From contig JAKSOT010000001.1 in the NCBI GenBank assembly GCA_024405455.1, positions 1 through 64,000 on the forward strand: a DNA stretch of 64,000 bases, in the 5' to 3' direction. Source of the stretch: Akkermansia sp. (GTDB taxonomy: Bacteria; Verrucomicrobiota; Verrucomicrobiia; Verrucomicrobiales; Akkermansiaceae). The notes below the pieces were generated by a model, which ran no database searches, was not told the origin of the DNA, and saw nothing but the letters and a program-made list of their open reading frames with translations. The translations under genes and the position numbers were made by a program. Positions within the stretch are counted from its first letter, which is position 1, and each line of letters begins with the position of its first letter. Below are positions 1 to 64,000 of the stretch, in pieces.

Positions 1-1
1 G

Positions 2-304
2 CCGTACGTGATGCGCTACAACGCGGAGTACACGGGCGACAAGTTCCGCGAGATCGCGCGCGTGATGGGCGTTGCCGGAGTGGATGCCATGAGCCCCGCC
101 GAGTTCCGCAAGGCCGCCGTGGATGCCGTGGTCACCCTCTCCAAGGATGTGGGCATCCCCCAAACCCTCAAGGAAATCGGCGTGAAGGAGGAGGACCTGG
201 ACGCCCTCGCGGACGCCGCCATGGCGGATGTCTGCACCGGCGGCAACCCCCGCCCCTGCAACAAGCAGGAGCTGCTGGATCTCTACCGGGAAGCCTTTGG
301 GTGA
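2..304 (+). CDS. Iron-containing alcohol dehydrogenase (lactaldehyde reductase-like), C-terminal end
   Basis: The reading frame is open from the window edge and ends in a TGA, so only about the last 100 residues are present. The segment starting PYVMRYNAEYTGDKF and ending NPRPCNKQELLDLYREAFG is typical of the C-terminal helical domain of group III (Fe-dependent) alcohol dehydrogenases of the FucO/lactaldehyde reductase type. These reduce aldehydes with NAD(P)H in the cytoplasm. The metal-binding His residues and Rossmann part lie upstream, outside the window, so substrate cannot be judged. An internal GTG or ATG near position 8 is not a real start. Confidence 0.85.
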   Translation, partial: PYVMRYNAEYTGDKFREIARVMGVAGVDAMSPAEFRKAAVDAVVTLSKDVGIPQTLKEIGVKEEDLDALADAAMADVCTGGNPRPCNKQELLDLYREAFG

Positions 305-324
305 TTTACGATTTACAATTGACG

Positions 325-650
325 ATTTACAATTTGAGAATAATGCCGCGCCACAGGCGCGGTAGATTACAGGTTTCATCTGGCATCCTGCCAGATGAAA
401 CATTGTTGCATCGCGCCCCGTGGGCGCGCTCTATGTGAGCCATCCCAATGGCGACACAAGGTTAGCCCAGGCCGGAACACCGCCGACGGCCCCCGAAGGG
501 GCGCGCCCGAATCAAGGCCTGGGGGTGACCTCGTTGGTACTTCTCGGCACGGAGTCCCGCCGCATGGCTCAAAGCCAAGCGGGGCGGGATGTTTCACGCG
601 CGCGGAGCGCGCCTAACTTACAAATTGTCAATCGTCAATTGTAAATTGCA
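325..650 (+). repeat. Multi-hairpin intergenic repeat, copy A
   Basis: No gene is seen between the dehydrogenase and speA. The gap holds a copy of a dispersed element. In order: a GCGCC hairpin, a perfect 13-bp hairpin (GTTTCATCTGGCA, loop TCC, positions 373-401), a second GC hairpin, the block GAGCCATCCCAATGGCGACA (about 436-456), then CCCAGGCC/GGCCTGGG arms and an AGTCCCGCC block. Short AT-rich motifs of the TTACAATTGACGATTTAC type bracket it at 305-340 and 614-648. The same modules recur near 39.2-39.6 kb in opposite orientation. Confidence 0.8.
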
Positions 651-658
651 AATGGCCT

Positions 659-2596
<1,938 letters not shown>

Positions 2597-2612
2597 GGCG
2601 GGAGAGGGGCGG

Positions 2613-4349
2613 TTATTCGCTTTCTTGGTTGATGTTGACGATGGAGCCGCGGGTGTATCGGATGGCGGGGTGTTCCTGCAGGTACTCGTGCAGGATGATC
2701 TTCATGTATTCCGCGGTGTCCTTGTGCTTTTGGACGGAGTGGGATTCCGGGACGATGAATTCCTCGACGCCCCAGTTGATGTGGCTGGACCAGTAGGGCA
2801 CCACGCCATCGGAGCTGCGGGCGAGGAGGCCGCACCTGCCGCGGTTGCCGATGACGGAGAAGGTGGGCACGTCGCGAGTCTTGAGCCCTTGCAGGCCGCG
2901 GATGGAATATCCCTCCGGCGAGAGCTGGTCCACGCTGGTGAACCAGCGCGTCATCTCGGACGGGTTCAGCAGGAAGAGGTCCGGGTTCAGCGTGACCATG
3001 TTGATGGTCTCGTTCACGATGGCGAAGGGCAGCTCGATGAGCCCGGTGAGGAGCCGCACGATGCCGAAATCCGCCATGGGGGCGCCGCGGTGCGGCGTGG
3101 CGAAGTACACCACCATGCCGGCCTTCACGGGCCTGAAGAAATACAGTTGGCGGAACTGCTCCATGGCGGGGTCCTCAAAGGGCTTGTCGATGTGGCTCTT
3201 GTCTAGCTCGGCAAGCCGCGCGGGGTCCACCACCTCGGCGTTGACCAGCATGTTCCAGGGTTCCTCGCACTGGCTGAAGTGGGTGATGAGGCCGCCCATG
3301 GAGTGGCCCACCACCACCATGTTGTCCCAGTTGCGGTTGCGGTGTTTGGGGTCCACCTTCTCGCGCACGGCGGCGAGTGCCCCGCGGTAGGCGGCGGCGT
3401 TGTACACCCAGGCCGGGCCGGTGGGATAGTTGAAGTACCAGAACTGGAAGTTGTTGCGGATGTCCGGGTCCACGTACAGGCGGTTCACCAGCTGGCCGAA
3501 GGTTCTGGCGTCCGACAGCAGGCCGTGGGTGAGCACCACGGGTATCTTGTTGGGGTTGTAGGGCTGCAGGCTGGTGAGGCCGATGCTTTCACGCATCTTC
3601 TGCGGGCGCAGCAGGCCCAGGAAGCGGTTCTTGTCCTCGTAGGTGAGGCGCCAGTATATTTCCATGGGGGCGGAGAGGTCCGCCGCCAGTTGGTAGCACA
3701 GCCTGCCCACGTCGATGGTTTCCTGCTCCAGGCGCGGGATGAAGCGCAGGTTCGGGCGGGCGTTGCGCGGTGTGTCCGGGAAATCCAGCACGGCGGTGAG
3801 CGTGACCACGGTGCCCTGGGTGTGAGCGGACGCCAGGGCCGCGTCCTTGTCCTGCAGCTCCCTTGCAACATCGGCGGGCACCACGCCCACCAACGGCACG
3901 CCCAGTCCGGGGGCGACGTAGTGCTCCTTCAGGTACTCGAACTCCACCTCCCCGGCGGGCACGATGTCCTCGTACACCATCCGCAGGGAAGGCAGCGACA
4001 GCCCGGTGTGGGAGAAGTCCACGATATCCTGGAACGGCGTGGCGCCCGTGCTGCCCTCGGCGTGCACATCGTAGCGCAGTCGCGCCATCAGGGTTTCCAG
4101 GCGGCTGTTGTAGCGGTCGATGACGGCCTGCCGCCGCTCCGGCGCGAGGTCGGCGCGCTTGAGCTCCCGCCAATCATGGCGCAGCTGGTCCACGAGCATG
4201 CGGTCGGAGAAGGCCTCGCGGGTGAGCGCATGCTCCACATCGGGCTTGTCCGGCTTGGGAATCACGGGCGACTCGCAGGCGGCCAGCAGCGCCCATGCGG
4301 CTGCCAGCGCCAGTGCCAGGCGGGTTGCTCCGGAAGTTCCACGCGTCAT
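2613..4349 (-). CDS. Lipase-like alpha/beta-hydrolase lipoprotein
   Basis: 578 residues. The N-terminus has a positively charged start, a hydrophobic stretch and a lipobox LLAAC with Cys at about residue 25, so it is predicted to be lipid-anchored in the envelope. The middle has VVLTHGLLSDARTF (oxyanion region, about residue 270) and the nucleophile elbow VVGHSMGGLITHF (Ser about residue 350), and a late FIVPESHSVQKHK provides a plausible catalytic His. The fold is that of PGAP1/lipase-type esterases; substrate unknown. A promoter lies directly in front of the ATG, and speA follows closely in the same direction. Confidence 0.8.
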   Translation of the reverse strand: MTRGTSGATRLALALAAAWALLAACESPVIPKPDKPDVEHALTREAFSDRMLVDQLRHDWRELKRADLAPERRQAVIDRYNSRLETLMARLRYDVHAEGSTGATPFQDIVDFSHTGLSLPSLRMVYEDIVPAGEVEFEYLKEHYVAPGLGVPLVGVVPADVARELQDKDAALASAHTQGTVVTLTAVLDFPDTPRNARPNLRFIPRLEQETIDVGRLCYQLAADLSAPMEIYWRLTYEDKNRFLGLLRPQKMRESIGLTSLQPYNPNKIPVVLTHGLLSDARTFGQLVNRLYVDPDIRNNFQFWYFNYPTGPAWVYNAAAYRGALAAVREKVDPKHRNRNWDNMVVVGHSMGGLITHFSQCEEPWNMLVNAEVVDPARLAELDKSHIDKPFEDPAMEQFRQLYFFRPVKAGMVVYFATPHRGAPMADFGIVRLLTGLIELPFAIVNETINMVTLNPDLFLLNPSEMTRWFTSVDQLSPEGYSIRGLQGLKTRDVPTFSVIGNRGRCGLLARSSDGVVPYWSSHINWGVEEFIVPESHSVQKHKDTAEYMKIILHEYLQEHPAIRYTRGSIVNINQESE

Positions 4350-4355
4350 GCCGCC

Positions 4356-4383
4356 ATTGTATCAAAACGCCCCCGCACGTCAA
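4356..4383 (-). promoter_or_regulatory. Sigma70-type promoter of the lipoprotein gene
   Basis: On the minus strand: -35 TTGACG (4383-4378), 16-bp spacer, -10 TACAAT (4361-4356), then only 6 nt before the ATG at 4349. This predicts an essentially leaderless transcript. Confidence 0.7.
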
Positions 4384-4391
4384 CCTAACAA

Positions 4392-5231
4392 TCACGCCAG
4401 CGTGTCGCGGTGCAGGTGCACGCCGGTGAGCTCGTCGTGCAGCTCCGGGATGCCGCCCTGCAGGCGCGGGCCGAAGGATTCCACCAAACGGCAGACGGCC
4501 CGGCCTTCGCACGCATTCTCGTATTCCCGCACCCATTCCGCCTGCACGGATGCCGCATCCTCCGAGCATTCCGCCTGCGGGCAGCGCGGCAGGTGCAGCC
4601 GCCACGGCTTGGGCGTGAGACGCGCGCGCCAGCACGCCTGCTTGCGGCAGAGGTCCCGGTAGAGCGGGTCCACGTGCAGGCGGCGGAACAGGGTGTCCAC
4701 CAGCGAGGAATCGAGTTCAACGCCCTCCCCGGAAAGCAGCACGCGCCAGCCCTTGGCCGTGCGGTACAGCCGCATGGAGAGCTTCGGCAGCTCCGCGTGG
4801 ATCTGCCGCATCACATCCAGCAGACGCCGCTCCGGCGGCGTACCCGCGCCAAACAGCCCCTTCACCATCTCCCACAGGCTCGCCGGCGCCGTGTCCACAT
4901 CCGCAAAGCAGGTGTCCGTGCTGTTGACCACCAGCGCGCCGTAGCGGTTGCGCGTGATGACGTTGGCGGCGTCCACCGTGCGCCACACGGGCTCCAGCAG
5001 GCATGCCTCGTAGGTGTCGCCGTCCTGCCCGCGCAGCTTGCGCAGGGCGGCGCGCATGCGCTGCGCGGATGCCTCGGTGGGCGTGGCGGCAAAGAACTTC
5101 TGCATGATGTCCGCGTGCTGCTGGAGCATCTTCCACGCGGCCTGCATGGAGGAATGGGAAAACCCGGTCAGGCGGCAGGTGTAGTCGCCTATCCTCTGCT
5201 CCTTGCGAACCCAGTACGGCGGTATGTTCAT
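4392..5231 (-). CDS. Conserved protein of unknown function with a primase-like DhD motif
   Basis: 279 residues from the ATG at 5231, chosen because a promoter sits 6 nt upstream of it; the frame stays open further upstream without support. No function is assigned. Notable blocks are VITRNRYGALVVNSTDTCFADVD (about residues 80-102), RLYRTAKGWRVLL (about 150-162), and DPLYRDLCRKQACWRARLTPKPWR (about 187-210). From memory these belong to a widespread family of conserved hypothetical proteins. The CFADVD stretch resembles the hhDhD metal motif of archaeo-eukaryotic primases, but the sxH motif is not clear. Cytoplasmic, no signal peptide. Confidence 0.7.
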   Translation of the reverse strand: MNIPPYWVRKEQRIGDYTCRLTGFSHSSMQAAWKMLQQHADIMQKFFAATPTEASAQRMRAALRKLRGQDGDTYEACLLEPVWRTVDAANVITRNRYGALVVNSTDTCFADVDTAPASLWEMVKGLFGAGTPPERRLLDVMRQIHAELPKLSMRLYRTAKGWRVLLSGEGVELDSSLVDTLFRRLHVDPLYRDLCRKQACWRARLTPKPWRLHLPRCPQAECSEDAASVQAEWVREYENACEGRAVCRLVESFGPRLQGGIPELHDELTGVHLHRDTLA

Positions 5232-5237
5232 GGTGCC

Positions 5238-5266
5238 ATGGTACATGCCCCGCGGTGGGGTGTCAA
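5238..5266 (-). promoter_or_regulatory. Promoter of the DhD-motif gene
   Basis: Minus strand: -35 TTGACA (5266-5261), 17-bp spacer, -10 TACCAT (5243-5238), 6 nt to the ATG at 5231. Same geometry as the lipoprotein and ispG promoters. Confidence 0.65.
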
Positions 5267-5332
5267 GGCGCTTGTGGGCACGGAACACGGATGGCCATTT
5301 GGCATAATTTCGCAAAAAAATGAAGAAAAGGC

Positions 5333-5360
5333 TTGACAGGCGGGCGGATTTTGCTACACT
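5333..5360 (+). promoter_or_regulatory. Promoter of tRNA-Arg
   Basis: -35 TTGACA (5333-5338), 16-bp spacer, -10 TACACT (5355-5360), about 30 bp before the mature tRNA. It may also drive the tmRNA 68 bp further on. Confidence 0.75.
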
Positions 5361-5391
5361 TCGTCCACCGCGCAAGCGGTTCCTTCGGGAT

Positions 5392-5465
5392 GCGCCGGTA
5401 GCTCAATTGGATAGAGCATCTGACTACGGATCAGAAGGTTCGGGGTTCGAATCCCTGCCGGCGTG
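5392..5465 (+). tRNA. tRNA-Arg (anticodon ACG)
   Basis: A full cloverleaf folds. Acceptor GCGCCGG (5392-5398) pairs with CCGGCGT (5458-5464). The D arm is GCTC/GAGC, the anticodon arm TCTGA/TCAGA with loop CTACGGA (anticodon ACG at 5426-5428), and the T arm CGGGG/CCCTG with loop TTCGAAT. Discriminator G5465; CCA is not encoded (CTA follows). The ACG anticodon is presumably edited to ICG by TadA. Confidence 0.95.
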
Positions 5466-5533
5466 CTACACTTGCCCTGCCCTACGACCCTGCAAACGCG
5501 TCCTCTTCGGCCCGGCTTGTGCACATACAACAT

Positions 5534-5891
5534 GGGGGCGTCTTTGGTTTCGACTGAACACTCGAGATGCCGGCTGCATGTGGAGGTTGAACGGCTGGCC
5601 TCCTTAAAAGCCGCTCAAAACATTAAGTGCCTATTCCAATAACGAATACGCCATGGCTGCGTAACTAACGCACCCAGACCCAAGCCCCGACGCCTACTAG
5701 GGGTGCGGGTCCTAGCTCAGTAGGCTGGCCTGCGGCGGGGATACCGCGCCGTTGGCGACATCCACAGGTATCTGGCTAGGTGCAAGGCCGACGCAGAGCG
5801 GAGCACCGGCGAGAGCAGCAATCTGCGTCTGAACATGGAGATGCTTGCATCAACGGTGTCCAGGACAGGGGTTCGACCCCCCTCGCCTCCA
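5534..5891 (+). ncRNA. ssrA: tmRNA (ssrA)
   Basis: The tRNA-like ends pair: 5' GGGGGCG (5534-5540) with 3' CGCCTCC (5884-5890), discriminator A5891. The start has GTCTTTGGTTTCGACTGAAC and the end CAGGGGTTCGACCCCCCTCGC, both hallmarks of tmRNA. The tag frame is read at 5629-5664 as AYSNNEYAMAA followed by TAA; resumption at GCC 5629 is inferred from the A at -4. CCA is not encoded. The product rescues stalled ribosomes with SmpB and marks the nascent peptide for proteolysis. Confidence 0.95.
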
Positions 5892-5900
5892 CTATGAAGC

Positions 5901-5932
5901 AACCGCCCGTTCCAAACATGGGACGGGCGGTT
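5901..5932 (+). terminator. Stem-loop after tmRNA
   Basis: AACCGCCCGT (5901-5910) pairs perfectly with ACGGGCGGTT (5923-5932) across a 12-nt loop. Only a weak T-run follows. It also lies just downstream of the convergent ispG stop (5958), so it may serve both transcripts. Confidence 0.6.
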
Positions 5933-5957
5933 GTGTTGCATACGGGTATGCGGCGGC

Positions 5958-7700
5958 TCACCTGGGGTCCACCCAGCGGCCGTGCTTCTTGATGAGGGCG
6001 ATGAGGTGGTCCACGGCCTCCTCCTGCGGGATGTTCATCTCCACGGGGGTGTGGCCCACGTACAGGTTGATTTTGTTGGGCGCGCCGCCCACGTAGCCGA
6101 AATCGGCGTCGCTCATCTCGCCGGGACCGTTGACGATACAGCCCATGACGGCGATCTTGACGCCCTTGAGGTGGCCCATGGCGGCGCGGATGCGGGCGGA
6201 GGCCTCCTGGATGTTGTAGTGGGTGCGGCCGCAGGACGGGCAGGAGACGAACTCGGTCTTGCTGACGCGCACGCCGGCGGCCTGCAGCAGGTTGAACGCC
6301 AGGCGCGCGGCCTTCTCCGGGTCCTTCTCCGTGCGGATGCACACGGCGTTGCCGATGCCGTCGCACAGCAGGGAGCCGATGTTCACGCCCGCGGCCATGG
6401 GCGCGGAAAGCGGGCTTTCCCCGCCGAGCGTGTCCTTGAGCATGATGGGATGGCGCGCGGGGATGAGTGCGGCCAGCAGGCGGAACGCCTGCACGGGCGG
6501 CATGTCCACGCCGTCCTTCACGGTCACCAGCGTGGCGGGGGCATCCTGCAGCGCGGCCACTGATGCGGCGTCGCGCGGGTCCACCTCCACGGCGGCGGCG
6601 TCCTCGCAGGAAATCTCCGGCATGAAGTCGCCCATGTGTTCGGCATCCAACGCGGCGATGGAGGCGGCGGGCAGCACCACGCGCACGGGCTCGTTCCAGC
6701 CCAGGCTCATGCCGCCGCGCTGTATCACATCCGCCTTGCGCTTGTGGTAGGCGAAGGGATTGACGACGGCTTCCGGCTCCTGCGCGGGAGCGGAGCCGTG
6801 CCCGCCCGCGCCGGGCTGGAAGGGGGCGGCCAGCTCGAACCCGGGAGCCACCTCGTGCACGGGGTCTTCCGTGAGGGAAACGCGCAGGGTGTCGCCGATG
6901 CCGTCGGCCAGCAGGGAACCGATGCCGCACGCGCTCTTGATGCGGGCGTCCTCTCCCTCGCCGGCCTCGGTCACGCCCAGGTGGATGGGGTAGTTCCAGT
7001 CGTCGCCCTCCTCCGCCAGACGCTTCACGAGCAGGCGGTACGCCTGGATCATCACCTTCACGTTGGACGACTTCATGGAGAACACCAGCTGGTGGTAATT
7101 GAGGTCGCGCGCAATGCGGGCGAACTCCAGCGCGCTTTCCACCATGCCCTCCGGGGTGTCGCCGAAGCGGTTGAGGATGCGGTCGGAGAGGGAGCCGTGG
7201 TTGGCGCCCAGGCGCATGGCGCGGCCGTGCTCCTTGCAGAAGAGCACCAGCGGCGTGAAGGCCTCGCGGATTTTCTCCAGCTCCTCCTCGTATTCCGCGT
7301 CCGTGTAGTCGCGCTCCACGAACTTCTTCTTGTCCACGAAGTTGCCGGGGTTCACGCGGATTTTCTCCACCCACTTGGCGGCCTCCATGGCGGCGTCCGG
7401 CTTGAAGTGGATGTCCGCCACCAGCGGCACATTGCACCCCGCGGCGCGCAGCTCGCGCGCGATGTTCTCCAGGTTCGCCGCGTACACCTTGGTCTGCGCC
7501 GTCAACCTGATAATCTCGCAACCCGCCTCCGCCAGCGCCAGGGATTCCCGCACGCAGGACGCGGTGTCCAGCGTGTCGCTGGTGAGCATGGACTGGATGC
7601 GGATGGGGTTCTCGCCGCCGATTCCGGAGTTTCCGACGGCGACCTCGCGCGTGGCGCGGCGGATGTAGCGGTAGAGGCTGGGGCAATGAAGCTGGCTCAT
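5958..7700 (-). CDS. ispG: 4-hydroxy-3-methylbut-2-enyl diphosphate synthase, large form
   Basis: 580 residues, the long IspG/GcpE type with an extra middle domain, known in Chlamydiae, Bacteroidetes and plastids (the short form is about 370). It converts MEcPP to HMBPP in the MEP isoprenoid pathway. The N-terminal TIM barrel begins GNSGIGGENPIRIQSMLTSD; the C-terminal Fe-S domain holds CPSCGRTHYNIQEA and VMGCIVNGPGE, giving the three Cys ligands of the 4Fe-4S cluster. Start ATG at 7700 is fixed by a promoter 6 nt upstream. Confidence 0.95.
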   Translation of the reverse strand: MSQLHCPSLYRYIRRATREVAVGNSGIGGENPIRIQSMLTSDTLDTASCVRESLALAEAGCEIIRLTAQTKVYAANLENIARELRAAGCNVPLVADIHFKPDAAMEAAKWVEKIRVNPGNFVDKKKFVERDYTDAEYEEELEKIREAFTPLVLFCKEHGRAMRLGANHGSLSDRILNRFGDTPEGMVESALEFARIARDLNYHQLVFSMKSSNVKVMIQAYRLLVKRLAEEGDDWNYPIHLGVTEAGEGEDARIKSACGIGSLLADGIGDTLRVSLTEDPVHEVAPGFELAAPFQPGAGGHGSAPAQEPEAVVNPFAYHKRKADVIQRGGMSLGWNEPVRVVLPAASIAALDAEHMGDFMPEISCEDAAAVEVDPRDAASVAALQDAPATLVTVKDGVDMPPVQAFRLLAALIPARHPIMLKDTLGGESPLSAPMAAGVNIGSLLCDGIGNAVCIRTEKDPEKAARLAFNLLQAAGVRVSKTEFVSCPSCGRTHYNIQEASARIRAAMGHLKGVKIAVMGCIVNGPGEMSDADFGYVGGAPNKINLYVGHTPVEMNIPQEEAVDHLIALIKKHGRWVDPR

Positions 7701-7706
7701 GCCACC

Positions 7707-7734
7707 ATTGTACGCCGCCGCGCCGACGATTCAA
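7707..7734 (-). promoter_or_regulatory. Promoter of ispG
   Basis: Minus strand: -35 TTGAAT (7734-7729), 16-bp spacer, -10 TACAAT (7712-7707), 6 nt to the ispG ATG. The stretch TACAATGGTGGCATG is nearly the same as at the lipoprotein gene. Confidence 0.7.
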
Positions 7735-7767
7735 GACAAAAGGGCTGCCCGCATGCGCATTTCCGCC

Positions 7768-7795
7768 TTGCGCGCGCGGGGAAATCTGGTAGGAT
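7768..7795 (+). promoter_or_regulatory. Promoter of the secreted-protein gene
   Basis: -35 TTGCGC (7768-7773), 16-bp spacer, -10 TAGGAT (7790-7795), 7 nt to the ATG at 7803. Weaker match than the others but same near-leaderless geometry. Confidence 0.45.
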
Positions 7796-7802
7796 AGGGG
7801 GC

Positions 7803-8639
7803 ATGAAAATTGGAACGACAGCATGTGCCCTGTTGGTGGCGCTGGCGGGCGTGAGCCTGGCGCAGAGCGAGTATGCGCGCGAGGCGGCCAACGAGGCCCG
7901 CAACTACGGCACCGCCGTGCGCAGCTGCGATATGCGCTGGGTGCTGGAGGCCATGTACCCCCCGCTGCGCAACACCTACGCAGAGATGCTCGTCAACCGC
8001 GAGAACCCGTCCGCCGAGGCCGCCGCCGCACGCCGCATCATGGGGCTGGACAAGAAGCCCGGCGAGACGTCTACGGAGCGCGCACGCCGCGAGGAGGAGA
8101 ACCGCCGACGCCTGGCGGAGAGCAACAAGGCCCTCCTGCAGCGCTACGTCCAGATGGGCGAGGACATGAAGAAGCAGGGGCTCAAGATTGAAAGCTATTC
8201 CATCGGCACGCCCACGGGCGAGTACGTGGTCACCCCCGCCAACGCCACGGCTTCCTCCGTCCACCGCGCGGAGGTGGACCGCCGCTTCCGCGAGGAGGGG
8301 GACAACCGCACCAGCAACGGCTCGCCGGAGCAGCCCCCCAGGGGGCAATTCAGCCTGACGGGCGAGACGGCGGACCGCTCGCGCATCGTCATCATCCCCA
8401 CCACGCTGGTGGTGAGCATGCCCGGGCCGAACGGCGCGCGCACCCGCGTGGAGCGCAAGAGCTACATCTACGCCGTGCGTGATGAAATCATCTCCGACGA
8501 CGGCGCCAACCGCGAGACCAAGAAGAACAAGTGGTACCTCATCGACGGCAACACGAACGTGGGCACCCTGCGCACGTTCTTCCCGGACCTGCCGCTCTAC
8601 CTGGACCGCCCGACCTGCGGGGAGCGCGTGCTCAACTGA
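7803..8639 (+). CDS. Secreted protein of unknown function
   Basis: 278 residues from ATG 7803; the frame is open far upstream through antisense ispG, but only this start gives a signal peptide (MKIGTTACALLVALAGVSLAQS, cleavage near residue 20-21). The mature part is charged, with a helical stretch ERARREEENRRRLAESNKALLQRYVQMGEDM and a later part ending KWYLIDGNTNVGTLRTFFPDLPLYLDRPTCGERVLN, compatible with a periplasmic or surface location. I do not recognise a family. The helicase gene follows after 31 bp on the same strand. Confidence 0.75.
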   Translation: MKIGTTACALLVALAGVSLAQSEYAREAANEARNYGTAVRSCDMRWVLEAMYPPLRNTYAEMLVNRENPSAEAAAARRIMGLDKKPGETSTERARREEENRRRLAESNKALLQRYVQMGEDMKKQGLKIESYSIGTPTGEYVVTPANATASSVHRAEVDRRFREEGDNRTSNGSPEQPPRGQFSLTGETADRSRIVIIPTTLVVSMPGPNGARTRVERKSYIYAVRDEIISDDGANRETKKNKWYLIDGNTNVGTLRTFFPDLPLYLDRPTCGERVLN

Positions 8640-8670
8640 AAACCCCTATCCCAACCTACCCTCATCCACA

Positions 8671-10662
8671 GTGGCATGGCTCACTGAACAGACACTCAGC
8701 GACTTTTCCGAAACGGGCGTGCTCTCCGGCGCGACCGGGTTTGAGTTCCGTCCCCAGCAGCAGCAGATGGCCGCCGCGGTGGCGGAGGCCCTGGAGAACG
8801 GCGAGCCCCTGCTGGTGGAGGCCGGCACGGGCGTGGGCAAATCGCTCGCGTACCTCATCCCGTCCATCCGCTTTGCGCTGCAGAACGGCCGCAAGGCGGT
8901 GATTTCCACGCACACCATCAACCTGCAGGAGCAGCTGTTCCACAAGGATATCCCCACGGTGAAGAAGGCGCTGGGCTGCCAGTTCCAAGCCGCCCTGCTG
9001 AAGGGCCGCGCCAACTACCTGTGCAAGACCCGCCTGCGCCGCGCCATGGAGCAGTCCAAGGACCTATTCAACCAGGAGGAGGCACGCCAGCTGCACCAGC
9101 TCATGGAGTGGTACCGGCAGTGCCCGGAAGGCTCGCTCGCGGAGCTGCCGGACGAGCTTGAAATCTCCCCCAAGGTGTGGGCGCAGGTGTGCAGCGAGAA
9201 CCACGTGTGCACCGCCCGCAACTGCGGCCAGGACTGCCCGTACCAGGCCGCGCGCCGACGCGTGCAGGATGCGGATGTGGTGGTGCTCAACCACACGCTC
9301 TTCTTCGGTCTGCTCTCGCTGGCGGACCAGATGGCGCCGGAGGACGAGGAGCGTTTCGACGGCTTCATCTTCCCCGGCGATTTCGTGATACTGGACGAGG
9401 CGCACACCATCGAGAACGTGGCCGCCCAGCAGCTCGGCATCTCCCTGCGGGAAGCCGATTTGAAGTACGACCTGCTGCGCCTCTACAACCCGCGCACCCA
9501 CAAGGGCAGCATGCGCCAAATCGCCACGCCCAACCTCATCCAGCTCATCGAGGACGCACAGACCGCCACCGAGGAATTCTTCAAAGCCGCGCGCGCAGAC
9601 TGCCGCCTGGTGGAGAACCACGGCACCGTGCGCCTCCGCACGCCGGACTGGACCGATGATATTTTGTCTCCCCCGCTGCACGATTTGTATCTGGAGGTGC
9701 ACAACATGGCAAAGGAGGAGGAGAACGAGCTCACCCGCGCCGAGCTCAAGGACACCGCCGCCCGACTGCTGGCCTTCACCGCCACCGCCAAGGAATGCGT
9801 CCACCTCACGGAGCTGGAGTCCTCCGTCTACTGGGCGGAAACCAGCGGCCAGGAGGGCGCCTACACCAACATCGCCTCCGCCCTGGTGAACGTGGCGGAC
9901 GTGCTGCGCGAAAAACTTTTCGAGAGCGGCCGCACCTGCATCTGCACCAGCGCCACCCTCTCCAGCGGTGTGCGCGGCATGTCGTACTTCGCCGGCCGCG
10001 TGGGCGCGGAAACCGCACGCGCCCTCCGCATCGGCAGCCCCTTCAACTTCGCAGAGCAGATGCGCGTCGTCGTCGCCAAATCCATGCCCCCGCCACCGCC
10101 CGCGTCCGACGACAACGAGTACAAGGCCGCGCTCTCCGATTGGATCATGCGCGCGCTGGACATGAGCAGCGGCCGCGCCTTCGTGCTCTTCACCAGCTAC
10201 GCCCTGCTGCGCGACCAGGTGGCGCGCCTGAAACCCTTCTGCGCACAGCGCGGGTGGCCCCTGCTCTCACAGGGAGACGGGCGCGACCGCTCCCGCCTGC
10301 TGCATTTGTTCAAGGACGAGGTGGACAGCGTGCTCATGGGCACGGACAGCTTCTGGATGGGCGTGGACGTGCCGGGCGAGGCGCTCTCCAACGTCATCAT
10401 CACGCGCATCCCCTTCGAGTCCCCCGGCAACCCGCTCGTGGAGGCCCGCATCGAGGACGTCACCAACCGCGGCGGCAACGGCTTCAACGACTACTCGCTG
10501 CCGGAGGCCGTCCTCAAATTCCGCCAGGGCATCGGCCGCCTCATCCGCTCCAAGACCGACACCGGCCTCATCGTCCTGCTGGATTCCCGCATCACCGCCA
10601 AATACTACGGCCGCAGCTTCATGCTCGCCATCCCGGAGCAGGCCCGCCGCGAATTCCTGTGA
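8671..10662 (+). CDS. dinG: DinG-family ATP-dependent DNA helicase
   Basis: 663 residues from GTG 8671, the first plausible start after the preceding stop; no in-frame ATG occurs there. Superfamily 2, XPD/DinG type with an Fe-S domain: Walker A EAGTGVGKS (about residues 50-58), Cys ligands in NYLCKTR and in CSENHVCTARNCGQDCPYQ (about 117 and 173-192), DEAH box LDEAHTIENVA (about 241), and the C-terminal GIGRLIRSKTDTGLIVLLDSR motif VI region. These unwind DNA 5' to 3', including R-loops. Probably co-transcribed with the secreted-protein gene. Confidence 0.9.
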   Translation: MAWLTEQTLSDFSETGVLSGATGFEFRPQQQQMAAAVAEALENGEPLLVEAGTGVGKSLAYLIPSIRFALQNGRKAVISTHTINLQEQLFHKDIPTVKKALGCQFQAALLKGRANYLCKTRLRRAMEQSKDLFNQEEARQLHQLMEWYRQCPEGSLAELPDELEISPKVWAQVCSENHVCTARNCGQDCPYQAARRRVQDADVVVLNHTLFFGLLSLADQMAPEDEERFDGFIFPGDFVILDEAHTIENVAAQQLGISLREADLKYDLLRLYNPRTHKGSMRQIATPNLIQLIEDAQTATEEFFKAARADCRLVENHGTVRLRTPDWTDDILSPPLHDLYLEVHNMAKEEENELTRAELKDTAARLLAFTATAKECVHLTELESSVYWAETSGQEGAYTNIASALVNVADVLREKLFESGRTCICTSATLSSGVRGMSYFAGRVGAETARALRIGSPFNFAEQMRVVVAKSMPPPPPASDDNEYKAALSDWIMRALDMSSGRAFVLFTSYALLRDQVARLKPFCAQRGWPLLSQGDGRDRSRLLHLFKDEVDSVLMGTDSFWMGVDVPGEALSNVIITRIPFESPGNPLVEARIEDVTNRGGNGFNDYSLPEAVLKFRQGIGRLIRSKTDTGLIVLLDSRITAKYYGRSFMLAIPEQARREFL

Positions 10663-10923
10663 AAAACCGGGTGTCTCCCAAAGATTTTTTCCGCTTCGCA
10701 AGGAGCGGGAATCAGCTGCGCATTGCATTGGAAAATACGTGAAATGGAAGTCTCGGAAGCCCTCCACCATTCGCATTTTTTTGTCGAGTTGTTGCCTCGC
10801 CAACGCCCAAATTCGGGAAATTTTGCAAGTCTAACCCTCCCTGCGGGGATGAAAGCCGCCGACGGCCCCGTTCAGGGCGCGCCATAAGGCGCGGTAAGGC
10901 GGTTTTGTAAATTCTTTTGTTTT
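10663..10923. repeat. Intergenic region with partial copy of the hairpin repeat
   Basis: No gene is seen. Positions about 10833-10905 hold modules shared with the dispersed repeat (AGCCGCCGACGGCCCC, AGGGCGCGCC ATAA GGCGCGGTAAGGCGG), a degenerate or partial copy. Confidence 0.5.
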
Positions 10924-11211
10924 TCAAAGGCCGAATTCCGCCAACTGCTGCCATTCCACGAAACTCTGCACATACGCCTCGGCTATCTCACGGTGCGTGC
11001 GGTGGTCCTTCACCAGGCAACCCATGGATGCCACACACCACCAAGTCTTGCGGGCATCCTCCGCAGCCTCCGGGTTGATCTTCTCTATTTCCGCGATAAT
11101 GGACAACGTCCGCTCAGATGGAGGAAACGGCGGCTGGTAGTCCCCATTCTGCCTTTTCTCCAAAATCGAGAGCTTGTAGCGTGTCAACGGTTCTTTCTTC
11201 TTCTTTTTCAT
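10924..11211 (-). CDS. Small hypothetical protein
   Basis: 95 residues, starting MKKKKKEPLTRYKLSILEK and rich in Lys and Glu at the N-terminus, with a helical part PSERTLSIIAEIEKINPEAAEDARKTWWCVASMGCLVKDHRTHREIAEAYVQSF. The composition looks like a natural soluble protein rather than a shadow frame, and no competing gene overlaps it. Family and function are not recognised. It stands alone at the border of the accessory island. Confidence 0.55.
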   Translation of the reverse strand: MKKKKKEPLTRYKLSILEKRQNGDYQPPFPPSERTLSIIAEIEKINPEAAEDARKTWWCVASMGCLVKDHRTHREIAEAYVQSFVEWQQLAEFGL

Positions 11212-11340
11212 AGCCTTGTATTCATCGGGTGTCGGGCGGGTAGTCGCTCAACTCCCCCATCCTACGCCATGCTGGCCCCGGCGTCAACCCCCAATCCGCT
11301 TTTTTTCCTCGCAGAGCTTCATCCGCAGGATGATTTCTTC

Positions 11341-11451
11341 ATCAAAGCCCCTCCCGCCCCAAGCGGGGAGGGGCCTTTGATATACTCCCTTTAGGGAGTA
11401 TTATTTCTTCATTGCATATGGCATGGCATATGCGTTGCCATATGGCATGCC
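11341..11451. repeat. Cluster of palindromes
   Basis: The region 11212-11815 has no convincing gene. It contains a strong inverted repeat (11341-11381, ATCAAAG...CTTTGAT around GCCCCTCCC), a second perfect one (11382-11401, ATACTCCC TTTA GGGAGTAT), and a run of overlapping CATATGGCATG palindromes (about 11414-11451). The first may be a terminator; the others are unexplained. Confidence 0.6.
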
Positions 11452-11815
11452 ATTAACACCCGCTGCAACAAGTGTTTCTGCAGCTCCGTAGCCCCGGAGT
11501 TCCGGAGGGGCGAAGCCCCGGCGCAGCGGGATTTCTTTACCAAGTCCCGCAAAGACGGGCACACACGGCAGCAACCGCCGCCATACTTCCCCAAAATCGC
11601 ACACAGGTGGTGTCTTTCCATGTACGCCATCATACGGCATACTTTCTTCCACGCAAACCCCAAATCGCAACCCGCCTAACCCTACCGCCACAGGGCGGCC
11701 TCTCTCGACGACCGCGCTATCCTCTTCCATGAATCAGAGCGAATTAGTTTGCCTTGAATCCAAAAGCAGGCATGTTAAAAGAGTGCAAGATAAGTGATCC
11801 AGGGAACAAGGTCCT

Positions 11816-14800
11816 TCAGGAGAATCTTGGGTCTTGCTTCACAAGTTCAAAGAATGGGACATCCCGTATGCTGTTGACGCTATCGCCTATTTTGCAGATG
11901 CTTTCAAATATCTTCGCTTTATTAATGGCTCTCATGTAGAGCTCTGTATTGGGGTCATTTGCACTGAAAATGCTGGCCAATTCAGAACGGCTGATGGAGT
12001 TGACATGGTGAATAACCCAGCTGAGAATGAATTGGGAATAGTCCTCTTTGCTGGTCTTAAAATCTCCTATGTTCTGGGTGGATAGAATCATGCCTACGCC
12101 GAACATGCGGCCCTCACTGATGATGTTCCGGAGGGAAGAAAAATCCTTCTTGAGGAACTGATGTGCTTCATCCACCATGATCATGGCGCGTATCTCACGG
12201 TGACCATTTTCCTGACGACTCGCGCCGAGTTGGCGCATTTCTGCATAGAACAAGTCAAGGATGAGGGACACAATTACCTTTTTGGTATCGTCAGGATAAA
12301 GCGTGAGGTCTATCACTTGTACGCGGTCCAACCATTCAAACAGGGAGACGCAATCCTCATTGCTTTCGGCAAAGATGGTGTAGTCCCTCAATTTGTCGAA
12401 CAGAGCATAGCATTTGTCATTGGCATCATGCTCTGCGAAATACTTGTCAATGACCTGGGACATTGTTGGCGGAGGGTTGTCCCATGTGGAAGGACTGCGG
12501 TCTATGCCAGCATCGGCATAGGTATCGAGTATGGTCTTCTTAATAATACTTTGTTGCTTTTGTCCCAAGCCATATGCCTTACTGAAGGAATCGCTGATGC
12601 GGTCAGCAGTAATGGCTGGTAGGTTCATGCCTTCCGCATCCTCCGTTTTAACTAATTTAAGCGGATTAAACGGGAAGTTGTATTTGTATGCTTTTCCATC
12701 AACGGCTGTCAGGAAATCCTCGCCCTTGTAATCCCCCTTGTAATCGAACACCAGAATTCCGATAGGTGTCTGCCCTACGTTATGTGCGCTTTCTTTGCAG
12801 AGCTGTGCAATGAGAGCGCTCGCAAATTGGGTCTTGCCAGTACCCATGGTGCCGATGATACCCATGTTGGGATGACTGACCATTGCTGTATTGCCTGGTT
12901 CAAAGGTGATGGGGTATTTGCCCTTTATGGTGTGGCCAATCAAAATGCGGATGGGTTCGTGTGCTGGAGCTGCTGGGGCGGTGGCTGGGTTAATATCAGA
13001 AGCGGGACCGGGCACATCAACAGGCTTCACGGTTGGCTGGTTTCCCACCCCATCATCAGGTGTCTGGTCGGTGGGTTCGGATGGGGAGGGGGCATCCATA
13101 TTCGTGTTGTTGTCGGGAAACGGGGGCATATCCGAAATTTCTGCGATATCCAGTTCCCTCAGATTTGCGGACTCGGGATCGGCAACAAAGCGAAAACTCT
13201 CCTTTTCTGAAAAATGGATTTCACAGATGGGCTCATCTTCAACAATTGTTGTATAGACATACGGCTCCGCATTGCTGTGGAAGGCAATAACCGCTGCCTT
13301 GCCGATGTTTCCGTTGTCGGATGGCAAATTGCTTTCAATGTGGTATTCGGAATTGAGCAATCGGTAGCGGAGCTCCTCGATTACCTCGTAATCCGCCCTA
13401 GACATCAGGCCGTTGGCTGCGAGTTTTTCAGAATTGGACAGGAAGATGGAGGCAAAGAAAGTTCGGTAAATATCCTTGATGAAACCTTCCCCTTCAATGA
13501 TATGGGCACGGAGCAGCTTGTAAGTGTGGCTGACCTGTTTCCCGCCTTTGTCCACCATGGCGTTGCCGTTTTTTGTACATTTCACCTCAACTGGGTAGAA
13601 GTACAGGTTGAGTTTGTCGTCTGGAAGCTTGTGCAATCCTATCATGAGTAGATCATCGGAAAGTGACCCTGATGCCCCAAGTGATTTTTTTGAAAAAATA
13701 TGTTCCATCGGCAATCGGATGGCTCCCGTGACACGAAGGACCTCTTCTAGGGAAACTGGGACCCAGATAACATTGGCTATACGTCTCATGAAGCGCGAGA
13801 GCACTATGGTGGCGGCCACAATGCTCATCTTTTCACGTATTTGGACTTCTGTCTTGTTGACGAGGCTCAGCATCCAACTGCCGTTTAGGCAGTTGAAATA
13901 GCTCATCATTCGCTCATTGAAGTTTCTGAATCGTGCTGCATCGAGCGTAAATATATCATAAGATTTCCGTAAAATGTTTTCGTATTGCCTAATATGTTTG
14001 GTAACGGTTATGCTGTCGAATTTTGCGTTGATGCCCCCTTGATCCGCATAATGAACGATGTAGAGCTTTTGATTGTAGAAGAAATTAATGTCGACCTCTG
14101 GGTTGATGAAGGTAACCCAGTTCGCATTGTCGTATATGTTTTCTAGAAGCGTTGATTGTTTGAAAGAGTAGTGTTTGGCAATCATCGCCGATTTGCTAAA
14201 GAGGGATTTTCCTTGGTTTGTTTCATTAGCATATAGTGTATTCATGGCTGCCGCCATGGGGTAGATGCTCCCGCGGTTAAGGGGGTTATGCATGGAACCA
14301 AAGCCGATAAAATAGGAGTTGTCAATGAGCGCGGTGGAGGTGGCGGAAATGAGGCCGTTCATAGCCGTTTCTGTGCGCGCCACCTCATGTGCTAAAGGTA
14401 CGTGGGTATGCTGTGTTGCCATGCGGTAAAAAGCTACATGGCAGTACGAGATGTTCGGCTCTGTTTCATCTAAACAGTGTTTGTAAAAAGAAACACGGGT
14501 GAAGAAGTAGTGAATGAACTGTTGCTCGCTTAGATCTTGCGTCCAGGAATCATACCCATGCTCGCCCAGCTCACGGATAATGGCATCTGTTGTGTTGAGC
14601 CTGTTGAGTTTTTCAAAGAAAGTCTCAATTGTGAGATTGTCTACATATTCATGCAACTCTATACGTTGAACATTTTGTTTTTGCTTGTACTGATTAGAAA
14701 TAAAATGAAGGATACCTTTAACACTATCTGAATCATCTGCAAATCCTATCGCCCCAATAATGATAGGGCAATCAACACTCTGAAAAAGATAGGGGAAATG

Positions 14801-17044
14801 CTTGATAAATTCCTGCATCTTATCCGCAACCTCCTTAGTGGTAATAGCGTTGATGTGAACTTGCGGGCGCGTCGACGATTCCTCATATAGGCTCCATGTG
14901 CGGATAGAGGGCAGTCTTTCGTCCATGACGGGGCGCATGACAGTATTATGCAGGCTGAGGTATGGAATCAGATAGAATGGTGACAACTGGCGGCGCAGTT
15001 CGGAGCGCATCCCTTCCTGAAGAAAAGCTTGCTCACGCTTCATCTGCCTTCTCAGTTCTATGTGGTAGGCTACCATAATAGGGTGAAAGGGAGAAAGATA
15101 CAGACGAGAGTCCCCGTGATCTTTCACTATCCCCAAGTGCGTCAGGTTATACTCCTCATGTGTCAGCATCTTATTATCCGTGGTAGGAAGCTTTCGTATG
15201 GCCTCCAACACTGCCTGGCAATACTCGTCATACAGCGCTTCCAATTCCTCATCGGGTGGAGTTAGGGACGGTACGGTATAGCGTGCATTGTCCGCGCTCT
15301 TCTTGCGGAAAAGGGCAAAAATAGCCTGCAAGGCTTTGTTCACCCTGTGCGGCAAAGCGAGAGGCGTGGTGTTTTTCCATTGCCGCTGCATAATATCTGT
15401 TCCGCTGATAACGTTTGTTGCGCATTCAAGATAGGGAAGCCCCGTATCAATAAAACGCTTTTCATTCTCCAAATACCAGCGCCAGCGCTTGTTTACAGTT
15501 CGAATTTTTGTTCCGTCAAAAAGTCGGGCAAACTCGTTACCTTGGTAGTTTTCGCCCCAATATTGCAGGAGGGGGTTGACCTCGGCGGGGACCATGGGCA
15601 GCAAAGCGGCTGCTGAGTTCAACTTTAGTTTTATCGGTATTTCTGTCTCTCCGAAAACTAATGCGAAATCAATGGATTCCTGTTCTTCTTCCGGCAATAT
15701 CGAGATTTCTAGGCAGGAGCCCTCCTCCCATTTATACGTGTTATTGAGCGGCAGGCCTACCATCTTGTCTCCTCGTCCGAAAATCACCTCATCCACCTCC
15801 GCCGGCACCTTTACGACTATAGCCCCTTCTTTATTGAAGGTGAAATCAGATTCGATATCCAGAAAAAACTTATCTGGACAAGGTACCGCAAGGACGGAAA
15901 ACTCATAGCCTCCGGCAGTTGCCGTAACTAGCTTACCTATTGGTATAGGGACAAAAATGCAGTCTCCCTTTACTTTTACCTGTTTTGACACTTCATCCTT
16001 TTTCAAATGCCGGTCGAAATGCACATGTAAAGTTAGCTCCTGCGTTTCTTCATCTTCTGCATAAGCTAATAAATAGCGTTTCCACCGCCCACCTTTTGGT
16101 GAAATGGCACAGGGAATTTCCTTACCCGCTGCGATGACTTTCACATCTCGTACCTCAGCCTTGTTGACTGCCGAACGTCGTTCTATGCTCTCTTCTATAT
16201 CCTTCCACGAGGTCTGATGCCAGCGCTCGTTGTTTACAAGCTTTTTTGAGAGCTTCTCATCCAGAAATTTACTCAAACTGCTAACTTTATTAGCATTGTC
16301 ATCATCGTTGAGGATGTCGCTGATCTGGCGGAATATATAGTGATTTTCCTTCACGCGCTCTAACATATCATCTTTGCTCAGCGCAAAAAAGTTTTCGTAG
16401 ATGGAATCATCATGGAAGAATTCCAAATCTGCGTAATGTCCCTTCAGACTGTGTTTGTCAAGTACGGTCAGGGCATGCCGGAAGTCGAAAAGGCTGCAAG
16501 TCCCATCGTCGATGCTGCTTGCGATATCATTCAAATAAGCATCGAGGAAGAAAAATTCGTTGTCGTTATGCAAGGCATCATATGCCTTTTTCCGAATGTT
16601 GCTGATAATATGATTTGGGCTCAGCGGTGCTCCCACCCCTTGCAAATTTTGACAGGAAGTTACAATGGATGAAAGAGAACTGTTGGCAAGGACAAATAGC
16701 AAGCAGTAATTCTCATAGTGAGACCCAGGGACGCCAACTGCATTGCGCATGGTTGTCAGATAATCTTCCGAGGCATTGGAATCGCGACCAATCAGAAGCG
16801 AGGGATAGCCGTCTCCAAGATCCACCTCGTACGTGTTATAGGGTTCTTCCTCCTGTGTGTTGTCGGAGTAGATACCTGAAACCATGCAGGGTTTTGCGAT
16901 AGCTTTCAAAGCATCCATAAACCCGTCTCGGTATTCGCTGTTTTCGATGACAATATAGAAGCGCCGCCCAGCGCTCACACTATAATCACGAAAATAACTG
17001 CAGACGAGGTCTTGTATGATATAGTTATAAAAACTCAAGTCCAT
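11816..17044 (-). CDS. dptH: DNA phosphorothioation-dependent restriction protein DptH
   Basis: 1742 residues, in the size range of DptH/DndH. The N-terminal 1300 residues are poorly recognisable; the C-terminus is a HerA/FtsK-like ATPase with Walker A GIIGTMGTGKTQFA (about residues 1393-1405) and Walker B MIMVDEAHQFLKK (about 1617-1629), followed by ILSTQNIGDF. A Pro/Thr-rich linker (PSEPTDQTPDDGVGN, about 1335) separates the parts. In Dnd systems DptF, G and H form the restriction arm that attacks DNA lacking phosphorothioates. The gene is last in the operon, 12 bp after dptG, and clearly more AT-rich than the core genes, suggesting acquisition by transfer. Confidence 0.88.
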   Translation of the reverse strand: MDLSFYNYIIQDLVCSYFRDYSVSAGRRFYIVIENSEYRDGFMDALKAIAKPCMVSGIYSDNTQEEEPYNTYEVDLGDGYPSLLIGRDSNASEDYLTTMRNAVGVPGSHYENYCLLFVLANSSLSSIVTSCQNLQGVGAPLSPNHIISNIRKKAYDALHNDNEFFFLDAYLNDIASSIDDGTCSLFDFRHALTVLDKHSLKGHYADLEFFHDDSIYENFFALSKDDMLERVKENHYIFRQISDILNDDDNANKVSSLSKFLDEKLSKKLVNNERWHQTSWKDIEESIERRSAVNKAEVRDVKVIAAGKEIPCAISPKGGRWKRYLLAYAEDEETQELTLHVHFDRHLKKDEVSKQVKVKGDCIFVPIPIGKLVTATAGGYEFSVLAVPCPDKFFLDIESDFTFNKEGAIVVKVPAEVDEVIFGRGDKMVGLPLNNTYKWEEGSCLEISILPEEEQESIDFALVFGETEIPIKLKLNSAAALLPMVPAEVNPLLQYWGENYQGNEFARLFDGTKIRTVNKRWRWYLENEKRFIDTGLPYLECATNVISGTDIMQRQWKNTTPLALPHRVNKALQAIFALFRKKSADNARYTVPSLTPPDEELEALYDEYCQAVLEAIRKLPTTDNKMLTHEEYNLTHLGIVKDHGDSRLYLSPFHPIMVAYHIELRRQMKREQAFLQEGMRSELRRQLSPFYLIPYLSLHNTVMRPVMDERLPSIRTWSLYEESSTRPQVHINAITTKEVADKMQEFIKHFPYLFQSVDCPIIIGAIGFADDSDSVKGILHFISNQYKQKQNVQRIELHEYVDNLTIETFFEKLNRLNTTDAIIRELGEHGYDSWTQDLSEQQFIHYFFTRVSFYKHCLDETEPNISYCHVAFYRMATQHTHVPLAHEVARTETAMNGLISATSTALIDNSYFIGFGSMHNPLNRGSIYPMAAAMNTLYANETNQGKSLFSKSAMIAKHYSFKQSTLLENIYDNANWVTFINPEVDINFFYNQKLYIVHYADQGGINAKFDSITVTKHIRQYENILRKSYDIFTLDAARFRNFNERMMSYFNCLNGSWMLSLVNKTEVQIREKMSIVAATIVLSRFMRRIANVIWVPVSLEEVLRVTGAIRLPMEHIFSKKSLGASGSLSDDLLMIGLHKLPDDKLNLYFYPVEVKCTKNGNAMVDKGGKQVSHTYKLLRAHIIEGEGFIKDIYRTFFASIFLSNSEKLAANGLMSRADYEVIEELRYRLLNSEYHIESNLPSDNGNIGKAAVIAFHSNAEPYVYTTIVEDEPICEIHFSEKESFRFVADPESANLRELDIAEISDMPPFPDNNTNMDAPSPSEPTDQTPDDGVGNQPTVKPVDVPGPASDINPATAPAAPAHEPIRILIGHTIKGKYPITFEPGNTAMVSHPNMGIIGTMGTGKTQFASALIAQLCKESAHNVGQTPIGILVFDYKGDYKGEDFLTAVDGKAYKYNFPFNPLKLVKTEDAEGMNLPAITADRISDSFSKAYGLGQKQQSIIKKTILDTYADAGIDRSPSTWDNPPPTMSQVIDKYFAEHDANDKCYALFDKLRDYTIFAESNEDCVSLFEWLDRVQVIDLTLYPDDTKKVIVSLILDLFYAEMRQLGASRQENGHREIRAMIMVDEAHQFLKKDFSSLRNIISEGRMFGVGMILSTQNIGDFKTSKEDYSQFILSWVIHHVNSISRSELASIFSANDPNTELYMRAINKAKIFESICKIGDSVNSIRDVPFFELVKQDPRFS

Positions 17045-17056
17045 AGCTATTAGTTG

Positions 17057-18499
17057 TTACAATTTGATATGTACATATTGGGCTTCTCCAGCATCACTTT
17101 TGCGATCAAGAAGATTCAATTTTAAAAGATATTGTTCCATGGCTGCTCGTGTTTCGCGATTGAATGCCATACCATATTTTAGGAATCGCGTGTAAACTTC
17201 TTCCAATTTCGTTTTGTTCCCTCGGGTGAGCATAGCTGTCAGGAAAAGGAACATTTCGTCATCCAGAGAGAGGACCAAAACACCACGCCCCCTTTTGAGA
17301 AATCTCATAGTCATAAGGTCAATAATTTTTTTACGCATGCGGCTTATATAACTGGTCGATTGCAAATCTGCGCAAAGGTCTTCCAACTTTAACAGAAAAT
17401 CTTTGTAGGAATCGATCTCCAATTCATCTTCAGAGCGGCTAATTTCCTGATAGTTTTTTTCTGTTTTTCTAATGCTGAGACGAGCTAGTTTTTCCTTATA
17501 ATATTGCTTGAGCAGGTCTTCCAAGGCTTCTTTGTTTTCTTCAAAGGGAGTTTCCTGCAGCGCTGACAACACGTCCGGGTAAAACCCTACATTTCCTCCT
17601 AGAATGCAGTTTGCAATATCTAGCGCCTGTGCGTGGCCATACAATTTGTCCAATAACCCTTTGCGCACTTTGTTCGGCCAGCCCTTTTCAACGGCTTCAT
17701 GTTTTACGGGAACTCGTTCTGAGCTTAAAATAAAATAAAAAACCTCGGGATCGGTAAGAGGATCTGTCTTTTTAGCTGAAAGAGATACAATGGTTTGTGT
17801 AACGCTATAGCACAGATAAAAGTGAAAAAAGAGATGCAGGTAGCGCACTTTGATCGAGTCTGCTTGTAAGAGCATCCATTCTAAATCTTTTATAAAACTT
17901 TTTCGAATATATGGTAAGATTGTGTATCCCGCTTCGGCTGTCGGCGAATCCTCGATCTGTTTTCTGTCTGCAAAGGCATCATGGAGGATTTGAGAGAACA
18001 AGTCTTGGTTCTCGTCAGAAAGACACGGACACGAGCAGCCCGCCATATCATAAAGATATCGCGCTGCCTTACGTTGTCCTGCTTCACGTTTGGCTTGTTC
18101 CTTTGGAATTGTATTTTCACTAGCAGGCATGAGCGGCACATATTTCAGGAAGGTAGAATCTGTAATATTCAAGTTGCCGCTGATATAAAGGACATCGCGC
18201 AGAATATCCGAGAATAAATCTATCTCGGCTTTTTCCATTTTCATTTCATCCCTCAAATATGGAACTATTGTTTCTTCAATTTCTTTTTCCAAATTCTTAA
18301 TCGGATGTGTATTGTCTTGTGCAGAGAGACGGAAAAACTCTCCGCTAACGCCCTGTAGTGGACACTGTTTGTCCAGCACCGTTGTAACGCCGCTCACAAA
18401 AGGAAGTATCTTGATCCCGCTTTGAAAGTTATCTACGAACTTACCATTTTTCCTGTCGTGGTAGCCGCTCTGGTAGGCGTCAGGTATAATCGTTTTCAT
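17057..18499 (-). CDS. dptG: DNA phosphorothioation-dependent restriction protein DptG
   Basis: 480 residues, no transmembrane segments, mostly helical, starting MKTIIPDAYQSGYHDRKNGKF. It lies between dptF and dptH, with its ATG overlapping the dptF stop by 4 nt (ATGA), indicating translational coupling. DptG has no known catalytic motif; in characterised systems it is needed with F and H for restriction. The assignment rests on size, position and general resemblance, so it is weaker than that of its neighbours. Confidence 0.75.
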   Translation of the reverse strand: MKTIIPDAYQSGYHDRKNGKFVDNFQSGIKILPFVSGVTTVLDKQCPLQGVSGEFFRLSAQDNTHPIKNLEKEIEETIVPYLRDEMKMEKAEIDLFSDILRDVLYISGNLNITDSTFLKYVPLMPASENTIPKEQAKREAGQRKAARYLYDMAGCSCPCLSDENQDLFSQILHDAFADRKQIEDSPTAEAGYTILPYIRKSFIKDLEWMLLQADSIKVRYLHLFFHFYLCYSVTQTIVSLSAKKTDPLTDPEVFYFILSSERVPVKHEAVEKGWPNKVRKGLLDKLYGHAQALDIANCILGGNVGFYPDVLSALQETPFEENKEALEDLLKQYYKEKLARLSIRKTEKNYQEISRSEDELEIDSYKDFLLKLEDLCADLQSTSYISRMRKKIIDLMTMRFLKRGRGVLVLSLDDEMFLFLTAMLTRGNKTKLEEVYTRFLKYGMAFNRETRAAMEQYLLKLNLLDRKSDAGEAQYVHIKL

Positions 18500-20157
18500 C
18501 GTAATTGAAGTGTTCCGAATTTAGTTTTTTTCAAGTATGTTTCTTGTGACTGGTGAGAGAGTATAACGAGCCTCTTAGTACAATCACACTGTTTTGCCAA
18601 ATTGCGGATAAAAGCGCCAAATTCCATATTCTTTTCCGTCTCTCTCGAAGAAGAAAGTCGTCCGGCATTCAACTCACAGATAAAAGAATACAATTGGTAA
18701 TCCATACGAAGTGCCACTTGTTCATCACCTGCTTTCCAGATCATCGAGAAACGCAAGAAAAAATTGCCCATCTCTGGCTGTGCGAAACGTCCAATAATAT
18801 AGCAAAGTTCAAATTCGAGAGGTGCGAACAATTTGTAGCGACCTCCTTGTACGTTGATAGGAACCAGATCAGGCTTTTGAGCGTATGAGCCGTAGTAGCG
18901 GGGGATAGCTGTTTTTACCTGTTCTTCCAGTTCGGCTAGCACAAGGCCATCTTTCTTCATAACACCGCGCAATTTTCCGAGATAAGAGGTGTAGATACCC
19001 TTCTCGGAATGGTATTCCATTAGGTGCTGAAGTCGGAACAAGAACTTCGTGGTGCGCTCCCGGTCATCCCGCCCGTTGTCGTAGAATGCGTTTGTGCGTG
19101 CAACCAACTCACGAGGTAAGATAGATGTGTCGATATAGTCAGCCGGAATAGCCTCTGAGGTAAAGAGTACGGCAAGCTGTTGGTTATGTTCCTTGCTATT
19201 GTGACGCAACGGGTCAAGCTGAGCTATGGCGCGCTGAATTAAGTTATCTCCTCCGCAAAACATCATGTTGGGTAACAGCGCGTCATAGTACGCTTTTTTC
19301 TCACTATAATCGGGTTGCTGATAAACCAGAATGCTATAAACAAAATCTAGGAACTCCCTCGCGGTGATAGATAAGCGGCAGCAGATGATAGCCTCTATCA
19401 CCATCATGATGATGCTGTGACGGATTTGGGGGATGCTTAATAACTGGAAATTGAGCATTAGCGGCATCTGAGCGTTTGCCTGCACTCTTCTATCCTGCTG
19501 ATATGCCTTGTAAAATGGATTCTCGTCTGTCTGCTGTACCACTTTGTCGAGCAGGGCGGTTAGGAAAGCGGAATCAACGGGGTAAGCATCATCCCGATCG
19601 GGGAAGAATTCAAATACTTGTTCATCAGGGAAAAGCACGACCTTGATGCGCTCGCTCTCATGCGCCGGGGTTTGGTCATCGTCATCGAAGATGGGTGACG
19701 CCGCCTGGATTAACGAATTATACACCCCCTTGTTTTCCTCATCATCAATAAACGCATTTAATTTGCCCAAGTTAATGGCTAGCACCAGTTTTTTCGTTGT
19801 GTTTGCCAGTTTTGTATCGGAAAATTCTCGAAGAGCTGTGCGCAAGGTTTGAATTGCTGAGCGTTTCGGCGAGCTGCTAGCTGTCGCATCATTGTAGTAG
19901 CATTCATCAGGCCAATCGAAATGTTGCTTAATATGGCTAATGAGGTGCGATTTGCCGTCGCCGGCGCTGCCGACAAGAAGCACGATACCGCCGCCTGCTT
20001 CCTCAATAGCTTGCATCTTTGCAGCCAATTTTTCTTCTATTGGTCGTGGTACATGCAGATAGCTGTCATATTCGCTCAAGCTACCTCCTGTATGCACAGA
20101 TTCCTGCGAATTCAAGCTTAAGCGCGACAGAGCCTTGTATAAATGGAGATTATGCAT
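18496..20157 (-). CDS. dptF: DNA phosphorothioation-dependent restriction protein DptF
   Basis: 553 residues, a P-loop ATPase with Walker A LLVGSAGDGKSHLISHIK (about residues 57-74); the GDGKS form is characteristic of DptF. The preceding SEYDSYLHVPRPIEEKLAAKM also fits the family. Order and spacing (radical SAM gene, 6 bp, dptF, 4-nt overlap, dptG, 12 bp, dptH) describe one transcript. No dndA-E modification genes are present anywhere in the window. Confidence 0.88.
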   Translation of the reverse strand: MHNLHLYKALSRLSLNSQESVHTGGSLSEYDSYLHVPRPIEEKLAAKMQAIEEAGGGIVLLVGSAGDGKSHLISHIKQHFDWPDECYYNDATASSSPKRSAIQTLRTALREFSDTKLANTTKKLVLAINLGKLNAFIDDEENKGVYNSLIQAASPIFDDDDQTPAHESERIKVVLFPDEQVFEFFPDRDDAYPVDSAFLTALLDKVVQQTDENPFYKAYQQDRRVQANAQMPLMLNFQLLSIPQIRHSIIMMVIEAIICCRLSITAREFLDFVYSILVYQQPDYSEKKAYYDALLPNMMFCGGDNLIQRAIAQLDPLRHNSKEHNQQLAVLFTSEAIPADYIDTSILPRELVARTNAFYDNGRDDRERTTKFLFRLQHLMEYHSEKGIYTSYLGKLRGVMKKDGLVLAELEEQVKTAIPRYYGSYAQKPDLVPINVQGGRYKLFAPLEFELCYIIGRFAQPEMGNFFLRFSMIWKAGDEQVALRMDYQLYSFICELNAGRLSSSRETEKNMEFGAFIRNLAKQCDCTKRLVILSHQSQETYLKKTKFGTLQLR

Positions 20158-20163
20158 TGCAAT

Positions 20164-21558
20164 TTAGAGGTGTTTTTCCCATAATTGGGGATTGACAAGA
20201 GTAGACATTTTATAATTCGCCATCTCTAGGATCTCTGTTCGATGAGATGGGAACATTTCTAGCATTTTCAGAAAACTACGGAGAGGCAAACACAATTTTA
20301 TGCTTCCTCCATTAACGTCGTACAGTCCAGCTTTCAAATCCGCCTCAAAGGCTTCAAATGACATGAGGTGTGGGCGTGTGCTAGGCGGGAGGGTGTGTTC
20401 TTCCCAATATGACTGATTCCTGTATAGGTACTCCCAGAACGACATTTTTTTGTAAAATTGCTGTTGATTACACCACCGGGCGATCTGTACGTAGATGTTC
20501 GGTATCGGCGACTGCCGGTAATCTTCATGCCGCATTACGTACCCGACACACCTGTACTGCATGAGCAATTTGATCCGTTGAAACAGTTCCCAATAGTCCC
20601 GGTAGAACGCATCCTTGTCGTCCTCTCGCTGTTTAAAGCCGCAAAACAAGTAGAACTTAGTCCAGGCCTTCGGGTTGTACTTTTTCCATACTTTGAGCGC
20701 TTTTTCTATGATGGGGCGATCCTTCCAGTTGTCAAAAGCAAAAATGTAGTCGCCATGGTAGCGAGCACGGGAAAGCATCTCAGCCATTTCTTCCCCATGT
20801 TCATCTTCTGCGAACTTTCGCTCATCTAGTCCTTGCCTAAATTGAAACACGACACGTTCATCTATAAGTTTCTGCAGTATGGGTTTCCAGACTTTGTAAT
20901 CAGCTGCAAAGAAATTGTCGTCCCAAAAGTAGACGTATGGTCTCGATTTGTCGTAGAACCATTCAAGCTTTGAATATTTAATTACTCCGTTTTCCAGACG
21001 ATTTACACAGAAAGGGCAGTGCCGCACGCATCTGCGTGTCAAGAAGCCAATTGAATATCGTTCGTAATCTTTAAATCTATTTCGATTGACGCCTAGTTCG
21101 ACCTGCTCTTCGATGTATTCTTTGTAAAGATCATAGTACGGCATCTGCCTAGCCATAAGAATGCCTTTACTACCTAAAGTGTTTGTTAGCGTGGATAAGA
21201 ATGGGTCTCTTTCAAGCTGACCCATATCTTTTTCTCTCTTCTCCTTAAATACCTTTGTCCGTTTTTCATTGGCATAGTACCCAGTTCCCCCGATGTGGAA
21301 TTTTTGCTTCTGCTTAGTTGTTGCCTCAGTATAGAATCTGGGCTCTTTCGTAAAGGTGAAAACTTTCGACATGTATATGTGCTGGTAACGGCGAATATCA
21401 CAGTCAGGATCAGTTATCAGTTCAAATTTAACCTGGTTCTCGTACAAGAAACCGGCAATCTTGAGCAAAGCCAGATTTGGGTGCCGTGTCCCCCCGTCTA
21501 TCAGGTCGGCATCCACAAGACCAACAAGCATGTCCTTCTTTTTCCGTTGAAAGCCCAT
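20164..21558 (-). CDS. Radical SAM protein, first gene of the dpt operon
   Basis: 464 residues from ATG 21558; a GTG one codon earlier is possible. The Cys motif RRCVRHCPFCVN (C-x3-C-x2-C, about residues 172-183) binds the 4Fe-4S cluster and SAM. The N-terminal LVGLVDADLIDGGTRHPNLALLKIAGFL and HIYMSKVFTFTKEP resemble the B12-binding-like domain seen in radical SAM proteins of mobile elements; a cobalamin His motif is not evident. Substrate unknown. Only 6 bp separate it from dptF, which argues for a shared role, but it could also be a passenger gene. Confidence 0.85.
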   Translation of the reverse strand: MGFQRKKKDMLVGLVDADLIDGGTRHPNLALLKIAGFLYENQVKFELITDPDCDIRRYQHIYMSKVFTFTKEPRFYTEATTKQKQKFHIGGTGYYANEKRTKVFKEKREKDMGQLERDPFLSTLTNTLGSKGILMARQMPYYDLYKEYIEEQVELGVNRNRFKDYERYSIGFLTRRCVRHCPFCVNRLENGVIKYSKLEWFYDKSRPYVYFWDDNFFAADYKVWKPILQKLIDERVVFQFRQGLDERKFAEDEHGEEMAEMLSRARYHGDYIFAFDNWKDRPIIEKALKVWKKYNPKAWTKFYLFCGFKQREDDKDAFYRDYWELFQRIKLLMQYRCVGYVMRHEDYRQSPIPNIYVQIARWCNQQQFYKKMSFWEYLYRNQSYWEEHTLPPSTRPHLMSFEAFEADLKAGLYDVNGGSIKLCLPLRSFLKMLEMFPSHRTEILEMANYKMSTLVNPQLWEKHL

Positions 21559-21588
21559 CACGTGGGGTAGTCTCTTTGCGCACCACGC

Positions 21589-21617
21589 ACTCTACACCGC
21601 TTCGCCGATAATTGCAA
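21589..21617 (-). promoter_or_regulatory. Promoter of the radical SAM-dptFGH operon
   Basis: Minus strand: -35 TTGCAA (21617-21612), 17-bp spacer, -10 TAGAGT (21594-21589), about 30 bp before the first ATG. No operator-like palindrome is seen overlapping it. Confidence 0.55.
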
Positions 21618-21780
21618 GCTGATTTTTTGTTTTTTTCAATTTCGCTTCTCTTCGATGCTCGCGCACATTTGGGAACGCGCATCTGCCCGCGTGGCGTGGG
21701 GCGAAAGTTTGGGGCTTCCGCCTGCGCCAAGGCTTCCGTCTTCGCTAAAGCTACGCCGAGACAAGTCGGCGTGACACGGC

Positions 21781-21813
21781 GCCCGAAAAATTGCTTTTAG
21801 CAATTTTTCGGGC
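21781..21813. terminator. Perfect 14-bp hairpin
   Basis: GCCCGAAAAATTGC (21781-21794), loop TTTTA, GCAATTTTTCGGGC (21800-21813). Upstream of it (about 21655-21780) are fragments of the dispersed repeat. It separates the dpt promoter region from the candidate RNA gene and could insulate either direction. Confidence 0.55.
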
Positions 21814-22042
21814 TTGACAGGGTGATTTTTTTGTGAGAGAGTGTGCGGCGTTCAGGGGAATTCCGTTGGTAAAACGGAGTTCCTGTGGGTCGGGTGGCGC
21901 CGGAAGGCCACTCTTGCCGCTTGCAACGGCGGCAGGGCAAATAATGTGACGGCTTAGGTCAATCCTTTGGCAGAGGTGTGCCAATTGTACGTGATGCTGG
22001 GCCGTGGCGTCTTCCCGAGAGGGGAGGGTGCCGCGGTTTTTT
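21814..22042 (+). ncRNA. Candidate structured RNA or 5' leader
   Basis: A TTGACA (21814-21819) is followed, after a poor -10 (GAGAGT), by a stretch without a gene but dense in hairpins: GGAATTCCGTT/AACGGAGTTCC (about 21857-21884), GTGGC/GCCAC, TGCCGC/GCGGCA. It ends in a textbook intrinsic terminator, CCGTGGC/GCCGCGG with inner CTTCCC/GGGGAG and six T (22002-22042). It could be an independent small RNA or an attenuator leader for the gene at 22102. I could not fit it to 6S RNA, RNase P RNA, SRP RNA or a known riboswitch. Confidence 0.4.
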
Positions 22043-22101
22043 GGTGTCTCGGATCTTGGCTTGTAGTCGTTACGCGTTGCAAAAAACAACCAATAACGAT
22101 T

Positions 22102-23127
22102 ATGAGCAAGAAAGTGAAAAATATAAGGGGAGTGGAGGCATCCATTCTGGAGGAGGCGTTCCATCTGGGGCATTCGCCGGAGCAATGGCAGCCTGTGCCG
22201 ACGGAGGACTACCATGGGCGGGCGCTGGCGTGGCTGCGTTTGTTCTGGACGTGCTGGCGGCAGATGGAGCCGCATGTGCCCGCGATTCTGGAGCGACACC
22301 CCGAAATGTGCCAGTGCGATTGCAGCTGCATGCGGCATATCGGGCGCCCTTGGGGGCCGCTGTCGCTGGGGCCGGTGCTGGTCGGCTGGACATCACCGGA
22401 GAGCCCGTGGCTGCGGCGCACGGATGACGGGCGGGTGCAGCATCTGTTCTACGCGCTGTGCGGATCGGCGCCGTGCTGCGGTGCCAGTCTGGAGGTGGAG
22501 ATGGAGACGGGCCGGACGTGCCTGCGGAGACCCGCGTGCGGGCATGCCGTGCTTCCAGAGCACCTGCGGGTGCCGTTCCGCCCGGTGTGCGAGCCCTGGA
22601 GCGGCCGCGGCATGAGCTTGATGGAGCTGGCGGGGCATTTCCTGCCACATCCGCCGGTGGTGGTGGAGGTGCGGCCTGCCCAGGAGCAGGCGGAGGCGGA
22701 CCCGCTTCCGGCGAGGCTGCTGCCGGCTGTTCCCGGCGTGGTGACGGGAGATCCCGAGCGCGTGGCGGCGCATTTGAGCACCAGCCTGGAGTTCCACGAC
22801 TCCGCGCGCCTGCTCACACTGCGGGACGCGAGCGGGGAGGACCAGCCGGATGTGTGCATCGGGTTCAATCCCTCGCACATCGCGCCGGGGCTGGACGACA
22901 TCCTGCGCGCCCTCTGCGCCGGGCACGGGTTCTCCTGCAGGGTGAAGCCGATGTTCAGCGGCGTGCCGCAGCGCTACCGCGACGACCCGCGCGTGGTGTC
23001 GGTCCACCTGTACATCCGCCGCGACCTGTACCTGGATGAAACCACGCACGCGAAGAAGCCGGAGGGCTTCCGCCGCCTGCAGGCCCTGGTGCTGGAATGC
23101 GCCAAGGCCCTTCATACACAGGGATGA
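22102..23127 (+). CDS. Cys-rich hypothetical protein
   Basis: 341 residues from ATG 22102. The N-terminal half carries Cys clusters (CQCDCSCMRH at about residues 74-83; CGSAPCCGASLEV at about 118; TCLRRPACGH at about 140) that could bind metal. The C-terminal half (from about residue 220) contains RVAAHLSTSLEFHDSARLL, DVCIGFNPSHIAPGLDDILRAL and VVSVHLYIRRDLYLDE and looks like a separate alpha/beta domain. No family is recognised. It follows the candidate structured RNA by 60 bp and ends against a copy of the dispersed repeat. Confidence 0.65.
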   Translation: MSKKVKNIRGVEASILEEAFHLGHSPEQWQPVPTEDYHGRALAWLRLFWTCWRQMEPHVPAILERHPEMCQCDCSCMRHIGRPWGPLSLGPVLVGWTSPESPWLRRTDDGRVQHLFYALCGSAPCCGASLEVEMETGRTCLRRPACGHAVLPEHLRVPFRPVCEPWSGRGMSLMELAGHFLPHPPVVVEVRPAQEQAEADPLPARLLPAVPGVVTGDPERVAAHLSTSLEFHDSARLLTLRDASGEDQPDVCIGFNPSHIAPGLDDILRALCAGHGFSCRVKPMFSGVPQRYRDDPRVVSVHLYIRRDLYLDETTHAKKPEGFRRLQALVLECAKALHTQG

Positions 23128-23129
23128 AG

Positions 23130-23285
23130 GGGCGTTGGCGTGTATCCACCCCGCGCGGGGGCGGGGTTACGTTAGTTGTAAGTGCGAAGGGGGACACCCC
23201 CCGGTCTTACGACCGGGGCTGGAAAAGGTTGTCGCCGACTAGGCGGCTCAAAGCTAGTGCGCCTCACGGCGCGGGCGGAAAAAAA
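23130..23285 (-). repeat. Multi-hairpin intergenic repeat, copy C
   Basis: On the minus strand the modules read: GCGCC hairpin, TTTGAGCCGCC, CGACAACCTTTTCCAGCCCC with a GTCGTAAGAC hairpin, GGGGGTGTCCCCCTTCGCAC, TTACAACTAACGTAACCCCG, GGGGTGGATACACGCC. This is the same order as in the copies near 29.1 and 39.4 kb. It forms the left border of the AAA+/ankyrin cassette. Confidence 0.75.
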
Positions 23286-23308
23286 TGCTCGGACAAAGCG
23301 GATTTTGC

Positions 23309-23337
23309 TTGACTTTTGTTTTTCGCTGTAGTATACT
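23309..23337 (+). promoter_or_regulatory. Strong promoter of the AAA+/ankyrin cassette
   Basis: -35 TTGACT (23309-23314), 17-bp spacer, -10 TATACT (23332-23337). The predicted start near 23344 leaves an unusually long leader of about 180 nt before the first large gene. Confidence 0.75.
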
Positions 23338-23348
23338 GTGGCCGTCCT

Positions 23349-23414
23349 ATGAAGAAGAACACACACAAAGTCACCAACAGCCCGACACCCACCCCCGGAG
23401 GCCTCGCCTCATAG
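23349..23414 (+). CDS. Possible 21-codon leader ORF
   Basis: ATG 23349, just 5 nt after the predicted transcription start, encodes MKKNTHKVTNSPTPTPGGLA plus Ser and a TAG stop. The context resembles the leaderless starts of other genes here. A small hairpin (CCCCG/CGGGG, 23452-23467) lies between it and the AAA+ gene. Whether it is translated or regulatory is unknown. Confidence 0.3.
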   Translation: MKKNTHKVTNSPTPTPGGLAS

Positions 23415-23525
23415 TACCCCAACAAACTGACCCTCAATAAACAAGCGTATTCCCCGCACTGTCGGGGACCGCACCCCTTATCATCACCCAAAATCACCGA
23501 TAACCAAACTTTCACTATAATAAAT

Positions 23526-24830
23526 ATGACCTCTCAAGACATCCAAAAACACATCAGCGACCTGGCTGCCCAGGTCAAATCGAACAGCGACACGCTGGCC
23601 GAACTCAACGTCTCCATCCAAAGGCTGACGGCCATCGGGACCACCCGGTACGCCGCCCTGGAACGGGAGCGCGACTCGGCCCACACGCGCCGCGAGCGGG
23701 AGCTTAAACGCTTCCACAGCAATGCCATACGCATGTTATACACAACATGCGGGCTTCGGCGTGCCAGCCGGACTCCGCTCATCGAGGACTTCGTGGAAGC
23801 CCACAACTATCTGAACCTGGACGAGATAGACGATGCGACGTACATCGTGCTGATCCGGCGTCACTTCGATGCGGTGATGGCGGAAGCCTACGCCACGCAC
23901 CGCATCTCCATGCGCCTGTACCTGGCCCTGGTGCACTACTTCGACGAATACGCGGACATGAAGCCGCTGGTGGTGACGGAGGAGATGGCGGCGGAGGCGG
24001 AGCGCGTGCGCGCCGAGCAGGCCGCCCGCGCGGCGGACTGGCAGGGCCGGACCCTCGCGGCGGGGGAATTCCAGCTGCCGGGGCACCGCGAGCTGCAGGG
24101 CGTGCTGACCGAGCGCGTGGCGGAACCCGCGAAGTGCAGCGAGCCGCACGCCCGCCTGGGCCTGGACTTCCCCCGCGGGTTCATCCTGGAGGGGCCGGGC
24201 GGGTGCGGCAAGTCCCACGCCGTGGAGCGCCTGTCCCGGCACCTAGGGTGGGACATCGTGCACCTCTACCTGGACGTGGACGAGCATTTCGGCGCCTCCG
24301 CCCAGAAGTGCATCAACAACATCAAGCGGACCTTCCGGGAGGCGGCGGCATGCGCGCCGTGCATCCTGGCCATCGAGGACATGGCGGCGCTCCAGACCGG
24401 GCGCACCGCCGGGAACGCGCCGGCCGCGCCGAGCGCGGAGGTGGTGGATTGCCTGCTGAGGCACCTGCGGACGGCGGAGAAAAAGCGCATCCTGGTGGTG
24501 GGCATGACCGACCGCGCGGACGCGCTGGCCCCGGCCATCCTGCACGCCGCCCACCTGGGGCGCCGCGCGAGGGTGGGCATGCCCACGCCGGACGACGTGG
24601 AGGAGGTGCTGGCCGCTGCGCTGGAGAGGCACCCGCACGCGGCGTTCAACCTGCGCCCGCACGCGGAGGCGCTTTGCGGCAGGCCGGTATCGGATGCGGA
24701 GCGCGCGGTGCGCGAGGCCGCGGAGTGCGCTGCGGGACGGAAAGGCAAGCGCATCGAGGAGGGCGACCTGGCCCGGGGCATCGAGTCCCTGGAGGGCCGG
24801 CGCGAAAACGAGACTTTCAACCGTGCGTGA
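23526..24830 (+). CDS. AAA+ ATPase with inverted Walker B acids (cassette gene 1)
   Basis: 434 residues. Residues 1-65 form a coiled-coil-like stretch; residues about 78-155 hold a module (IEDFVEAHNYLNLDEIDDATYIV...YADMKPL) found twice in the next protein. The AAA+ domain has Walker A GPGGCGKS (223-230) but Walker B reads ILAIED, with Glu284-Asp285 where Asp-Glu is expected, so hydrolysis may be impaired. The lid region TPDDVEEVLAAALERHPHAAFNLRPHAEALCG matches gene 2. Cytoplasmic. The next gene starts 35 bp downstream. Probably a diverged paralogue acting as partner or regulator; that is inference. Confidence 0.8.
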   Translation: MTSQDIQKHISDLAAQVKSNSDTLAELNVSIQRLTAIGTTRYAALERERDSAHTRRERELKRFHSNAIRMLYTTCGLRRASRTPLIEDFVEAHNYLNLDEIDDATYIVLIRRHFDAVMAEAYATHRISMRLYLALVHYFDEYADMKPLVVTEEMAAEAERVRAEQAARAADWQGRTLAAGEFQLPGHRELQGVLTERVAEPAKCSEPHARLGLDFPRGFILEGPGGCGKSHAVERLSRHLGWDIVHLYLDVDEHFGASAQKCINNIKRTFREAAACAPCILAIEDMAALQTGRTAGNAPAAPSAEVVDCLLRHLRTAEKKRILVVGMTDRADALAPAILHAAHLGRRARVGMPTPDDVEEVLAAALERHPHAAFNLRPHAEALCGRPVSDAERAVREAAECAAGRKGKRIEEGDLARGIESLEGRRENETFNRA

Positions 24831-24865
24831 CGGCACGGCGTTTCAATCACGAAACCGAAAATTCT

Positions 24866-27427
24866 ATGAACAAGAATACCAATAAGAAAATGGACAAGAA
24901 AGAGAGAAAATCTATGCGTAAATCAGAACTAATCGAACTGGTCAAGCAGCAGGCGGCGGAAATCGCCGCCCAGAACAAGGCGCACGAGCGCGAAATCAAA
25001 ATCCTCCTGGACACCCTGGACAAGCTCAAGGGTGAGCCGGAGACGCCGCACATGACGGTGCGGCGGCGGACGCGCGGCGGCGCAGCGGAGGCCGAAACCG
25101 GGGACAAGCCCGGGAAGACGCCCCTGGAAGCCCGCCGCGACCGGGTGCTGGAGCTCTTCAAGAACATGCCCAAGACCCGGCAGGTGCCGGACATCGAGGA
25201 GTTCGTGAAGGAGAACTGCATCATGAACCTCGATGATATGGACGATGCCACGTTCACCGTACTCATCCGCCAGCACTTCAACCGCGAGCTTGCGGACGCC
25301 TACGCCGCACGCAAGATGAACCTGCGCGTGTACAGGGCCCTGGTGCACTACTTCGACGACTATGTGGACGAGAAGCCGCTGGAGGTTGCCGAGGAGTTTA
25401 AGGCGGAGCTGGAGCAGCTGCGCGCGGACGCCGCCGCCCGCGAGGCGGAGCGCAAGCTCCTGAAACCCACGGAGGGGCCGTTCAAGCTGCCCGGCCGCGC
25501 CGCGCTGGAGGGGTTCATCAACAACAACGTGGTGGACATCGTGAACGACAGCGCACGCTACGCCAAGCTGGGCATCGGCTTCCCCAAGGGGTTCATCCTG
25601 GAGGGCAAGCCCGGCTGCGGCAAGACCTTCGCCGTGGAGCGCCTCGCGGAGCACCTCAAGTGGCACGTCGTGCGCATCGACTCCGGCAGCATCGGCAGCT
25701 CGTTCGTCCACGCCACCCCCAAGAAGATTCAGGAGAAGTTCCAGGAGGCCGCGGAAAAGGCCCCCTCCATCGTCATCATCGACGAGATGGAGGCCTTCAC
25801 CCGCAACCGCGCCAACCTGCCCGGCCACAACACCCACAGCGCCGAGGAGGTGGACAGCTTCCTGCAGTGCCTGCAGACCGCCGCGGAGAGGCACATCCTG
25901 GTGGCCGGCATGACCAACCACATCGAGACCATCGACCCCGCCATCCTGCGCACCGGGCGCCTGGGCGCGCACATCAAGGTGGACATGCCCTCCGCCCAGG
26001 AGGTGCAGGACGTGCTGGCGGTGGCGCTGGAGAAGCGCCCGCACGCGGAGTTCGACCTGCACCCGCACGCGGAGCGCCTGCTGGACCGCCCGCTCTCCGA
26101 CGTGGCCCACGCCGTGGACGAGGCCGCCATGTGCGCCGCCCGCGCCCGGCACGAGCGCATCGAGGAGGAGGACCTCGCGCACGCCATCGATGACCTGGTC
26201 CACAGCCACCCGGTGAAGAAGCCGCGCGACATCTTCGCGGAGGGCTTCGAGCAGGAGGAGGAAAAGAGAAGGCTGGAGAGGCGTCTCAAAAACCTGCACG
26301 AGAGAATCAAGCGGCGCGCGGCCGTGTTCAAGAGCACCGCCAAAATCTCGTCCATCCGGGAGATGGCGAAGCTCAACCGCATCACGAACCTGGAGAAGAT
26401 GGACGAGGCCACCTTCATCGTACACCTGCGCCACATCTTCAGCCCCAAGATGGCGGAGGCCTACGCGGAGCGCAAGATGAACGAAATCGTCTATCACGAC
26501 ATCATCCTGTACTTCGACAACCATCTGGACATCAAGCCGCTGGAGCTGACGGACGAGATGAAGGCGGAGGTGCAGGCGGAGAGGGAGCGGATAGAGGCCG
26601 CCAAGAAGGCCAAGAAGGAGAAGCGCATGAAGCTCAAGCCCACGGACGGGCCGTTCCGCCTGCGCGGCCGCGAGGAGCTGGAGCAGTTCCTCAACGAGCA
26701 GGTGGTGGACATCGTCAACCGCCACGCGGACTACTCCAAGTTCGGCGTGCACTTCCCCAAGGGGTTCATCCTGGAGGGCAAGCCCGGCTGCGGCAAGACC
26801 TTCGCCGTGGAGCGCCTCGCGGAGCACCTCAAGTGGCACGTCGTGCGCATCGACTCCGGCAGCATCGGCAGCTCGTTCGTCCACGCCACCCCCAAGAAGA
26901 TTCAGGAGAAGTTCCAGGAGGCCGCGGAAAAGGCCCCCTCCATCGTCATCATCGACGAGATGGAGGCCTTCACCCGCAACCGCGCCAACCTGCCCGGCCA
27001 CAACACCCACAGCGCCGAGGAGGTGGACAGCTTCCTGCAGTGCCTGCAGACCGCCGCGGAGAGGCACATCCTGGTGGCCGGCATGACCAACCACATCGAG
27101 ACCATCGACCCCGCCATCCTGCGCACCGGGCGCCTGGGCGCGCACATCAAGGTGGATATGCCCTCCCTGCAGGAGGTCGAGGATGTGCTGGCCTACGCGC
27201 TGGAGAAGCTCCCGCACGCGGAGTTCGACCTGCGCCCGCATGCGGAGCGCCTGCTGGACCACCCGCTCTCCGATGTGACCCACGCGGTGGACGAGTCCGG
27301 CATGAACGCCGCCCGCGCCGGCCACGAGCGCATCGAGGAAGAGGACCTGGCCCGCGCCATCGACGAGATGCTCCGCCGCCAGGACGCCCAAAAACCCGAG
27401 GAAAGGCGCTTCGGATTCGCAGAGTAA
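24866..27427 (+). CDS. Tandem double AAA+ ATPase (cassette gene 2)
   Basis: 853 residues from ATG 24866. It is two copies of one unit, period 391 residues. Each has the shared module (IEEFVKENCIMNLDDMDDATFTV...DEKPLEV; EMAKLNRITNLEKMDEATFIV...DIKPLEL) followed by an AAA+ domain: Walker A GKPGCGKT (247-254 and 638-645), Walker B IIDEMEAF (Asp306-Glu307, Asp697-Glu698), and GMTNHIETIDPAILRTGRLGAHIKVDMPS with the Arg pair. The two cores are identical over 405 bp. The family resembles FtsH/proteasomal-type AAA ATPases, with no protease domain. The N-terminus is Lys-rich and coiled. The ankyrin gene follows after 21 bp. Confidence 0.88.
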   Translation: MNKNTNKKMDKKERKSMRKSELIELVKQQAAEIAAQNKAHEREIKILLDTLDKLKGEPETPHMTVRRRTRGGAAEAETGDKPGKTPLEARRDRVLELFKNMPKTRQVPDIEEFVKENCIMNLDDMDDATFTVLIRQHFNRELADAYAARKMNLRVYRALVHYFDDYVDEKPLEVAEEFKAELEQLRADAAAREAERKLLKPTEGPFKLPGRAALEGFINNNVVDIVNDSARYAKLGIGFPKGFILEGKPGCGKTFAVERLAEHLKWHVVRIDSGSIGSSFVHATPKKIQEKFQEAAEKAPSIVIIDEMEAFTRNRANLPGHNTHSAEEVDSFLQCLQTAAERHILVAGMTNHIETIDPAILRTGRLGAHIKVDMPSAQEVQDVLAVALEKRPHAEFDLHPHAERLLDRPLSDVAHAVDEAAMCAARARHERIEEEDLAHAIDDLVHSHPVKKPRDIFAEGFEQEEEKRRLERRLKNLHERIKRRAAVFKSTAKISSIREMAKLNRITNLEKMDEATFIVHLRHIFSPKMAEAYAERKMNEIVYHDIILYFDNHLDIKPLELTDEMKAEVQAERERIEAAKKAKKEKRMKLKPTDGPFRLRGREELEQFLNEQVVDIVNRHADYSKFGVHFPKGFILEGKPGCGKTFAVERLAEHLKWHVVRIDSGSIGSSFVHATPKKIQEKFQEAAEKAPSIVIIDEMEAFTRNRANLPGHNTHSAEEVDSFLQCLQTAAERHILVAGMTNHIETIDPAILRTGRLGAHIKVDMPSLQEVEDVLAYALEKLPHAEFDLRPHAERLLDHPLSDVTHAVDESGMNAARAGHERIEEEDLARAIDEMLRRQDAQKPEERRFGFAE
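25579..25983 (+). repeat. 405-bp exact repeat, copy 1 (AAA+ core)
   Basis: Identical base for base to 26752-27156 by reading both. It covers Walker A to just past the sensor/Arg region. Flanking sequence of the two units is clearly diverged. Confidence 0.9.
26752..27156 (+). repeat. 405-bp exact repeat, copy 2 (AAA+ core)
   Basis: Second copy of 25579-25983, offset 1173 bp (391 codons), in frame in the same gene. The identity includes all third codon positions. Confidence 0.9.
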
Positions 27428-27448
27428 CCCCCAACCCCATACACTGAT

Positions 27449-28906
27449 ATGAAATCAACCGATACCAAGAAGGCCCTGTTCGAGGCCGTGTTCGACCGCG
27501 ACCTCGACACCGCGCGCTCGCTCATCGCGGCGGGCGCGGATGTCAACGCCAGGGACGGCGAGGGACGGACGCCCCTGATATGCGCCTGCCTGTACATGTC
27601 CGACGACTGCACCAAGCCGTTCCTGGATGCCGGGGCGGATGTCAACGCGCAGACCAACCAGGGCAACACCGCCCTGATGTACGCCGCGCTGACCGGCAAC
27701 GAGTGCGCTGTCCGTCGGCTCATCGCCGCCGGGGCAAACGTGAACGCGAAGAGCGCAGAGGGCATGACGGCGCTGTGGCGGGCCTGTTTCCACGGCTATG
27801 CGGGTTGCGCCCGCATGCTGCTGGATGCCGGCGCGGACCCCAACGCCGCGCCACGCTCCGGACGCTTCGCCCACACGACCCCGTTCAGGGCCGTCCGCGT
27901 GTACGGCAGCACCCCCGGCCATGAGGAATGCCTCCGCCTCTTGCTTGAGGCGGGAGCGGATCTCGACGCCGGGAACGGGAAAGGCGAAACCCTCCTGATG
28001 GATGCGTGCGGGATGGACGCCGCGGGGTTCGTCCGCACGCTCGTCGACTACGGCGCGGACGTGAACGCCGTGGACGTGTTCGGCAATACCGCCCTGTTGC
28101 GCGTCTGCCACGGGGGCAATGCGGAGCTCGCCCGCCTGCTGCTGGATGCCGGCGCCGACGTGAACGCCGCGGACGAGCGCGGCACCACTCCCCTGGCGTA
28201 TGCCTGCATGATGAACAATATGGAGCTCGCGCGCATGCTTATTGCCGCGGGCGCGGACGTGAACGCGGCGGAGACGCGCGGCTGGGTTGTCACGGGTGCG
28301 GGCGGCTGCACGCCCCTGATGCATGTCTGCTCAGTGGGCAATGTGGAATTCACGCGCATGCTCATGGAGGCGGGCGCGGATGTCAACGCCGCCACCGACG
28401 ACGGCGAAACGCTCCTCGCCCGCGCCGCCTTTGCCGGCCATCCGGACTGCGTCGGCGCGCTGCTCGATGCGGGCGCGGACGTGAACGCCAAGGCCATGGA
28501 TGGAATGACACCTCTGCTGGCAGCCTGCATGAACGGGAACGGTGATTGCGCGCACCTTCTCCTGGCCGCCGGCGCGGATGTCGCCGTGCAGGACAAAGGG
28601 GGCTACACTCCCCTGATATACGCCGCCTTCCGCGGCCTCGGGGATCTCGCCCGCAAGCTCATCGCGGCGGGCGCGGATGTGAATGCCGAGACCAAGGAAG
28701 GCATCACCGCGTTGTCGATGGCCTGCCACTACGGCTATGCAGACTGCACCCGCCTGCTCATCGAGTCCGGCGCCAACGTGAACGCCAAGGTCCACGGCGG
28801 CCGCTTCCACGGCATGACCGCCCTCAAAGCCGCCCGCGAAAACAACTGCACCCCCACCCACGCAGAATGCATCCGCCTCATCCAAGCCGCCGGAGCGAAG
28901 GAGTGA
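27449..28906 (+). CDS. Ankyrin-repeat protein (cassette gene 3)
   Basis: 485 residues made almost entirely of about 13 ankyrin repeats with the signature GADVNA...G.TPL..AC....... ..LL.AGA, from residue about 20 to the end. Two repeats carry insertions (around PRSGRFAHTTPF and ETRGWVVTGAGGCTPL). No signal peptide or membrane segment, so cytoplasmic. Ankyrin arrays bind other proteins; here it starts 21 bp after the double AAA+ gene and likely acts with it, as adaptor or sensor. That role is inferred. It ends directly before an inverted pair of dispersed repeats. Confidence 0.92.
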   Translation: MKSTDTKKALFEAVFDRDLDTARSLIAAGADVNARDGEGRTPLICACLYMSDDCTKPFLDAGADVNAQTNQGNTALMYAALTGNECAVRRLIAAGANVNAKSAEGMTALWRACFHGYAGCARMLLDAGADPNAAPRSGRFAHTTPFRAVRVYGSTPGHEECLRLLLEAGADLDAGNGKGETLLMDACGMDAAGFVRTLVDYGADVNAVDVFGNTALLRVCHGGNAELARLLLDAGADVNAADERGTTPLAYACMMNNMELARMLIAAGADVNAAETRGWVVTGAGGCTPLMHVCSVGNVEFTRMLMEAGADVNAATDDGETLLARAAFAGHPDCVGALLDAGADVNAKAMDGMTPLLAACMNGNGDCAHLLLAAGADVAVQDKGGYTPLIYAAFRGLGDLARKLIAAGADVNAETKEGITALSMACHYGYADCTRLLIESGANVNAKVHGGRFHGMTALKAARENNCTPTHAECIRLIQAAGAKE

Positions 28907-29265
28907 GGGGGGCGTTGGCGCTAATCCACCTACGCCCTGCGGGCTACGCCGAGGCAAGCGTATCAGGCGTGGTTACCCCCACGGCTCACGCCGTGGGCTG
29001 GGAAAAGTTGTCTCCGCCAAGGCGGCTCAATATAGCGCGCCTTGCGGCGCGAGGCCAGTTGACACCCGTGCCCTTGCGTGCGAAGCACGCCAAATATTGA
29101 GCCGCCCTGCGGCGTTCACATTTTCCAGCCCCAGGCGTCAGCCTGGGGGGTGTCCCCCTTCGCACTTACAACTAACGTAACCCCGCCTTGCCTGCCTCGG
29201 CGTAGCGCAACGCGCGAAGACGGGCGCGGGGTGGATACACGCCCACGGTCGTTGCTCTCATGCCC
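28907..29265. repeat. Multi-hairpin intergenic repeat, copy D (inverted pair)
   Basis: Two divergent arms of the dispersed repeat. The left arm reads in plus as GGTTACCCCCACGGCTCAC, GTGGGCTGGGAAAAGTTGTC, AAGGCGGCTCAATATAGCGC; the right arm reads as the inverse (TATTGAGCCGCCC, TTTTCCAGCCCC, GGGGGGTGTCCCCCTTCGCA, CTTACAACTAACGTAACCCC, GGGGTGGATACACGCCCACG). No gene is seen in it. It borders the AAA+/ankyrin cassette on the right. Confidence 0.75.
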
Positions 29266-29301
29266 CTGTTACCACCAACCACCACACAGAGCCCGACGGA
29301 A

Positions 29302-30759
29302 TCAAGCACCGCCTTTGGGAATCTGGATGGTGCCGTGTTTCAAATAGGCATCCCAAATTGTTTGGGGCGGGTACTTGATAAGTACCACCTCTTTGAGCTT
29401 GGGTTTCCCTTCCTTGACAATCAGGTCTGACAGCATGGGTATTTTTACAGAGCCAATCTGCATATACTCCTCGCAATCCCCTTTCAGTTCTTCTTCCCTG
29501 AAAGGCAGGATGAACGCATTGGCCACTTCTTGCACCTGTGGATATTTCTTTCGCAAAGCCAGCTCGTACAACTGCTGCTTGATGATGTCCTGGATTTTAG
29601 GCATGTCTGCTACTATTTTCCCTGCATCCTTGGAGGAATCAGGTATGTAGTATTTCGCATCAAGGATGGTAAGCATGCGCCCATCAACTTTTATCATGTC
29701 GGCTTCCAATGCAGAACCGCTGTGTGCGCCTTTGATGCCAAAATCCCAAAACGGCTTGGATGCCTCCATCTGCTCTGGGGTGGATTTCTCCATGCCGAAC
29801 GCCGCGCGGCAGGCTTCCTCCCACACCTCATGGAAGCCGCACTTGCCGAACAGGTATATGCCGTCCGTTGTGTCTTCGTCCTTCTCCTCCAAATAGCGCA
29901 GCATCAGGTTCAGCAAATACCGCCGGCGATTGTCGAACCGCTGGGTTTGCTCTTTCTTGATTATGCGCACTAGATATTCATTGTCTGTGAATTCCTCTTC
30001 GTGGTCCGGCGGGTCGGTTATAGCAGGAAGCCCCAGCAGATCCGGCAGGTGGAGCTTCTCCAATCCCTTCCAGGCCTGCCATACTAGATATTTGTGCAGG
30101 CGCGTGACGATATGGGCAGTGTCCGCCTGCTTCCTGCGCGTGTGCAACTCCATGTAGTAGGGGCGTCCGTCCTGCATGAGCGGCAACACCCTCCGGATGG
30201 TGCGCGGCCACATGATGCGCCCCTTGCCGTTCAGCTCGTTGATGTTCTCATCCACCCGGTATACGCCGTTCGCCTGGAAATCCGTCACCAGCTCCACCAT
30301 GACATGCAGGAAATCATGCCAGGCATCCTCCGAATCCTCCTCGCCTGTGCTGCTGGCTTCCTTTTTGTAGCGGGCAATGACCCGCATGACGGTGCGGAAT
30401 GACTCCATGCGCGCTTCTGATTGGGCGTTGTCTTTTACTTCGGCGCAATACTTGGGCAAGATATATAGAACACGCTTGCCGAACTGAATCAATCCCACAT
30501 ACCGGAAACAGTAGTCGTATTTGTGGATGTACCGACTGTCCCAAGAGGAGTCCGCATCATCGTCTTCTGTCTCATTGGTCTCGCCAGATTTTGTAACGAC
30601 CGTGCGCAGGATTTTGGCACACTTGAGCTGCTGCAGGGCATCTGACAAGCGTTTGTCATCCTCACCGGATGAGCCGATGCCCAGCAGCTCCCGCATCTTC
30701 TGGGAGTTGTAGTGCTGCTGCTCCCTAGCCCATTGCTGTTCCAGCTGTACCTCTGCCAT
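29302..30759 (-). CDS. McrC/LlaJI-like restriction endonuclease subunit
   Basis: 485 residues. The C-terminal half has the nuclease core DIKGAHSGSALEADMIKVDGRMLTILDAKYYIPD (about residues 340-375), a PD-(D/E)xK arrangement with Glu, Asp and DAK as the likely catalytic residues. The preceding CGFHEVWEEACRAAFG matches the LlaJI-type restriction enzyme family; the N-terminus has FRYVGLIQFGKRVLYILPKYC. It follows the McrB-like gene by 11 bp. In such two-gene systems the GTPase translocates and this subunit cleaves modified DNA or DNA at specific sites. Confidence 0.82.
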   Translation of the reverse strand: MAEVQLEQQWAREQQHYNSQKMRELLGIGSSGEDDKRLSDALQQLKCAKILRTVVTKSGETNETEDDDADSSWDSRYIHKYDYCFRYVGLIQFGKRVLYILPKYCAEVKDNAQSEARMESFRTVMRVIARYKKEASSTGEEDSEDAWHDFLHVMVELVTDFQANGVYRVDENINELNGKGRIMWPRTIRRVLPLMQDGRPYYMELHTRRKQADTAHIVTRLHKYLVWQAWKGLEKLHLPDLLGLPAITDPPDHEEEFTDNEYLVRIIKKEQTQRFDNRRRYLLNLMLRYLEEKDEDTTDGIYLFGKCGFHEVWEEACRAAFGMEKSTPEQMEASKPFWDFGIKGAHSGSALEADMIKVDGRMLTILDAKYYIPDSSKDAGKIVADMPKIQDIIKQQLYELALRKKYPQVQEVANAFILPFREEELKGDCEEYMQIGSVKIPMLSDLIVKEGKPKLKEVVLIKYPPQTIWDAYLKHGTIQIPKGGA

Positions 30760-30770
30760 TTTCGCTGGGT

Positions 30771-32906
30771 TTACTGGTTGATGGCTGCATCGTTTCCTTC
30801 ATTTCCTTTATTCGTATCATCAGCTTCTTGCGATTGCTTGTACCCCCGAAGATCTTTTTGGAATATACCGAGATTCTTCTTTTCCAAATCAAGGTCTTCC
30901 CGCAGTTTCGCGCAGGTGTTCAACTTCGTTTGGAATATTCCCGTCTTGAACGGCTTTGCTGCATCCTCGAACAAATACAACAAAACCTTTTCTTTGACGG
31001 CATTTTTCAAGTCTTTTTTCCGTTCTTCCTCCTTCAAGAAGTAGTATCCCATCAGCTTATCCTCCTGTACCTGGTGTTCCAACAGGAGCTCGTTAATGCC
31101 TCTGCGGAGTTGATCCCAAAGGTCATTCTTATCTGCTTTTGGGGTAGGGTCGATATCCATGTTCACGAAGCTCCAGCGGCGCTTGAGTGCTGTGTCCATG
31201 GGGAACACGCCTTGGTCTGCGCTATTCATGGTGGCCCAGATGTATAAGTTGGCAGGCAGGCGGAGTTCGTTCATGATATCTTTACTTGGCCGTGTGCCTT
31301 GCATCTTTTCGTCGCCTTCCCGCTCATCCATCAAGTATTCATACAATTCCTCGGAGGGACAAATGGCGTACTCGCTTTCGTGCTTATTCACACTGCCATC
31401 CTCGCTGTCTTCTGAGGCGCGGTCCAATAGCTGGAACACGTCGCCAAAGACGGCCGCTGTGTTGGCGCGGTTAATTTCCTCGATAATCAAGCAGTAGTCT
31501 GTCGCTCGGTTCCAAAGAGCCTTTTTGAGCATCTTTGCAAACGGTCCGGGAACAAAGGCATATTCTATACCTCTCTTTTTATCTCCCTCTTCTGTTTTGG
31601 ACATCTTGGGACGATAGGTTCCCACGAAATCATAATAGGTGTATTCCGGGTGGAATGTCACACGCATGATATTTTTTGCTCCGAACTGGCTGTGCGCCTC
31701 GCGGTTCAACGTATAGCTCTTCCCCGTCCCCGGCGCTCCCGCCCAGATGGTGTTGTGCGGATGTTTGGGTTCCTGTTCGCTTTCCTCGTCATTGCAATCT
31801 GAATTGGAATCACTATCTTCCTGAACTGTTCCGGAGTAAGGGGATATATTATCATCTCCCAAGGCGTCGACTACCATTGGCTTGAATTGCTCAGGCGTGA
31901 TAGCCACCCCATTTTTAGGCACGGGGTCATTAGTGTATTTGAATACAAATTGTATTTTTGCCTTGTCTACGTCATCTTTGTAATTTGGGTATATATTGTT
32001 TGAGAAATAGGTAATGATGTCTGAAATACCTCCTCCACATATTAAGCTGATAGTCTCATTTCCAATTTTAAACTTTCTCGTATGGGAGTTTTGTCTTTGA
32101 AAAACCTCCTTAAAAGTTTGATTTAGTCCGTGCTCCATATTTTTTCCAATGAGGGTGGCAATCCCCGGCACAAAATGGCCTATGAGCTCACAGTTGTATG
32201 ATTTACCATTTTCCATACAATAGGAAAGCTGTTTATCACCAGACAAGATAGACACAACTTTTATGAATCCGTTGATGTTTCCCCTTATTTTATCATCACT
32301 CAATTTTTCAATGGCTTCAAGAGGGAATTTAAATAACTCGTCACGATTTTCGGTATCAATATTAATCTTCATCAGTTCTTCCTTGTTGGGTGGATTGTTT
32401 TGAATAAATGATGCCACTTTCACGCAACATTCATAAAGGCTCTCATTGCCCTTGCACGGGCCAAAGAAAATTTTCAGTCCGTATCGTTCGCCGGATGGTT
32501 CTTTGGGGCTCGGTTCCGCTAATGGAAAGTACTTGAAATTGCCTTGCGCTTCATCTAGCTTTCCGCACAAATATTTGTGATATTTCCTTTTTTCTATGAG
32601 GTCATTGAGTTCCCTGTCGTTATTACTCTCCATGTCAATGGCGACCGCGAAGTCACCATATTCAAATCCATCAATATTTTCTATGCACTGTTTATAAAGC
32701 GCGCCATTGCCATTAGGAGTAACAATTTTAAGGCATTTAATATAGCTGCAATAGCCACGGTATTCATCCTTGAGATTGAGATGAATAGCCCATTGATTAA
32801 TCGTACATTTTCCCTCGAAAAAATTATGAAACTCATTGTCCGAGCCAAGCAACGAGTTCAATTTTACACATATTTCTATTTGTTTATGTTCTTCTTCTTC
32901 TGTCAT
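30771..32906 (-). CDS. McrB-like AAA+ GTPase of a restriction system
   Basis: 711 residues from ATG 32906, chosen because the candidate promoter's start point lies between it and the upstream in-frame Met. The N-terminal 370 residues are an unrecognised, AT-rich specificity region. The C-terminal AAA+ domain has Walker A GAPGTGKSYTLN (about 384-395), Walker B LIIEEINRAN, and the McrB signature MNSADQGVFPMDTALKRRW (about 557-575). It drives DNA translocation for the McrC/LlaJI-like partner just downstream. The fast-changing N-terminus suggests recognition of foreign or modified DNA. Confidence 0.88.
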   Translation of the reverse strand: MTEEEEHKQIEICVKLNSLLGSDNEFHNFFEGKCTINQWAIHLNLKDEYRGYCSYIKCLKIVTPNGNGALYKQCIENIDGFEYGDFAVAIDMESNNDRELNDLIEKRKYHKYLCGKLDEAQGNFKYFPLAEPSPKEPSGERYGLKIFFGPCKGNESLYECCVKVASFIQNNPPNKEELMKINIDTENRDELFKFPLEAIEKLSDDKIRGNINGFIKVVSILSGDKQLSYCMENGKSYNCELIGHFVPGIATLIGKNMEHGLNQTFKEVFQRQNSHTRKFKIGNETISLICGGGISDIITYFSNNIYPNYKDDVDKAKIQFVFKYTNDPVPKNGVAITPEQFKPMVVDALGDDNISPYSGTVQEDSDSNSDCNDEESEQEPKHPHNTIWAGAPGTGKSYTLNREAHSQFGAKNIMRVTFHPEYTYYDFVGTYRPKMSKTEEGDKKRGIEYAFVPGPFAKMLKKALWNRATDYCLIIEEINRANTAAVFGDVFQLLDRASEDSEDGSVNKHESEYAICPSEELYEYLMDEREGDEKMQGTRPSKDIMNELRLPANLYIWATMNSADQGVFPMDTALKRRWSFVNMDIDPTPKADKNDLWDQLRRGINELLLEHQVQEDKLMGYYFLKEEERKKDLKNAVKEKVLLYLFEDAAKPFKTGIFQTKLNTCAKLREDLDLEKKNLGIFQKDLRGYKQSQEADDTNKGNEGNDAAINQ

Positions 32907-32965
32907 GGTGGTTAGATGGTGCGGTTGGTAATGGAGGAGCGTGCTTGAAAGGCTCCAATGGTTCG

Positions 32966-32994
32966 CTTGTACCATGGAGGTGGAGGGATGTCAA
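32966..32994 (-). promoter_or_regulatory. Promoter of the McrB/LlaJI-like pair
   Basis: Minus strand: -35 TTGACA (32994-32989), 17-bp spacer, -10 TACAAG (32971-32966), about 60 bp before the ATG at 32906. It lies back to back with the promoter of the GHKL gene. Confidence 0.5.
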
Positions 32995-33038
32995 GGTGCA
33001 AAGTGGATGATTTTGCATCTCGGGGTGGCAGAGTGGCG

Positions 33039-33068
33039 TTGACAAGGGGCGTGTGCTGCGGGTATAGT
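33039..33068 (+). promoter_or_regulatory. Promoter of the STAS-GHKL gene
   Basis: -35 TTGACA (33039-33044), 18-bp spacer, -10 TATAGT (33063-33068), with the ATG at 33075, 6 nt later. The predicted start of transcription is the A of the ATG. Confidence 0.75.
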
Positions 33069-33074
33069 GTTCGC

Positions 33075-34121
33075 ATGAGACTGGAGCTGCCGAAATCGGG
33101 ATCTCGGGAGGTGCTGGAGTATCTGGCGGGGCTGCCGGAGATTGCGGCGGGGGATGAGGTGGAGTTGGACTTTGGGCGGGTGAGCGTGTTGACATCGTTC
33201 TACATGTTGGCGCTGGGGACGGCGCTGCGGCGGGTGCTGGCGGGGAAGGGTTGCCGGATGCGGTTCACCGGGTTTCAACGCGATGCGGTGGAGAATTATG
33301 CGGGGTACATGGGGATGAAGCACCTGCTGGATGAGGCACTTCCGGTGGAGGGGCTGAAGGAGGCGGGGCAGGACGAGGGCACGCATTTGCCCATCACCCG
33401 CCTGTCCATGAAGGAGCTGTTCAAGGCGGCGTTCGAGCAGCGGAGGTTCCTGGAGGCGGGCGACTTGATAGAGGAGCAGGCGCAGCGGCTGGCGCGGGTG
33501 ATCACGGCGCACACGCCGGAGCTAGCGCCGCTGATGGGCTTCCTCATCCGCGAAATCCTGCGCAACATCCCGGAGCACGGGAACGCGGACGAGATGTGGA
33601 TATGCGCGCAGCGGTGGAGGAACAGCTTTGCGGAGCTCACCATCCTGGACGAGGGCATCGGCATCTTCAACAGCCTGGCGAGCAACCCCAAGCACCGAGA
33701 GTACATCACGGACAACGAACAGGCGCTGCAGTGGGCGGTGAAGCCCGGCATCTCGCAATCCTTCCAGCCTTCGTACAAGCCGAACAAGCGCAGCCAGTGG
33801 GAGAACTCCGGCTACGGGCTGTACATGGTGAGCGGCATCTGCCGGGAGCTTGGCGGCAAGTTCCTGCTGGCCAGCTACGGCAACTACATCTCGCTGCGCA
33901 AGGACGGCACGTTCGAGCGCGGCGCCACGGATTTCCACGGCACGGTGCTGCGCATCTCCATCCCCACCGGCAGGGAGCTGGACACGCAGGACCTGCTGCG
34001 CCGGCTTTCCGAGGCGGGCGAGCGGGAGGCCTCCACCATCCGCAACGCGTTCAAGCAGGCCTCCAAGCCCTCCCGCGGCCTGCTCACCGAGCTGGGAATC
34101 GATGCCCCGCCGCAGGGGTAG
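33075..34121 (+). CDS. STAS-like plus GHKL (Bergerat-fold) ATPase protein
   Basis: 348 residues from ATG 33075, fixed by the promoter. Residues about 1-75 (GDEVELDFGRVSVLTSFYMLALGTALRRVL) resemble a STAS/SpoIIAA-like domain. The C-terminal part is a GHKL ATPase: N box IREILRNIPEHG (about 158), G1 LDEGIGIF (about 191), G2 ENSGYGLYMVSGICRELGGKF (about 243). It could be a partner-switch regulator or anti-sigma-type kinase, combining antagonist and kinase in one chain. It is divergent from the McrB pair, 168 bp apart; functional linkage is unproven. Confidence 0.75.
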   Translation: MRLELPKSGSREVLEYLAGLPEIAAGDEVELDFGRVSVLTSFYMLALGTALRRVLAGKGCRMRFTGFQRDAVENYAGYMGMKHLLDEALPVEGLKEAGQDEGTHLPITRLSMKELFKAAFEQRRFLEAGDLIEEQAQRLARVITAHTPELAPLMGFLIREILRNIPEHGNADEMWICAQRWRNSFAELTILDEGIGIFNSLASNPKHREYITDNEQALQWAVKPGISQSFQPSYKPNKRSQWENSGYGLYMVSGICRELGGKFLLASYGNYISLRKDGTFERGATDFHGTVLRISIPTGRELDTQDLLRRLSEAGEREASTIRNAFKQASKPSRGLLTELGIDAPPQG

Positions 34122-34124
34122 GCG

Positions 34125-34384
34125 GAATAGGCTCGGAGAGGTGCGGGCGTTGATTCGGTGCCGCCTCACGGCACCTCACCCCTTCGGGGCAAACACGCTT
34201 CGCGGTTTGTCCAATCCGCCTTACCGCGCCACAAGCGGCGCGCCCCTCCGGGGGCCGTCGGCGGCTTTGGCGTGAGTCCACACCGCCATTCGGCGACGTT
34301 CCGTGGTGAAACGAATCGGGCGTGGACAACCCCACGGCCCTGCCGTGGGCTAGGAAAAGTTGACGCCACCAAGGTGGCTCAAAA
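34125..34384. repeat. Multi-hairpin intergenic repeat, copy E (composite)
   Basis: Contains modules of the dispersed repeat: GTGCCGCCTCACGGCACC hairpin, CAAGCGGCGCGCCCCTCC, GGGGGCCGTCGGCGGCTTTG, ACAACCCCACGGCCCTGCCG, GTGGGCTAGGAAAAGTTGAC, AAGGTGGCTCAAAACTAGGC. No gene is seen. Confidence 0.7.
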
Positions 34385-34588
34385 CTAGGCGCGGCGAAGC
34401 CGCGCGAGGGCCTCGCATGCGGGTTCGTAGCCCTGTCCGGCGGCCATGCGGTACCATCTGGCCGCCTGCTGCAGGTCCTTGTCCACGGTGTCGCCTGTCT
34501 CGTAGCATTCGCCGAGCTGGAACTGCGCCTCTGCATCGCCTTGATACTCCGCCTTGAGACGGAGGACGTCTATCTTTGTGAATATCAT
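34385..34588 (-). CDS. Single-unit Sel1-repeat protein
   Basis: 67 residues from ATG 34588. It holds one Sel1-like unit, GDAEAQFQLGECYETGDTVDKDLQQAARWYRMAAGQGYEPACEALARL, which normally repeats many times in scaffold proteins. The same frame is open further upstream, but that part is antisense to the DUF4143 gene and looks unnatural. It may be a remnant of a longer Sel1 protein or a free micro-protein. Confidence 0.6.
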   Translation of the reverse strand: MIFTKIDVLRLKAEYQGDAEAQFQLGECYETGDTVDKDLQQAARWYRMAAGQGYEPACEALARLRRA

Positions 34589-34713
34589 ATCTATAGGGTA
34601 TTGGGTTAGGTTCGGGAGGGCGTGCCCCCCTTCTTCGGGGTAGGTGCATATGATAGCACACCCACCCCGAATTGGCAAGCTCCGCGCGTGACATGTTGCA
34701 GGGGAATTTCCGC

Positions 34714-36084
34714 TCAGGCCAACACCTCGCGCTCGTAGATGGCGGCGCACTCCGACGCCACGCGGCACACCGCGGACAGCGGGATGTCCAGCAGCGTGTA
34801 CGCGCCGGCCTCCGTGGTCTTGGTGGCGGGGATGGACACCTTCTGCACGGAGTAGGGCGACATGGAGACGCGCACGGCGAGCGGGATGCGGTAGCGGCGG
34901 TAGAAGCTCTGCAGGCTGCGGGCCTTCAGGTTGCGCTCCGCCTTCACCTCCATCGCGAACACGCCGTCGTCCGTGGGCAGCAGGAAATCCACCTCCGCCT
35001 GCGCGCGCTCGGCGGTCCAGTAATACGGGTCCCAACCGCACTCGGCGCGCAGCTGCTGCTGCACGTACTGCTCCGTGAGCGCGCCCTTGTACTGGGTGAA
35101 CACCGCCGTGCGGTCCACCAGCTGGCGCTGCTGCAGGCGGCACTTGGCCGCCAGCAGGCCCACATCCAGGAAGTACAGCTTGAACGCCGCGTCCTTGTAC
35201 GCCTCCAGCGGATGCTGCGGCAGCGCGGCGCGGAAGACGGGACTCACCAGCCCCGCGTCTTCCAGCCAATGCAGGGGCAGACGCAGGTGCCGCGCGTGCA
35301 TGCCGGGCTGAACCTGGTTGTACAGGAAGCGCTTGTCCTCCTTGGCCAGCTGGGACGGTATGGACTCCCACGCCAGCGAGATGTTTTGCGCGATGTCCAT
35401 GGAGGCGTGCTTGCTGAAATCATCCTTGTAGTCGTCAAGGATATCAAGCTGCATCTGGCGCACCGCGCTCAAGTCGTGGGATTCTGCCTCCTCGGCCACC
35501 ACGCCGGGCATACCGCCCACAAAATAGTACCGGCGCAGCTTGTTTTCGAGCTCGCGGGCAAAGAGGTTTATTTGTCTCCATTCGCCCTCGCGCACCATTT
35601 GGGCGAACATCTCGTCGCCGGTGCCCTCCAGATACTCCGTGAAGGTCATGGGGTACATGTGCAGGCGGTTCACCTTGCCGACGGGAAATCCCGTCCCGCG
35701 GCGCTCGGCAATGCCCAGCAGCGAACCCGCCGCCATGACCGCGTATTCCGGGGCATCCTCGCAGAAATATTTCAGGGATGTGATGGCGGAGGGGCATTCC
35801 TGGATTTCATCCAGAATGATGAGGGTGTCCTGCGGTGTCAGGGGAAATCCGGCATGCGCCTGAATGTCACCCAGCAAGCGCTTGACGTTTAAATTTTCCT
35901 CGAACGACCTGCGGAGCGGCAAGTCTTCATCGAAGCGCACGTACGCCACCTTGGCGAACTCCTGACGTCCGAATTCGCGCATGGCCCACGTCTTTCCCAC
36001 CTGTCTGGCTCCCATCATGATGAGGGGTTTGCGGCGGGGATTGTTTTTCCACTTCAACAGCTGCTTGAAAATGGCTCTTTTCAT
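34714..36084 (-). CDS. AAA_14/DUF4143 ATP-binding protein
   Basis: 456 residues. Walker A MMGARQVGKT (23-32), Walker B LIILDEIQECP (about 97), MAAGSLLGIAERR sensor region and MYPMTFTEYL define the AAA_14 type; the C-terminal part (from about residue 230) is the DUF4143 nuclease-like domain, with EVDFLLPTDDGVFAMEVKAERNLKARSL (about 370-397), a PD-(D/E)xK-like core. These proteins are abundant in gut bacteria, with unknown job. An array of 33-bp repeats lies directly upstream of its start. Confidence 0.88.
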   Translation of the reverse strand: MKRAIFKQLLKWKNNPRRKPLIMMGARQVGKTWAMREFGRQEFAKVAYVRFDEDLPLRRSFEENLNVKRLLGDIQAHAGFPLTPQDTLIILDEIQECPSAITSLKYFCEDAPEYAVMAAGSLLGIAERRGTGFPVGKVNRLHMYPMTFTEYLEGTGDEMFAQMVREGEWRQINLFARELENKLRRYYFVGGMPGVVAEEAESHDLSAVRQMQLDILDDYKDDFSKHASMDIAQNISLAWESIPSQLAKEDKRFLYNQVQPGMHARHLRLPLHWLEDAGLVSPVFRAALPQHPLEAYKDAAFKLYFLDVGLLAAKCRLQQRQLVDRTAVFTQYKGALTEQYVQQQLRAECGWDPYYWTAERAQAEVDFLLPTDDGVFAMEVKAERNLKARSLQSFYRRYRIPLAVRVSMSPYSVQKVSIPATKTTEAGAYTLLDIPLSAVCRVASECAAIYEREVLA

Positions 36085-36130
36085 CTCGGAGTCGTTTTAG
36101 CATGTTTTTTAATCACTTGCAAGCCCTATC

Positions 36131-36250
36131 TGCAACTAATGCAAAGATAAATTGCCTCTGAACTGCAACTAATGCAAAGATAAACCACCTCCATGCTGCA
36201 ACTAATGCGAAGACAAATTGCCGCACTTCTGCACATAATGCGAAGATAAA
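36131..36250. repeat. 33-bp tandem repeats, block 1 (four units)
   Basis: Four units at 36131, 36164, 36197 and 36230 share TGCAACTAATGC followed by (A/G)AAGA(T/C)AAA, each with a 12-nt variable spacer; exact period 33 bp. Read on the minus strand every unit gives FIFALVA-like codons in the same frame. It lies just before the DUF4143 gene start. Confidence 0.9.
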
Positions 36251-36414
36251 CCGGGATGGAAACACCCCTCGGGTGCATTTTGGCAATGGTCGTCTCACGC
36301 GCGTGGACGGCGGCTCATTCCGACGCCACGCGGCCCACCGCCGCCAGCCCTCCATGCCATGTGTGTACACACATGGCGGAAACAGACGCAAAATCAGCGG
36401 ATTGCAAGCGCGTT

Positions 36415-36533
36415 TTTACGAAATGCAAAGATAAATCGGCTGAAATTTTCCGAAATGCGAAGACAAAATGCCGCACTTCTGCAACTAATGCAAAGACAAA
36501 TTGCCGCAGTTGTGCAACTAATGCGAAGATAAC
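36415..36533. repeat. 33-bp tandem repeats, block 2 (four units)
   Basis: Cores at 36425, 36457, 36490 and 36523 (spacing 32-33 bp); the first two units have lost the TGCAACT part. About 165 bp of non-repeat sequence, including a GTGTGTACACAC palindrome (36361-36372), separates the blocks. Confidence 0.85.
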
Positions 36534-36597
36534 CCGGGGGCGCCCGCCTAGCGCTTGTTTCAACTTCCTAACATGCTCGTTTTAAGCGTTTGTCAAT

Positions 36598-36644
36598 AAA
36601 AAGTGTAAAAATCCGCAATATCACTGCGGATTTTTACACTTTTT
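36598..36644. terminator. Bidirectional intrinsic terminator
   Basis: A perfect 20-bp stem, AAAAAGTGTAAAAATCCGCA (36598-36617) with TGCGGATTTTTACACTTTTT (36625-36644), loop of 7 nt. It lies 24 bp after the M16 peptidase stop on the minus strand. Confidence 0.85.
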
Positions 36645-36667
36645 AATTCAACACGTTGGCAATAAGG

Positions 36668-39169
36668 CTATTCCACGCCGCCTACCTGGATGCGGGTGCG
36701 GGTGGCGGCGGGGGCGAGGATGGATTTAATGTAGGCGTTGACGCTGTCCTGCGTGGCGGCGCGGATGCCGGCGGTGAGGCGGGATTCGTAGTCTGCGCCG
36801 AGGTGCAGGAGCTCGTCGACGGCGGCCTGCTCGCAGGCGCCGCGGCCGGATTGGCGGGCGAACTCGCGTGCGGAGAGGAGTGCGGCGCGGGTGCGCTCCA
36901 AGGCATCGGCGGGCATGCCGTCGTGCGCGAGGCGTGCGAGGGTATCGTCCAGCGCGGCGCGTGCCTGTGCGGCCTGTTGCGGGGAGGTGCCGAGGTAGAA
37001 GGTGAGGCAGCCGGCGTCCATACCCTGCAGGGTGGTGGCGCCGGTGTAGTAGGCGAGACCGCGTTCCTCTCGTATGGCGGTGAAGAGGGGGCCTGCCATA
37101 TCGCGGCACCACTCGCAGAAGAGGGCCTGCTGCGGCATGCGGGAGTCCGCCACGCGGCAGGCCGGCACGGCGAGGGCGAGCACGGCCTGCTCCTTGTCGC
37201 AGGGCACCACGGCATCCGCGGCCGATTGCGCGGGAGTGGGCGTGCCGGCGACCTCCTGCCCCTCCGGCATGGATGAGAAAAGCCTTTCCGCGGCAGAGCG
37301 GATGGCGGCGGGGTCGATATCCCCGACCACGGCGAGCACGGCGTTGCGGGCGCAGAAGAGGCGTGCGTGGCGCGCCACCAGGTCCGAGCGCGTGAGGGAG
37401 CCCACGCTTTTCTCCGTGCCCTTGGGGGAGAGGCCGTAGGAGACATTGCCGAAGCACAGGCCGCGCAACCCGCGGAAGGCCAGCGCCACGGGGTTTTCCG
37501 CATCGTCCTGGATATCGGCCGCCATGGCCTCCTTCTCCGTGTCGATGGCGGCCTGCGGGAAGGTGGGGTGGAGGGCGGCGTCCGCCAGCAGGGAGAGCAG
37601 GGTTTCCGCATCCGCGGCGGTGCCGTCCACGGAGACGGAGAGGGTGTTGTTCCCGGCGAGGCTGTTGATGCCGCCGCCGAGGCGCTCCACGGCCTCCGCC
37701 AGATCCGCGGCGGAGCGGGTGGACGTGCCTTTGAGCAGACATTCCGCCAGCAGGGAGTTGGCGCCGGAATCGCGTGCCGTCTCCGTGGGGCAGCCCGCGC
37801 GCACCGCGAGCGTGGCGTACATGAGCGGCACGCGGCGGTCCACGCGCGTGACCAGGCGCATGCCGTTGGGCAGGGTGCACACCTGCGGCTCCTGCGGCAC
37901 CGCGCCCTCCTCCGCCGCGGCGGCGGGCGGGTTGGAGCCCACGGGGTCCACGCTCACCTCGCACAGGCGGTCGCGGGTGAAGTACTCGGTGGCTTCAATC
38001 AAATCAAAGGTGTCGAGGTTGGCGAGGGCGGCGTCCCACTCCTCCATGCAGTTGCCGTTGCGGGAGAGGTGCCAGGCCATGCCGAGGGTGTCCGCCACGC
38101 CCTGCACCTTGGAGAGCGTGCGCATGCGCGCGGTGAGCAGCTGCTTGCGGCAGCGCGCCAGCGAGGCGTTGAACGCCCGCCGCGGCAGGGTCTCCATGAA
38201 CTCCAGCACGGCGTCGCGCAGGGTGTCGCGGCGCTCGCGCTCCACGTCCGCCTCAACCACGAAAGCCCCTTCCCCGTGGCGGTCCGGCATGGCGTAGGCC
38301 GAGATGTCGTGCGCCAGCCCCAGCTCGTCGTGGAAGCGCTTGTAGAGCCAGGCGGCGCGGCCGTCCCCCAGGATGGAGGCGAGCATGGAGAGCGCGGCGG
38401 CATCCGGGTGGTTGGAGGGGGGGATGCGCCAGGCGAGCATGAGGGTGCTGGTGGGCTGGGCGAACTCGCGGCGCTCGGTGCGCGGGCCCCACTGGTGCGG
38501 CTCCACGGGCGGCGCCGCCTGCGGCAGCGGCGCGGACGGCACATCCGCGGTCTCCTCCTGCGCGGCGGCGAAAACCTCCGCGGCGTCCACATCCCCCGCC
38601 ACGCATACGAACACGTTGCCCGGCACGTAGCGCTCCCGGTGGTACGCCACCATGTCCGCGTGCGTCAGGGCGTCGAACCGCGCCCGCTCGCCCGTCACCC
38701 GCAGCCGCCGCGGGTTCACCTTGAACAGGGTCTCCGCCAGCGCGTAGTACGCCACGTCCTGCGGGTCGTCCGCGTACATGTCCATCTCGCGGCGGATGAC
38801 ATCGCGCTCGCGCTCGAAATCATCCTGCGGGAAAGCGGGGTGGAACACCAGCTGCACCAGCAGGTGCAGGAACTCCCGCCAGTGTGCGGCGGGGCCGTTG
38901 ATGTGGTACACGGTGCGGTCCGTGGAGGTGTAGGCGTTCCAGGAGCCGCCAAGCTCCGGCACGCGCTTGTTCAACTCCTCCCCGCTGTACTCCGCCGTCC
39001 CCTTGAACACCTGGTGCTCCAGCAGGTGGGAAATGCCGCTGCCCAAGCGCGAGCCCTCCAGCACGGATCCCGTGCCCACCCACACCTGCAGCGACACCAG
39101 CGGAAACGCCCGCCGCTCCGCCGCAAGAACCGTCAAGCCGTTCGGACATACGTGTACCTCGTGTTGCAT
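36668..39169 (-). CDS. M16 family zinc metallopeptidase (two-domain)
   Basis: 833 residues from ATG 39169; the longer frame upstream lies within repeat DNA. The N-terminal M16 domain has the inverted zinc motif HLLEH (His48-x-x-Glu51-His52) in SGISHLLEHQVFKGT and the distal Glu in ALAETLF (about 124). The second half (from about residue 410, LPNGMRLVTRVDRRVPLMYATLAVRAG) repeats the fold but has SLLAECLLKGT in place of the motif, so it is catalytically dead, as usual for single-chain insulinase/pitrilysin-type enzymes. No signal peptide, so probably a cytoplasmic peptide-degrading enzyme. Confidence 0.92.
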   Translation of the reverse strand: MQHEVHVCPNGLTVLAAERRAFPLVSLQVWVGTGSVLEGSRLGSGISHLLEHQVFKGTAEYSGEELNKRVPELGGSWNAYTSTDRTVYHINGPAAHWREFLHLLVQLVFHPAFPQDDFERERDVIRREMDMYADDPQDVAYYALAETLFKVNPRRLRVTGERARFDALTHADMVAYHRERYVPGNVFVCVAGDVDAAEVFAAAQEETADVPSAPLPQAAPPVEPHQWGPRTERREFAQPTSTLMLAWRIPPSNHPDAAALSMLASILGDGRAAWLYKRFHDELGLAHDISAYAMPDRHGEGAFVVEADVERERRDTLRDAVLEFMETLPRRAFNASLARCRKQLLTARMRTLSKVQGVADTLGMAWHLSRNGNCMEEWDAALANLDTFDLIEATEYFTRDRLCEVSVDPVGSNPPAAAAEEGAVPQEPQVCTLPNGMRLVTRVDRRVPLMYATLAVRAGCPTETARDSGANSLLAECLLKGTSTRSAADLAEAVERLGGGINSLAGNNTLSVSVDGTAADAETLLSLLADAALHPTFPQAAIDTEKEAMAADIQDDAENPVALAFRGLRGLCFGNVSYGLSPKGTEKSVGSLTRSDLVARHARLFCARNAVLAVVGDIDPAAIRSAAERLFSSMPEGQEVAGTPTPAQSAADAVVPCDKEQAVLALAVPACRVADSRMPQQALFCEWCRDMAGPLFTAIREERGLAYYTGATTLQGMDAGCLTFYLGTSPQQAAQARAALDDTLARLAHDGMPADALERTRAALLSAREFARQSGRGACEQAAVDELLHLGADYESRLTAGIRAATQDSVNAYIKSILAPAATRTRIQVGGVE

Positions 39170-39189
39170 GCACACAATATGCCACAAGA

Positions 39190-39620
39190 CGAAGGAATTT
39201 ACAATTGACAATTGACGATCACTGCCATCCCATAAAAATGCTCGGAGAGGAGCAACCCTTGGCGCTCATACGCCCCGCCATTCGGCGGGACTCTCTGCCG
39301 AGACGTACCAACGTGGTTACCCCCAGGCCTTCCGGCCTGGGCTAACCTTGTGTCGCCATCGGGATGGCTCACATAGAGCGCGCCTGTCGGCGCGTGGCGA
39401 AATGTTTCCTCTGGCATATTGCCAGAGGAAACTTGTAATCATCCGCGCCGATAGGCGCGGCTAACTTGGAGCCATCCCAATGGCGACACAAAGTTTGCCC
39501 CATCCCGTAAGGGTGGGGATTGTCCCCCTCCGCACTTACAACTAAGAGAGTCCCGCCGCGTTGCGGCGGGGCGTATGAGCACCAAGGGTTGCACCTCTCA
39601 TTGGCCCGCAACCACCAGCC
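39190..39620. repeat. Multi-hairpin intergenic repeat, copy B (inverted pair)
   Basis: Two arms diverge from a perfect 13-bp hairpin (GTTTCCTCTGGCA, loop TAT, 39404-39432). Each arm has GAGCCATCCC(A/G)ATGGCGACA, a GCCC/GGGC hairpin, an AGTCCCGCCG block and CGTATGAGC(A/G)CCAAGG. The left arm, read on the minus strand, matches copy A at 325-650. No gene is seen between 39170 and 39836. Confidence 0.8.
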
Positions 39621-39727
39621 ACCCACCCACCACCTTGCCTGCCACGGGGCGCGCACACGCCCCCGCAAAAAATTCATTGAAATTCCGCCGATTTCAACCT
39701 TTTTTGAATTTTTTTGCGAATTTGGGC

Positions 39728-39756
39728 TTGCATGTCTACCCGTTCTGCGCTATACT
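39728..39756 (+). promoter_or_regulatory. Promoter of the PEP-CTERM protein gene
   Basis: -35 TTGCAT (39728-39733), 17-bp spacer, -10 TATACT (39751-39756). Predicted leader of about 75 nt. Confidence 0.7.
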
Positions 39757-39836
39757 TCCTCGCGTGTCGGGCGCACTGTGCGTCCAAAAGCCTTTCGTCT
39801 TCCTACGAAAAACAAAACAACAAAATAGAAAATACC

Positions 39837-42800
39837 ATGAAACTGCATTTACCGAAAATGCTCACGGCTGCGCTCCTCGCAGCAATCACCGCCGTTGGAA
39901 GCTCCGCTTTCGCCGACGACGCAGAACTCACCACGTACACGACCACCAACCTGACGGCAGCCGGTACGACCAAGAACTACAATGCCAAGGGATTCGCCGT
40001 CGTCCTCAACGGGCCGCGACTGGCGACCACTCCGACGGATGTTCCCATCACCACGTGCGATCTGGTGTACCTCAACTCCATCACTCTTGGCAGTCTCCGC
40101 ACCGTTCCGGCAGCCGGTGTAACCCTGGCCCTGGCGGATGCCACCGGCAAAGTGCTTTCCGTGTCAAACAACATTGTTTCAAGCGCGGAACAACCCGTCA
40201 CGTGGAACTTCAGCAACACCGCTGTGGCAACGGATTCCACCCTGTATTTCTACTGGCTCGATTCATCGAAAGGAATTGCTGTTGGAAACACCCTCTCCAA
40301 TTCTGATTTGGCGAGTTGGACTAACGCTGGTAACGGCACCGGCGGCGTCAGTGATTACAACGGCATTTCTGGTGTCGCTACTGATAACACATCCTGCGGG
40401 TACCTTGACAGTCTCTCGCACATCCAAACCGCCAACATCCGGTTCGCGCCCAAGCTCACCATAGTGACCTCTGGTCCCGTTCCGCAGAACGAGTACACCT
40501 GGAAGGCCACCGGCACCACGGCTTTATGGGATGAGGAGACCGCCAACTGGACTCTCGCAGGTGCGGACAGCAGCTATACGTCCGACCCGGTAAATATCGT
40601 GGACTTCAATGCCGGCGAGTTTGCTATGAACGTGACCGTGAGCGGTAGTATCGAGGCCGCCAAGGTGAACGTGAACGACAACTACCAGTTCACGGTGGCT
40701 TCCGGCAGCAGCCTGACCGTCGATACGCTCTCCGTGGCAGCTGATAAGGAGGTGACGGTGGCGGGTGAAGGCAGCATTGCCCTCACCAAGGTTGCCCTTG
40801 CAAACGGTGCCACCATCAACGTGGGCGCCGCCGCCAGCCTGGCTGTGACCGTGGCTGACGACGCGGACGACACCGCCATCAAAGCCACGAAGGACATCAC
40901 CCTCACCTCCCTGGCCGGTCCTGCGGAGGGCAAGGAGCTGACCATCTCCGCCGAAGGCCACACGGTTGCCGTGCAGAGCAACAACACCTTCGCCGGCGAC
41001 CTCGTGGTGGCCAAGGGCACCGTGAAGCTGGATAGCAACACGGCGCTGGGTTCCCACAACGCCACGGGCAGCAAGACCATCACCATCGGTGAGGGTGCCA
41101 CCATGGATGTCAACGGCAAGGGAGATGCCAAGTATGTGTACACGCTGGCAGGCGGCACGCTCACCAACAATGGCACTGCCATCGGCCACAATATGGCCCA
41201 GACCTCCGGACTTGTCCTGACCGCCGACTCCTACATTGGCGGCGAGGACGCCAAGGAAATGTGGGTGCTGGCCGCCAGCTACGGGGCCAACACCGTGGAT
41301 TTGGCGGGCTACAAACTCACCAAGAAGGGCAGCGCGCTCTTCGGCTTCGCCAACTCCACCATCACCGAAGGCACCCTTCAGGTTGATGCAGGCACGGTGC
41401 AGTTTAACGACGGCGGTTCCGTCGCGGCGGACATCATCCTCAACGGCGGCACCATCACCGGCACCGTGAAGATTGCGGATGACATCGACATCACCGCCCA
41501 GCAGACCGCCAGCACCAACGCCACGCTCAGCATTGCCGATGGCATGACCGTCACCCTCAAGACGGCTGAGGAACAGACCCTCACCCTCTCCAACGGCCTT
41601 ACCGTTGGGAACGGCGAGATTAGTGTGGACGGCACCGTGACCGTGAGCGGCAAGTCGCTGGACCTCTCCAGCGGTGGCGAAGCCGCGGGTACTGTCAGCG
41701 TGCTTGGGAACAGCGTGTTGAACGTGGGCGGCGGCATGTGGATGCACTCCGACTCGAGCATCGAGCTCGCCCAGGGCGGCACCGTGAACATCGCCGGCCT
41801 CAGTATCGTCGGCAAATCGGAGGGCTCCATCACCGCCACGGCTGCGAACCAGCAGTACAGCACCACCAATGACAAGTACACCATCGCCAATGCCGACATC
41901 ACCGCCACGGCCGATGTCACCATCGGCAACACGCTGGATAGCGTTCTCAACGTGTACACCGGCGCGCACACGGTGACGCTCAACGCCGCCACCACAAGCG
42001 TGCACGTTGCTAAAGGCGGCACCATCAACATCGGCGAGACGGGTTCCGCCCTCTCCATCGACGTTGCGGACGGCGGTGCCGTCGGCTCCTATGTCAAGGC
42101 CGACAACGACGGAACCATCATCTACACCGCGGGTACCGCCATACTGAACAGCGTCATTACCCTGAACGCGGGTGAGCTCGGCATGAACGGCACCTTCAAC
42201 GTCGACGCCCTTGCATTCCAGGGCGAGCAGACCATCGCGGGCGGCGAGTACGAAAACAACGGCTTCGCCACGGAGGAGGGCACCCTCACCGTGGTGACCG
42301 TGGGGGAAGACGCCACGCTGACGGCTGATAGCGCCACCGTTGTGCGCGGCGGCCACGAGTTCAGCCTGGCAAACAACGGCACCGCTGCACTCAACAGCAC
42401 GAACTACTCCGCCTTCTACATCACCAACCAGTCCGAGACCGTGACCAAGGCCAAGAGCAAGGAAGCGGAATCCCACGTGACCCTGGCCTCCATCCACGTG
42501 GACGCCGGCGCTGAGCTGACCGTTGACCAGAACATCAACCTGAGCCTGGTTACCGCCGAGACGGGCGCCAAGCTCAACATCCTGAGCGGCCAGACCGTCT
42601 CCGTGGGTGATGCCACCACCACCGCCACGATTGCCGGTGCAGGCACCTACGCCCTCAAGAGCGGCAGCAAGACCATGACCGGCACCCTGGCTGAAGGTTC
42701 CGATTGGACCGGCACAGTGGTCGTCTCCAATGTCGGCAGCTTCGCCGACATTAACCTGAACACCTTCGGCCATGAAGGTTCCAAGGTGAAGTTCGACGGC

Positions 42801-44588
42801 GTGACCGGCCACTTTGGCCCGCACATCATCACCTATGCTCCCGAACTGGTGCTGGGTGAGGGCGGCTTGACGCTCAACAACGGCTACTCCACGGACGGCC
42901 AGGGCGGACCTGCCATGGTATACACCTTTGCCGGCGGCGTTTCCGGCACGGGCAACATGACCTTCAACAGGACCACTGGTACCACTGTCAGCCAGCAGCT
43001 GGTCTTCTCGGGCGATGTGTCCGAATGGTCCGGCACCCTGAGCGTGGTCGCACGCTTCAACGTGACGGCGCACTACATTGGCGTGGACAAGACGGTGAAC
43101 TCCACCATCTCCCGCACGGGTGGCGATCTCCACGTGAAGGTCGGCACGGGTGAAGACGCCTCTGTGGTGACCTTCGCCCAGGGCATCACGGCCAGCGACC
43201 TGGCCGTGCTCGCCGGTGCCACCGCCTACATCAACGGCGGCCTGACCACCAACACCATCACGGTGGGTGACGGCGCCACGCTCGCCATCAACGGCAACAC
43301 CACGCTGACTTCCGCCATCACCAGCGCCGGCACGGTCACCCTGACCAACGTTGCGCTCTCCGATGCGTTCACGGAGTCTCAGGGCGGTGAGGCCAAGTAC
43401 TACATCGGCGAGACGCAGAACTACTACATGGGTTCCGCCGACAAGTACCTGACCGTTGTGACGGGCGATGGCGCAGCCAATGCCACCGGCACGGGCCTGA
43501 CCTGGAACACGCGTAGCGGCCTTGAAATGGCCAACGGCCAGGTGATCACCGGAGCCGGCGAGGCTGACTACTCCACGCTGTACGTGGCCGAAGGAATCTT
43601 CGCTTCGGACATTATCGAGGGCGGCCACTACGGTGATTTGGGCACCATCAAGGTGACGGACGGCGGCATTCTCACGGTGGATCAGGCGCTCACCGGCATC
43701 ACCATCGAGGTGACCGGCACGGGTGTCATCACCGGCAAGGAGATTGTTCCCACCGATGTGCAAATCACCAAGGACGCCACCGCAGTGTTCACCGAACCCG
43801 TCCAGACGCCTGGCGTGCGTCTCACCGCCGCCGATGATGGCGCCGTGAAGGTGACCAACAACGGCGAGGCGGCGGCTACGTACTCGGAGATTGACGCCAA
43901 CCTGTCCGTTGAGGCCAAGACCCTCGAAATGGTTGCAGACGAGCCTGTGATGGTCTTCAACGAGCTTGTCCACGTTGACGAAATCATCAACAACCAGGCG
44001 GGCCAGGGACTCACGCTGATGAATGCGGAATCCCTCGAGCTCAAGTCCATGACCATCGCCAAGGATGCCGTGGTGTCCGCGTACTACACGGAGGAACAGC
44101 AGATTGGCTGGAATGAAGGCACGGTGACCATCACGGAATCCCTGGTTGCCGGCGGCGGCACGCTGTACGCCAACCTGACGCTGGTGGGCCATAAGGGCGA
44201 CGATCTGCTCTCCTGGAACCTCGGCGGCCAGCAGATGACGCTGGGCAGCACGCTGACGCTCGACACGGAGACCGGGCTCATCCAGCTGGATAACGACACC
44301 ATGCGCCAGATTGCCGCTCTCACCCTTGGTGAGAACTGGGAGCTGGTTGTGAACGGCGGCACAAATCTCCAGTACGACGGCAACGGGTGGTTCGACGGCG
44401 TGTTCTCCCGCACCTACACCAATGCCGATGGAGAGCTGGCCCAGCTTGGCGGCGACTACAAGGTTCAGGTGCTGGATAACGGCAACTTCGGCGTTGTGAA
44501 GTACCTCGACGTTCCGGAACCGACGACCGGCACCCTCAGCTTGCTTGCGCTTGCGGCTCTGGCGGCAAGGCGCCGCAAGCACAACTAA
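39837..44588 (+). CDS. Giant PEP-CTERM surface protein with beta-helix repeats
   Basis: 1583 residues from ATG 39837, chosen for its signal peptide (MKLHLPKMLTAALLAAITAV, cleavage after SSAFA). The body is Thr/Ala/Gly/Val-rich with repeated GGTITG, GTVTVSG, LTLNNG-like strands, typical of autotransporter-associated beta-strand or beta-helix passengers. The last residues VPEPTTGTLS then a hydrophobic helix and RRRKHN form a PEP-CTERM signal, recognised by exosortase/archaeosortase-type enzymes. Such tails are common in Akkermansia-like bacteria. Probably exported and surface-linked or released after processing. No exosortase gene is in the window. Confidence 0.88.
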   Translation: MKLHLPKMLTAALLAAITAVGSSAFADDAELTTYTTTNLTAAGTTKNYNAKGFAVVLNGPRLATTPTDVPITTCDLVYLNSITLGSLRTVPAAGVTLALADATGKVLSVSNNIVSSAEQPVTWNFSNTAVATDSTLYFYWLDSSKGIAVGNTLSNSDLASWTNAGNGTGGVSDYNGISGVATDNTSCGYLDSLSHIQTANIRFAPKLTIVTSGPVPQNEYTWKATGTTALWDEETANWTLAGADSSYTSDPVNIVDFNAGEFAMNVTVSGSIEAAKVNVNDNYQFTVASGSSLTVDTLSVAADKEVTVAGEGSIALTKVALANGATINVGAAASLAVTVADDADDTAIKATKDITLTSLAGPAEGKELTISAEGHTVAVQSNNTFAGDLVVAKGTVKLDSNTALGSHNATGSKTITIGEGATMDVNGKGDAKYVYTLAGGTLTNNGTAIGHNMAQTSGLVLTADSYIGGEDAKEMWVLAASYGANTVDLAGYKLTKKGSALFGFANSTITEGTLQVDAGTVQFNDGGSVAADIILNGGTITGTVKIADDIDITAQQTASTNATLSIADGMTVTLKTAEEQTLTLSNGLTVGNGEISVDGTVTVSGKSLDLSSGGEAAGTVSVLGNSVLNVGGGMWMHSDSSIELAQGGTVNIAGLSIVGKSEGSITATAANQQYSTTNDKYTIANADITATADVTIGNTLDSVLNVYTGAHTVTLNAATTSVHVAKGGTINIGETGSALSIDVADGGAVGSYVKADNDGTIIYTAGTAILNSVITLNAGELGMNGTFNVDALAFQGEQTIAGGEYENNGFATEEGTLTVVTVGEDATLTADSATVVRGGHEFSLANNGTAALNSTNYSAFYITNQSETVTKAKSKEAESHVTLASIHVDAGAELTVDQNINLSLVTAETGAKLNILSGQTVSVGDATTTATIAGAGTYALKSGSKTMTGTLAEGSDWTGTVVVSNVGSFADINLNTFGHEGSKVKFDGVTGHFGPHIITYAPELVLGEGGLTLNNGYSTDGQGGPAMVYTFAGGVSGTGNMTFNRTTGTTVSQQLVFSGDVSEWSGTLSVVARFNVTAHYIGVDKTVNSTISRTGGDLHVKVGTGEDASVVTFAQGITASDLAVLAGATAYINGGLTTNTITVGDGATLAINGNTTLTSAITSAGTVTLTNVALSDAFTESQGGEAKYYIGETQNYYMGSADKYLTVVTGDGAANATGTGLTWNTRSGLEMANGQVITGAGEADYSTLYVAEGIFASDIIEGGHYGDLGTIKVTDGGILTVDQALTGITIEVTGTGVITGKEIVPTDVQITKDATAVFTEPVQTPGVRLTAADDGAVKVTNNGEAAATYSEIDANLSVEAKTLEMVADEPVMVFNELVHVDEIINNQAGQGLTLMNAESLELKSMTIAKDAVVSAYYTEEQQIGWNEGTVTITESLVAGGGTLYANLTLVGHKGDDLLSWNLGGQQMTLGSTLTLDTETGLIQLDNDTMRQIAALTLGENWELVVNGGTNLQYDGNGWFDGVFSRTYTNADGELAQLGGDYKVQVLDNGNFGVVKYLDVPEPTTGTLSLLALAALAARRRKHN

Positions 44589-44652
44589 TTTACAATCTAC
44601 AATTTACAATTGACGATTTTGTAAGTTAGGCGGCTTCGCCGCGAAGATTATC

Positions 44653-44684
44653 AAGCCCCGCACGGATGATGCCGTGCGGGGCTT
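44653..44684. terminator. Intrinsic terminator after the PEP-CTERM gene
   Basis: AAGCCCCGCACGG (44653-44665) pairs perfectly with CCGTGCGGGGCTT (44672-44684). It sits between convergent genes. Short TTTACAATTGACG-type motifs, like those around copies A and B of the repeat, lie at 44589-44625. Confidence 0.8.
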
Positions 44685-44703
44685 CTTGAATGGTGGGCGC
44701 GGG

Positions 44704-45195
44704 CTAGTTGTCCAATCTGGCGCGGCGGATGGAGTTGATGCCGGAGAAGAGGGAGGAGGAGGCGTTGAGGGCGGAGCCGAGGCTGCGGATGCCGGATTGG
44801 CGTGCCTGGTTGCGGAGGTCCCAGTTGTCCAGCGCGGATTGTGAGCGGAGGGTGTTGACCTCCTGCAGGGCGGCGTTGGTGCGGTTGTTGATGTCGTCCT
44901 CCAGGCGTGTGGCGAGGTCGGTTTCGCGGGTGAGGGTGGAGCCGTCTGCGGCGAGGTTGGAGCGGGCGGCGTCGCCGCGTGCGCGGGCGAGCTCCATTTG
45001 AGCGTTGCGCTGGCCGCGGCGCCGGTTGTCCAGTGCGGTGTCGGTCATGGCCTGTGCGCGCTGCTCGTTGAGGCGCTGCTGGAGGTCGGCGGCTTGTTTG
45101 AGGGCCCTGCCCTGGTCGTATTCCGCCTTGGCCTGAACGGCCTTTCCTGCGACGGCGGCTGCGGTGGAGACAATAGCTGCGGTGGTGAATCCCAT
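44704..45195 (-). CDS. Phage-like internal virion protein (orphan)
   Basis: 163 residues, no Cys, highly Ala/Arg/Gln-rich and helical. MGFTTAAIVSTAAAVAGKAVQAKAEYDQG is followed by coiled coil (ALKQAADLQQRLNEQRAQAM...NRRRGQRNAQMELARARGDAARSNLAADGSTLTRETDLATRLEDDINNR). This layout resembles T7 gp14-type internal virion proteins of podoviruses. No other phage gene is next to it, so it may be a prophage relic or a domesticated protein. The match is by general appearance only. Confidence 0.5.
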   Translation of the reverse strand: MGFTTAAIVSTAAAVAGKAVQAKAEYDQGRALKQAADLQQRLNEQRAQAMTDTALDNRRRGQRNAQMELARARGDAARSNLAADGSTLTRETDLATRLEDDINNRTNAALQEVNTLRSQSALDNWDLRNQARQSGIRSLGSALNASSSLFSGINSIRRARLDN

Positions 45196-45387
45196 AACGG
45201 GGGTGAGCGTATCACGGCGGCGCGCGGGGCGGCAAGGGCGGCGGGGAAACCCGCACGGGGCTCCCGCGGGCGGCAGGCTCGGGCGGGTTCACGCGCGCGG
45301 CGCGCATGAAATCGGCTCGCTGCCACGATGAAGGCTTGCAATTCGGCGCGGAATTTGCCAAGGTAGCGGGAATTCCGTACACCTTCC
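45196..45387. other. Intergenic region upstream of secDF
   Basis: Very GC-rich (runs of GCGCG around 45290-45305). Possible promoter for secDF: TTGCCA (45355-45360), 17-bp spacer, TACACC (45378-45383), nearly touching the ATG at 45388. Nothing else is seen. Confidence 0.3.
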
Positions 45388-47931
45388 ATGTTAGAGACAC
45401 TCCAGAGCCTAGTCAACACGCCCGCCTTCTACTTTTGCACCGGCATCCTGCTCATCGTCCTGTTCTTCTGGTACCTAGCGGCAGAGAACGACAAGGTGAA
45501 GCGCAACGCGGGCACCTTCTTCATCGTGGGTCTGTCGGCGTTCTCCATCATCTCGCTGCTGCTCAACGGGATGCACTACGGCATCGACATTAGCGGCGGC
45601 GTGGAGCTCACGCTTGAGGTGCAACCGAAGATGGGCGACTACGGCGAGATGGTGCCGCCCACGGAGGACGATATGCAGCAGGCCTGCAACATCCTGGGCG
45701 AGCGTCTCAACTCCACCGGCACCAGCGAAGTGGAAATCCTCCACTCCGGCAACAAGATCCTCATCCAGATTCCTCAGCAGGACAACGACCCCGACAAGAA
45801 CAAGGAGAAGCTGGACTCCATGGTGAAGATGCTCACCAAGATGGCCAAGCTGGAGCTGCTGGCCGTCTACCCGGACCAGGACCGCGTGCTGGCCGACCCC
45901 GAGGTGCAGGACAGCATCTCCCAGTACGAGGAGCGCATGGACCACTACAACAGCCTGAGCGAGGACGAGCAGAAGCGCACCCGCAAGCCCGCCCTGCCCC
46001 GCATCCCCTCCAAGCTCGGTCTCAACGACTACCTGATACTGCCCGGCCCGGTGACCAACGACGAGACGGGCGAGCCGGAGCTGGACAAGCACGGCAAGCA
46101 GAAGGTCTACTACTACGTGCTGCAGAAGCCGTACGTGGCCATGCAGAAGGATGTGTACATCACGGGCGCGGAGGTTTCCAAGGCGCAGCCGGACTACGTG
46201 CGCAAGGGCTACGTGGACGTGGTGCTCAACCGCACGGGTGCGGAGCGCATGGGCAAGCTGACCGGCTCCATGCAGATTGGGCGCGACCGCATGGCGGTGG
46301 TGCTCAACAGCCAGGTGAAGTGCGCCCCCGTGGTGCAGGCCGTGCTCCACAAGGATTTCAACATCAGCGGCCTTAACGGCAAGGGCGAGCCGGAGGACAT
46401 CTCCAAGGCCCTCGCCAACCCCCTCTCCAGCGATTTGAAGGTGGAGGGCCGCAAGGACGTTTCCGCACAGCTGGGCCAGAGCGCCCTGGAGCAGGCGGGC
46501 GTGGGCGGCCTGGTGGGCCTCATCGGCGTGTTCGCGTTCTGCTTCTGGTACTACCGCGCCAGCGGCATGGTGGCCATGGTTGGCCTGGCGTTCAACGCGC
46601 TGGTGCTGCTGGGGCTCATGAGCCTGTTCGGCTTTGTGCTCACGCTGCCGGGCATAGCGGGTATCGTGCTGACGATGGGCGTGGCGGTTGACGCGAACGT
46701 GCTGATCTACGAACGCATGCGCGAGGAGCGCGACCAGGGGCGCTCCTTCCTGCTGAGCCTGCGCAACGCGTATGAGAAGGCGTTCTCCGCCATTTGGGAC
46801 TCCAACATCACCTCGCTCATCACGGCGGTGATTCTGTTCTGGCTGGCCAGCGGCTCCATCAAGGGATTCGCCGTGACCACCAGCGTGGGTATCATCACCT
46901 CGCTCATCGGCGCCATTGTGGTGACCCGCGTGCTCTTCTTCTGGGTGGAGCACCTGGGCCTGCTGCCCAAGGACTTCAAGTTCGCGCGCGCGCCGTTCGC
47001 CGGCAAGGTGTTCGACTTCATGGGCATCCGCAAGGTCTGCATGTGGACCTCGGTGGCCGTCATCGGCCTGGGCATGGTGTACACGGTGTTCATCCGCGGG
47101 GAGAAGGGCCTGGGCGTTGACTTCACGGGCGGCGCCAGCGCCACCTACGTCATCCCCGGCGATTCCGAGCTGGACTACAACGCCGTGGAGGACTACGTTT
47201 CCACCATGAAGCTCTCCAAGGAGGCCTCCGCGCAGAAGTTCACCAGCGGCACGGACTGGAACATCAAGGTCCGCTGCGCCAACAAGGACGAGGCTATGCA
47301 GATCGACAAGGAGCTGCGCGAGAAGATTCCGCACATGAGCGAGCTGCAGGAGCCGTCCATCGACGACGTGAGTTCCTCGCTGGGCTCCGCGTTCTTCAAG
47401 ACGGCGTGCTTCGCGCTGCTGGCGGGCATGCTGGGCATTGCGCTGTACCTGGCGCTGCGCTTCGAATGGAGTTTCGCCATGGGCGCGCTGGTGTCCACGG
47501 CGCACGATGTGTTCGGCATCATTGCGCTGGTGGTGCTGATGGGCACGGAGCTGAACATCATCCACATCGGCGCGTTCCTGACGGTGGCCGGCTACTCCAT
47601 CAACGACACCATCGTGATTTTCGACCGTATCCGCGAGCGCCTGCGCACGGCGGAGCCGAGCGAGAAGCTGGTGGACATCATGAACGAGGCCATCAACTCC
47701 ACGCTGTCGCGAACGCTGCTCACCTCGCTGTCCACCATCGCGGTGCTGATTGCGCTCATCGCGCTGGGCGGCCCGTCCATGCGCGACTTCTCCATCACCA
47801 TGCTGCTGGGTATCTTCATCGGCACGTACTCCTCCATCTACATCGCCTCTCCCGTGGTGCTGTACTTCAGCGAGAAGCACAACCTGCGCGAGGAAATCCA
47901 GAAGGCGGCGGACGCCGAGGCCTCCGTGTAA
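45388..47931 (+). CDS. secDF: Protein translocase SecDF fusion
   Basis: 847 residues combining SecD (about 1-520) and SecF (about 540-847), as in Bacteroidetes, Verrucomicrobia and Bacillus. An N-terminal membrane helix precedes GMHYGIDISGGVELTLEV (the D1 motif), a large periplasmic loop, then six membrane helices with VGLIGVFAFCFWYYRASGMVAM and GVAVDANVLIYERMREE (D4-type). The SecF half repeats this: LGVDFTGGASATYVI, and INDTIVIFDRIRERL. It uses the proton gradient to help SecYEG release and pull exported proteins. The next gene starts 21 bp after the stop. Confidence 0.95.
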   Translation: MLETLQSLVNTPAFYFCTGILLIVLFFWYLAAENDKVKRNAGTFFIVGLSAFSIISLLLNGMHYGIDISGGVELTLEVQPKMGDYGEMVPPTEDDMQQACNILGERLNSTGTSEVEILHSGNKILIQIPQQDNDPDKNKEKLDSMVKMLTKMAKLELLAVYPDQDRVLADPEVQDSISQYEERMDHYNSLSEDEQKRTRKPALPRIPSKLGLNDYLILPGPVTNDETGEPELDKHGKQKVYYYVLQKPYVAMQKDVYITGAEVSKAQPDYVRKGYVDVVLNRTGAERMGKLTGSMQIGRDRMAVVLNSQVKCAPVVQAVLHKDFNISGLNGKGEPEDISKALANPLSSDLKVEGRKDVSAQLGQSALEQAGVGGLVGLIGVFAFCFWYYRASGMVAMVGLAFNALVLLGLMSLFGFVLTLPGIAGIVLTMGVAVDANVLIYERMREERDQGRSFLLSLRNAYEKAFSAIWDSNITSLITAVILFWLASGSIKGFAVTTSVGIITSLIGAIVVTRVLFFWVEHLGLLPKDFKFARAPFAGKVFDFMGIRKVCMWTSVAVIGLGMVYTVFIRGEKGLGVDFTGGASATYVIPGDSELDYNAVEDYVSTMKLSKEASAQKFTSGTDWNIKVRCANKDEAMQIDKELREKIPHMSELQEPSIDDVSSSLGSAFFKTACFALLAGMLGIALYLALRFEWSFAMGALVSTAHDVFGIIALVVLMGTELNIIHIGAFLTVAGYSINDTIVIFDRIRERLRTAEPSEKLVDIMNEAINSTLSRTLLTSLSTIAVLIALIALGGPSMRDFSITMLLGIFIGTYSSIYIASPVVLYFSEKHNLREEIQKAADAEASV

Positions 47932-47952
47932 CCCACGCAACCGCCGCACCCC

Positions 47953-48834
47953 GTGAAGCGCGGCCGCAACCAAGCGCTGATCATCCTGGGCTGCCTCGCC
48001 TTCCTGGCGGCGGTGTGGGGGTCGGTGGACTGCGGCGTGCGGCTCTCCCAACCGGGGCTTAACGCCGCGGAGGAAACGCACCTGCGGCACCTCATCTACT
48101 TCCACTTTGCGGTGGCGCAGCTGCTGCTGGTGCTGGCGGGCGTGCTGTTCTGGCGGCGGCACCACAAGTGGAAGCGCTACTACCTGGTGGTGAGCTACAA
48201 TGAAAAGGGCGTGGCGCTGGACCCACCGGGCATCCGCATACCCGCCAGCCGCCTGTTCCGCTGCCACCTGCACGAGCCGCTGGAGACCGCCGCCCTGCCC
48301 CCGCCGGACGCCCCCATCCTGGTGTACCCCATGTTCATGCTCAGCGGCACCAGCAGCGGCGCCAGGCTCCAGCAATGGCTGCGCAAAGCCTACGCGCGCC
48401 GCTTCAAGGGCGCGCAGCCGCAACTGTTCTTCCAGCCCGTGCTGGGGGCCTCCCCCTGGCTGGCGGAGGCCGCCGCCCGCCGCCTGAGGGAGCACGACCG
48501 CCTGCAGCCGGACACGGGCATCCTGGTGGTGGCGCACGGCTCCAAACTGCCGGAGCCGCCGCCGGAGCCCGCGCTGTTCTGCCGCCGCCTGCGCGAGCTG
48601 CTACCCGGCACCGAGGTGGCGCTGGGCTACTTCCACCAAACGCCGGACGCCGCCGCGGTGATGGCGGGCATGCAGTCCCGCCGCGTCCTGCTGCTGCCCT
48701 TCCTGCTGACAGACGGCATCCACACGCGGCGCGACCTGCCCACCGCCGAACAGGCGGCGGCCTGCGGCAAGGAGCTCACGCGCCTGCAGGTGGCCGCATC
48801 CATGCTTGATTACGCCTTCCCCTCCCGCCCATGA
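47953..48834 (+). CDS. Membrane-anchored CbiX/SirB-like chelatase-domain protein
   Basis: 293 residues from GTG 47953. Two N-terminal membrane helices (ALIILGCLAFLAAVWGSV and HFAVAQLLLVLAGVLFW) precede a soluble part that looks like the two halves of a class II chelatase: ILVYPMFMLSGTSSGARLQQWL (about 120-140) and VVAHGSKLPEPPPEPALF (about 192) with LLLPFLLTDGIHTRRDL (about 245). The HGS and GxH elements match the metal and substrate sites of CbiX/SirB, which insert metal into sirohydrochlorin. Membrane anchoring is unusual and no tetrapyrrole genes adjoin, so the true substrate is open. It overlaps the next gene by 4 nt. Confidence 0.7.
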   Translation: MKRGRNQALIILGCLAFLAAVWGSVDCGVRLSQPGLNAAEETHLRHLIYFHFAVAQLLLVLAGVLFWRRHHKWKRYYLVVSYNEKGVALDPPGIRIPASRLFRCHLHEPLETAALPPPDAPILVYPMFMLSGTSSGARLQQWLRKAYARRFKGAQPQLFFQPVLGASPWLAEAAARRLREHDRLQPDTGILVVAHGSKLPEPPPEPALFCRRLRELLPGTEVALGYFHQTPDAAAVMAGMQSRRVLLLPFLLTDGIHTRRDLPTAEQAAACGKELTRLQVAASMLDYAFPSRP

Positions 48835-49094
48835 AACTCGCCGTCAAAGTGACCCCCGGCGCCTCCCGCAGCGAAATCGTCGGCTGGGAGGAAGACCCGC
48901 ACGCCGGGCGCGTGCTCAAGCTGCGCATCGCCGCCCCGCCCGTGGAGGGCAAGGCCAACAAGGAGGTGGTGGCCTTCCTGGCAAAGAAACTCGGCATGCC
49001 GAAATCCGCCGTCACCCTGCTGCACGGGGATTCCTCGCGCGTGAAGCTGCTGAACATACCGGATGCTGCGGCGGAGAGGCTGCCGCATGAATAG
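48831..49094 (+). CDS. DUF167/YggU family protein
   Basis: 87 residues, typical family length. Motifs KVTPGASRSEIVGW and RIAAPPVEGKANKEVVAFLAKKLGMPKSAVTLLHGDSSRVKLLNI are diagnostic. Function is not established (small alpha/beta protein, cytoplasmic). Start overlaps the preceding stop (ATGA), so it is translationally coupled to the chelatase-domain gene and likely part of the secDF operon. Confidence 0.92.
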   Translation: MKLAVKVTPGASRSEIVGWEEDPHAGRVLKLRIAAPPVEGKANKEVVAFLAKKLGMPKSAVTLLHGDSSRVKLLNIPDAAAERLPHE

Positions 49095-49100
49095 GCGGCG

Positions 49101-49142
49101 TAATTAGGGATTAGGATGAAGATTAAGATTAGGATTGGGAGG
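49101..49142. repeat. Telomere-like hexamer repeats, site 1
   Basis: Imperfect units of ATTAGG/ATTAAG (TTAGGGATTAGGATGAAG, then GATTAAGATTAGGATTGG). The same hexamer family, in the opposite orientation, occurs at 63261-63300. Confidence 0.7.
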
Positions 49143-49190
49143 ATTTGATAGTAGATGCGCACGCGATTGCGGCATACCAACATTTCGGGC

Positions 49191-49218
49191 TTGACATTTA
49201 AAGCGCTACACCCATAAT
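49191..49218 (+). promoter_or_regulatory. Promoter of ugd
   Basis: -35 TTGACA (49191-49196), 16-bp spacer, -10 CATAAT (49213-49218), leader of about 18-20 nt before the ATG at 49244. Confidence 0.65.
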
Positions 49219-49243
49219 TCTTCCAACACATATTTTTATCACC

Positions 49244-50575
49244 ATGAACCTTGCTATCATCGGCACCGGATATGTAGGCCTCACCACGGGAACCTGTTTC
49301 GCGGAAGTGGGTCACAACGTGATTTGCGTGGACAACAACCAGAAGAAGGTTGAAGCCCTGCGCCAAGGCAAGATGCCCATCTACGAGCCCGACCTGGAGG
49401 ACATGATCGTCTCCAACGTCTCCGCGGGCCGCCTTACCTTCACCACGGACCTGAACGAGGCCGTGGCCAAGAGCGACATCATCTTCATCGCCGTGCCCAC
49501 GCCCCCGCACGAGGACGGCTCCGTGGACCTCTCCTTCATCGAGGCCGTGTCCCACGAGATTGCGGACGCCATGCGCCCGGAGTACGGCTACCGCATCGTG
49601 GTGGACAAATCCACCGTTCCGGTGAGCACGGGCCAGAAGGTGTACGATGTCATCAACCGCTACGCCGGGGCTGATGTGGACGTGGACGTGGTGTCCAACC
49701 CCGAGTTCCTGCGCGAGGGAAGCGCGGTGCAGGACCTGATGAACCCGGACCGCGTGGTCATCGGCACCAACTCCCAGCGCGCCATGGACATGATGAAGCG
49801 CGTGTACCAGCCGTTCAACGCGCCCATCGTGGAGGTGGACCTGGCGTCCGCGGAGCTCATCAAGCACGCCGCCAACTCCTTCCTGGCACTCAAGATTTCC
49901 TACATCAACGCCGTCTCACAGGTCTGCGAGAAATCCGGGGCTGACGTGGAGCTGGTGGCCATGGGCATCGGCATGGACAAGCGCATCTCCCGCAACTTCC
50001 TCAACGCCGGACTGGGCTACGGCGGCTCCTGCTTCCCCAAGGACGTGAAGGGCTTCATCAACGTATCCCACCAGCTGGGAGCTCCCCTGCACCTGCTGGA
50101 GGAGGTGGAGCGCATCAACGCGCAGCAGCTTGACCACTTCATGGAGCGCCTGCGCGAGAAGCTCTGGGTGCTGCGCAACAAGCGCGTGGCCGTCTGGGGC
50201 ATCGCCTTCAAGCAGAACACAGACGACGTCCGCGAATCCGTGGCCGTGAAGCTCATCCGCCGCCTGTGCGAGGAGGGCGCCATTGTGAGCGCGTACGACC
50301 CCAAGGCCATGGAGACCGGCGCGAAGGCGCTGGAGGGTTGCGAGGTGAACTACTGCGAGGACATGTACGAGTGCACGCGCGACGCGGAGGTGCTGGTGGT
50401 GGCCACGGAATGGAAACAGTTTGCCAACGCCAACCTGCAGCGCGTGCGCGAGCTCATGAAGCTGCCCATCATCTTCGACGGCCGCAACGTGATGCACGGC
50501 GAGAACGCCATCCACGCCGGCTTCGAGTACCACTCCGTGGGCCGCAAGAGCCTCTACCCCAAGGAGCAGGCCTGA
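49244..50575 (+). CDS. ugd: UDP-glucose 6-dehydrogenase
   Basis: 443 residues, usual length. N-terminal NAD-binding motif MNLAIIGTGYVGLTTGTCFA; FVGTN-type VVSNPEFLREGSAVQDLMNPDR (about 145-170); catalytic Cys in GLGYGGSCFPKDVKGF (Cys about 263); KRVAVWGIAFKQNTDDVRESVA (about 312) in the C-terminal domain. It oxidises UDP-glucose to UDP-glucuronate with two NAD+, for capsule, LPS or exopolysaccharide. It stands alone with its own promoter and terminator. Confidence 0.95.
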   Translation: MNLAIIGTGYVGLTTGTCFAEVGHNVICVDNNQKKVEALRQGKMPIYEPDLEDMIVSNVSAGRLTFTTDLNEAVAKSDIIFIAVPTPPHEDGSVDLSFIEAVSHEIADAMRPEYGYRIVVDKSTVPVSTGQKVYDVINRYAGADVDVDVVSNPEFLREGSAVQDLMNPDRVVIGTNSQRAMDMMKRVYQPFNAPIVEVDLASAELIKHAANSFLALKISYINAVSQVCEKSGADVELVAMGIGMDKRISRNFLNAGLGYGGSCFPKDVKGFINVSHQLGAPLHLLEEVERINAQQLDHFMERLREKLWVLRNKRVAVWGIAFKQNTDDVRESVAVKLIRRLCEEGAIVSAYDPKAMETGAKALEGCEVNYCEDMYECTRDAEVLVVATEWKQFANANLQRVRELMKLPIIFDGRNVMHGENAIHAGFEYHSVGRKSLYPKEQA

Positions 50576-50608
50576 CGGCGGCTGCACTGGGCATTTAAAT
50601 CAACACGG

Positions 50609-50635
50609 GGCCGCCCGGCGTTCCGCCGGGCGGCC
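50609..50635 (+). terminator. Terminator of ugd
   Basis: GGCCGCCCGGCG (50609-50620), loop TTC, CGCCGGGCGGCC (50624-50635), perfect 12-bp stem; no T-run follows. Confidence 0.65.
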
Positions 50636-50664
50636 TCCCCCTACACATATATATGCAAATAATC

Positions 50665-50692
50665 TTGCAATACGCACGGGAAAGGCTACAAT
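50665..50692 (+). promoter_or_regulatory. Promoter of the GrpE/C39/dynamin/Hsp70 operon
   Basis: -35 TTGCAA (50665-50670), 16-bp spacer, -10 TACAAT (50687-50692), ATG at 50701 only 8 nt further. The upstream ATATATATGCAAATAAT stretch (50647-50663) could act as an UP element. Confidence 0.7.
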
Positions 50693-50700
50693 AAGCTCGT

Positions 50701-51402
50701 ATGAGTATGCCCAGCTCCCCACCGATTGCCCTCATGCTCTATACGTCTCTCATTATCCTTTTGGCGATGGCCGCCTATATTGTACACATGCACAAAATTA
50801 CCAAGCGGTTGCAGACCACGGCAAGGGAGAATGGCAAGGTCCCCGCCCCGTTTGGCACATGGACAGCGCCGCCGCACGCGCCGTTCCGCCCCCTGCCGGG
50901 CCTTGGCGGGGCCGGGGCGGCTCCCGGACACGCGACAGGGCCGGGAGGGGGAGGCGCAGGCGCCCTCCGGGGGCTTGTTGCCCGCATAGGGGAGGAGGGG
51001 CTCTCCGGGCTGTTGAGCTCCCGCCTGGATGACATGGGGGAGGAGGCGGAGGGAGTGCCGCAGGCCGTTGCAAGGCTCGGGCTCTTGGATGAGATACGCA
51101 TTCTCTCACGCCATGCCGGGGGTGACGACGCCGAGACGCTTCAAGAGCTTGCCGCGGCCCTCCGCAGCCAGCTGGAAGAAATGGGAGCGGAGGTAATCGA
51201 CGACGATGCCTGGGCTCCGTCACGCCAGAAGGCGGTTGAAGTGCTGTGCGATTTGCCTGCGGGCTCGGCGCCCGTGGTGGCGGGGAAAGTGGCCTCCGGT
51301 CTTGTATTCCAGGGCCGGATGTACCGCAAGCAAGCCGTCATCCTCCGCACGGCCCCCCATTATTCACCTATTCCAACCCAACAAGGAGACAATGTACATT
51401 GA
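50701..51402 (+). CDS. Membrane-anchored GrpE-like protein
   Basis: 233 residues. One membrane helix (about 8-29, PIALMLYTSLIILLAMAAYIV), a low-complexity Gly/Pro linker (about 42-85), a helical part, and a C-terminal stretch VIDDDAWAPSRQKAVEVLCDL...GKVASGLVFQGRMYRKQAVILRTA (about 163-222) with the pattern of the GrpE beta-wing domain. GrpE is the nucleotide exchange factor of DnaK. An unusual Hsp70 is encoded in the same operon, so this is probably its dedicated partner, tethered to the membrane. The GrpE assignment is by pattern and context, not strong similarity. It overlaps the next gene by 11 nt. Confidence 0.6.
   Translation: MSMPSSPPIALMLYTSLIILLAMAAYIVHMHKITKRLQTTARENGKVPAPFGTWTAPPHAPFRPLPGLGGAGAAPGHATGPGGGGAGALRGLVARIGEEGLSGLLSSRLDDMGEEAEGVPQAVARLGLLDEIRILSRHAGGDDAETLQELAAALRSQLEEMGAEVIDDDAWAPSRQKAVEVLCDLPAGSAPVVAGKVASGLVFQGRMYRKQAVILRTAPHYSPIPTQQGDNVH
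51383..51388 (+). promoter_or_regulatory. Shine-Dalgarno of the C39-type peptidase gene
   Basis: AAGGAG lies 3 nt before ATG 51392, one of the few clear ribosome-binding sites in the window. It decides the start in an ORF that is open further upstream, and allows internal initiation inside the end of the GrpE-like gene. Confidence 0.7.
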
Positions 51403-52165
51403 CATGGATATGACAATAGGCTCCCCCGAAAACCAACAGGCATTTTGGGAGCTGCAAAGCTATTCCGACGACTGCGCCATCATGGCCCAGGTGAGCCTCT
51501 TGCACCAGTTCGGCGTGAACCTCACGGAAAACCAGGCCATATTCGAGTGCTCGTCCCACGGTTGGTACACGCCCGGCGGCGGCACACTCCCCGGCGATGT
51601 GGGCAACCTCTTGGATTTGCACGGCGTCAGCACCCACGATGTACACTACGCCACGGTGGCGGACCTGGCCAGAGAACTCCAGGCGGGGCACGGCATCATA
51701 GTGGGCGTGAACTCAGCCGAGCTGTGGAATTCCGGCCCCCTCTCCGATTTGAAGCACTGGCTGTGCAAGGCTTTCGGGCTGGACAACTCCACCTTCAATC
51801 CCGCGGACCATGCGGTGGTGGTTACCGGCATTGACGTCTCCGACCCGGGAAATCCGCACGTGATCATCAACGACTCCGGCCATCCCGACGGCCAGGGGCA
51901 CCCATACCCGCTGGACAAGTTCCTGGACGCATGGGAGAATTCGAATTTCTCCTACACCGCCACAAACGCCGCCATACCGCACGATACGGCCACCATGGGT
52001 GACCTGGACCTGCTGGACCTCAGCAAATGGCTGGCGGGGAGTCTAGCCGGCGGAGCGGTCCTGGCCGAGACGGGAGACATATTCAGCGCCGCCGCCGCGA
52101 GCGTGACCGCCGCCAACCTGATGGAGGAATGGTTCTCCAACCCCGCCGCCGTGCGCGACATCTAA
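51392..52165 (+). CDS. Papain-like (C39-type) cysteine peptidase
   Basis: 257 residues. The order and spacing of Cys28 (QSYSDDCAIMAQVSLL), His140 (PADHAVVVTGIDV) and Asn160/Asp161 (VIINDSGHPDG), followed by PLDKFLDAWENSNF, match C39-like peptidases. The C-terminus (about 205-257) has a weakly hydrophobic helix. No signal peptide, so it acts in the cytoplasm, unlike bacteriocin-processing C39 domains fused to ABC transporters. It sits between the GrpE-like and dynamin genes (24-bp gap to the latter) and may be an effector or processing enzyme of the system. Confidence 0.75.
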   Translation: MYIDMDMTIGSPENQQAFWELQSYSDDCAIMAQVSLLHQFGVNLTENQAIFECSSHGWYTPGGGTLPGDVGNLLDLHGVSTHDVHYATVADLARELQAGHGIIVGVNSAELWNSGPLSDLKHWLCKAFGLDNSTFNPADHAVVVTGIDVSDPGNPHVIINDSGHPDGQGHPYPLDKFLDAWENSNFSYTATNAAIPHDTATMGDLDLLDLSKWLAGSLAGGAVLAETGDIFSAAAASVTAANLMEEWFSNPAAVRDI

Positions 52166-52189
52166 CACCCCATACCACACAGCACCATT

Positions 52190-54061
52190 ATGCAAAAACT
52201 AGCAGCAGCACTCACCCTGGCCGCCGAGCTGGACGCCCAGATGACCGGCATCCCCGTCACGGATGATTTCCGCAAGAAGATGGACCTCCTGGGTGCAGGC
52301 ATCTTCCGCCTCGTCGTCATGGGGGAGATCAAGAAGGGGAAGTCCTCCTTCATCAACGCCTTGCTGGGCTACAAGGAGCTGGTGCCCACCAGCTCGAACG
52401 TGGCCACCTCCACCATCTTCAAGATCCACTACGGCAAGGAGGTGGCCTACAAGGTCTTTTTCACCGTCCAGAGCGGCAAGGGGGAACAGGCCATCTCCGC
52501 GGCGGACCTCCCCCTGTTCGGCACGGAGGACGGCAACCCCGGCAATGAGAAACAGGTGGACTTCATCGAGGTCTCCTGCCCCTCTCCCCTGCTCAAGACG
52601 GGCGTGGTCATCATTGACACCCCCGGGCTGGGCGGCACATTCCGCGAGCACAAGAAAATCACATACCAGTATGTGCCCAAGGCAGATGCCGTCTTCTTTG
52701 TGACGGACAGCGTGGAATCCCCCATAGGGGCATTGGAGATAGAATACTTGAAAGACATACAGGGCATCACCCGGCACGTGTATTATGTCCAGACCAAAAC
52801 TGCGGCGGTGGACGAGGAAGCCGCCAACGCGCGGCGAGAGAACAACCTGGGCATCCTATCGCGCGCCCTAGGCGTTTCCCCCGGCGAGACGCCCTATTTC
52901 ATGCTCGATTCCGAGGTTCGGCACATGGCGGCGCAGCAATCGAGCACGGACATGCTCCAGCTCAGCGGGTACCCGGCGCTGCTCGCCTTTGTCAACAAGA
53001 GGCTGCTGCCGGCCAAGCGCCAGATACTGGCGAGGAAAGCCGTAACGGCCGCCACCCCCACCCTGGAGCACCTGATTTCCCAAGTGGAGGAAAAGGAGCA
53101 GATGCTGAATGCGGACACGGCGGACAGCCGCAACAGGGCCCAGGCGGAGATACAGAGGGCCCAGGACGAGCTCACCCACTGGGAAACGGAGGAAAAGGAC
53201 GTGCTGGTGCGCAGCATTTCCAAGGGGCTGGACGACAACGTGCGCGCGGCGATGGCCTTTCTCAGCCAGTGCCAGCCCTACGGCAGCATTCAAATGGAAA
53301 TGGAAAACGCCATCAACCGTGCATCAACCAGAGAGGAACTGATGCACACCATGCGGGTCATCAGCAACAACCTGCCGGGGTTCGCGGCACAGTGCATGCA
53401 GGCCGTAGCCGCCCAGCTCCAGGCAGGCACCCAGCAGGTGCTCGGGACGTGCTGCCCGGAGATAACGGCGCTCTCCGGGGAGGTGAACACAGGCGTTCCC
53501 GCCATCAACAATTTCAGGATAGAGCGCATGCTCCGGGACATGGCGAACGATGGGGGGCGGGAGTTTGCAAAGCTCCGGACGGGCATGTACGGGGGCATGG
53601 CGGGCATGGCCATGGCATCTGTCGTGGGTGGAGTTATCGGCAGCGTCGTCCCCGTTGTCGGCACCTTCATCGGCAGTTCCATCGGCATGGCTATCGCGGG
53701 CATGTGGGGAAGCAGCCAAGCCTGCATGCTCCAGGAACAGCAGGAACTCCAGAGCCTCCGCTCCCAGGCCAGCGCAGCCCTTTCCACCACCATCGGGGAT
53801 ATGTACTCCAAGATGCAGGCGAACATCAACCAGCTGAATGCGGATGTCAAGTACCTGGTGCAGGATGCCCTGGCCAACACCCTGCGGCAAAGGTCCAGGG
53901 ATTTGCAGTCGGCCATCGCGGATTTGCAGGAACGCGCGCAGATGACCGGAGAAGCCCTCAGGCAGCGCAAGGAGGGGCTCGCCGCCCTCAGGCAGCAGCT
54001 GGCCTCCATCAAGCGCACCATTGCGGCGTATATCCCCGTACAATCAAATCCCGTTCCATGA
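52190..54061 (+). CDS. Dynamin-like GTPase 1
   Basis: 623 residues. GTPase motifs: G1 GEIKKGKSS (about 44-52), G2 region SNVATST, G3 DTPG (Asp143) in VVIIDTPGLGG, probable G4 QTKTAAVD. A helical stalk follows, then a strongly hydrophobic Gly-rich stretch GMYGGMAGMAMASVVGGVIGSVVPVVGTFIGSSIGM (about 464-505), the likely membrane paddle, and a C-terminal coiled coil. This is the layout of bacterial dynamin-like proteins that bind or remodel membranes. The stop overlaps the next ATG (ATGA), coupling it to GTPase 2, so the pair probably forms a hetero-complex. Confidence 0.88.
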   Translation: MQKLAAALTLAAELDAQMTGIPVTDDFRKKMDLLGAGIFRLVVMGEIKKGKSSFINALLGYKELVPTSSNVATSTIFKIHYGKEVAYKVFFTVQSGKGEQAISAADLPLFGTEDGNPGNEKQVDFIEVSCPSPLLKTGVVIIDTPGLGGTFREHKKITYQYVPKADAVFFVTDSVESPIGALEIEYLKDIQGITRHVYYVQTKTAAVDEEAANARRENNLGILSRALGVSPGETPYFMLDSEVRHMAAQQSSTDMLQLSGYPALLAFVNKRLLPAKRQILARKAVTAATPTLEHLISQVEEKEQMLNADTADSRNRAQAEIQRAQDELTHWETEEKDVLVRSISKGLDDNVRAAMAFLSQCQPYGSIQMEMENAINRASTREELMHTMRVISNNLPGFAAQCMQAVAAQLQAGTQQVLGTCCPEITALSGEVNTGVPAINNFRIERMLRDMANDGGREFAKLRTGMYGGMAGMAMASVVGGVIGSVVPVVGTFIGSSIGMAIAGMWGSSQACMLQEQQELQSLRSQASAALSTTIGDMYSKMQANINQLNADVKYLVQDALANTLRQRSRDLQSAIADLQERAQMTGEALRQRKEGLAALRQQLASIKRTIAAYIPVQSNPVP

Positions 54062-55686
54062 ACCAAGCCCCGGAAAGCGGCAGCACCCTGGAATCCCGGC
54101 GCCTCCAGTCGGAATACAGCTCCGCCGTGCGCACGATAGCCGACAGCCTTCAGGAGTTTGCCGAAGGCCTGAACCCGGCGGTCACGCGTTTCATGCAAAT
54201 GTCCGCGGCGCTGCGGGGGCACGTTTCGGATGCCATAGAGCCGTTCAACGTGGCGGTGTTCGGGCGCATGAAAACCGGCAAGAGCACCCTGATCAACGCG
54301 CTGGTCGGCCGGCGCCTGGCCATCACCGGCGTGAACGAGGCCACGGCCACCATCAACCGTCTCACCTACGCCACCGGCGGGGAGCAGCTGGCAACATTCA
54401 AGGCCCATTGGAGGGAAGCCAGCCCGGAAACATTCCCCCTGGAAAAACTGGCCACGGAGTGGACGGGGACGGAGCCGGACGTGCTGGAGCGCATACGCCA
54501 GGTGAAATACCTGGAGCTGTTTGCCGACGCGGAATGGCTGCGCGACGTGCAGGTGACGGACACCCCCGGCACCGGCAGCACAACCTGCGAGCACGAGGCC
54601 ATAGCCCAGCAGTTCATCAACGGCAGGGAGGCCGACGCCCTGGTCTATGTCTTCCCCCCGGTGGCGCGCGAGAAGGACGAGGACGACCTGCAAAGCTTCC
54701 GCAGGAGCTGCCTGCCCGGCTCAGACCCGTACAACAGCGTGGCCGTGATGCACAAGTGGGACGAGACCTACTGGGCCAGCGGGGGAGATTGGGCGGACAT
54801 CGAGGCCAAGGCGGCCCGGCTGTACAGCCACATGACGGGCCTGGTGTCATGCGTGGTTCCGGTGAGCGGCCCCCTGGCCCTGGCGGCGGAAATGGACGGG
54901 GGCGACTTCTGGGACAATCTCTTGGCGCTCCTGAGCACCTTCCGGGACGAGGGGCAACTGACGGCGGCGCTGGGCATGGACCGGCTCTGGAAGATGAACC
55001 CCGCGCAAGGCGCCCTGTATGAGCAGGCCAAGCAGAAATACGGCATGCCCTGGGCCAGCTTCCGGGTTATGCTCAGGGAAATCTACAGGAGCCAGTGCAA
55101 AGACGGGGAGAGCGCGCGGAACACCATTGCCGAATTGGGGGGCATCCGCCGTATGCGGGAAATCCTCGACAAGCAGTTTTTTAAGAAATCCGCGGTAATC
55201 CGCCTCAACCGCACCCGGTCGCGCGTGCAAGGGGATGTGGACAACCTCCGCGATGCCATGGAGCGGGCGGGCAAGGATGTGGAGGATGAAGCCGGACACC
55301 TGCGGGCGATAACGGAATGCCTGGAGGACGCGCGCATGCGCAGCTGGGTGGAGAACCGCATCCACAAGATGAATGCGGAACTGGACAATATGAACCGCGC
55401 CTTTATCGAGATAGACCGCACCATCATAGCAACGGGAGGAATGGCCAATCAAAAATCCGACACGGTGGCACTCGTCCCCTGGTTGGCAGCCCACTCCCGG
55501 CGCTTTTCCTCACCGCAGCAAGTCGCCCTGCTGCAGGACCTGTTAAGGTTCGGCAGCAAAATCCCGGACGACCAGGTGGAGGGCGTGTACCGCACCGTCA
55601 GCACCCTGGCCATGGATATGGACCCGGACACGCGCGCCATGGCCCAAAAGCTTCAGGATATCCTCATGCAATCCCTTCAAGATTGA
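54058..55686 (+). CDS. Dynamin-like GTPase 2
   Basis: 542 residues from ATG 54058, overlapping the preceding stop by 4 nt. G1 GRMKTGKST (69-77), G2 region NEATATIN, G3 DTPGTGST (Asp168), G4 MHKWDE (about 231). The rest is helical with coiled coil (RTRSRVQGDVDNLRDAMERAGKDVEDEAGHL, about 382-412); no hydrophobic paddle is seen, unlike its partner. Tandem pairs of unequal dynamin-like proteins occur in bacterial membrane-guarding systems. The Hsp70-like gene follows after 4 bp. Confidence 0.87.
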   Translation: MNQAPESGSTLESRRLQSEYSSAVRTIADSLQEFAEGLNPAVTRFMQMSAALRGHVSDAIEPFNVAVFGRMKTGKSTLINALVGRRLAITGVNEATATINRLTYATGGEQLATFKAHWREASPETFPLEKLATEWTGTEPDVLERIRQVKYLELFADAEWLRDVQVTDTPGTGSTTCEHEAIAQQFINGREADALVYVFPPVAREKDEDDLQSFRRSCLPGSDPYNSVAVMHKWDETYWASGGDWADIEAKAARLYSHMTGLVSCVVPVSGPLALAAEMDGGDFWDNLLALLSTFRDEGQLTAALGMDRLWKMNPAQGALYEQAKQKYGMPWASFRVMLREIYRSQCKDGESARNTIAELGGIRRMREILDKQFFKKSAVIRLNRTRSRVQGDVDNLRDAMERAGKDVEDEAGHLRAITECLEDARMRSWVENRIHKMNAELDNMNRAFIEIDRTIIATGGMANQKSDTVALVPWLAAHSRRFSSPQQVALLQDLLRFGSKIPDDQVEGVYRTVSTLAMDMDPDTRAMAQKLQDILMQSLQD

Positions 55687-55690
55687 CGGC

Positions 55691-58276
55691 ATGACAACGA
55701 TAGGCATAGATTTCGGCACCAGCAAGACCATGGCGGCCTGGGTGAACCCCAAGACCGGCCACCACGAGGTGATCAATTTGGGGGACGAGCACAACTACAT
55801 TCCCACCACCGTGTTTATAGGCGGGGACGGGAACATGTTTTTCGGCGACGAGGCGGACGACCTCGCCGTCGAGGCGCCCGACCGCTACGCGCGCGGCTTC
55901 AAGGCGAAACTGGGTTCAGACGCGCCCGCCCTGCTGTGCTTCTCCGGGGGCAAGCCCAGCACCTACACCGCCCGGCAGCTCACCGCCGCCTACCTGCGGC
56001 ATGTGCGGCAGCTGTGCGAGGCGCGCGCCTGTTTCGGCACCGTCGATGCGGCGGTCATCACCCGCCCGGTCGACTTTTCCCCCGCCCAGGTGGAGGAACT
56101 CCGCATGGCGGCGGAGGAAGCCGGGTTCCGGGAGATTTCCCTTGTCACCGAGCCGGAGGCCGCGGGCTACGCCTTCTGCCTGCTCAGCCCGGAGAACGCC
56201 TTCCAGGGCAGCGCCCTGATTGTGGACTGGGGCGGCGGCACGCTGGACATGTCCATAGTGGAACGCTCCGGAGACAAGGTGAAGACCGACAGGACGCGGG
56301 TTTCCGGCGAAAACACGTTGGGGGGCGAACAGTTTGACACGTACCTGTGGCAACACGTCACCACCATTCTCTCCGGGAAAGGCACGGACATCAACGCGCA
56401 GCCCAAGGACGTCATCCACCAGGCGCAGGTGCAGGTCAGAAAGGCCAAGGAGGCCCTCTCCAAGCGGGAGAGCAAGGAGCTGCGCCTATCCACGCCCTCC
56501 GGCGCCACGCCGCCCGTTACCGTGAGGCGGGAGGATTTCGAGGCCCTGATCGGCAAGGATATCCAGAGGGCGGCGGGAATGGCGCGCCAGCTGGTGCAGC
56601 AAACCAGGCAAGGCGGGGGCAACCCTGAAATGCTCCTGCTGGTGGGCGGCACCAGCCTCATTCCGCTGGTTCGCAGCCAAATGGAAAGCCAAACCGGCCT
56701 GCCCACCCACCAGTGGCAGTACACCCGCGAGGCCGTGGCCATAGGCGCCGCCCTGTGGCTTGGCGGCCGAAACGGGAGCGGCGCACCCTCCCCGGGCCCG
56801 GCTGCAACCGGGGAAGGCCAGGCCGGTTCGCTGTACGGACAGTACCGCAAGCACGGGGATGAATGCCTGACCACCACATGCCCGGTCGACCTGGTTACCG
56901 CCGCCCAGTGGTACGCGGGCGGGCATGAGGCGGGAGACCTGAACTGCACGTACGAGCTGATTGCATGCTACCTGGAAGGCAAGGGCGTGCCGAGGTCCTA
57001 CAGGTACGCCGCGCAACTGACCCAATACCTGCTGGAGATGAACTGTCCGCTCGGGTACGTTCCCTTGGGGCTCATGTACAGGGACGGCCACGGCGTTGCC
57101 CTGGATGTGAAGCAAGGTGCAAATTACCTTGAAGCCGCTCTCCGGGATTGCGCGCAGCCCCTCCCGGGCATCGATGACGATGTCAGATACCTGGCGCTTG
57201 CCGACGCGGCGAGGGGACTTGACCGACTCGACGAAGCACAGTATTGGCTACGCCTGTACGTTCAGGATGAGAGGGCGGTTTACCCATGGGGATTGGCGGC
57301 CAACTCCGTCATGGAATCATCCAGCGAGCCCACGCCCGAAGAGGAAGAGTACGTCAGGGACGCAGTGATGCAGGGGATCCGTGAGAACGACCCCTTTGCC
57401 ATGTTTATCAAGGCCGCTCTCACGGGAGGCGAGGGCAACATGTTCCCGGGCAGCAACGATGACCGGGTTCAGCTCCTGCGCGAGGCCGCGCGCCGCTTTC
57501 CGATACCCGCCGTTTTCCAGGCGCTTGCCGTGTATTCAGGCGATGAGCAGGTTGAAGAACGCATGTGGGCAACCGCCCATCTGGGGATGAGCTGTCTCCG
57601 GGCGGAAGACGAGTTGAATTGCCAGCTCTCCGTTCACGCCAACACCTGCAGCGCATATTACAAGGTGTATGAGAGCAGTGTGATCCAAGCGCTCATGCAG
57701 AGCAACAGGGTGAAAGACTTCGTCACCTCTCCACTCTCTCCCAGAATTGTCATCGCCAACATGAACGGCTTCCCCATTTGGGCATTCAACTTGAGGGTTT
57801 GCATAAGGAAACTGGAATACGACAACACCTTCCATATTGACGCAACGATCCAACCGGGCGAGCAGCTGGACATATTGCTTGAGGATTACGGCATACCCCT
57901 GGCCGACCAAATGATGTTGGAGATAGAGTCCAATGGCAAGCGCAGCAGCATCGATTATGCGGACGTACCGCTCATGAGCGTTCGGGATTACATCGATGAA
58001 GACGGCACCCAGCCCCCACTCTTCATGGCATGGGTGTATGATTCCTGTGGCGGCTACGTAGTCAACGTTGTCAACATGGGAGAGGAAACAATCACCAACG
58101 TGTGCGTCCGCAAGCGGTCGGGCTGGAACCCCAACCCGATAAACCTGGCGCCGGGCGAAGCGTTTTCATGGGGGTGGCACGAGTTCCCCGACTCCCGCGG
58201 GCTCGCGGAAAACGAGCTCTTCTACCTGACCTGCGATGGGTACCTGCCCGTAGCCGCGCAAATTCTCACAACCTAG
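55691..58276 (+). CDS. Hsp70-Sel1 fusion protein
   Basis: 861 residues. Residues 1-360 are an Hsp70 nucleotide-binding domain: phosphate-1 TIGIDFGTSKTMAAW, phosphate-2 LIVDWGGGTLDMSIV (about 175-190), adenosine motif LLLVGGTSLIPLVRSQM (about 315-330). The usual beta-sandwich substrate domain and lid are absent. Instead there are Sel1-like repeats (about 380-500: AAQWYAGGHEAGDLNCTYELIACYLEGKGVPRSYRYAAQLTQYLL) and an unrecognised, beta-rich C-terminus (about 640-861). It is the last gene of the operon and probably the ATP-driven switch controlling the dynamins or peptidase, with the GrpE-like protein as exchange factor. Confidence 0.88.
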   Translation: MTTIGIDFGTSKTMAAWVNPKTGHHEVINLGDEHNYIPTTVFIGGDGNMFFGDEADDLAVEAPDRYARGFKAKLGSDAPALLCFSGGKPSTYTARQLTAAYLRHVRQLCEARACFGTVDAAVITRPVDFSPAQVEELRMAAEEAGFREISLVTEPEAAGYAFCLLSPENAFQGSALIVDWGGGTLDMSIVERSGDKVKTDRTRVSGENTLGGEQFDTYLWQHVTTILSGKGTDINAQPKDVIHQAQVQVRKAKEALSKRESKELRLSTPSGATPPVTVRREDFEALIGKDIQRAAGMARQLVQQTRQGGGNPEMLLLVGGTSLIPLVRSQMESQTGLPTHQWQYTREAVAIGAALWLGGRNGSGAPSPGPAATGEGQAGSLYGQYRKHGDECLTTTCPVDLVTAAQWYAGGHEAGDLNCTYELIACYLEGKGVPRSYRYAAQLTQYLLEMNCPLGYVPLGLMYRDGHGVALDVKQGANYLEAALRDCAQPLPGIDDDVRYLALADAARGLDRLDEAQYWLRLYVQDERAVYPWGLAANSVMESSSEPTPEEEEYVRDAVMQGIRENDPFAMFIKAALTGGEGNMFPGSNDDRVQLLREAARRFPIPAVFQALAVYSGDEQVEERMWATAHLGMSCLRAEDELNCQLSVHANTCSAYYKVYESSVIQALMQSNRVKDFVTSPLSPRIVIANMNGFPIWAFNLRVCIRKLEYDNTFHIDATIQPGEQLDILLEDYGIPLADQMMLEIESNGKRSSIDYADVPLMSVRDYIDEDGTQPPLFMAWVYDSCGGYVVNVVNMGEETITNVCVRKRSGWNPNPINLAPGEAFSWGWHEFPDSRGLAENELFYLTCDGYLPVAAQILTT

Positions 58277-58337
58277 GAGAATGGGAACAGCGCCGGACTA
58301 GGCACGCCGCAAAGGGGGCAACGCGCGCTCTTTTCCG

Positions 58338-58366
58338 TTTACAAAGGGGCGGTGGCGCATTACAAT
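58338..58366 (+). promoter_or_regulatory. Promoter of nnrD/nnrE
   Basis: -35 TTTACA (58338-58343), 17-bp spacer, -10 TACAAT (58361-58366), ATG at 58378 11 nt later. Confidence 0.7.
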
Positions 58367-58377
58367 GCAGGGAGTCT

Positions 58378-59808
58378 ATGAAGATAGCCAGCGCACAGGG
58401 GATTCGCCAAGCGGAACAGGCGGCGTTCGCAGAGGGAAGAACCACCTCATCCGAGTTGATGGATGCCGTGGTGGCGCGCCTTTGCCGGGAGCTGCCATTC
58501 ACGCCGCGGCGCGTGGTGGCATACATCGGCCGCGGCAACAACGGCGGGGACGCCGCGGGCCTGGCCGCATCGTTCAACTGCCCGGTCATCCTGCGCCACC
58601 CCGGGGAGAGGTTTGAGGTGTCCGCGGAAACGCGGCGTCAGCTGGACCGCGCAGGGCACATGGAGGTGGCGGCCACCGCGCCGGAGCCGGAGGCGGACAC
58701 GCTCGTCATAGACGGCCTGCTGGGCAGCGGCGCGCACGGCGAGCTGCGCGGAGACTATGCGGCGTGCGTGCGCGAGATGAACGCGCTGCGCCTGGGAGCG
58801 CCGCGCTGCCGCACGCTGGCCATCGACATCCCGACCGGGCTGGGCACGGGGGTGTGCGTGCAGGCGGATGCCACGGCGGCCATCGGCTGCGTGAAGCCGG
58901 AGATGCTGGAGGACGGCGCGGAGGATGCCGTGGGGCGCCTGTTCTGCATCCCGCTGCCGGAGGTGGACATACCCGCCGAATGCGCGGACACGGTGCTGGA
59001 GCCGCTGCACCCGCTGTGCCGCCTGCCGCGCAGGCCGTATTCGCTTTTCAAGAACCGCGCGGGGCGCGTGGCCATCGTGGCCGGCAGCATCGGCTACCTG
59101 GGCGCGGCGCAGATGTGCGCGGAGGCCGCCGTGCGCGCGGGTGCGGGCCTGGTGACACTCTACTGCCACGAGGATGCGTACCCGCTGCTGGCGGCGCGCG
59201 TGGCGCCGGAGGTGATGGTGCGCGCGGTGAAGTCCTACGCAGAGATATCCGAGCCGGATGCGCAGTGCCTGCTGATGGGGCCCGGACTGGGCGCGGTGGA
59301 GGGCGCGGAGGCGGATGCTCTGCACGCGCTGGCCATGGAATTCCGCGGCACGGTGGTGCTGGATGCGGATGCGCTCAACCTGGCGGCCGCGCGCGGCTGG
59401 GAGTTCCACGAACGCTGCATCCTGACCCCTCACCCTGGCGAGATGCGCCGCCTGGACCCGCGCCCCGCCGCCCCGCGCCGCGAGGTGGTGCGCCGCTTCC
59501 TGGAACGCCACGCCTGCACGCTCCTGCTCAAGGGGGCGCGCACCATCGTGGCGGACCGCTCGCACACCTGCTACAACGGCACGGGAGGCCCCTTCATGGC
59601 CAACGGCGGCCAGGGGGACACCCTCTCCGGCTGCATTGCCGCGCTGGCCGCGCAGGGGCTTGCCCCGCTGCATGCCGCCGCGCTGGGAGCATACACCTGC
59701 GGCCTGGCCGCGGAAATGGCACAGGCGCTCACCAACGCCCCCGCCGTGGGCGCCAGCCGGGTGTGCGCCGCCCTGCCCCGCGCGCTGGGTTCCGTGCATC
59801 CCGCGTAA
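58378..59808 (+). CDS. nnr: Bifunctional NAD(P)H-hydrate epimerase/dehydratase
   Basis: 476 residues from ATG 58378. The N-terminal YjeF domain (1-200) repairs R-NAD(P)HX, with GRGNNGGDAAGLAA (about 46) and VIDGLLGSGAHGELRG (about 105). The C-terminal ribokinase-like dehydratase (about 220-476) has VAIVAGSIGYLGAAQMCAEAAVRAGAG, VLDADALNLAA, LTPHPGEMRRL and NGGQGDTLSGCIAALAAQG, the last carrying the catalytic Asp. It restores damaged nicotinamide cofactors. Confidence 0.93.
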   Translation: MKIASAQGIRQAEQAAFAEGRTTSSELMDAVVARLCRELPFTPRRVVAYIGRGNNGGDAAGLAASFNCPVILRHPGERFEVSAETRRQLDRAGHMEVAATAPEPEADTLVIDGLLGSGAHGELRGDYAACVREMNALRLGAPRCRTLAIDIPTGLGTGVCVQADATAAIGCVKPEMLEDGAEDAVGRLFCIPLPEVDIPAECADTVLEPLHPLCRLPRRPYSLFKNRAGRVAIVAGSIGYLGAAQMCAEAAVRAGAGLVTLYCHEDAYPLLAARVAPEVMVRAVKSYAEISEPDAQCLLMGPGLGAVEGAEADALHALAMEFRGTVVLDADALNLAAARGWEFHERCILTPHPGEMRRLDPRPAAPRREVVRRFLERHACTLLLKGARTIVADRSHTCYNGTGGPFMANGGQGDTLSGCIAALAAQGLAPLHAAALGAYTCGLAAEMAQALTNAPAVGASRVCAALPRALGSVHPA

Positions 59809-59840
59809 CCTGCCTGCGCGTGAAATGGACGGAAAACGGC

Positions 59841-59869
59841 TTGACTCCCGCGCGCGTGCGTGTTAGCCT
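59841..59869 (+). promoter_or_regulatory. Promoter of ribH
   Basis: -35 TTGACT (59841-59846), 17-bp spacer, -10 TAGCCT (59864-59869); leader of about 9 nt before ATG 59885. Confidence 0.5.
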
Positions 59870-59884
59870 TGCTCCTACCACGCC

Positions 59885-60433
59885 ATGTCGATTGAATTAC
59901 CGCAAAAGATCCAAGGGCGCAAGCGCGATGCACGCATCACGATTGTGACGGCCACGTACAACGAAAAGTACGTGCAGGCCATGCTGCAACACTGCCTGGA
60001 GGAACTGGGAGAGGAATACCCGTTCTCCGACTTCGAGGTAATTCAGGTGCCGGGCTCGTTTGAAATCCCGATGATGGTGAAGCGCGCCATCGTGCAGCCC
60101 GCATCCCGCGAGGAACCCGAGGCCGTGATTGCGCTGGGCGTCATCATCCGCGGGGAAACCGCGCACGGCGACCTGGTGGGCAGCAACGTGGCGCGCAAGC
60201 TGATGGACATCACCTGCGAGACGCTGGTACCCGTCATCAACGAGGTGCTGCTCCTCGACAACGAGCAGCAGGCGTTCGCACGCTGCATCGCCAGCACGCT
60301 CAACCGCGGCAGGGAAGCCGCCCGCGCCGCCATCCGCATGATCAACCTGCGCGAGGAGCACGAGGCCACCAACCGCCGCTTCAACCAGAGCTCCGCCGCC
60401 CCCGAGCAACCCAAGCTCAAGTTAGACCGATGA
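59885..60433 (+). CDS. ribH: 6,7-dimethyl-8-ribityllumazine synthase
   Basis: 182 residues, slightly longer than usual because of a charged C-terminal tail (EEHEATNRRFNQSSAAPEQPKLK). Motifs IVTATYNEKYVQAMLQHC, FEVIQVPGSFEIPMMVKRAI and VIALGVIIRGETAHGDLV (His of the active site) are typical. It condenses the ribityl pyrimidinedione with a four-carbon phosphate in riboflavin synthesis. Its stop overlaps the nusB-like start (ATGA), the common ribH-nusB pairing. Confidence 0.95.
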   Translation: MSIELPQKIQGRKRDARITIVTATYNEKYVQAMLQHCLEELGEEYPFSDFEVIQVPGSFEIPMMVKRAIVQPASREEPEAVIALGVIIRGETAHGDLVGSNVARKLMDITCETLVPVINEVLLLDNEQQAFARCIASTLNRGREAARAAIRMINLREEHEATNRRFNQSSAAPEQPKLKLDR

Positions 60434-61323
60434 GGCAGGCCACCAGCATCAACCCCGCCAGGGTTCGCCGCAGCGCCCTCAACCTCATGTACGCCGCCAT
60501 GGAGAACGGCGGCTCCCTTGATTCCCTTGACACCGCGCTCTTCTGGAATGTGGCCCTGGAGCGCGACACCGACCAGTACCGCACCGCGCTGGCCAAGGCC
60601 GTGCTGCACACCTGCCGGGCATCGGCGGACAGCGCGCGCCTGCTCGCCGAGCGAGTCCAAAAAGCGCAGGAGGCCATGCACGCGGACCTGACCGCCGCCA
60701 CCCTGCGCGAGTCCCTGGAGCGCTACGCCTCCCGCACGGACGAGTGGGAGGAGAGCCTGGCCGCCCTGCGCGCCGAGCTGGACAACAAGCGCGCCACGGA
60801 CACCGAGGAGCTGGCGCGCTGCACCAAGAGTGCCATCACGCTGGCGCGTGCGCTGGGCGGGCTGGGCTCGGAGATGCTGCCCTCATTTGCAGATTTTCCC
60901 GCATACCGCGGCGTGCTGGAGCCGCTGGGGGCGGTGGTGAAGCGCCGCGGCCGCCTGATGGAGGCCTGCGCCGGCATGGCGGATGAAGGGTATCTGGCGG
61001 GCAAGCCGGAGTTCGCCGGCCTGCTGCGCCGCATGCAGGACCTGGCGGAGCTGCGCCCCGCCGCAGAGAACCTGGCCCGCGCCGCGCTGGAGCACCGCGA
61101 GGAGCTGGAGACGGAAATCTCCGGTCTGCTGGAGCACTACCGCACGGAACGCCTGGACACCGTGGACCACTGCATCCTGCTGCTCATGCTCTACGAGCTG
61201 CGCGTGGAGAAGCTGTCCACGCCGATTGTGGTGTCGGAGGCCACGGAGCTGGCGGACACGTATTCCGGCGGCAAGAGCGCGCCGTTCATCCACGGCGTGA
61301 TTGCAGCCGCCGCCAAGAAATAA
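60430..61323 (+). CDS. nusB: NusB-like antitermination factor, extra-long
   Basis: 297 residues against about 140 for ordinary NusB. The N-terminus (PARVRRSALNLMYAAMENG) and C-terminus (LDTVDHCILLLMLYELRVEKLSTPIVVSEATELADTYSGGKSAPFIHGVI) match NusB helices; the middle (about 80-220) is an additional helical segment repeating elements such as AALRAELDNKRATDTEELARC. NusB with S10 binds boxA RNA to keep rRNA transcription going. Position after ribH supports the call. The enlargement is unusual and its role unknown. Confidence 0.8.
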   Translation: MRQATSINPARVRRSALNLMYAAMENGGSLDSLDTALFWNVALERDTDQYRTALAKAVLHTCRASADSARLLAERVQKAQEAMHADLTAATLRESLERYASRTDEWEESLAALRAELDNKRATDTEELARCTKSAITLARALGGLGSEMLPSFADFPAYRGVLEPLGAVVKRRGRLMEACAGMADEGYLAGKPEFAGLLRRMQDLAELRPAAENLARAALEHREELETEISGLLEHYRTERLDTVDHCILLLMLYELRVEKLSTPIVVSEATELADTYSGGKSAPFIHGVIAAAAKK

Positions 61324-61338
61324 CCCCTTCCCTGCCTC

Positions 61339-62187
61339 ATGGCCCATTTCTTCACACGCCTGGTTGACAAATTCCTCGGCGAACCGGAAATCGACTGGGA
61401 CGAGCTGGAGGCCGACCTCATCTCCGCGGATATCGGCGCCAAGCGCGTCATCCCCCTGGTGGAGCAGCTGCAGGAGCAGGACGACCAGGACGCATGCGAC
61501 ATCGCAGACTACATCAAGGCGCAGCTGCGCGCCGCCTTTCCCGCCACGCTGCCCCAGCTGCCGCAGCCGCAGGGCGGCAGGCCCGCTGTCGTCATGATGG
61601 TTGGCGTGAACGGAGCAGGCAAGACCACCACCGCCGCCAAGTTGGCCCACCGCCTGCAAAAGCAGGGCAAGCGCGTGCTGCTGGCCGCGGCGGACACCTT
61701 CCGCGCCGCCGCCGTGGAGCAGCTTGAATCCTGGGCCGCCAAGCTGAACGTGCCGCTCTACAAGGGGCGGGAGAACCAGGATCCCGCCTCCGTGTGCTAC
61801 GAGGCCCACACCCGCGCCCTCAACGAGGGGTTCGACTATTTGATTTGCGACACCGCCGGGCGCCTGCACACCCGCCACAACCTCATGGAGGAGCTTTCCA
61901 AAATCCGCCGCTCCATCGCCAAGCAGGATGACACCGCCCCGCACGCGTGCTACCTGGTGGTGGACGCCACCACGGGCGGCAACGCGCTCATGCAGGCGCA
62001 GGAATTCCACAAGGCCACCCCGCTGGATGCCGTGGTGGTCACCAAGATGGACGGCTCCGGCAAGGGCGGCGTGGCCGTGGCCATCCAGGACGAGCTGGGC
62101 ATCTCCCCCATCTTCCTGGGCACCGGGGAGGGCTGCGACGACCTGCGGCCCTTCAACGCGGACGAGTACGTGAACACCTTCCTGTGA
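61339..62187 (+). CDS. ftsY: Signal recognition particle receptor FtsY
   Basis: 282 residues: the NG domains only, with no acidic A domain. Motifs: VGVNGAGKTTTAAKLAHRLQKQ (G1, about 91), AADTFRAAAVEQLESWA, DTAGRLHTRHNLMEELSKI (G3), VTKMDGSGKGGVAVAI (G4), GTGEGCDDLRPFNADEYV (G5). GTPase that docks ribosome-SRP complexes to the membrane; works ahead of the Sec translocase. The TGA stop shares an A with the ATG of rlmN. Confidence 0.95.
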   Translation: MAHFFTRLVDKFLGEPEIDWDELEADLISADIGAKRVIPLVEQLQEQDDQDACDIADYIKAQLRAAFPATLPQLPQPQGGRPAVVMMVGVNGAGKTTTAAKLAHRLQKQGKRVLLAAADTFRAAAVEQLESWAAKLNVPLYKGRENQDPASVCYEAHTRALNEGFDYLICDTAGRLHTRHNLMEELSKIRRSIAKQDDTAPHACYLVVDATTGGNALMQAQEFHKATPLDAVVVTKMDGSGKGGVAVAIQDELGISPIFLGTGEGCDDLRPFNADEYVNTFL

Positions 62188-63266
62188 TGCCGCCCGCCTG
62201 CCTGCTGGAGTACACGCGCGCCGGGCTGGCGGAACTGCTGGCCGGGCTGGGAGAGTCCAAGGCTTTCCGCGCCACCCAGCTCATGGAGTGGGTGTGGAAG
62301 CACCGCGCCACGGACTTTTCCCAAATGACCAACCTGCCCCCCGCCCTGCGGGAGACGCTGGCCGCCAACTGCTGCCTGCGCCCACTTCAGGTGGTGGAGG
62401 TCAGCCCCAGCTCCAACGGCTCCGCCACCCGCAAATTCCTCTCCCGCATGCAGGACGGCCACCTGGTGGAATCCGTCGTCATCCCCGCCGCGGTGGGGCG
62501 GGACGGCGGGCACAGCGGGCGCATGACGCTCTGCGTGTCCTCCCAGGTGGGCTGCGCGTTCGGCTGCAAGTTCTGCGCCAGCGGCCTGCTGGGCTTCACC
62601 CGCAACCTCACTGCCGCGGAAATCCTGGGTCAGATACTGGCCGCAGAGGAGGTGGCGGGCGAGCGCATCGACAACCTGGTGTTCATGGGAATGGGTGAAC
62701 CCCTGGCCAACATTGAAAACCTGCTGCGCGCGCTGGAGGTCATCATGGACCCGCAGGCGCTGGGCATCGGCGCGCGGCACATCACGGTGTCCACCTCCGG
62801 CAACGTGCCGGGGCTGCAGCGCCTGGCGGCGTTCGGCAAGCCCCTTCGGCTGGCGGTCTCCCTCCACGGCGCGTGCGATGCCGTGCGCGAGCAAATCATG
62901 CCGGTCAACAAGAAATGGCCGCTTTCACTGCTCCTGCCCGCCCTGCGCGAGTGGAACAGGACCGGTTTCCACAAAATCACGCTGGAGTACATCCTCATCA
63001 AGGACGTCAACGATTCCATGGAGCAGGCCAAGCTGCTCTCCAAGGTGGCGGCGGACCTCAACGCCAAGGTCAACCTCATCCCCTACAACACGGTGGACGG
63101 CCTACCCTGGGTGCGCCCCGCGGAAAGCCATTGCCGCGCCTTCCGGGATGCCCTGGCCGCCGCCCGTATCCCCGTGACCCTGCGCTATGAGAAGGGGCAC
63201 GACATCAACGCCGCCTGCGGCCAGTTGAGATTGCGCCGCACAGCGCGCAATGAGCACACACCCTAA
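62187..63266 (+). CDS. rlmN: 23S rRNA (adenine-2503-C2)-methyltransferase
   Basis: 359 residues from ATG 62187, overlapping the ftsY stop. Radical SAM motif CAFGCKFCASG (C-x3-C-x2-C, about 118), GMGEPLANIENLLRAL, and the C-terminal ERKGHDINAACGQL-like YEKGHDINAACGQLR, whose Cys is the methyl-carrying or resolving residue. N-terminal AFRATQLMEWVWKHRATDFSQMTNLP is the typical accessory domain. It methylates A2503 of 23S rRNA and A37 of some tRNAs. Confidence 0.95.
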   Translation: MPPACLLEYTRAGLAELLAGLGESKAFRATQLMEWVWKHRATDFSQMTNLPPALRETLAANCCLRPLQVVEVSPSSNGSATRKFLSRMQDGHLVESVVIPAAVGRDGGHSGRMTLCVSSQVGCAFGCKFCASGLLGFTRNLTAAEILGQILAAEEVAGERIDNLVFMGMGEPLANIENLLRALEVIMDPQALGIGARHITVSTSGNVPGLQRLAAFGKPLRLAVSLHGACDAVREQIMPVNKKWPLSLLLPALREWNRTGFHKITLEYILIKDVNDSMEQAKLLSKVAADLNAKVNLIPYNTVDGLPWVRPAESHCRAFRDALAAARIPVTLRYEKGHDINAACGQLRLRRTARNEHTP

Positions 63267-63316
63267 TCCTAATCCTAATCTTAATCCTAATCCTAATTCC
63301 CCTGTGTATACAGGGG
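63261..63316. repeat. Telomere-like hexamer repeats, site 2, with hairpin
   Basis: CCTAAT units (63261-63300) run into a hairpin CCCCTG TGTATA CAGGGG (63299-63316) between the convergent rlmN and lysozyme-like genes. The hairpin may end both transcripts. Confidence 0.65.
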
Positions 63317-63326
63317 GGGGCCAGGC

Positions 63327-63776
63327 TCACTTCCCCTCCTGCGCGGGCTGGGTTGCCTGTTCGCCGTAGGCCTCAAGGGAGCCGTGGCGGCCGGAGCGGA
63401 TGGCGGCCATGTGGGCGTTCACCTGGCGGGCCCAGCCGCCCACGGTGCAGTACACGCGGCCAATCTGCGCGGTGGTCACGCGCCCGCGCGCCTTGTAGTT
63501 GCCCAGGATGCGCCCCAAATCGGCCACGCATTCCTCCTTGGTCTCGTACTTGCGCTGGCCGCGGCGCCCCATGATGCCGGCCAGGTTGTTCTTGTGGCGG
63601 GCGGCGTGGGACTGCGCGTGCCCGGACTCGTGGCGGATGATCGCCTCCATGAGCACGGGGTCGATTCCGTTCTCGTCCGCCGCCGCCTTGATGGCGGGAC
63701 GCAGGTCGGAAACGGTGTCCGCATACACGGATGCGCACATCATAATTCCGAACGTTATGGCGAAGATTCCTTTCAT
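63327..63776 (-). CDS. Secreted lysozyme/transglycosylase-like protein
   Basis: 149 residues from ATG 63776; a Met five codons earlier would weaken the signal peptide (MKGIFAITFGIMMCASVYA). The mature part has NGIDPVLMEAIIRHESGHAQSHAARHKNNLAGIMG, with the Glu of an SLT/goose-lysozyme-like fold (ES motif), and IGRVYCTVGGWARQVNAHM. It probably trims peptidoglycan in the periplasm or acts as a secreted lysozyme. No phage genes adjoin. Confidence 0.75.
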   Translation of the reverse strand: MKGIFAITFGIMMCASVYADTVSDLRPAIKAAADENGIDPVLMEAIIRHESGHAQSHAARHKNNLAGIMGRRGQRKYETKEECVADLGRILGNYKARGRVTTAQIGRVYCTVGGWARQVNAHMAAIRSGRHGSLEAYGEQATQPAQEGK

Positions 63777-64000
63777 GGCCGCGCGCAACATACGCCATCA
63801 CCCCCTTTTTGTCAAGTGTTAGACCGCATTTTTTAGTATCATATATTTATTTTCCAAGCATGCACATTTAATGAATAATCATACTTTTAATTTTTGCAAT
63901 GCATTTATTTACAATATTTACATAAAATGCTAGTTGTTATCATTTCAACATTGATTCCCCATGCGCGGACATGACACAACGGCGCGGAATTTTCCATTAA
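63777..64000. other. AT-rich end region without a recognised gene
   Basis: From about 63825 the sequence turns very AT-rich compared with everything in the last 14 kb. No open frame, RNA fold or clear promoter was found; it may be the upstream region of a gene beyond the window. Confidence 0.4.

What the first reader, a model, noticed from the sequence alone, without database searches (positions are those of the whole stretch)
50701..58276. Five-gene operon joining GrpE-like, C39-type peptidase, two dynamin-like GTPases and an Hsp70-Sel1 protein
Seen: five same-strand genes with overlaps or gaps of -11, 24, -4 and 4 bp behind one promoter. Known: Hsp70 works with GrpE; bacterial dynamins guard membranes and some act in phage defence; Sel1 repeats are scaffolds. 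Inference: a chaperone switch controls a pair of membrane-binding dynamins and a cytoplasmic protease, a layout fitting a stress or anti-phage abortive system. It sits between unrelated housekeeping genes like a cassette. I do not know of a described system with all five parts.
Basis: partly seen in the sequence, partly recalled or inferred. Interest (0 to 1): 0.87.

Follow-up and report, generated by a model that had tools for sequence, protein, structure and literature searches.

The report
Chaperone-linked dynamin pair gene cassette
A gut bacterium (Akkermansia) carries a five-gene cassette that couples a chaperone switch and a protease to two membrane-remodelling dynamins; related cassettes occur patchily across several bacterial phyla and, on what they look like, may sense attack or envelope damage and act on the membrane, but no one has tested what they do.

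Summary
All five identities hold. Gene 1 is a membrane-anchored GrpE-like protein, invisible to Pfam but clear by profile comparison and predicted fold. Gene 2 is a C39/papain-like cysteine peptidase with its active site conserved. Genes 3 and 4 are two different dynamin-like GTPases. Gene 5 is an Hsp70 ATPase without the usual substrate-binding domain.

It is not a one-off. Twelve further loci keep all five genes in order, C39 and dynamin co-occur in 15 of 16 C39-positive relatives, and related C39-dynamin-Hsp70 loci lie in Planctomycetota, Bacteroidota, Clostridia, Streptomyces, Rhodococcus plasmids and Cyanobacteria. In its closest relative the same chromosomal slot holds other genes, and that genome carries its own diverged copy elsewhere. 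The Hsp70 C-terminus is interchangeable (Sel1, ankyrin, DnaJ, L12, LGFP) while the ATPase stays constant, suggesting a swappable recognition module.

Best reading: a horizontally moving, chaperone-gated membrane system, probably for phage defence or envelope attack. The defence role is inferred: no PADLOC match to the system, no enrichment of defence neighbours. Cyanobacterial dynamin-DnaK pairs were noted in 2018; I found no description of the five-part module.

The parts
50701..51402 (+). Membrane-anchored GrpE-like nucleotide exchange factor: N-terminal transmembrane helix (residues about 8-30), variable linker, helical region 84-160, GrpE-like beta head 163-216
   Evidence: AF2 model pLDDT 83; Foldseek hits to GrpE 9a81/1dkg, E 1.6e-4 and 3.1e-4, prob 1.00; VIA Z 10.1 to 1dkg_A over 103 residues; hhalign vs GrpE of relatives score 34.8 against at most 19.8 in 100 column shuffles; hydropathy 2.31 at residues 9-27
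51392..52165 (+). C39/papain-like cysteine peptidase, predicted active (Q22, C28, H140, D161), with C-terminal helical tail
   Evidence: Pfam Peptidase_C39_2 E 1.5e-4; Q22, C28, H140 invariant in 14 homologues, D161 nearly so; model (pLDDT 64) matches staphopain, C39-like peptidase 3erv and ComA/PCAT1 peptidase domains
52190..54061 (+). Dynamin-like GTPase 1, with P-loop (GEIKKGKS, 45-52), DTPG (143-146) and a glycine-rich hydrophobic stretch at about 470-505 (putative membrane-inserting paddle)
   Evidence: Dynamin_N E 1.3e-20; phmmer to IniA 6j72 E 3.3e-20 and BDLP1 2j68 E 7.9e-15; hydrophobic stretch in that region in 16 of 17 homologues
54058..55686 (+). Dynamin-like GTPase 2, with P-loop (GRMKTGKS, 69-76), DTPG (168-171) and HKWD (232-235); no paddle-like stretch of the DRP1 type
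   Evidence: Dynamin_N E 1.9e-17; motif scan and hydropathy; aligned in 18 homologues
55691..58276 (+). Hsp70 ATPase (residues 1 to about 370) fused to a 490-residue variable C-terminal region (weak Sel1 repeats, then an unassigned region); no canonical Hsp70 substrate-binding domain
   Evidence: Pfam HSP70 E 3.5e-34 matching only the ATPase part (profile 103-370 of 599); phosphate motifs IGIDFGTS and DWGGGT, adenosine motif VGGTS; C-terminus differs among homologues
50609..50635 (.). 12-bp perfect inverted repeat between the UDP-glucose dehydrogenase gene and the operon (terminator-like stem without a T run)
   Evidence: sequence
50665..50692 (+). Sigma-70-like promoter candidate in front of the operon
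   Evidence: pattern match only, 9 of 12
50580..58322 (.). Extent of the cassette: replaced by 4.4 kb of unrelated genes at the same site in relative G003
   Evidence: blastn breakpoints, window 50579/58323 against L185 8008/3578

Best explanation
The five genes form one dedicated, horizontally moving, membrane-acting system controlled by a chaperone switch. Shown by sequence: a membrane-anchored GrpE-like protein, a C39-type cysteine peptidase with its active site intact, two different dynamin-like GTPases (the first with a membrane-paddle-like stretch), and an Hsp70 ATPase whose substrate-binding domain is replaced by an exchangeable adaptor. Inferred: the Hsp70 adaptor binds a foreign or damaged protein or a damaged-envelope signal; ATP/ADP cycling, reset by the membrane-anchored GrpE, switches the complex; the peptidase processes a target or one of the partners; and the dynamin pair then assembles on the inner membrane to seal, fuse or disrupt it. 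The most likely use is against phage or another attacker of the envelope, either by protecting the membrane or by sacrificing the cell.
For: Module conservation: order GrpE-C39-DRP1-DRP2-Hsp70 in the window and L034-L045, and in L055, L063 and L065; 15 of 16 C39-positive relatives have the matching DRP1. Across phyla, 65 of 80 C39 loci have dynamin genes next to the C39 gene and 36 also have an Hsp70; GrpE heads recur in Clostridia, Bacteroidales and Rhodococcus. Mobility: slot swap in G003, where flanking genes are 91-98% identical but DRP1 64% and C39 73%; present on Anabaena and Rhodococcus plasmids; patchy, 16 of 114 relatives and 12 of 388 genomes of the phylum. Constant switch with swappable C-termini: the ATPase part is similar in 348 of 378 pairs, the C-terminus in 51 of 406; domains include Sel1, Ank, DnaJ_C, L12, LGFP, Zn ribbon; L037 and L043 are 88.6% identical over residues 1-396, then differ by an in-frame DnaJ_C stretch; tandem Hsp70 copies with different tails. 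Precedents: DynA delays phage lysis (PMC8844932); bNACHT25 senses phage through DnaJ (PMC12169576); DO-GTPase conflict systems with HSP70 and GrpE (PMC7159879).
Against: No functional data. No PADLOC match to the whole system. Flanking genes are mostly housekeeping and not enriched in PADLOC matches over random loci. No relative found in IMG/VR viral contigs. System and species divergence partly agree (Spearman 0.63), so vertical inheritance also contributes. The N-terminal anchor of the GrpE-like protein is clear in only about half of the homologues.
Confidence: 0.5

Rival explanations
1. Envelope-stress or membrane-maintenance system: Hsp70/GrpE feeds damaged membrane proteins to the C39 peptidase while the dynamin pair seals the membrane or sheds it as vesicles. 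No immune role.
For: Known bacterial dynamin pairs act in membrane surveillance, vesicle release or drug tolerance: DynA, LeoABC and IniA. The Cj-DLP1/2 operon carries an HcpA-like Sel1-type protein. In cyanobacteria a dynamin-DnaK pair was interpreted as protein sorting during membrane remodelling.
Against: Maintenance genes are not expected to be patchy (16 of 114 relatives), to swap in and out of a chromosomal slot, or to exchange recognition domains this fast.
Confidence: 0.3
2. Accessory function of mobile elements: the module helps a plasmid or integrative element establish, transfer or exclude rivals, and the chromosomal copies are remnants.
For: Copies on Anabaena pANA01 and on many large Rhodococcus plasmids, 20 of 28 C39 plasmid hits predicted mobilizable.
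Against: No integrase or tRNA target seen at the window site and no flanking direct repeats; most copies found lie among housekeeping genes on chromosomal contigs.
Confidence: 0.1
3. Chance neighbourhood of five unrelated genes.
For: The immediate flanks are housekeeping genes.
Against: Same order in twelve further loci; a matching core in several phyla.
Confidence: 0.01

Closest known systems
Cyanobacterial 'chaperone group' of dynamin-like proteins (PMC5827413)
   Same: A dynamin-like gene followed by a conserved DnaK-domain (Hsp70) gene; same coupling of membrane GTPase and Hsp70
   Different: The passages I read do not mention a C39 peptidase, a GrpE-like protein, a second dynamin, exchangeable Hsp70 tails or spread outside cyanobacteria
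DO-GTPase/GAP1-N2 conflict systems (PMC7159879)
   Same: Paired GTPases with HSP70, GrpE and DnaJ/TPR fusions; some HSP70s lack the peptide-binding domain; constant switch with variable partners
   Different: The GTPases are another TRAFAC family with GAP1; the paper does not mention dynamins or C39
LeoABC (PADLOC LeoA/LeoBC)
   Same: Two dynamin-like proteins in one operon; DRP1 matches LeoBC at E 8.4e-25
   Different: No split LeoB/LeoC gene here; the passages read on the Leo locus describe no peptidase, Hsp70 or GrpE partner
Campylobacter Cj-DLP1/2 operon (PMC6104087)
   Same: Heterotypic dynamin pair in an operon with a Sel1-type (HcpA-like) protein; Nostoc BDLP2 has a DnaJ domain thought to bind DnaK
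   Different: No Hsp70, GrpE or C39 gene described in the operon
Mycobacterial IniA
   Same: Closest solved dynamin by sequence (E 3.3e-20)
   Different: Described as a membrane-fission dynamin; operon partners not compared here

Membership tests
GrpE nucleotide exchange factors | GrpE fold (helical region plus beta head) | tested here: met
   Foldseek prob 1.00, VIA Z 10.1 to 1dkg_A for residues 116-220; hhalign support
GrpE nucleotide exchange factors | Reaches the Pfam GrpE curated cut-off | tested here: not met
   Best of 18 homologues E 0.12; the window protein has no hit. It is therefore called GrpE-like, not a Pfam GrpE member
GrpE nucleotide exchange factors | Releases nucleotide from its Hsp70 partner | not testable with these tools
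   Needs biochemistry
Peptidase family C39-like | Papain-like fold with Gln/Cys/His/Asp active site | tested here: met
   sequence score just below the Pfam cut-off (22.8 against 24 bits)
Bacterial dynamin-like proteins | Dynamin_N GTPase domain with G1 and G3 motifs | tested here: met
   both proteins
Bacterial dynamin-like proteins | GTP-dependent membrane remodelling | not testable with these tools
   Inferred from the family
Hsp70 (DnaK) chaperones | Actin-like ATPase with phosphate and adenosine motifs | tested here: met
Hsp70 (DnaK) chaperones | C-terminal substrate-binding domain | tested here: not met
   HSP70 profile matched only to position 370 of 599; C-terminus carries other domains
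LeoABC system | leoC and leoB as two halves of one dynamin upstream of leoA | tested here: not met
   Two full-length dynamins here
DO-GTPase/GAP1 conflict systems | GAP1 protein beside DO-GTPases | tested here: not met
   The five genes are GrpE-like, C39, Dynamin_N twice and HSP70; no gene is left over for GAP1
Known anti-phage systems (PADLOC) | Match to a described multi-gene system | tested here: not met
   Only single-gene LeoA/LeoBC and PDC-M61B similarities
Anti-phage systems in general | Located among other defence genes | tested here: inconclusive
   80 flanking proteins (54 families) against 77 random proteins (93 families) at E 1e-10: no enrichment, but the lists are truncated and the models unspecific

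The most novel reading that the evidence does not exclude
A widespread, undescribed bacterial immune module in which interchangeable Hsp70-fused recognition domains act as sensors, a membrane-anchored GrpE and a cysteine peptidase act as the gate, and a heterotypic dynamin pair is the membrane effector: a chaperone-gated dynamin system.
Probability: 0.35. Interest if true: 0.9.

Novelty: new variant of a known kind. Interest (0 to 1): 0.75.

Why it matters
Bacterial dynamins usually come in pairs and their physiological trigger is mostly unknown. A conserved genetic link to an Hsp70/GrpE switch with exchangeable recognition tails, and to a peptidase, gives a concrete testable answer to what controls them. 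If it is defence, it would be a protein-quality-control-based sensing mode feeding a membrane-remodelling effector, reminiscent of eukaryotic immune GTPases. The constant-switch/variable-tail design also offers a family of natural recognition domains to study.

Tried and rejected
Chance adjacency: rejected by conserved order. 'GrpE-like' as over-reading: Pfam and PDB sequence profiles were negative and two early hhalign runs were spoilt by wrong GrpE reading frames; the corrected run and the fold supported it. Defence-island context: not supported by a random control. Carriage by viruses: none found in viral contigs with the C39 profile; one weak dynamin hit in phage records. Direct repeats or tRNA target at the site: none seen. 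Membership in LeoABC or DO-GTPase/GAP1: rejected, defining parts absent. C39 sequence profile against the PDB: nothing, although the predicted fold matched. The Prescottella equi plasmid hits were not opened; related Rhodococcus and Anabaena plasmids were used instead. The organism name is inferred from relatives (best genome-contig hit: Akkermansia sp. MAG). L055 is labelled Bacteroidales but is unusually similar to the window (C39 62%); it may be a misbinned contig.
Full report
What is there. The window lies in contig C1 of a 2.35-Mb draft genome whose closest relatives in the named collection are Akkermansia MAGs. Upstream is UDP-glucose dehydrogenase; downstream an NAD(P)HX-epimerase/dehydratase-like gene (NnrED below) and genes I read as ribH, nusB and ftsY from their sequences.

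Gene 1. No Pfam hit. The AF2 model (pLDDT 83) has an N-terminal hydrophobic helix (mean hydropathy 2.31 at residues 9-27), a low-confidence linker, and a well predicted helical-plus-beta domain. Foldseek's first eleven matches are all GrpE (best E 1.6e-4, probability 1.00); VIA gives Z 10.1 to GrpE 1dkg_A over 103 residues at 2.9 A. Unrelated helical bundles reach Z 10 on other parts of the model, so the weight rests on the beta head and the Foldseek E-values. An hhalign comparison with housekeeping GrpE of relatives gave score 34.8 (E 5.8e-5 for a single comparison); the best of 100 column-shuffled controls was 19.8. Equivalent genes in Clostridia, Bacteroidales and a Rhodococcus plasmid match both GrpE (probability 95.6) and the Akkermansia family (probability 95.9). 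So it is a divergent GrpE-like protein, membrane-anchored in the window and in about half of the homologues.

Gene 2. Peptidase_C39_2, just below the curated cut-off (22.8 against 24 bits). Among 14 homologues Q22, C28 and H140 are invariant and D161 nearly so. The model (pLDDT 64) matches staphopain, a C39-like peptidase (3erv) and the C39 peptidase domains of ComA/PCAT1 (TM to target up to 0.82). It is very probably an active cysteine peptidase; its substrate is unknown.

Genes 3 and 4. Both carry the Dynamin_N domain with G1 and G3 motifs. DRP1 is closest by sequence to IniA and BDLP1 among solved structures and keeps a glycine-rich hydrophobic stretch near residue 480, paddle-like, in 16 of 17 homologues; DRP2 has no such stretch. 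This asymmetry fits the heterotypic pairs known for bacterial dynamins (PMC6104087).

Gene 5. An Hsp70 ATPase with the phosphate and adenosine motifs, but the Hsp70 profile stops at position 370 of 599: the substrate-binding domain is missing. The 490-residue C-terminus has weak Sel1 similarity and an unassigned rest.

Conservation. In 114 related genomes DRP1 has a strong match in 17 and the C39 profile hits 16. Fifteen carry both; the exceptions are G025 (C39 at a contig end), G062 (contig starts at DRP1) and G029 (a variant). The five-gene order is kept in L034-L045 (A gene of L038 and L040), with variants in L046-L049. A scan of 84,980 species genomes with the C39 profile returned 80 loci from Verrucomicrobiota, Planctomycetota, Bacteroidota, Clostridia, Streptomyces, Cyanobacteria and Desulfosarcina. 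In 65 dynamin genes lie next to the C39 gene, in 59 at least two, and 36 also have Hsp70. Three of the remaining 15 have dynamins and Hsp70 further upstream. The system also occurs on an Anabaena plasmid and Rhodococcus plasmids.

Mobility. In G003, the closest relative (NnrED 91%, RibH 97%, UDP-glucose dehydrogenase 98% identical), the slot between UDP-glucose dehydrogenase and NnrED holds 4.4 kb of different genes (by my reading SPFH-like, NfeD-like, ankyrin and amidase-like), with sharp breakpoints at window 50579 and 58323. G003 carries its own copy on another contig, with DRP1 64% and C39 73% identical. The cassette is therefore gained, lost or moved independently of its flanks. Divergence of system and host is still correlated (Spearman 0.63 over 28 pairs that are not independent), with conspicuous exceptions (G050-G024: 72% against 32%). 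It is rare in the phylum: 12 of 388 genomes.

Exchangeable Hsp70 tails. Among Hsp70s from Akkermansia-type loci the ATPase parts are mutually similar in 348 of 378 pairs and the C-termini in 51 of 406. Tails carry Sel1, ankyrin, ribosomal-L12-type, LGFP, zinc-ribbon or DnaJ_C domains; other phyla add TPR, FHA, WG and FGE-sulfatase domains. L037 and L043 share an 88.6% identical ATPase and then differ by about 240 residues holding a DnaJ client-binding domain. L035 and L037 have 88-93% identical C39 and dynamins but only 58% identical Hsp70 ATPases and differently arranged tails. Several loci have two to four Hsp70 genes with different tails. That pattern, constant motor and variable recognition, is the strongest functional clue.

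Mechanism. From established knowledge, Hsp70 cycles with ATP, GrpE ejects ADP, DnaJ-type domains bind clients, C39 enzymes cleave peptides, and dynamins assemble on membranes with GTP. The economical inference is that the tail selects a target, the Hsp70/GrpE cycle acts as the switch next to the membrane, the peptidase processes a target or partner, and the dynamin pair acts on the membrane. Which way the effect goes (sealing or breaking) and what the trigger is are not shown. Defence is favoured by mobility, patchiness and tail diversification, and by precedents: DynA delays phage lysis (PMC8844932), bNACHT25 senses phage through DnaJ (PMC12169576), and paired GTPases with HSP70/GrpE occur in predicted conflict systems (PMC7159879). 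Against it stand the absence of defence-neighbour enrichment and the known maintenance roles of other bacterial dynamins.

Novelty. A dynamin-DnaK pair was noted in cyanobacteria (PMC5827413), and the Cj-DLP1/2 operon has a Sel1-type partner (PMC6104087). Eight literature searches in an open-access library found no description of the five-part module; subscription papers and preprints were mostly not searchable. I file it as a new variant of a known kind (dynamin-pair operons and chaperone-coupled conflict systems), with unusual breadth.

Noticed in passing
L185:3579-8007 (G003, same slot as window 50580-58322): The slot between UDP-glucose dehydrogenase and NnrED in the closest relative holds another cargo: SPFH-like, NfeD-like, ankyrin/TM and amidase-like genes. 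The locus may be a hot spot for membrane-associated cassettes.
   Followed up: partly
L191:9627-10190; L090, L096, L100-L111, L113-L117, L120-L126, L130 between C39 and the first dynamin: A conserved protein of about 180 aa (ending like LLxxLxEPSLxPIYKVLDxDFYNKYL), found in 28 loci, follows C39 and precedes two or three dynamins, mostly without Hsp70: a second lineage of the system in Clostridia, Bacteroidota and Cyanobacteria.
   Followed up: partly
L037:7352-10957 (+): One protein joining Hsp70 ATPase, DnaJ C-terminal and zinc-finger domains and Sel1 repeats (1202 aa).
   Followed up: yes
L038, about 10820-11570 (G015): The C39 gene appears frame-disrupted after residue 187 (remaining part in another frame with stops), although the other genes of the locus look open.
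   Followed up: no
L050-L053: A different cluster of two or three dynamin-like genes of about 650 aa without Hsp70 or C39, in other Akkermansia genomes and an order-level relative.
   Followed up: no
G004, G007, G009, G015, G017: A second, weakly matching GrpE (E about 1e-11 to 1e-12) beside the housekeeping one; partner genes not examined.
   Followed up: no
window 5392-5892: tRNA-Arg and a tmRNA gene (tag AYSNNEYAMAA) close together.
   Followed up: no
L034:1743-3047: A gene matching candidate defence family PDC-S01 (E 4e-103) directly upstream of the system in G003.
   Followed up: partly
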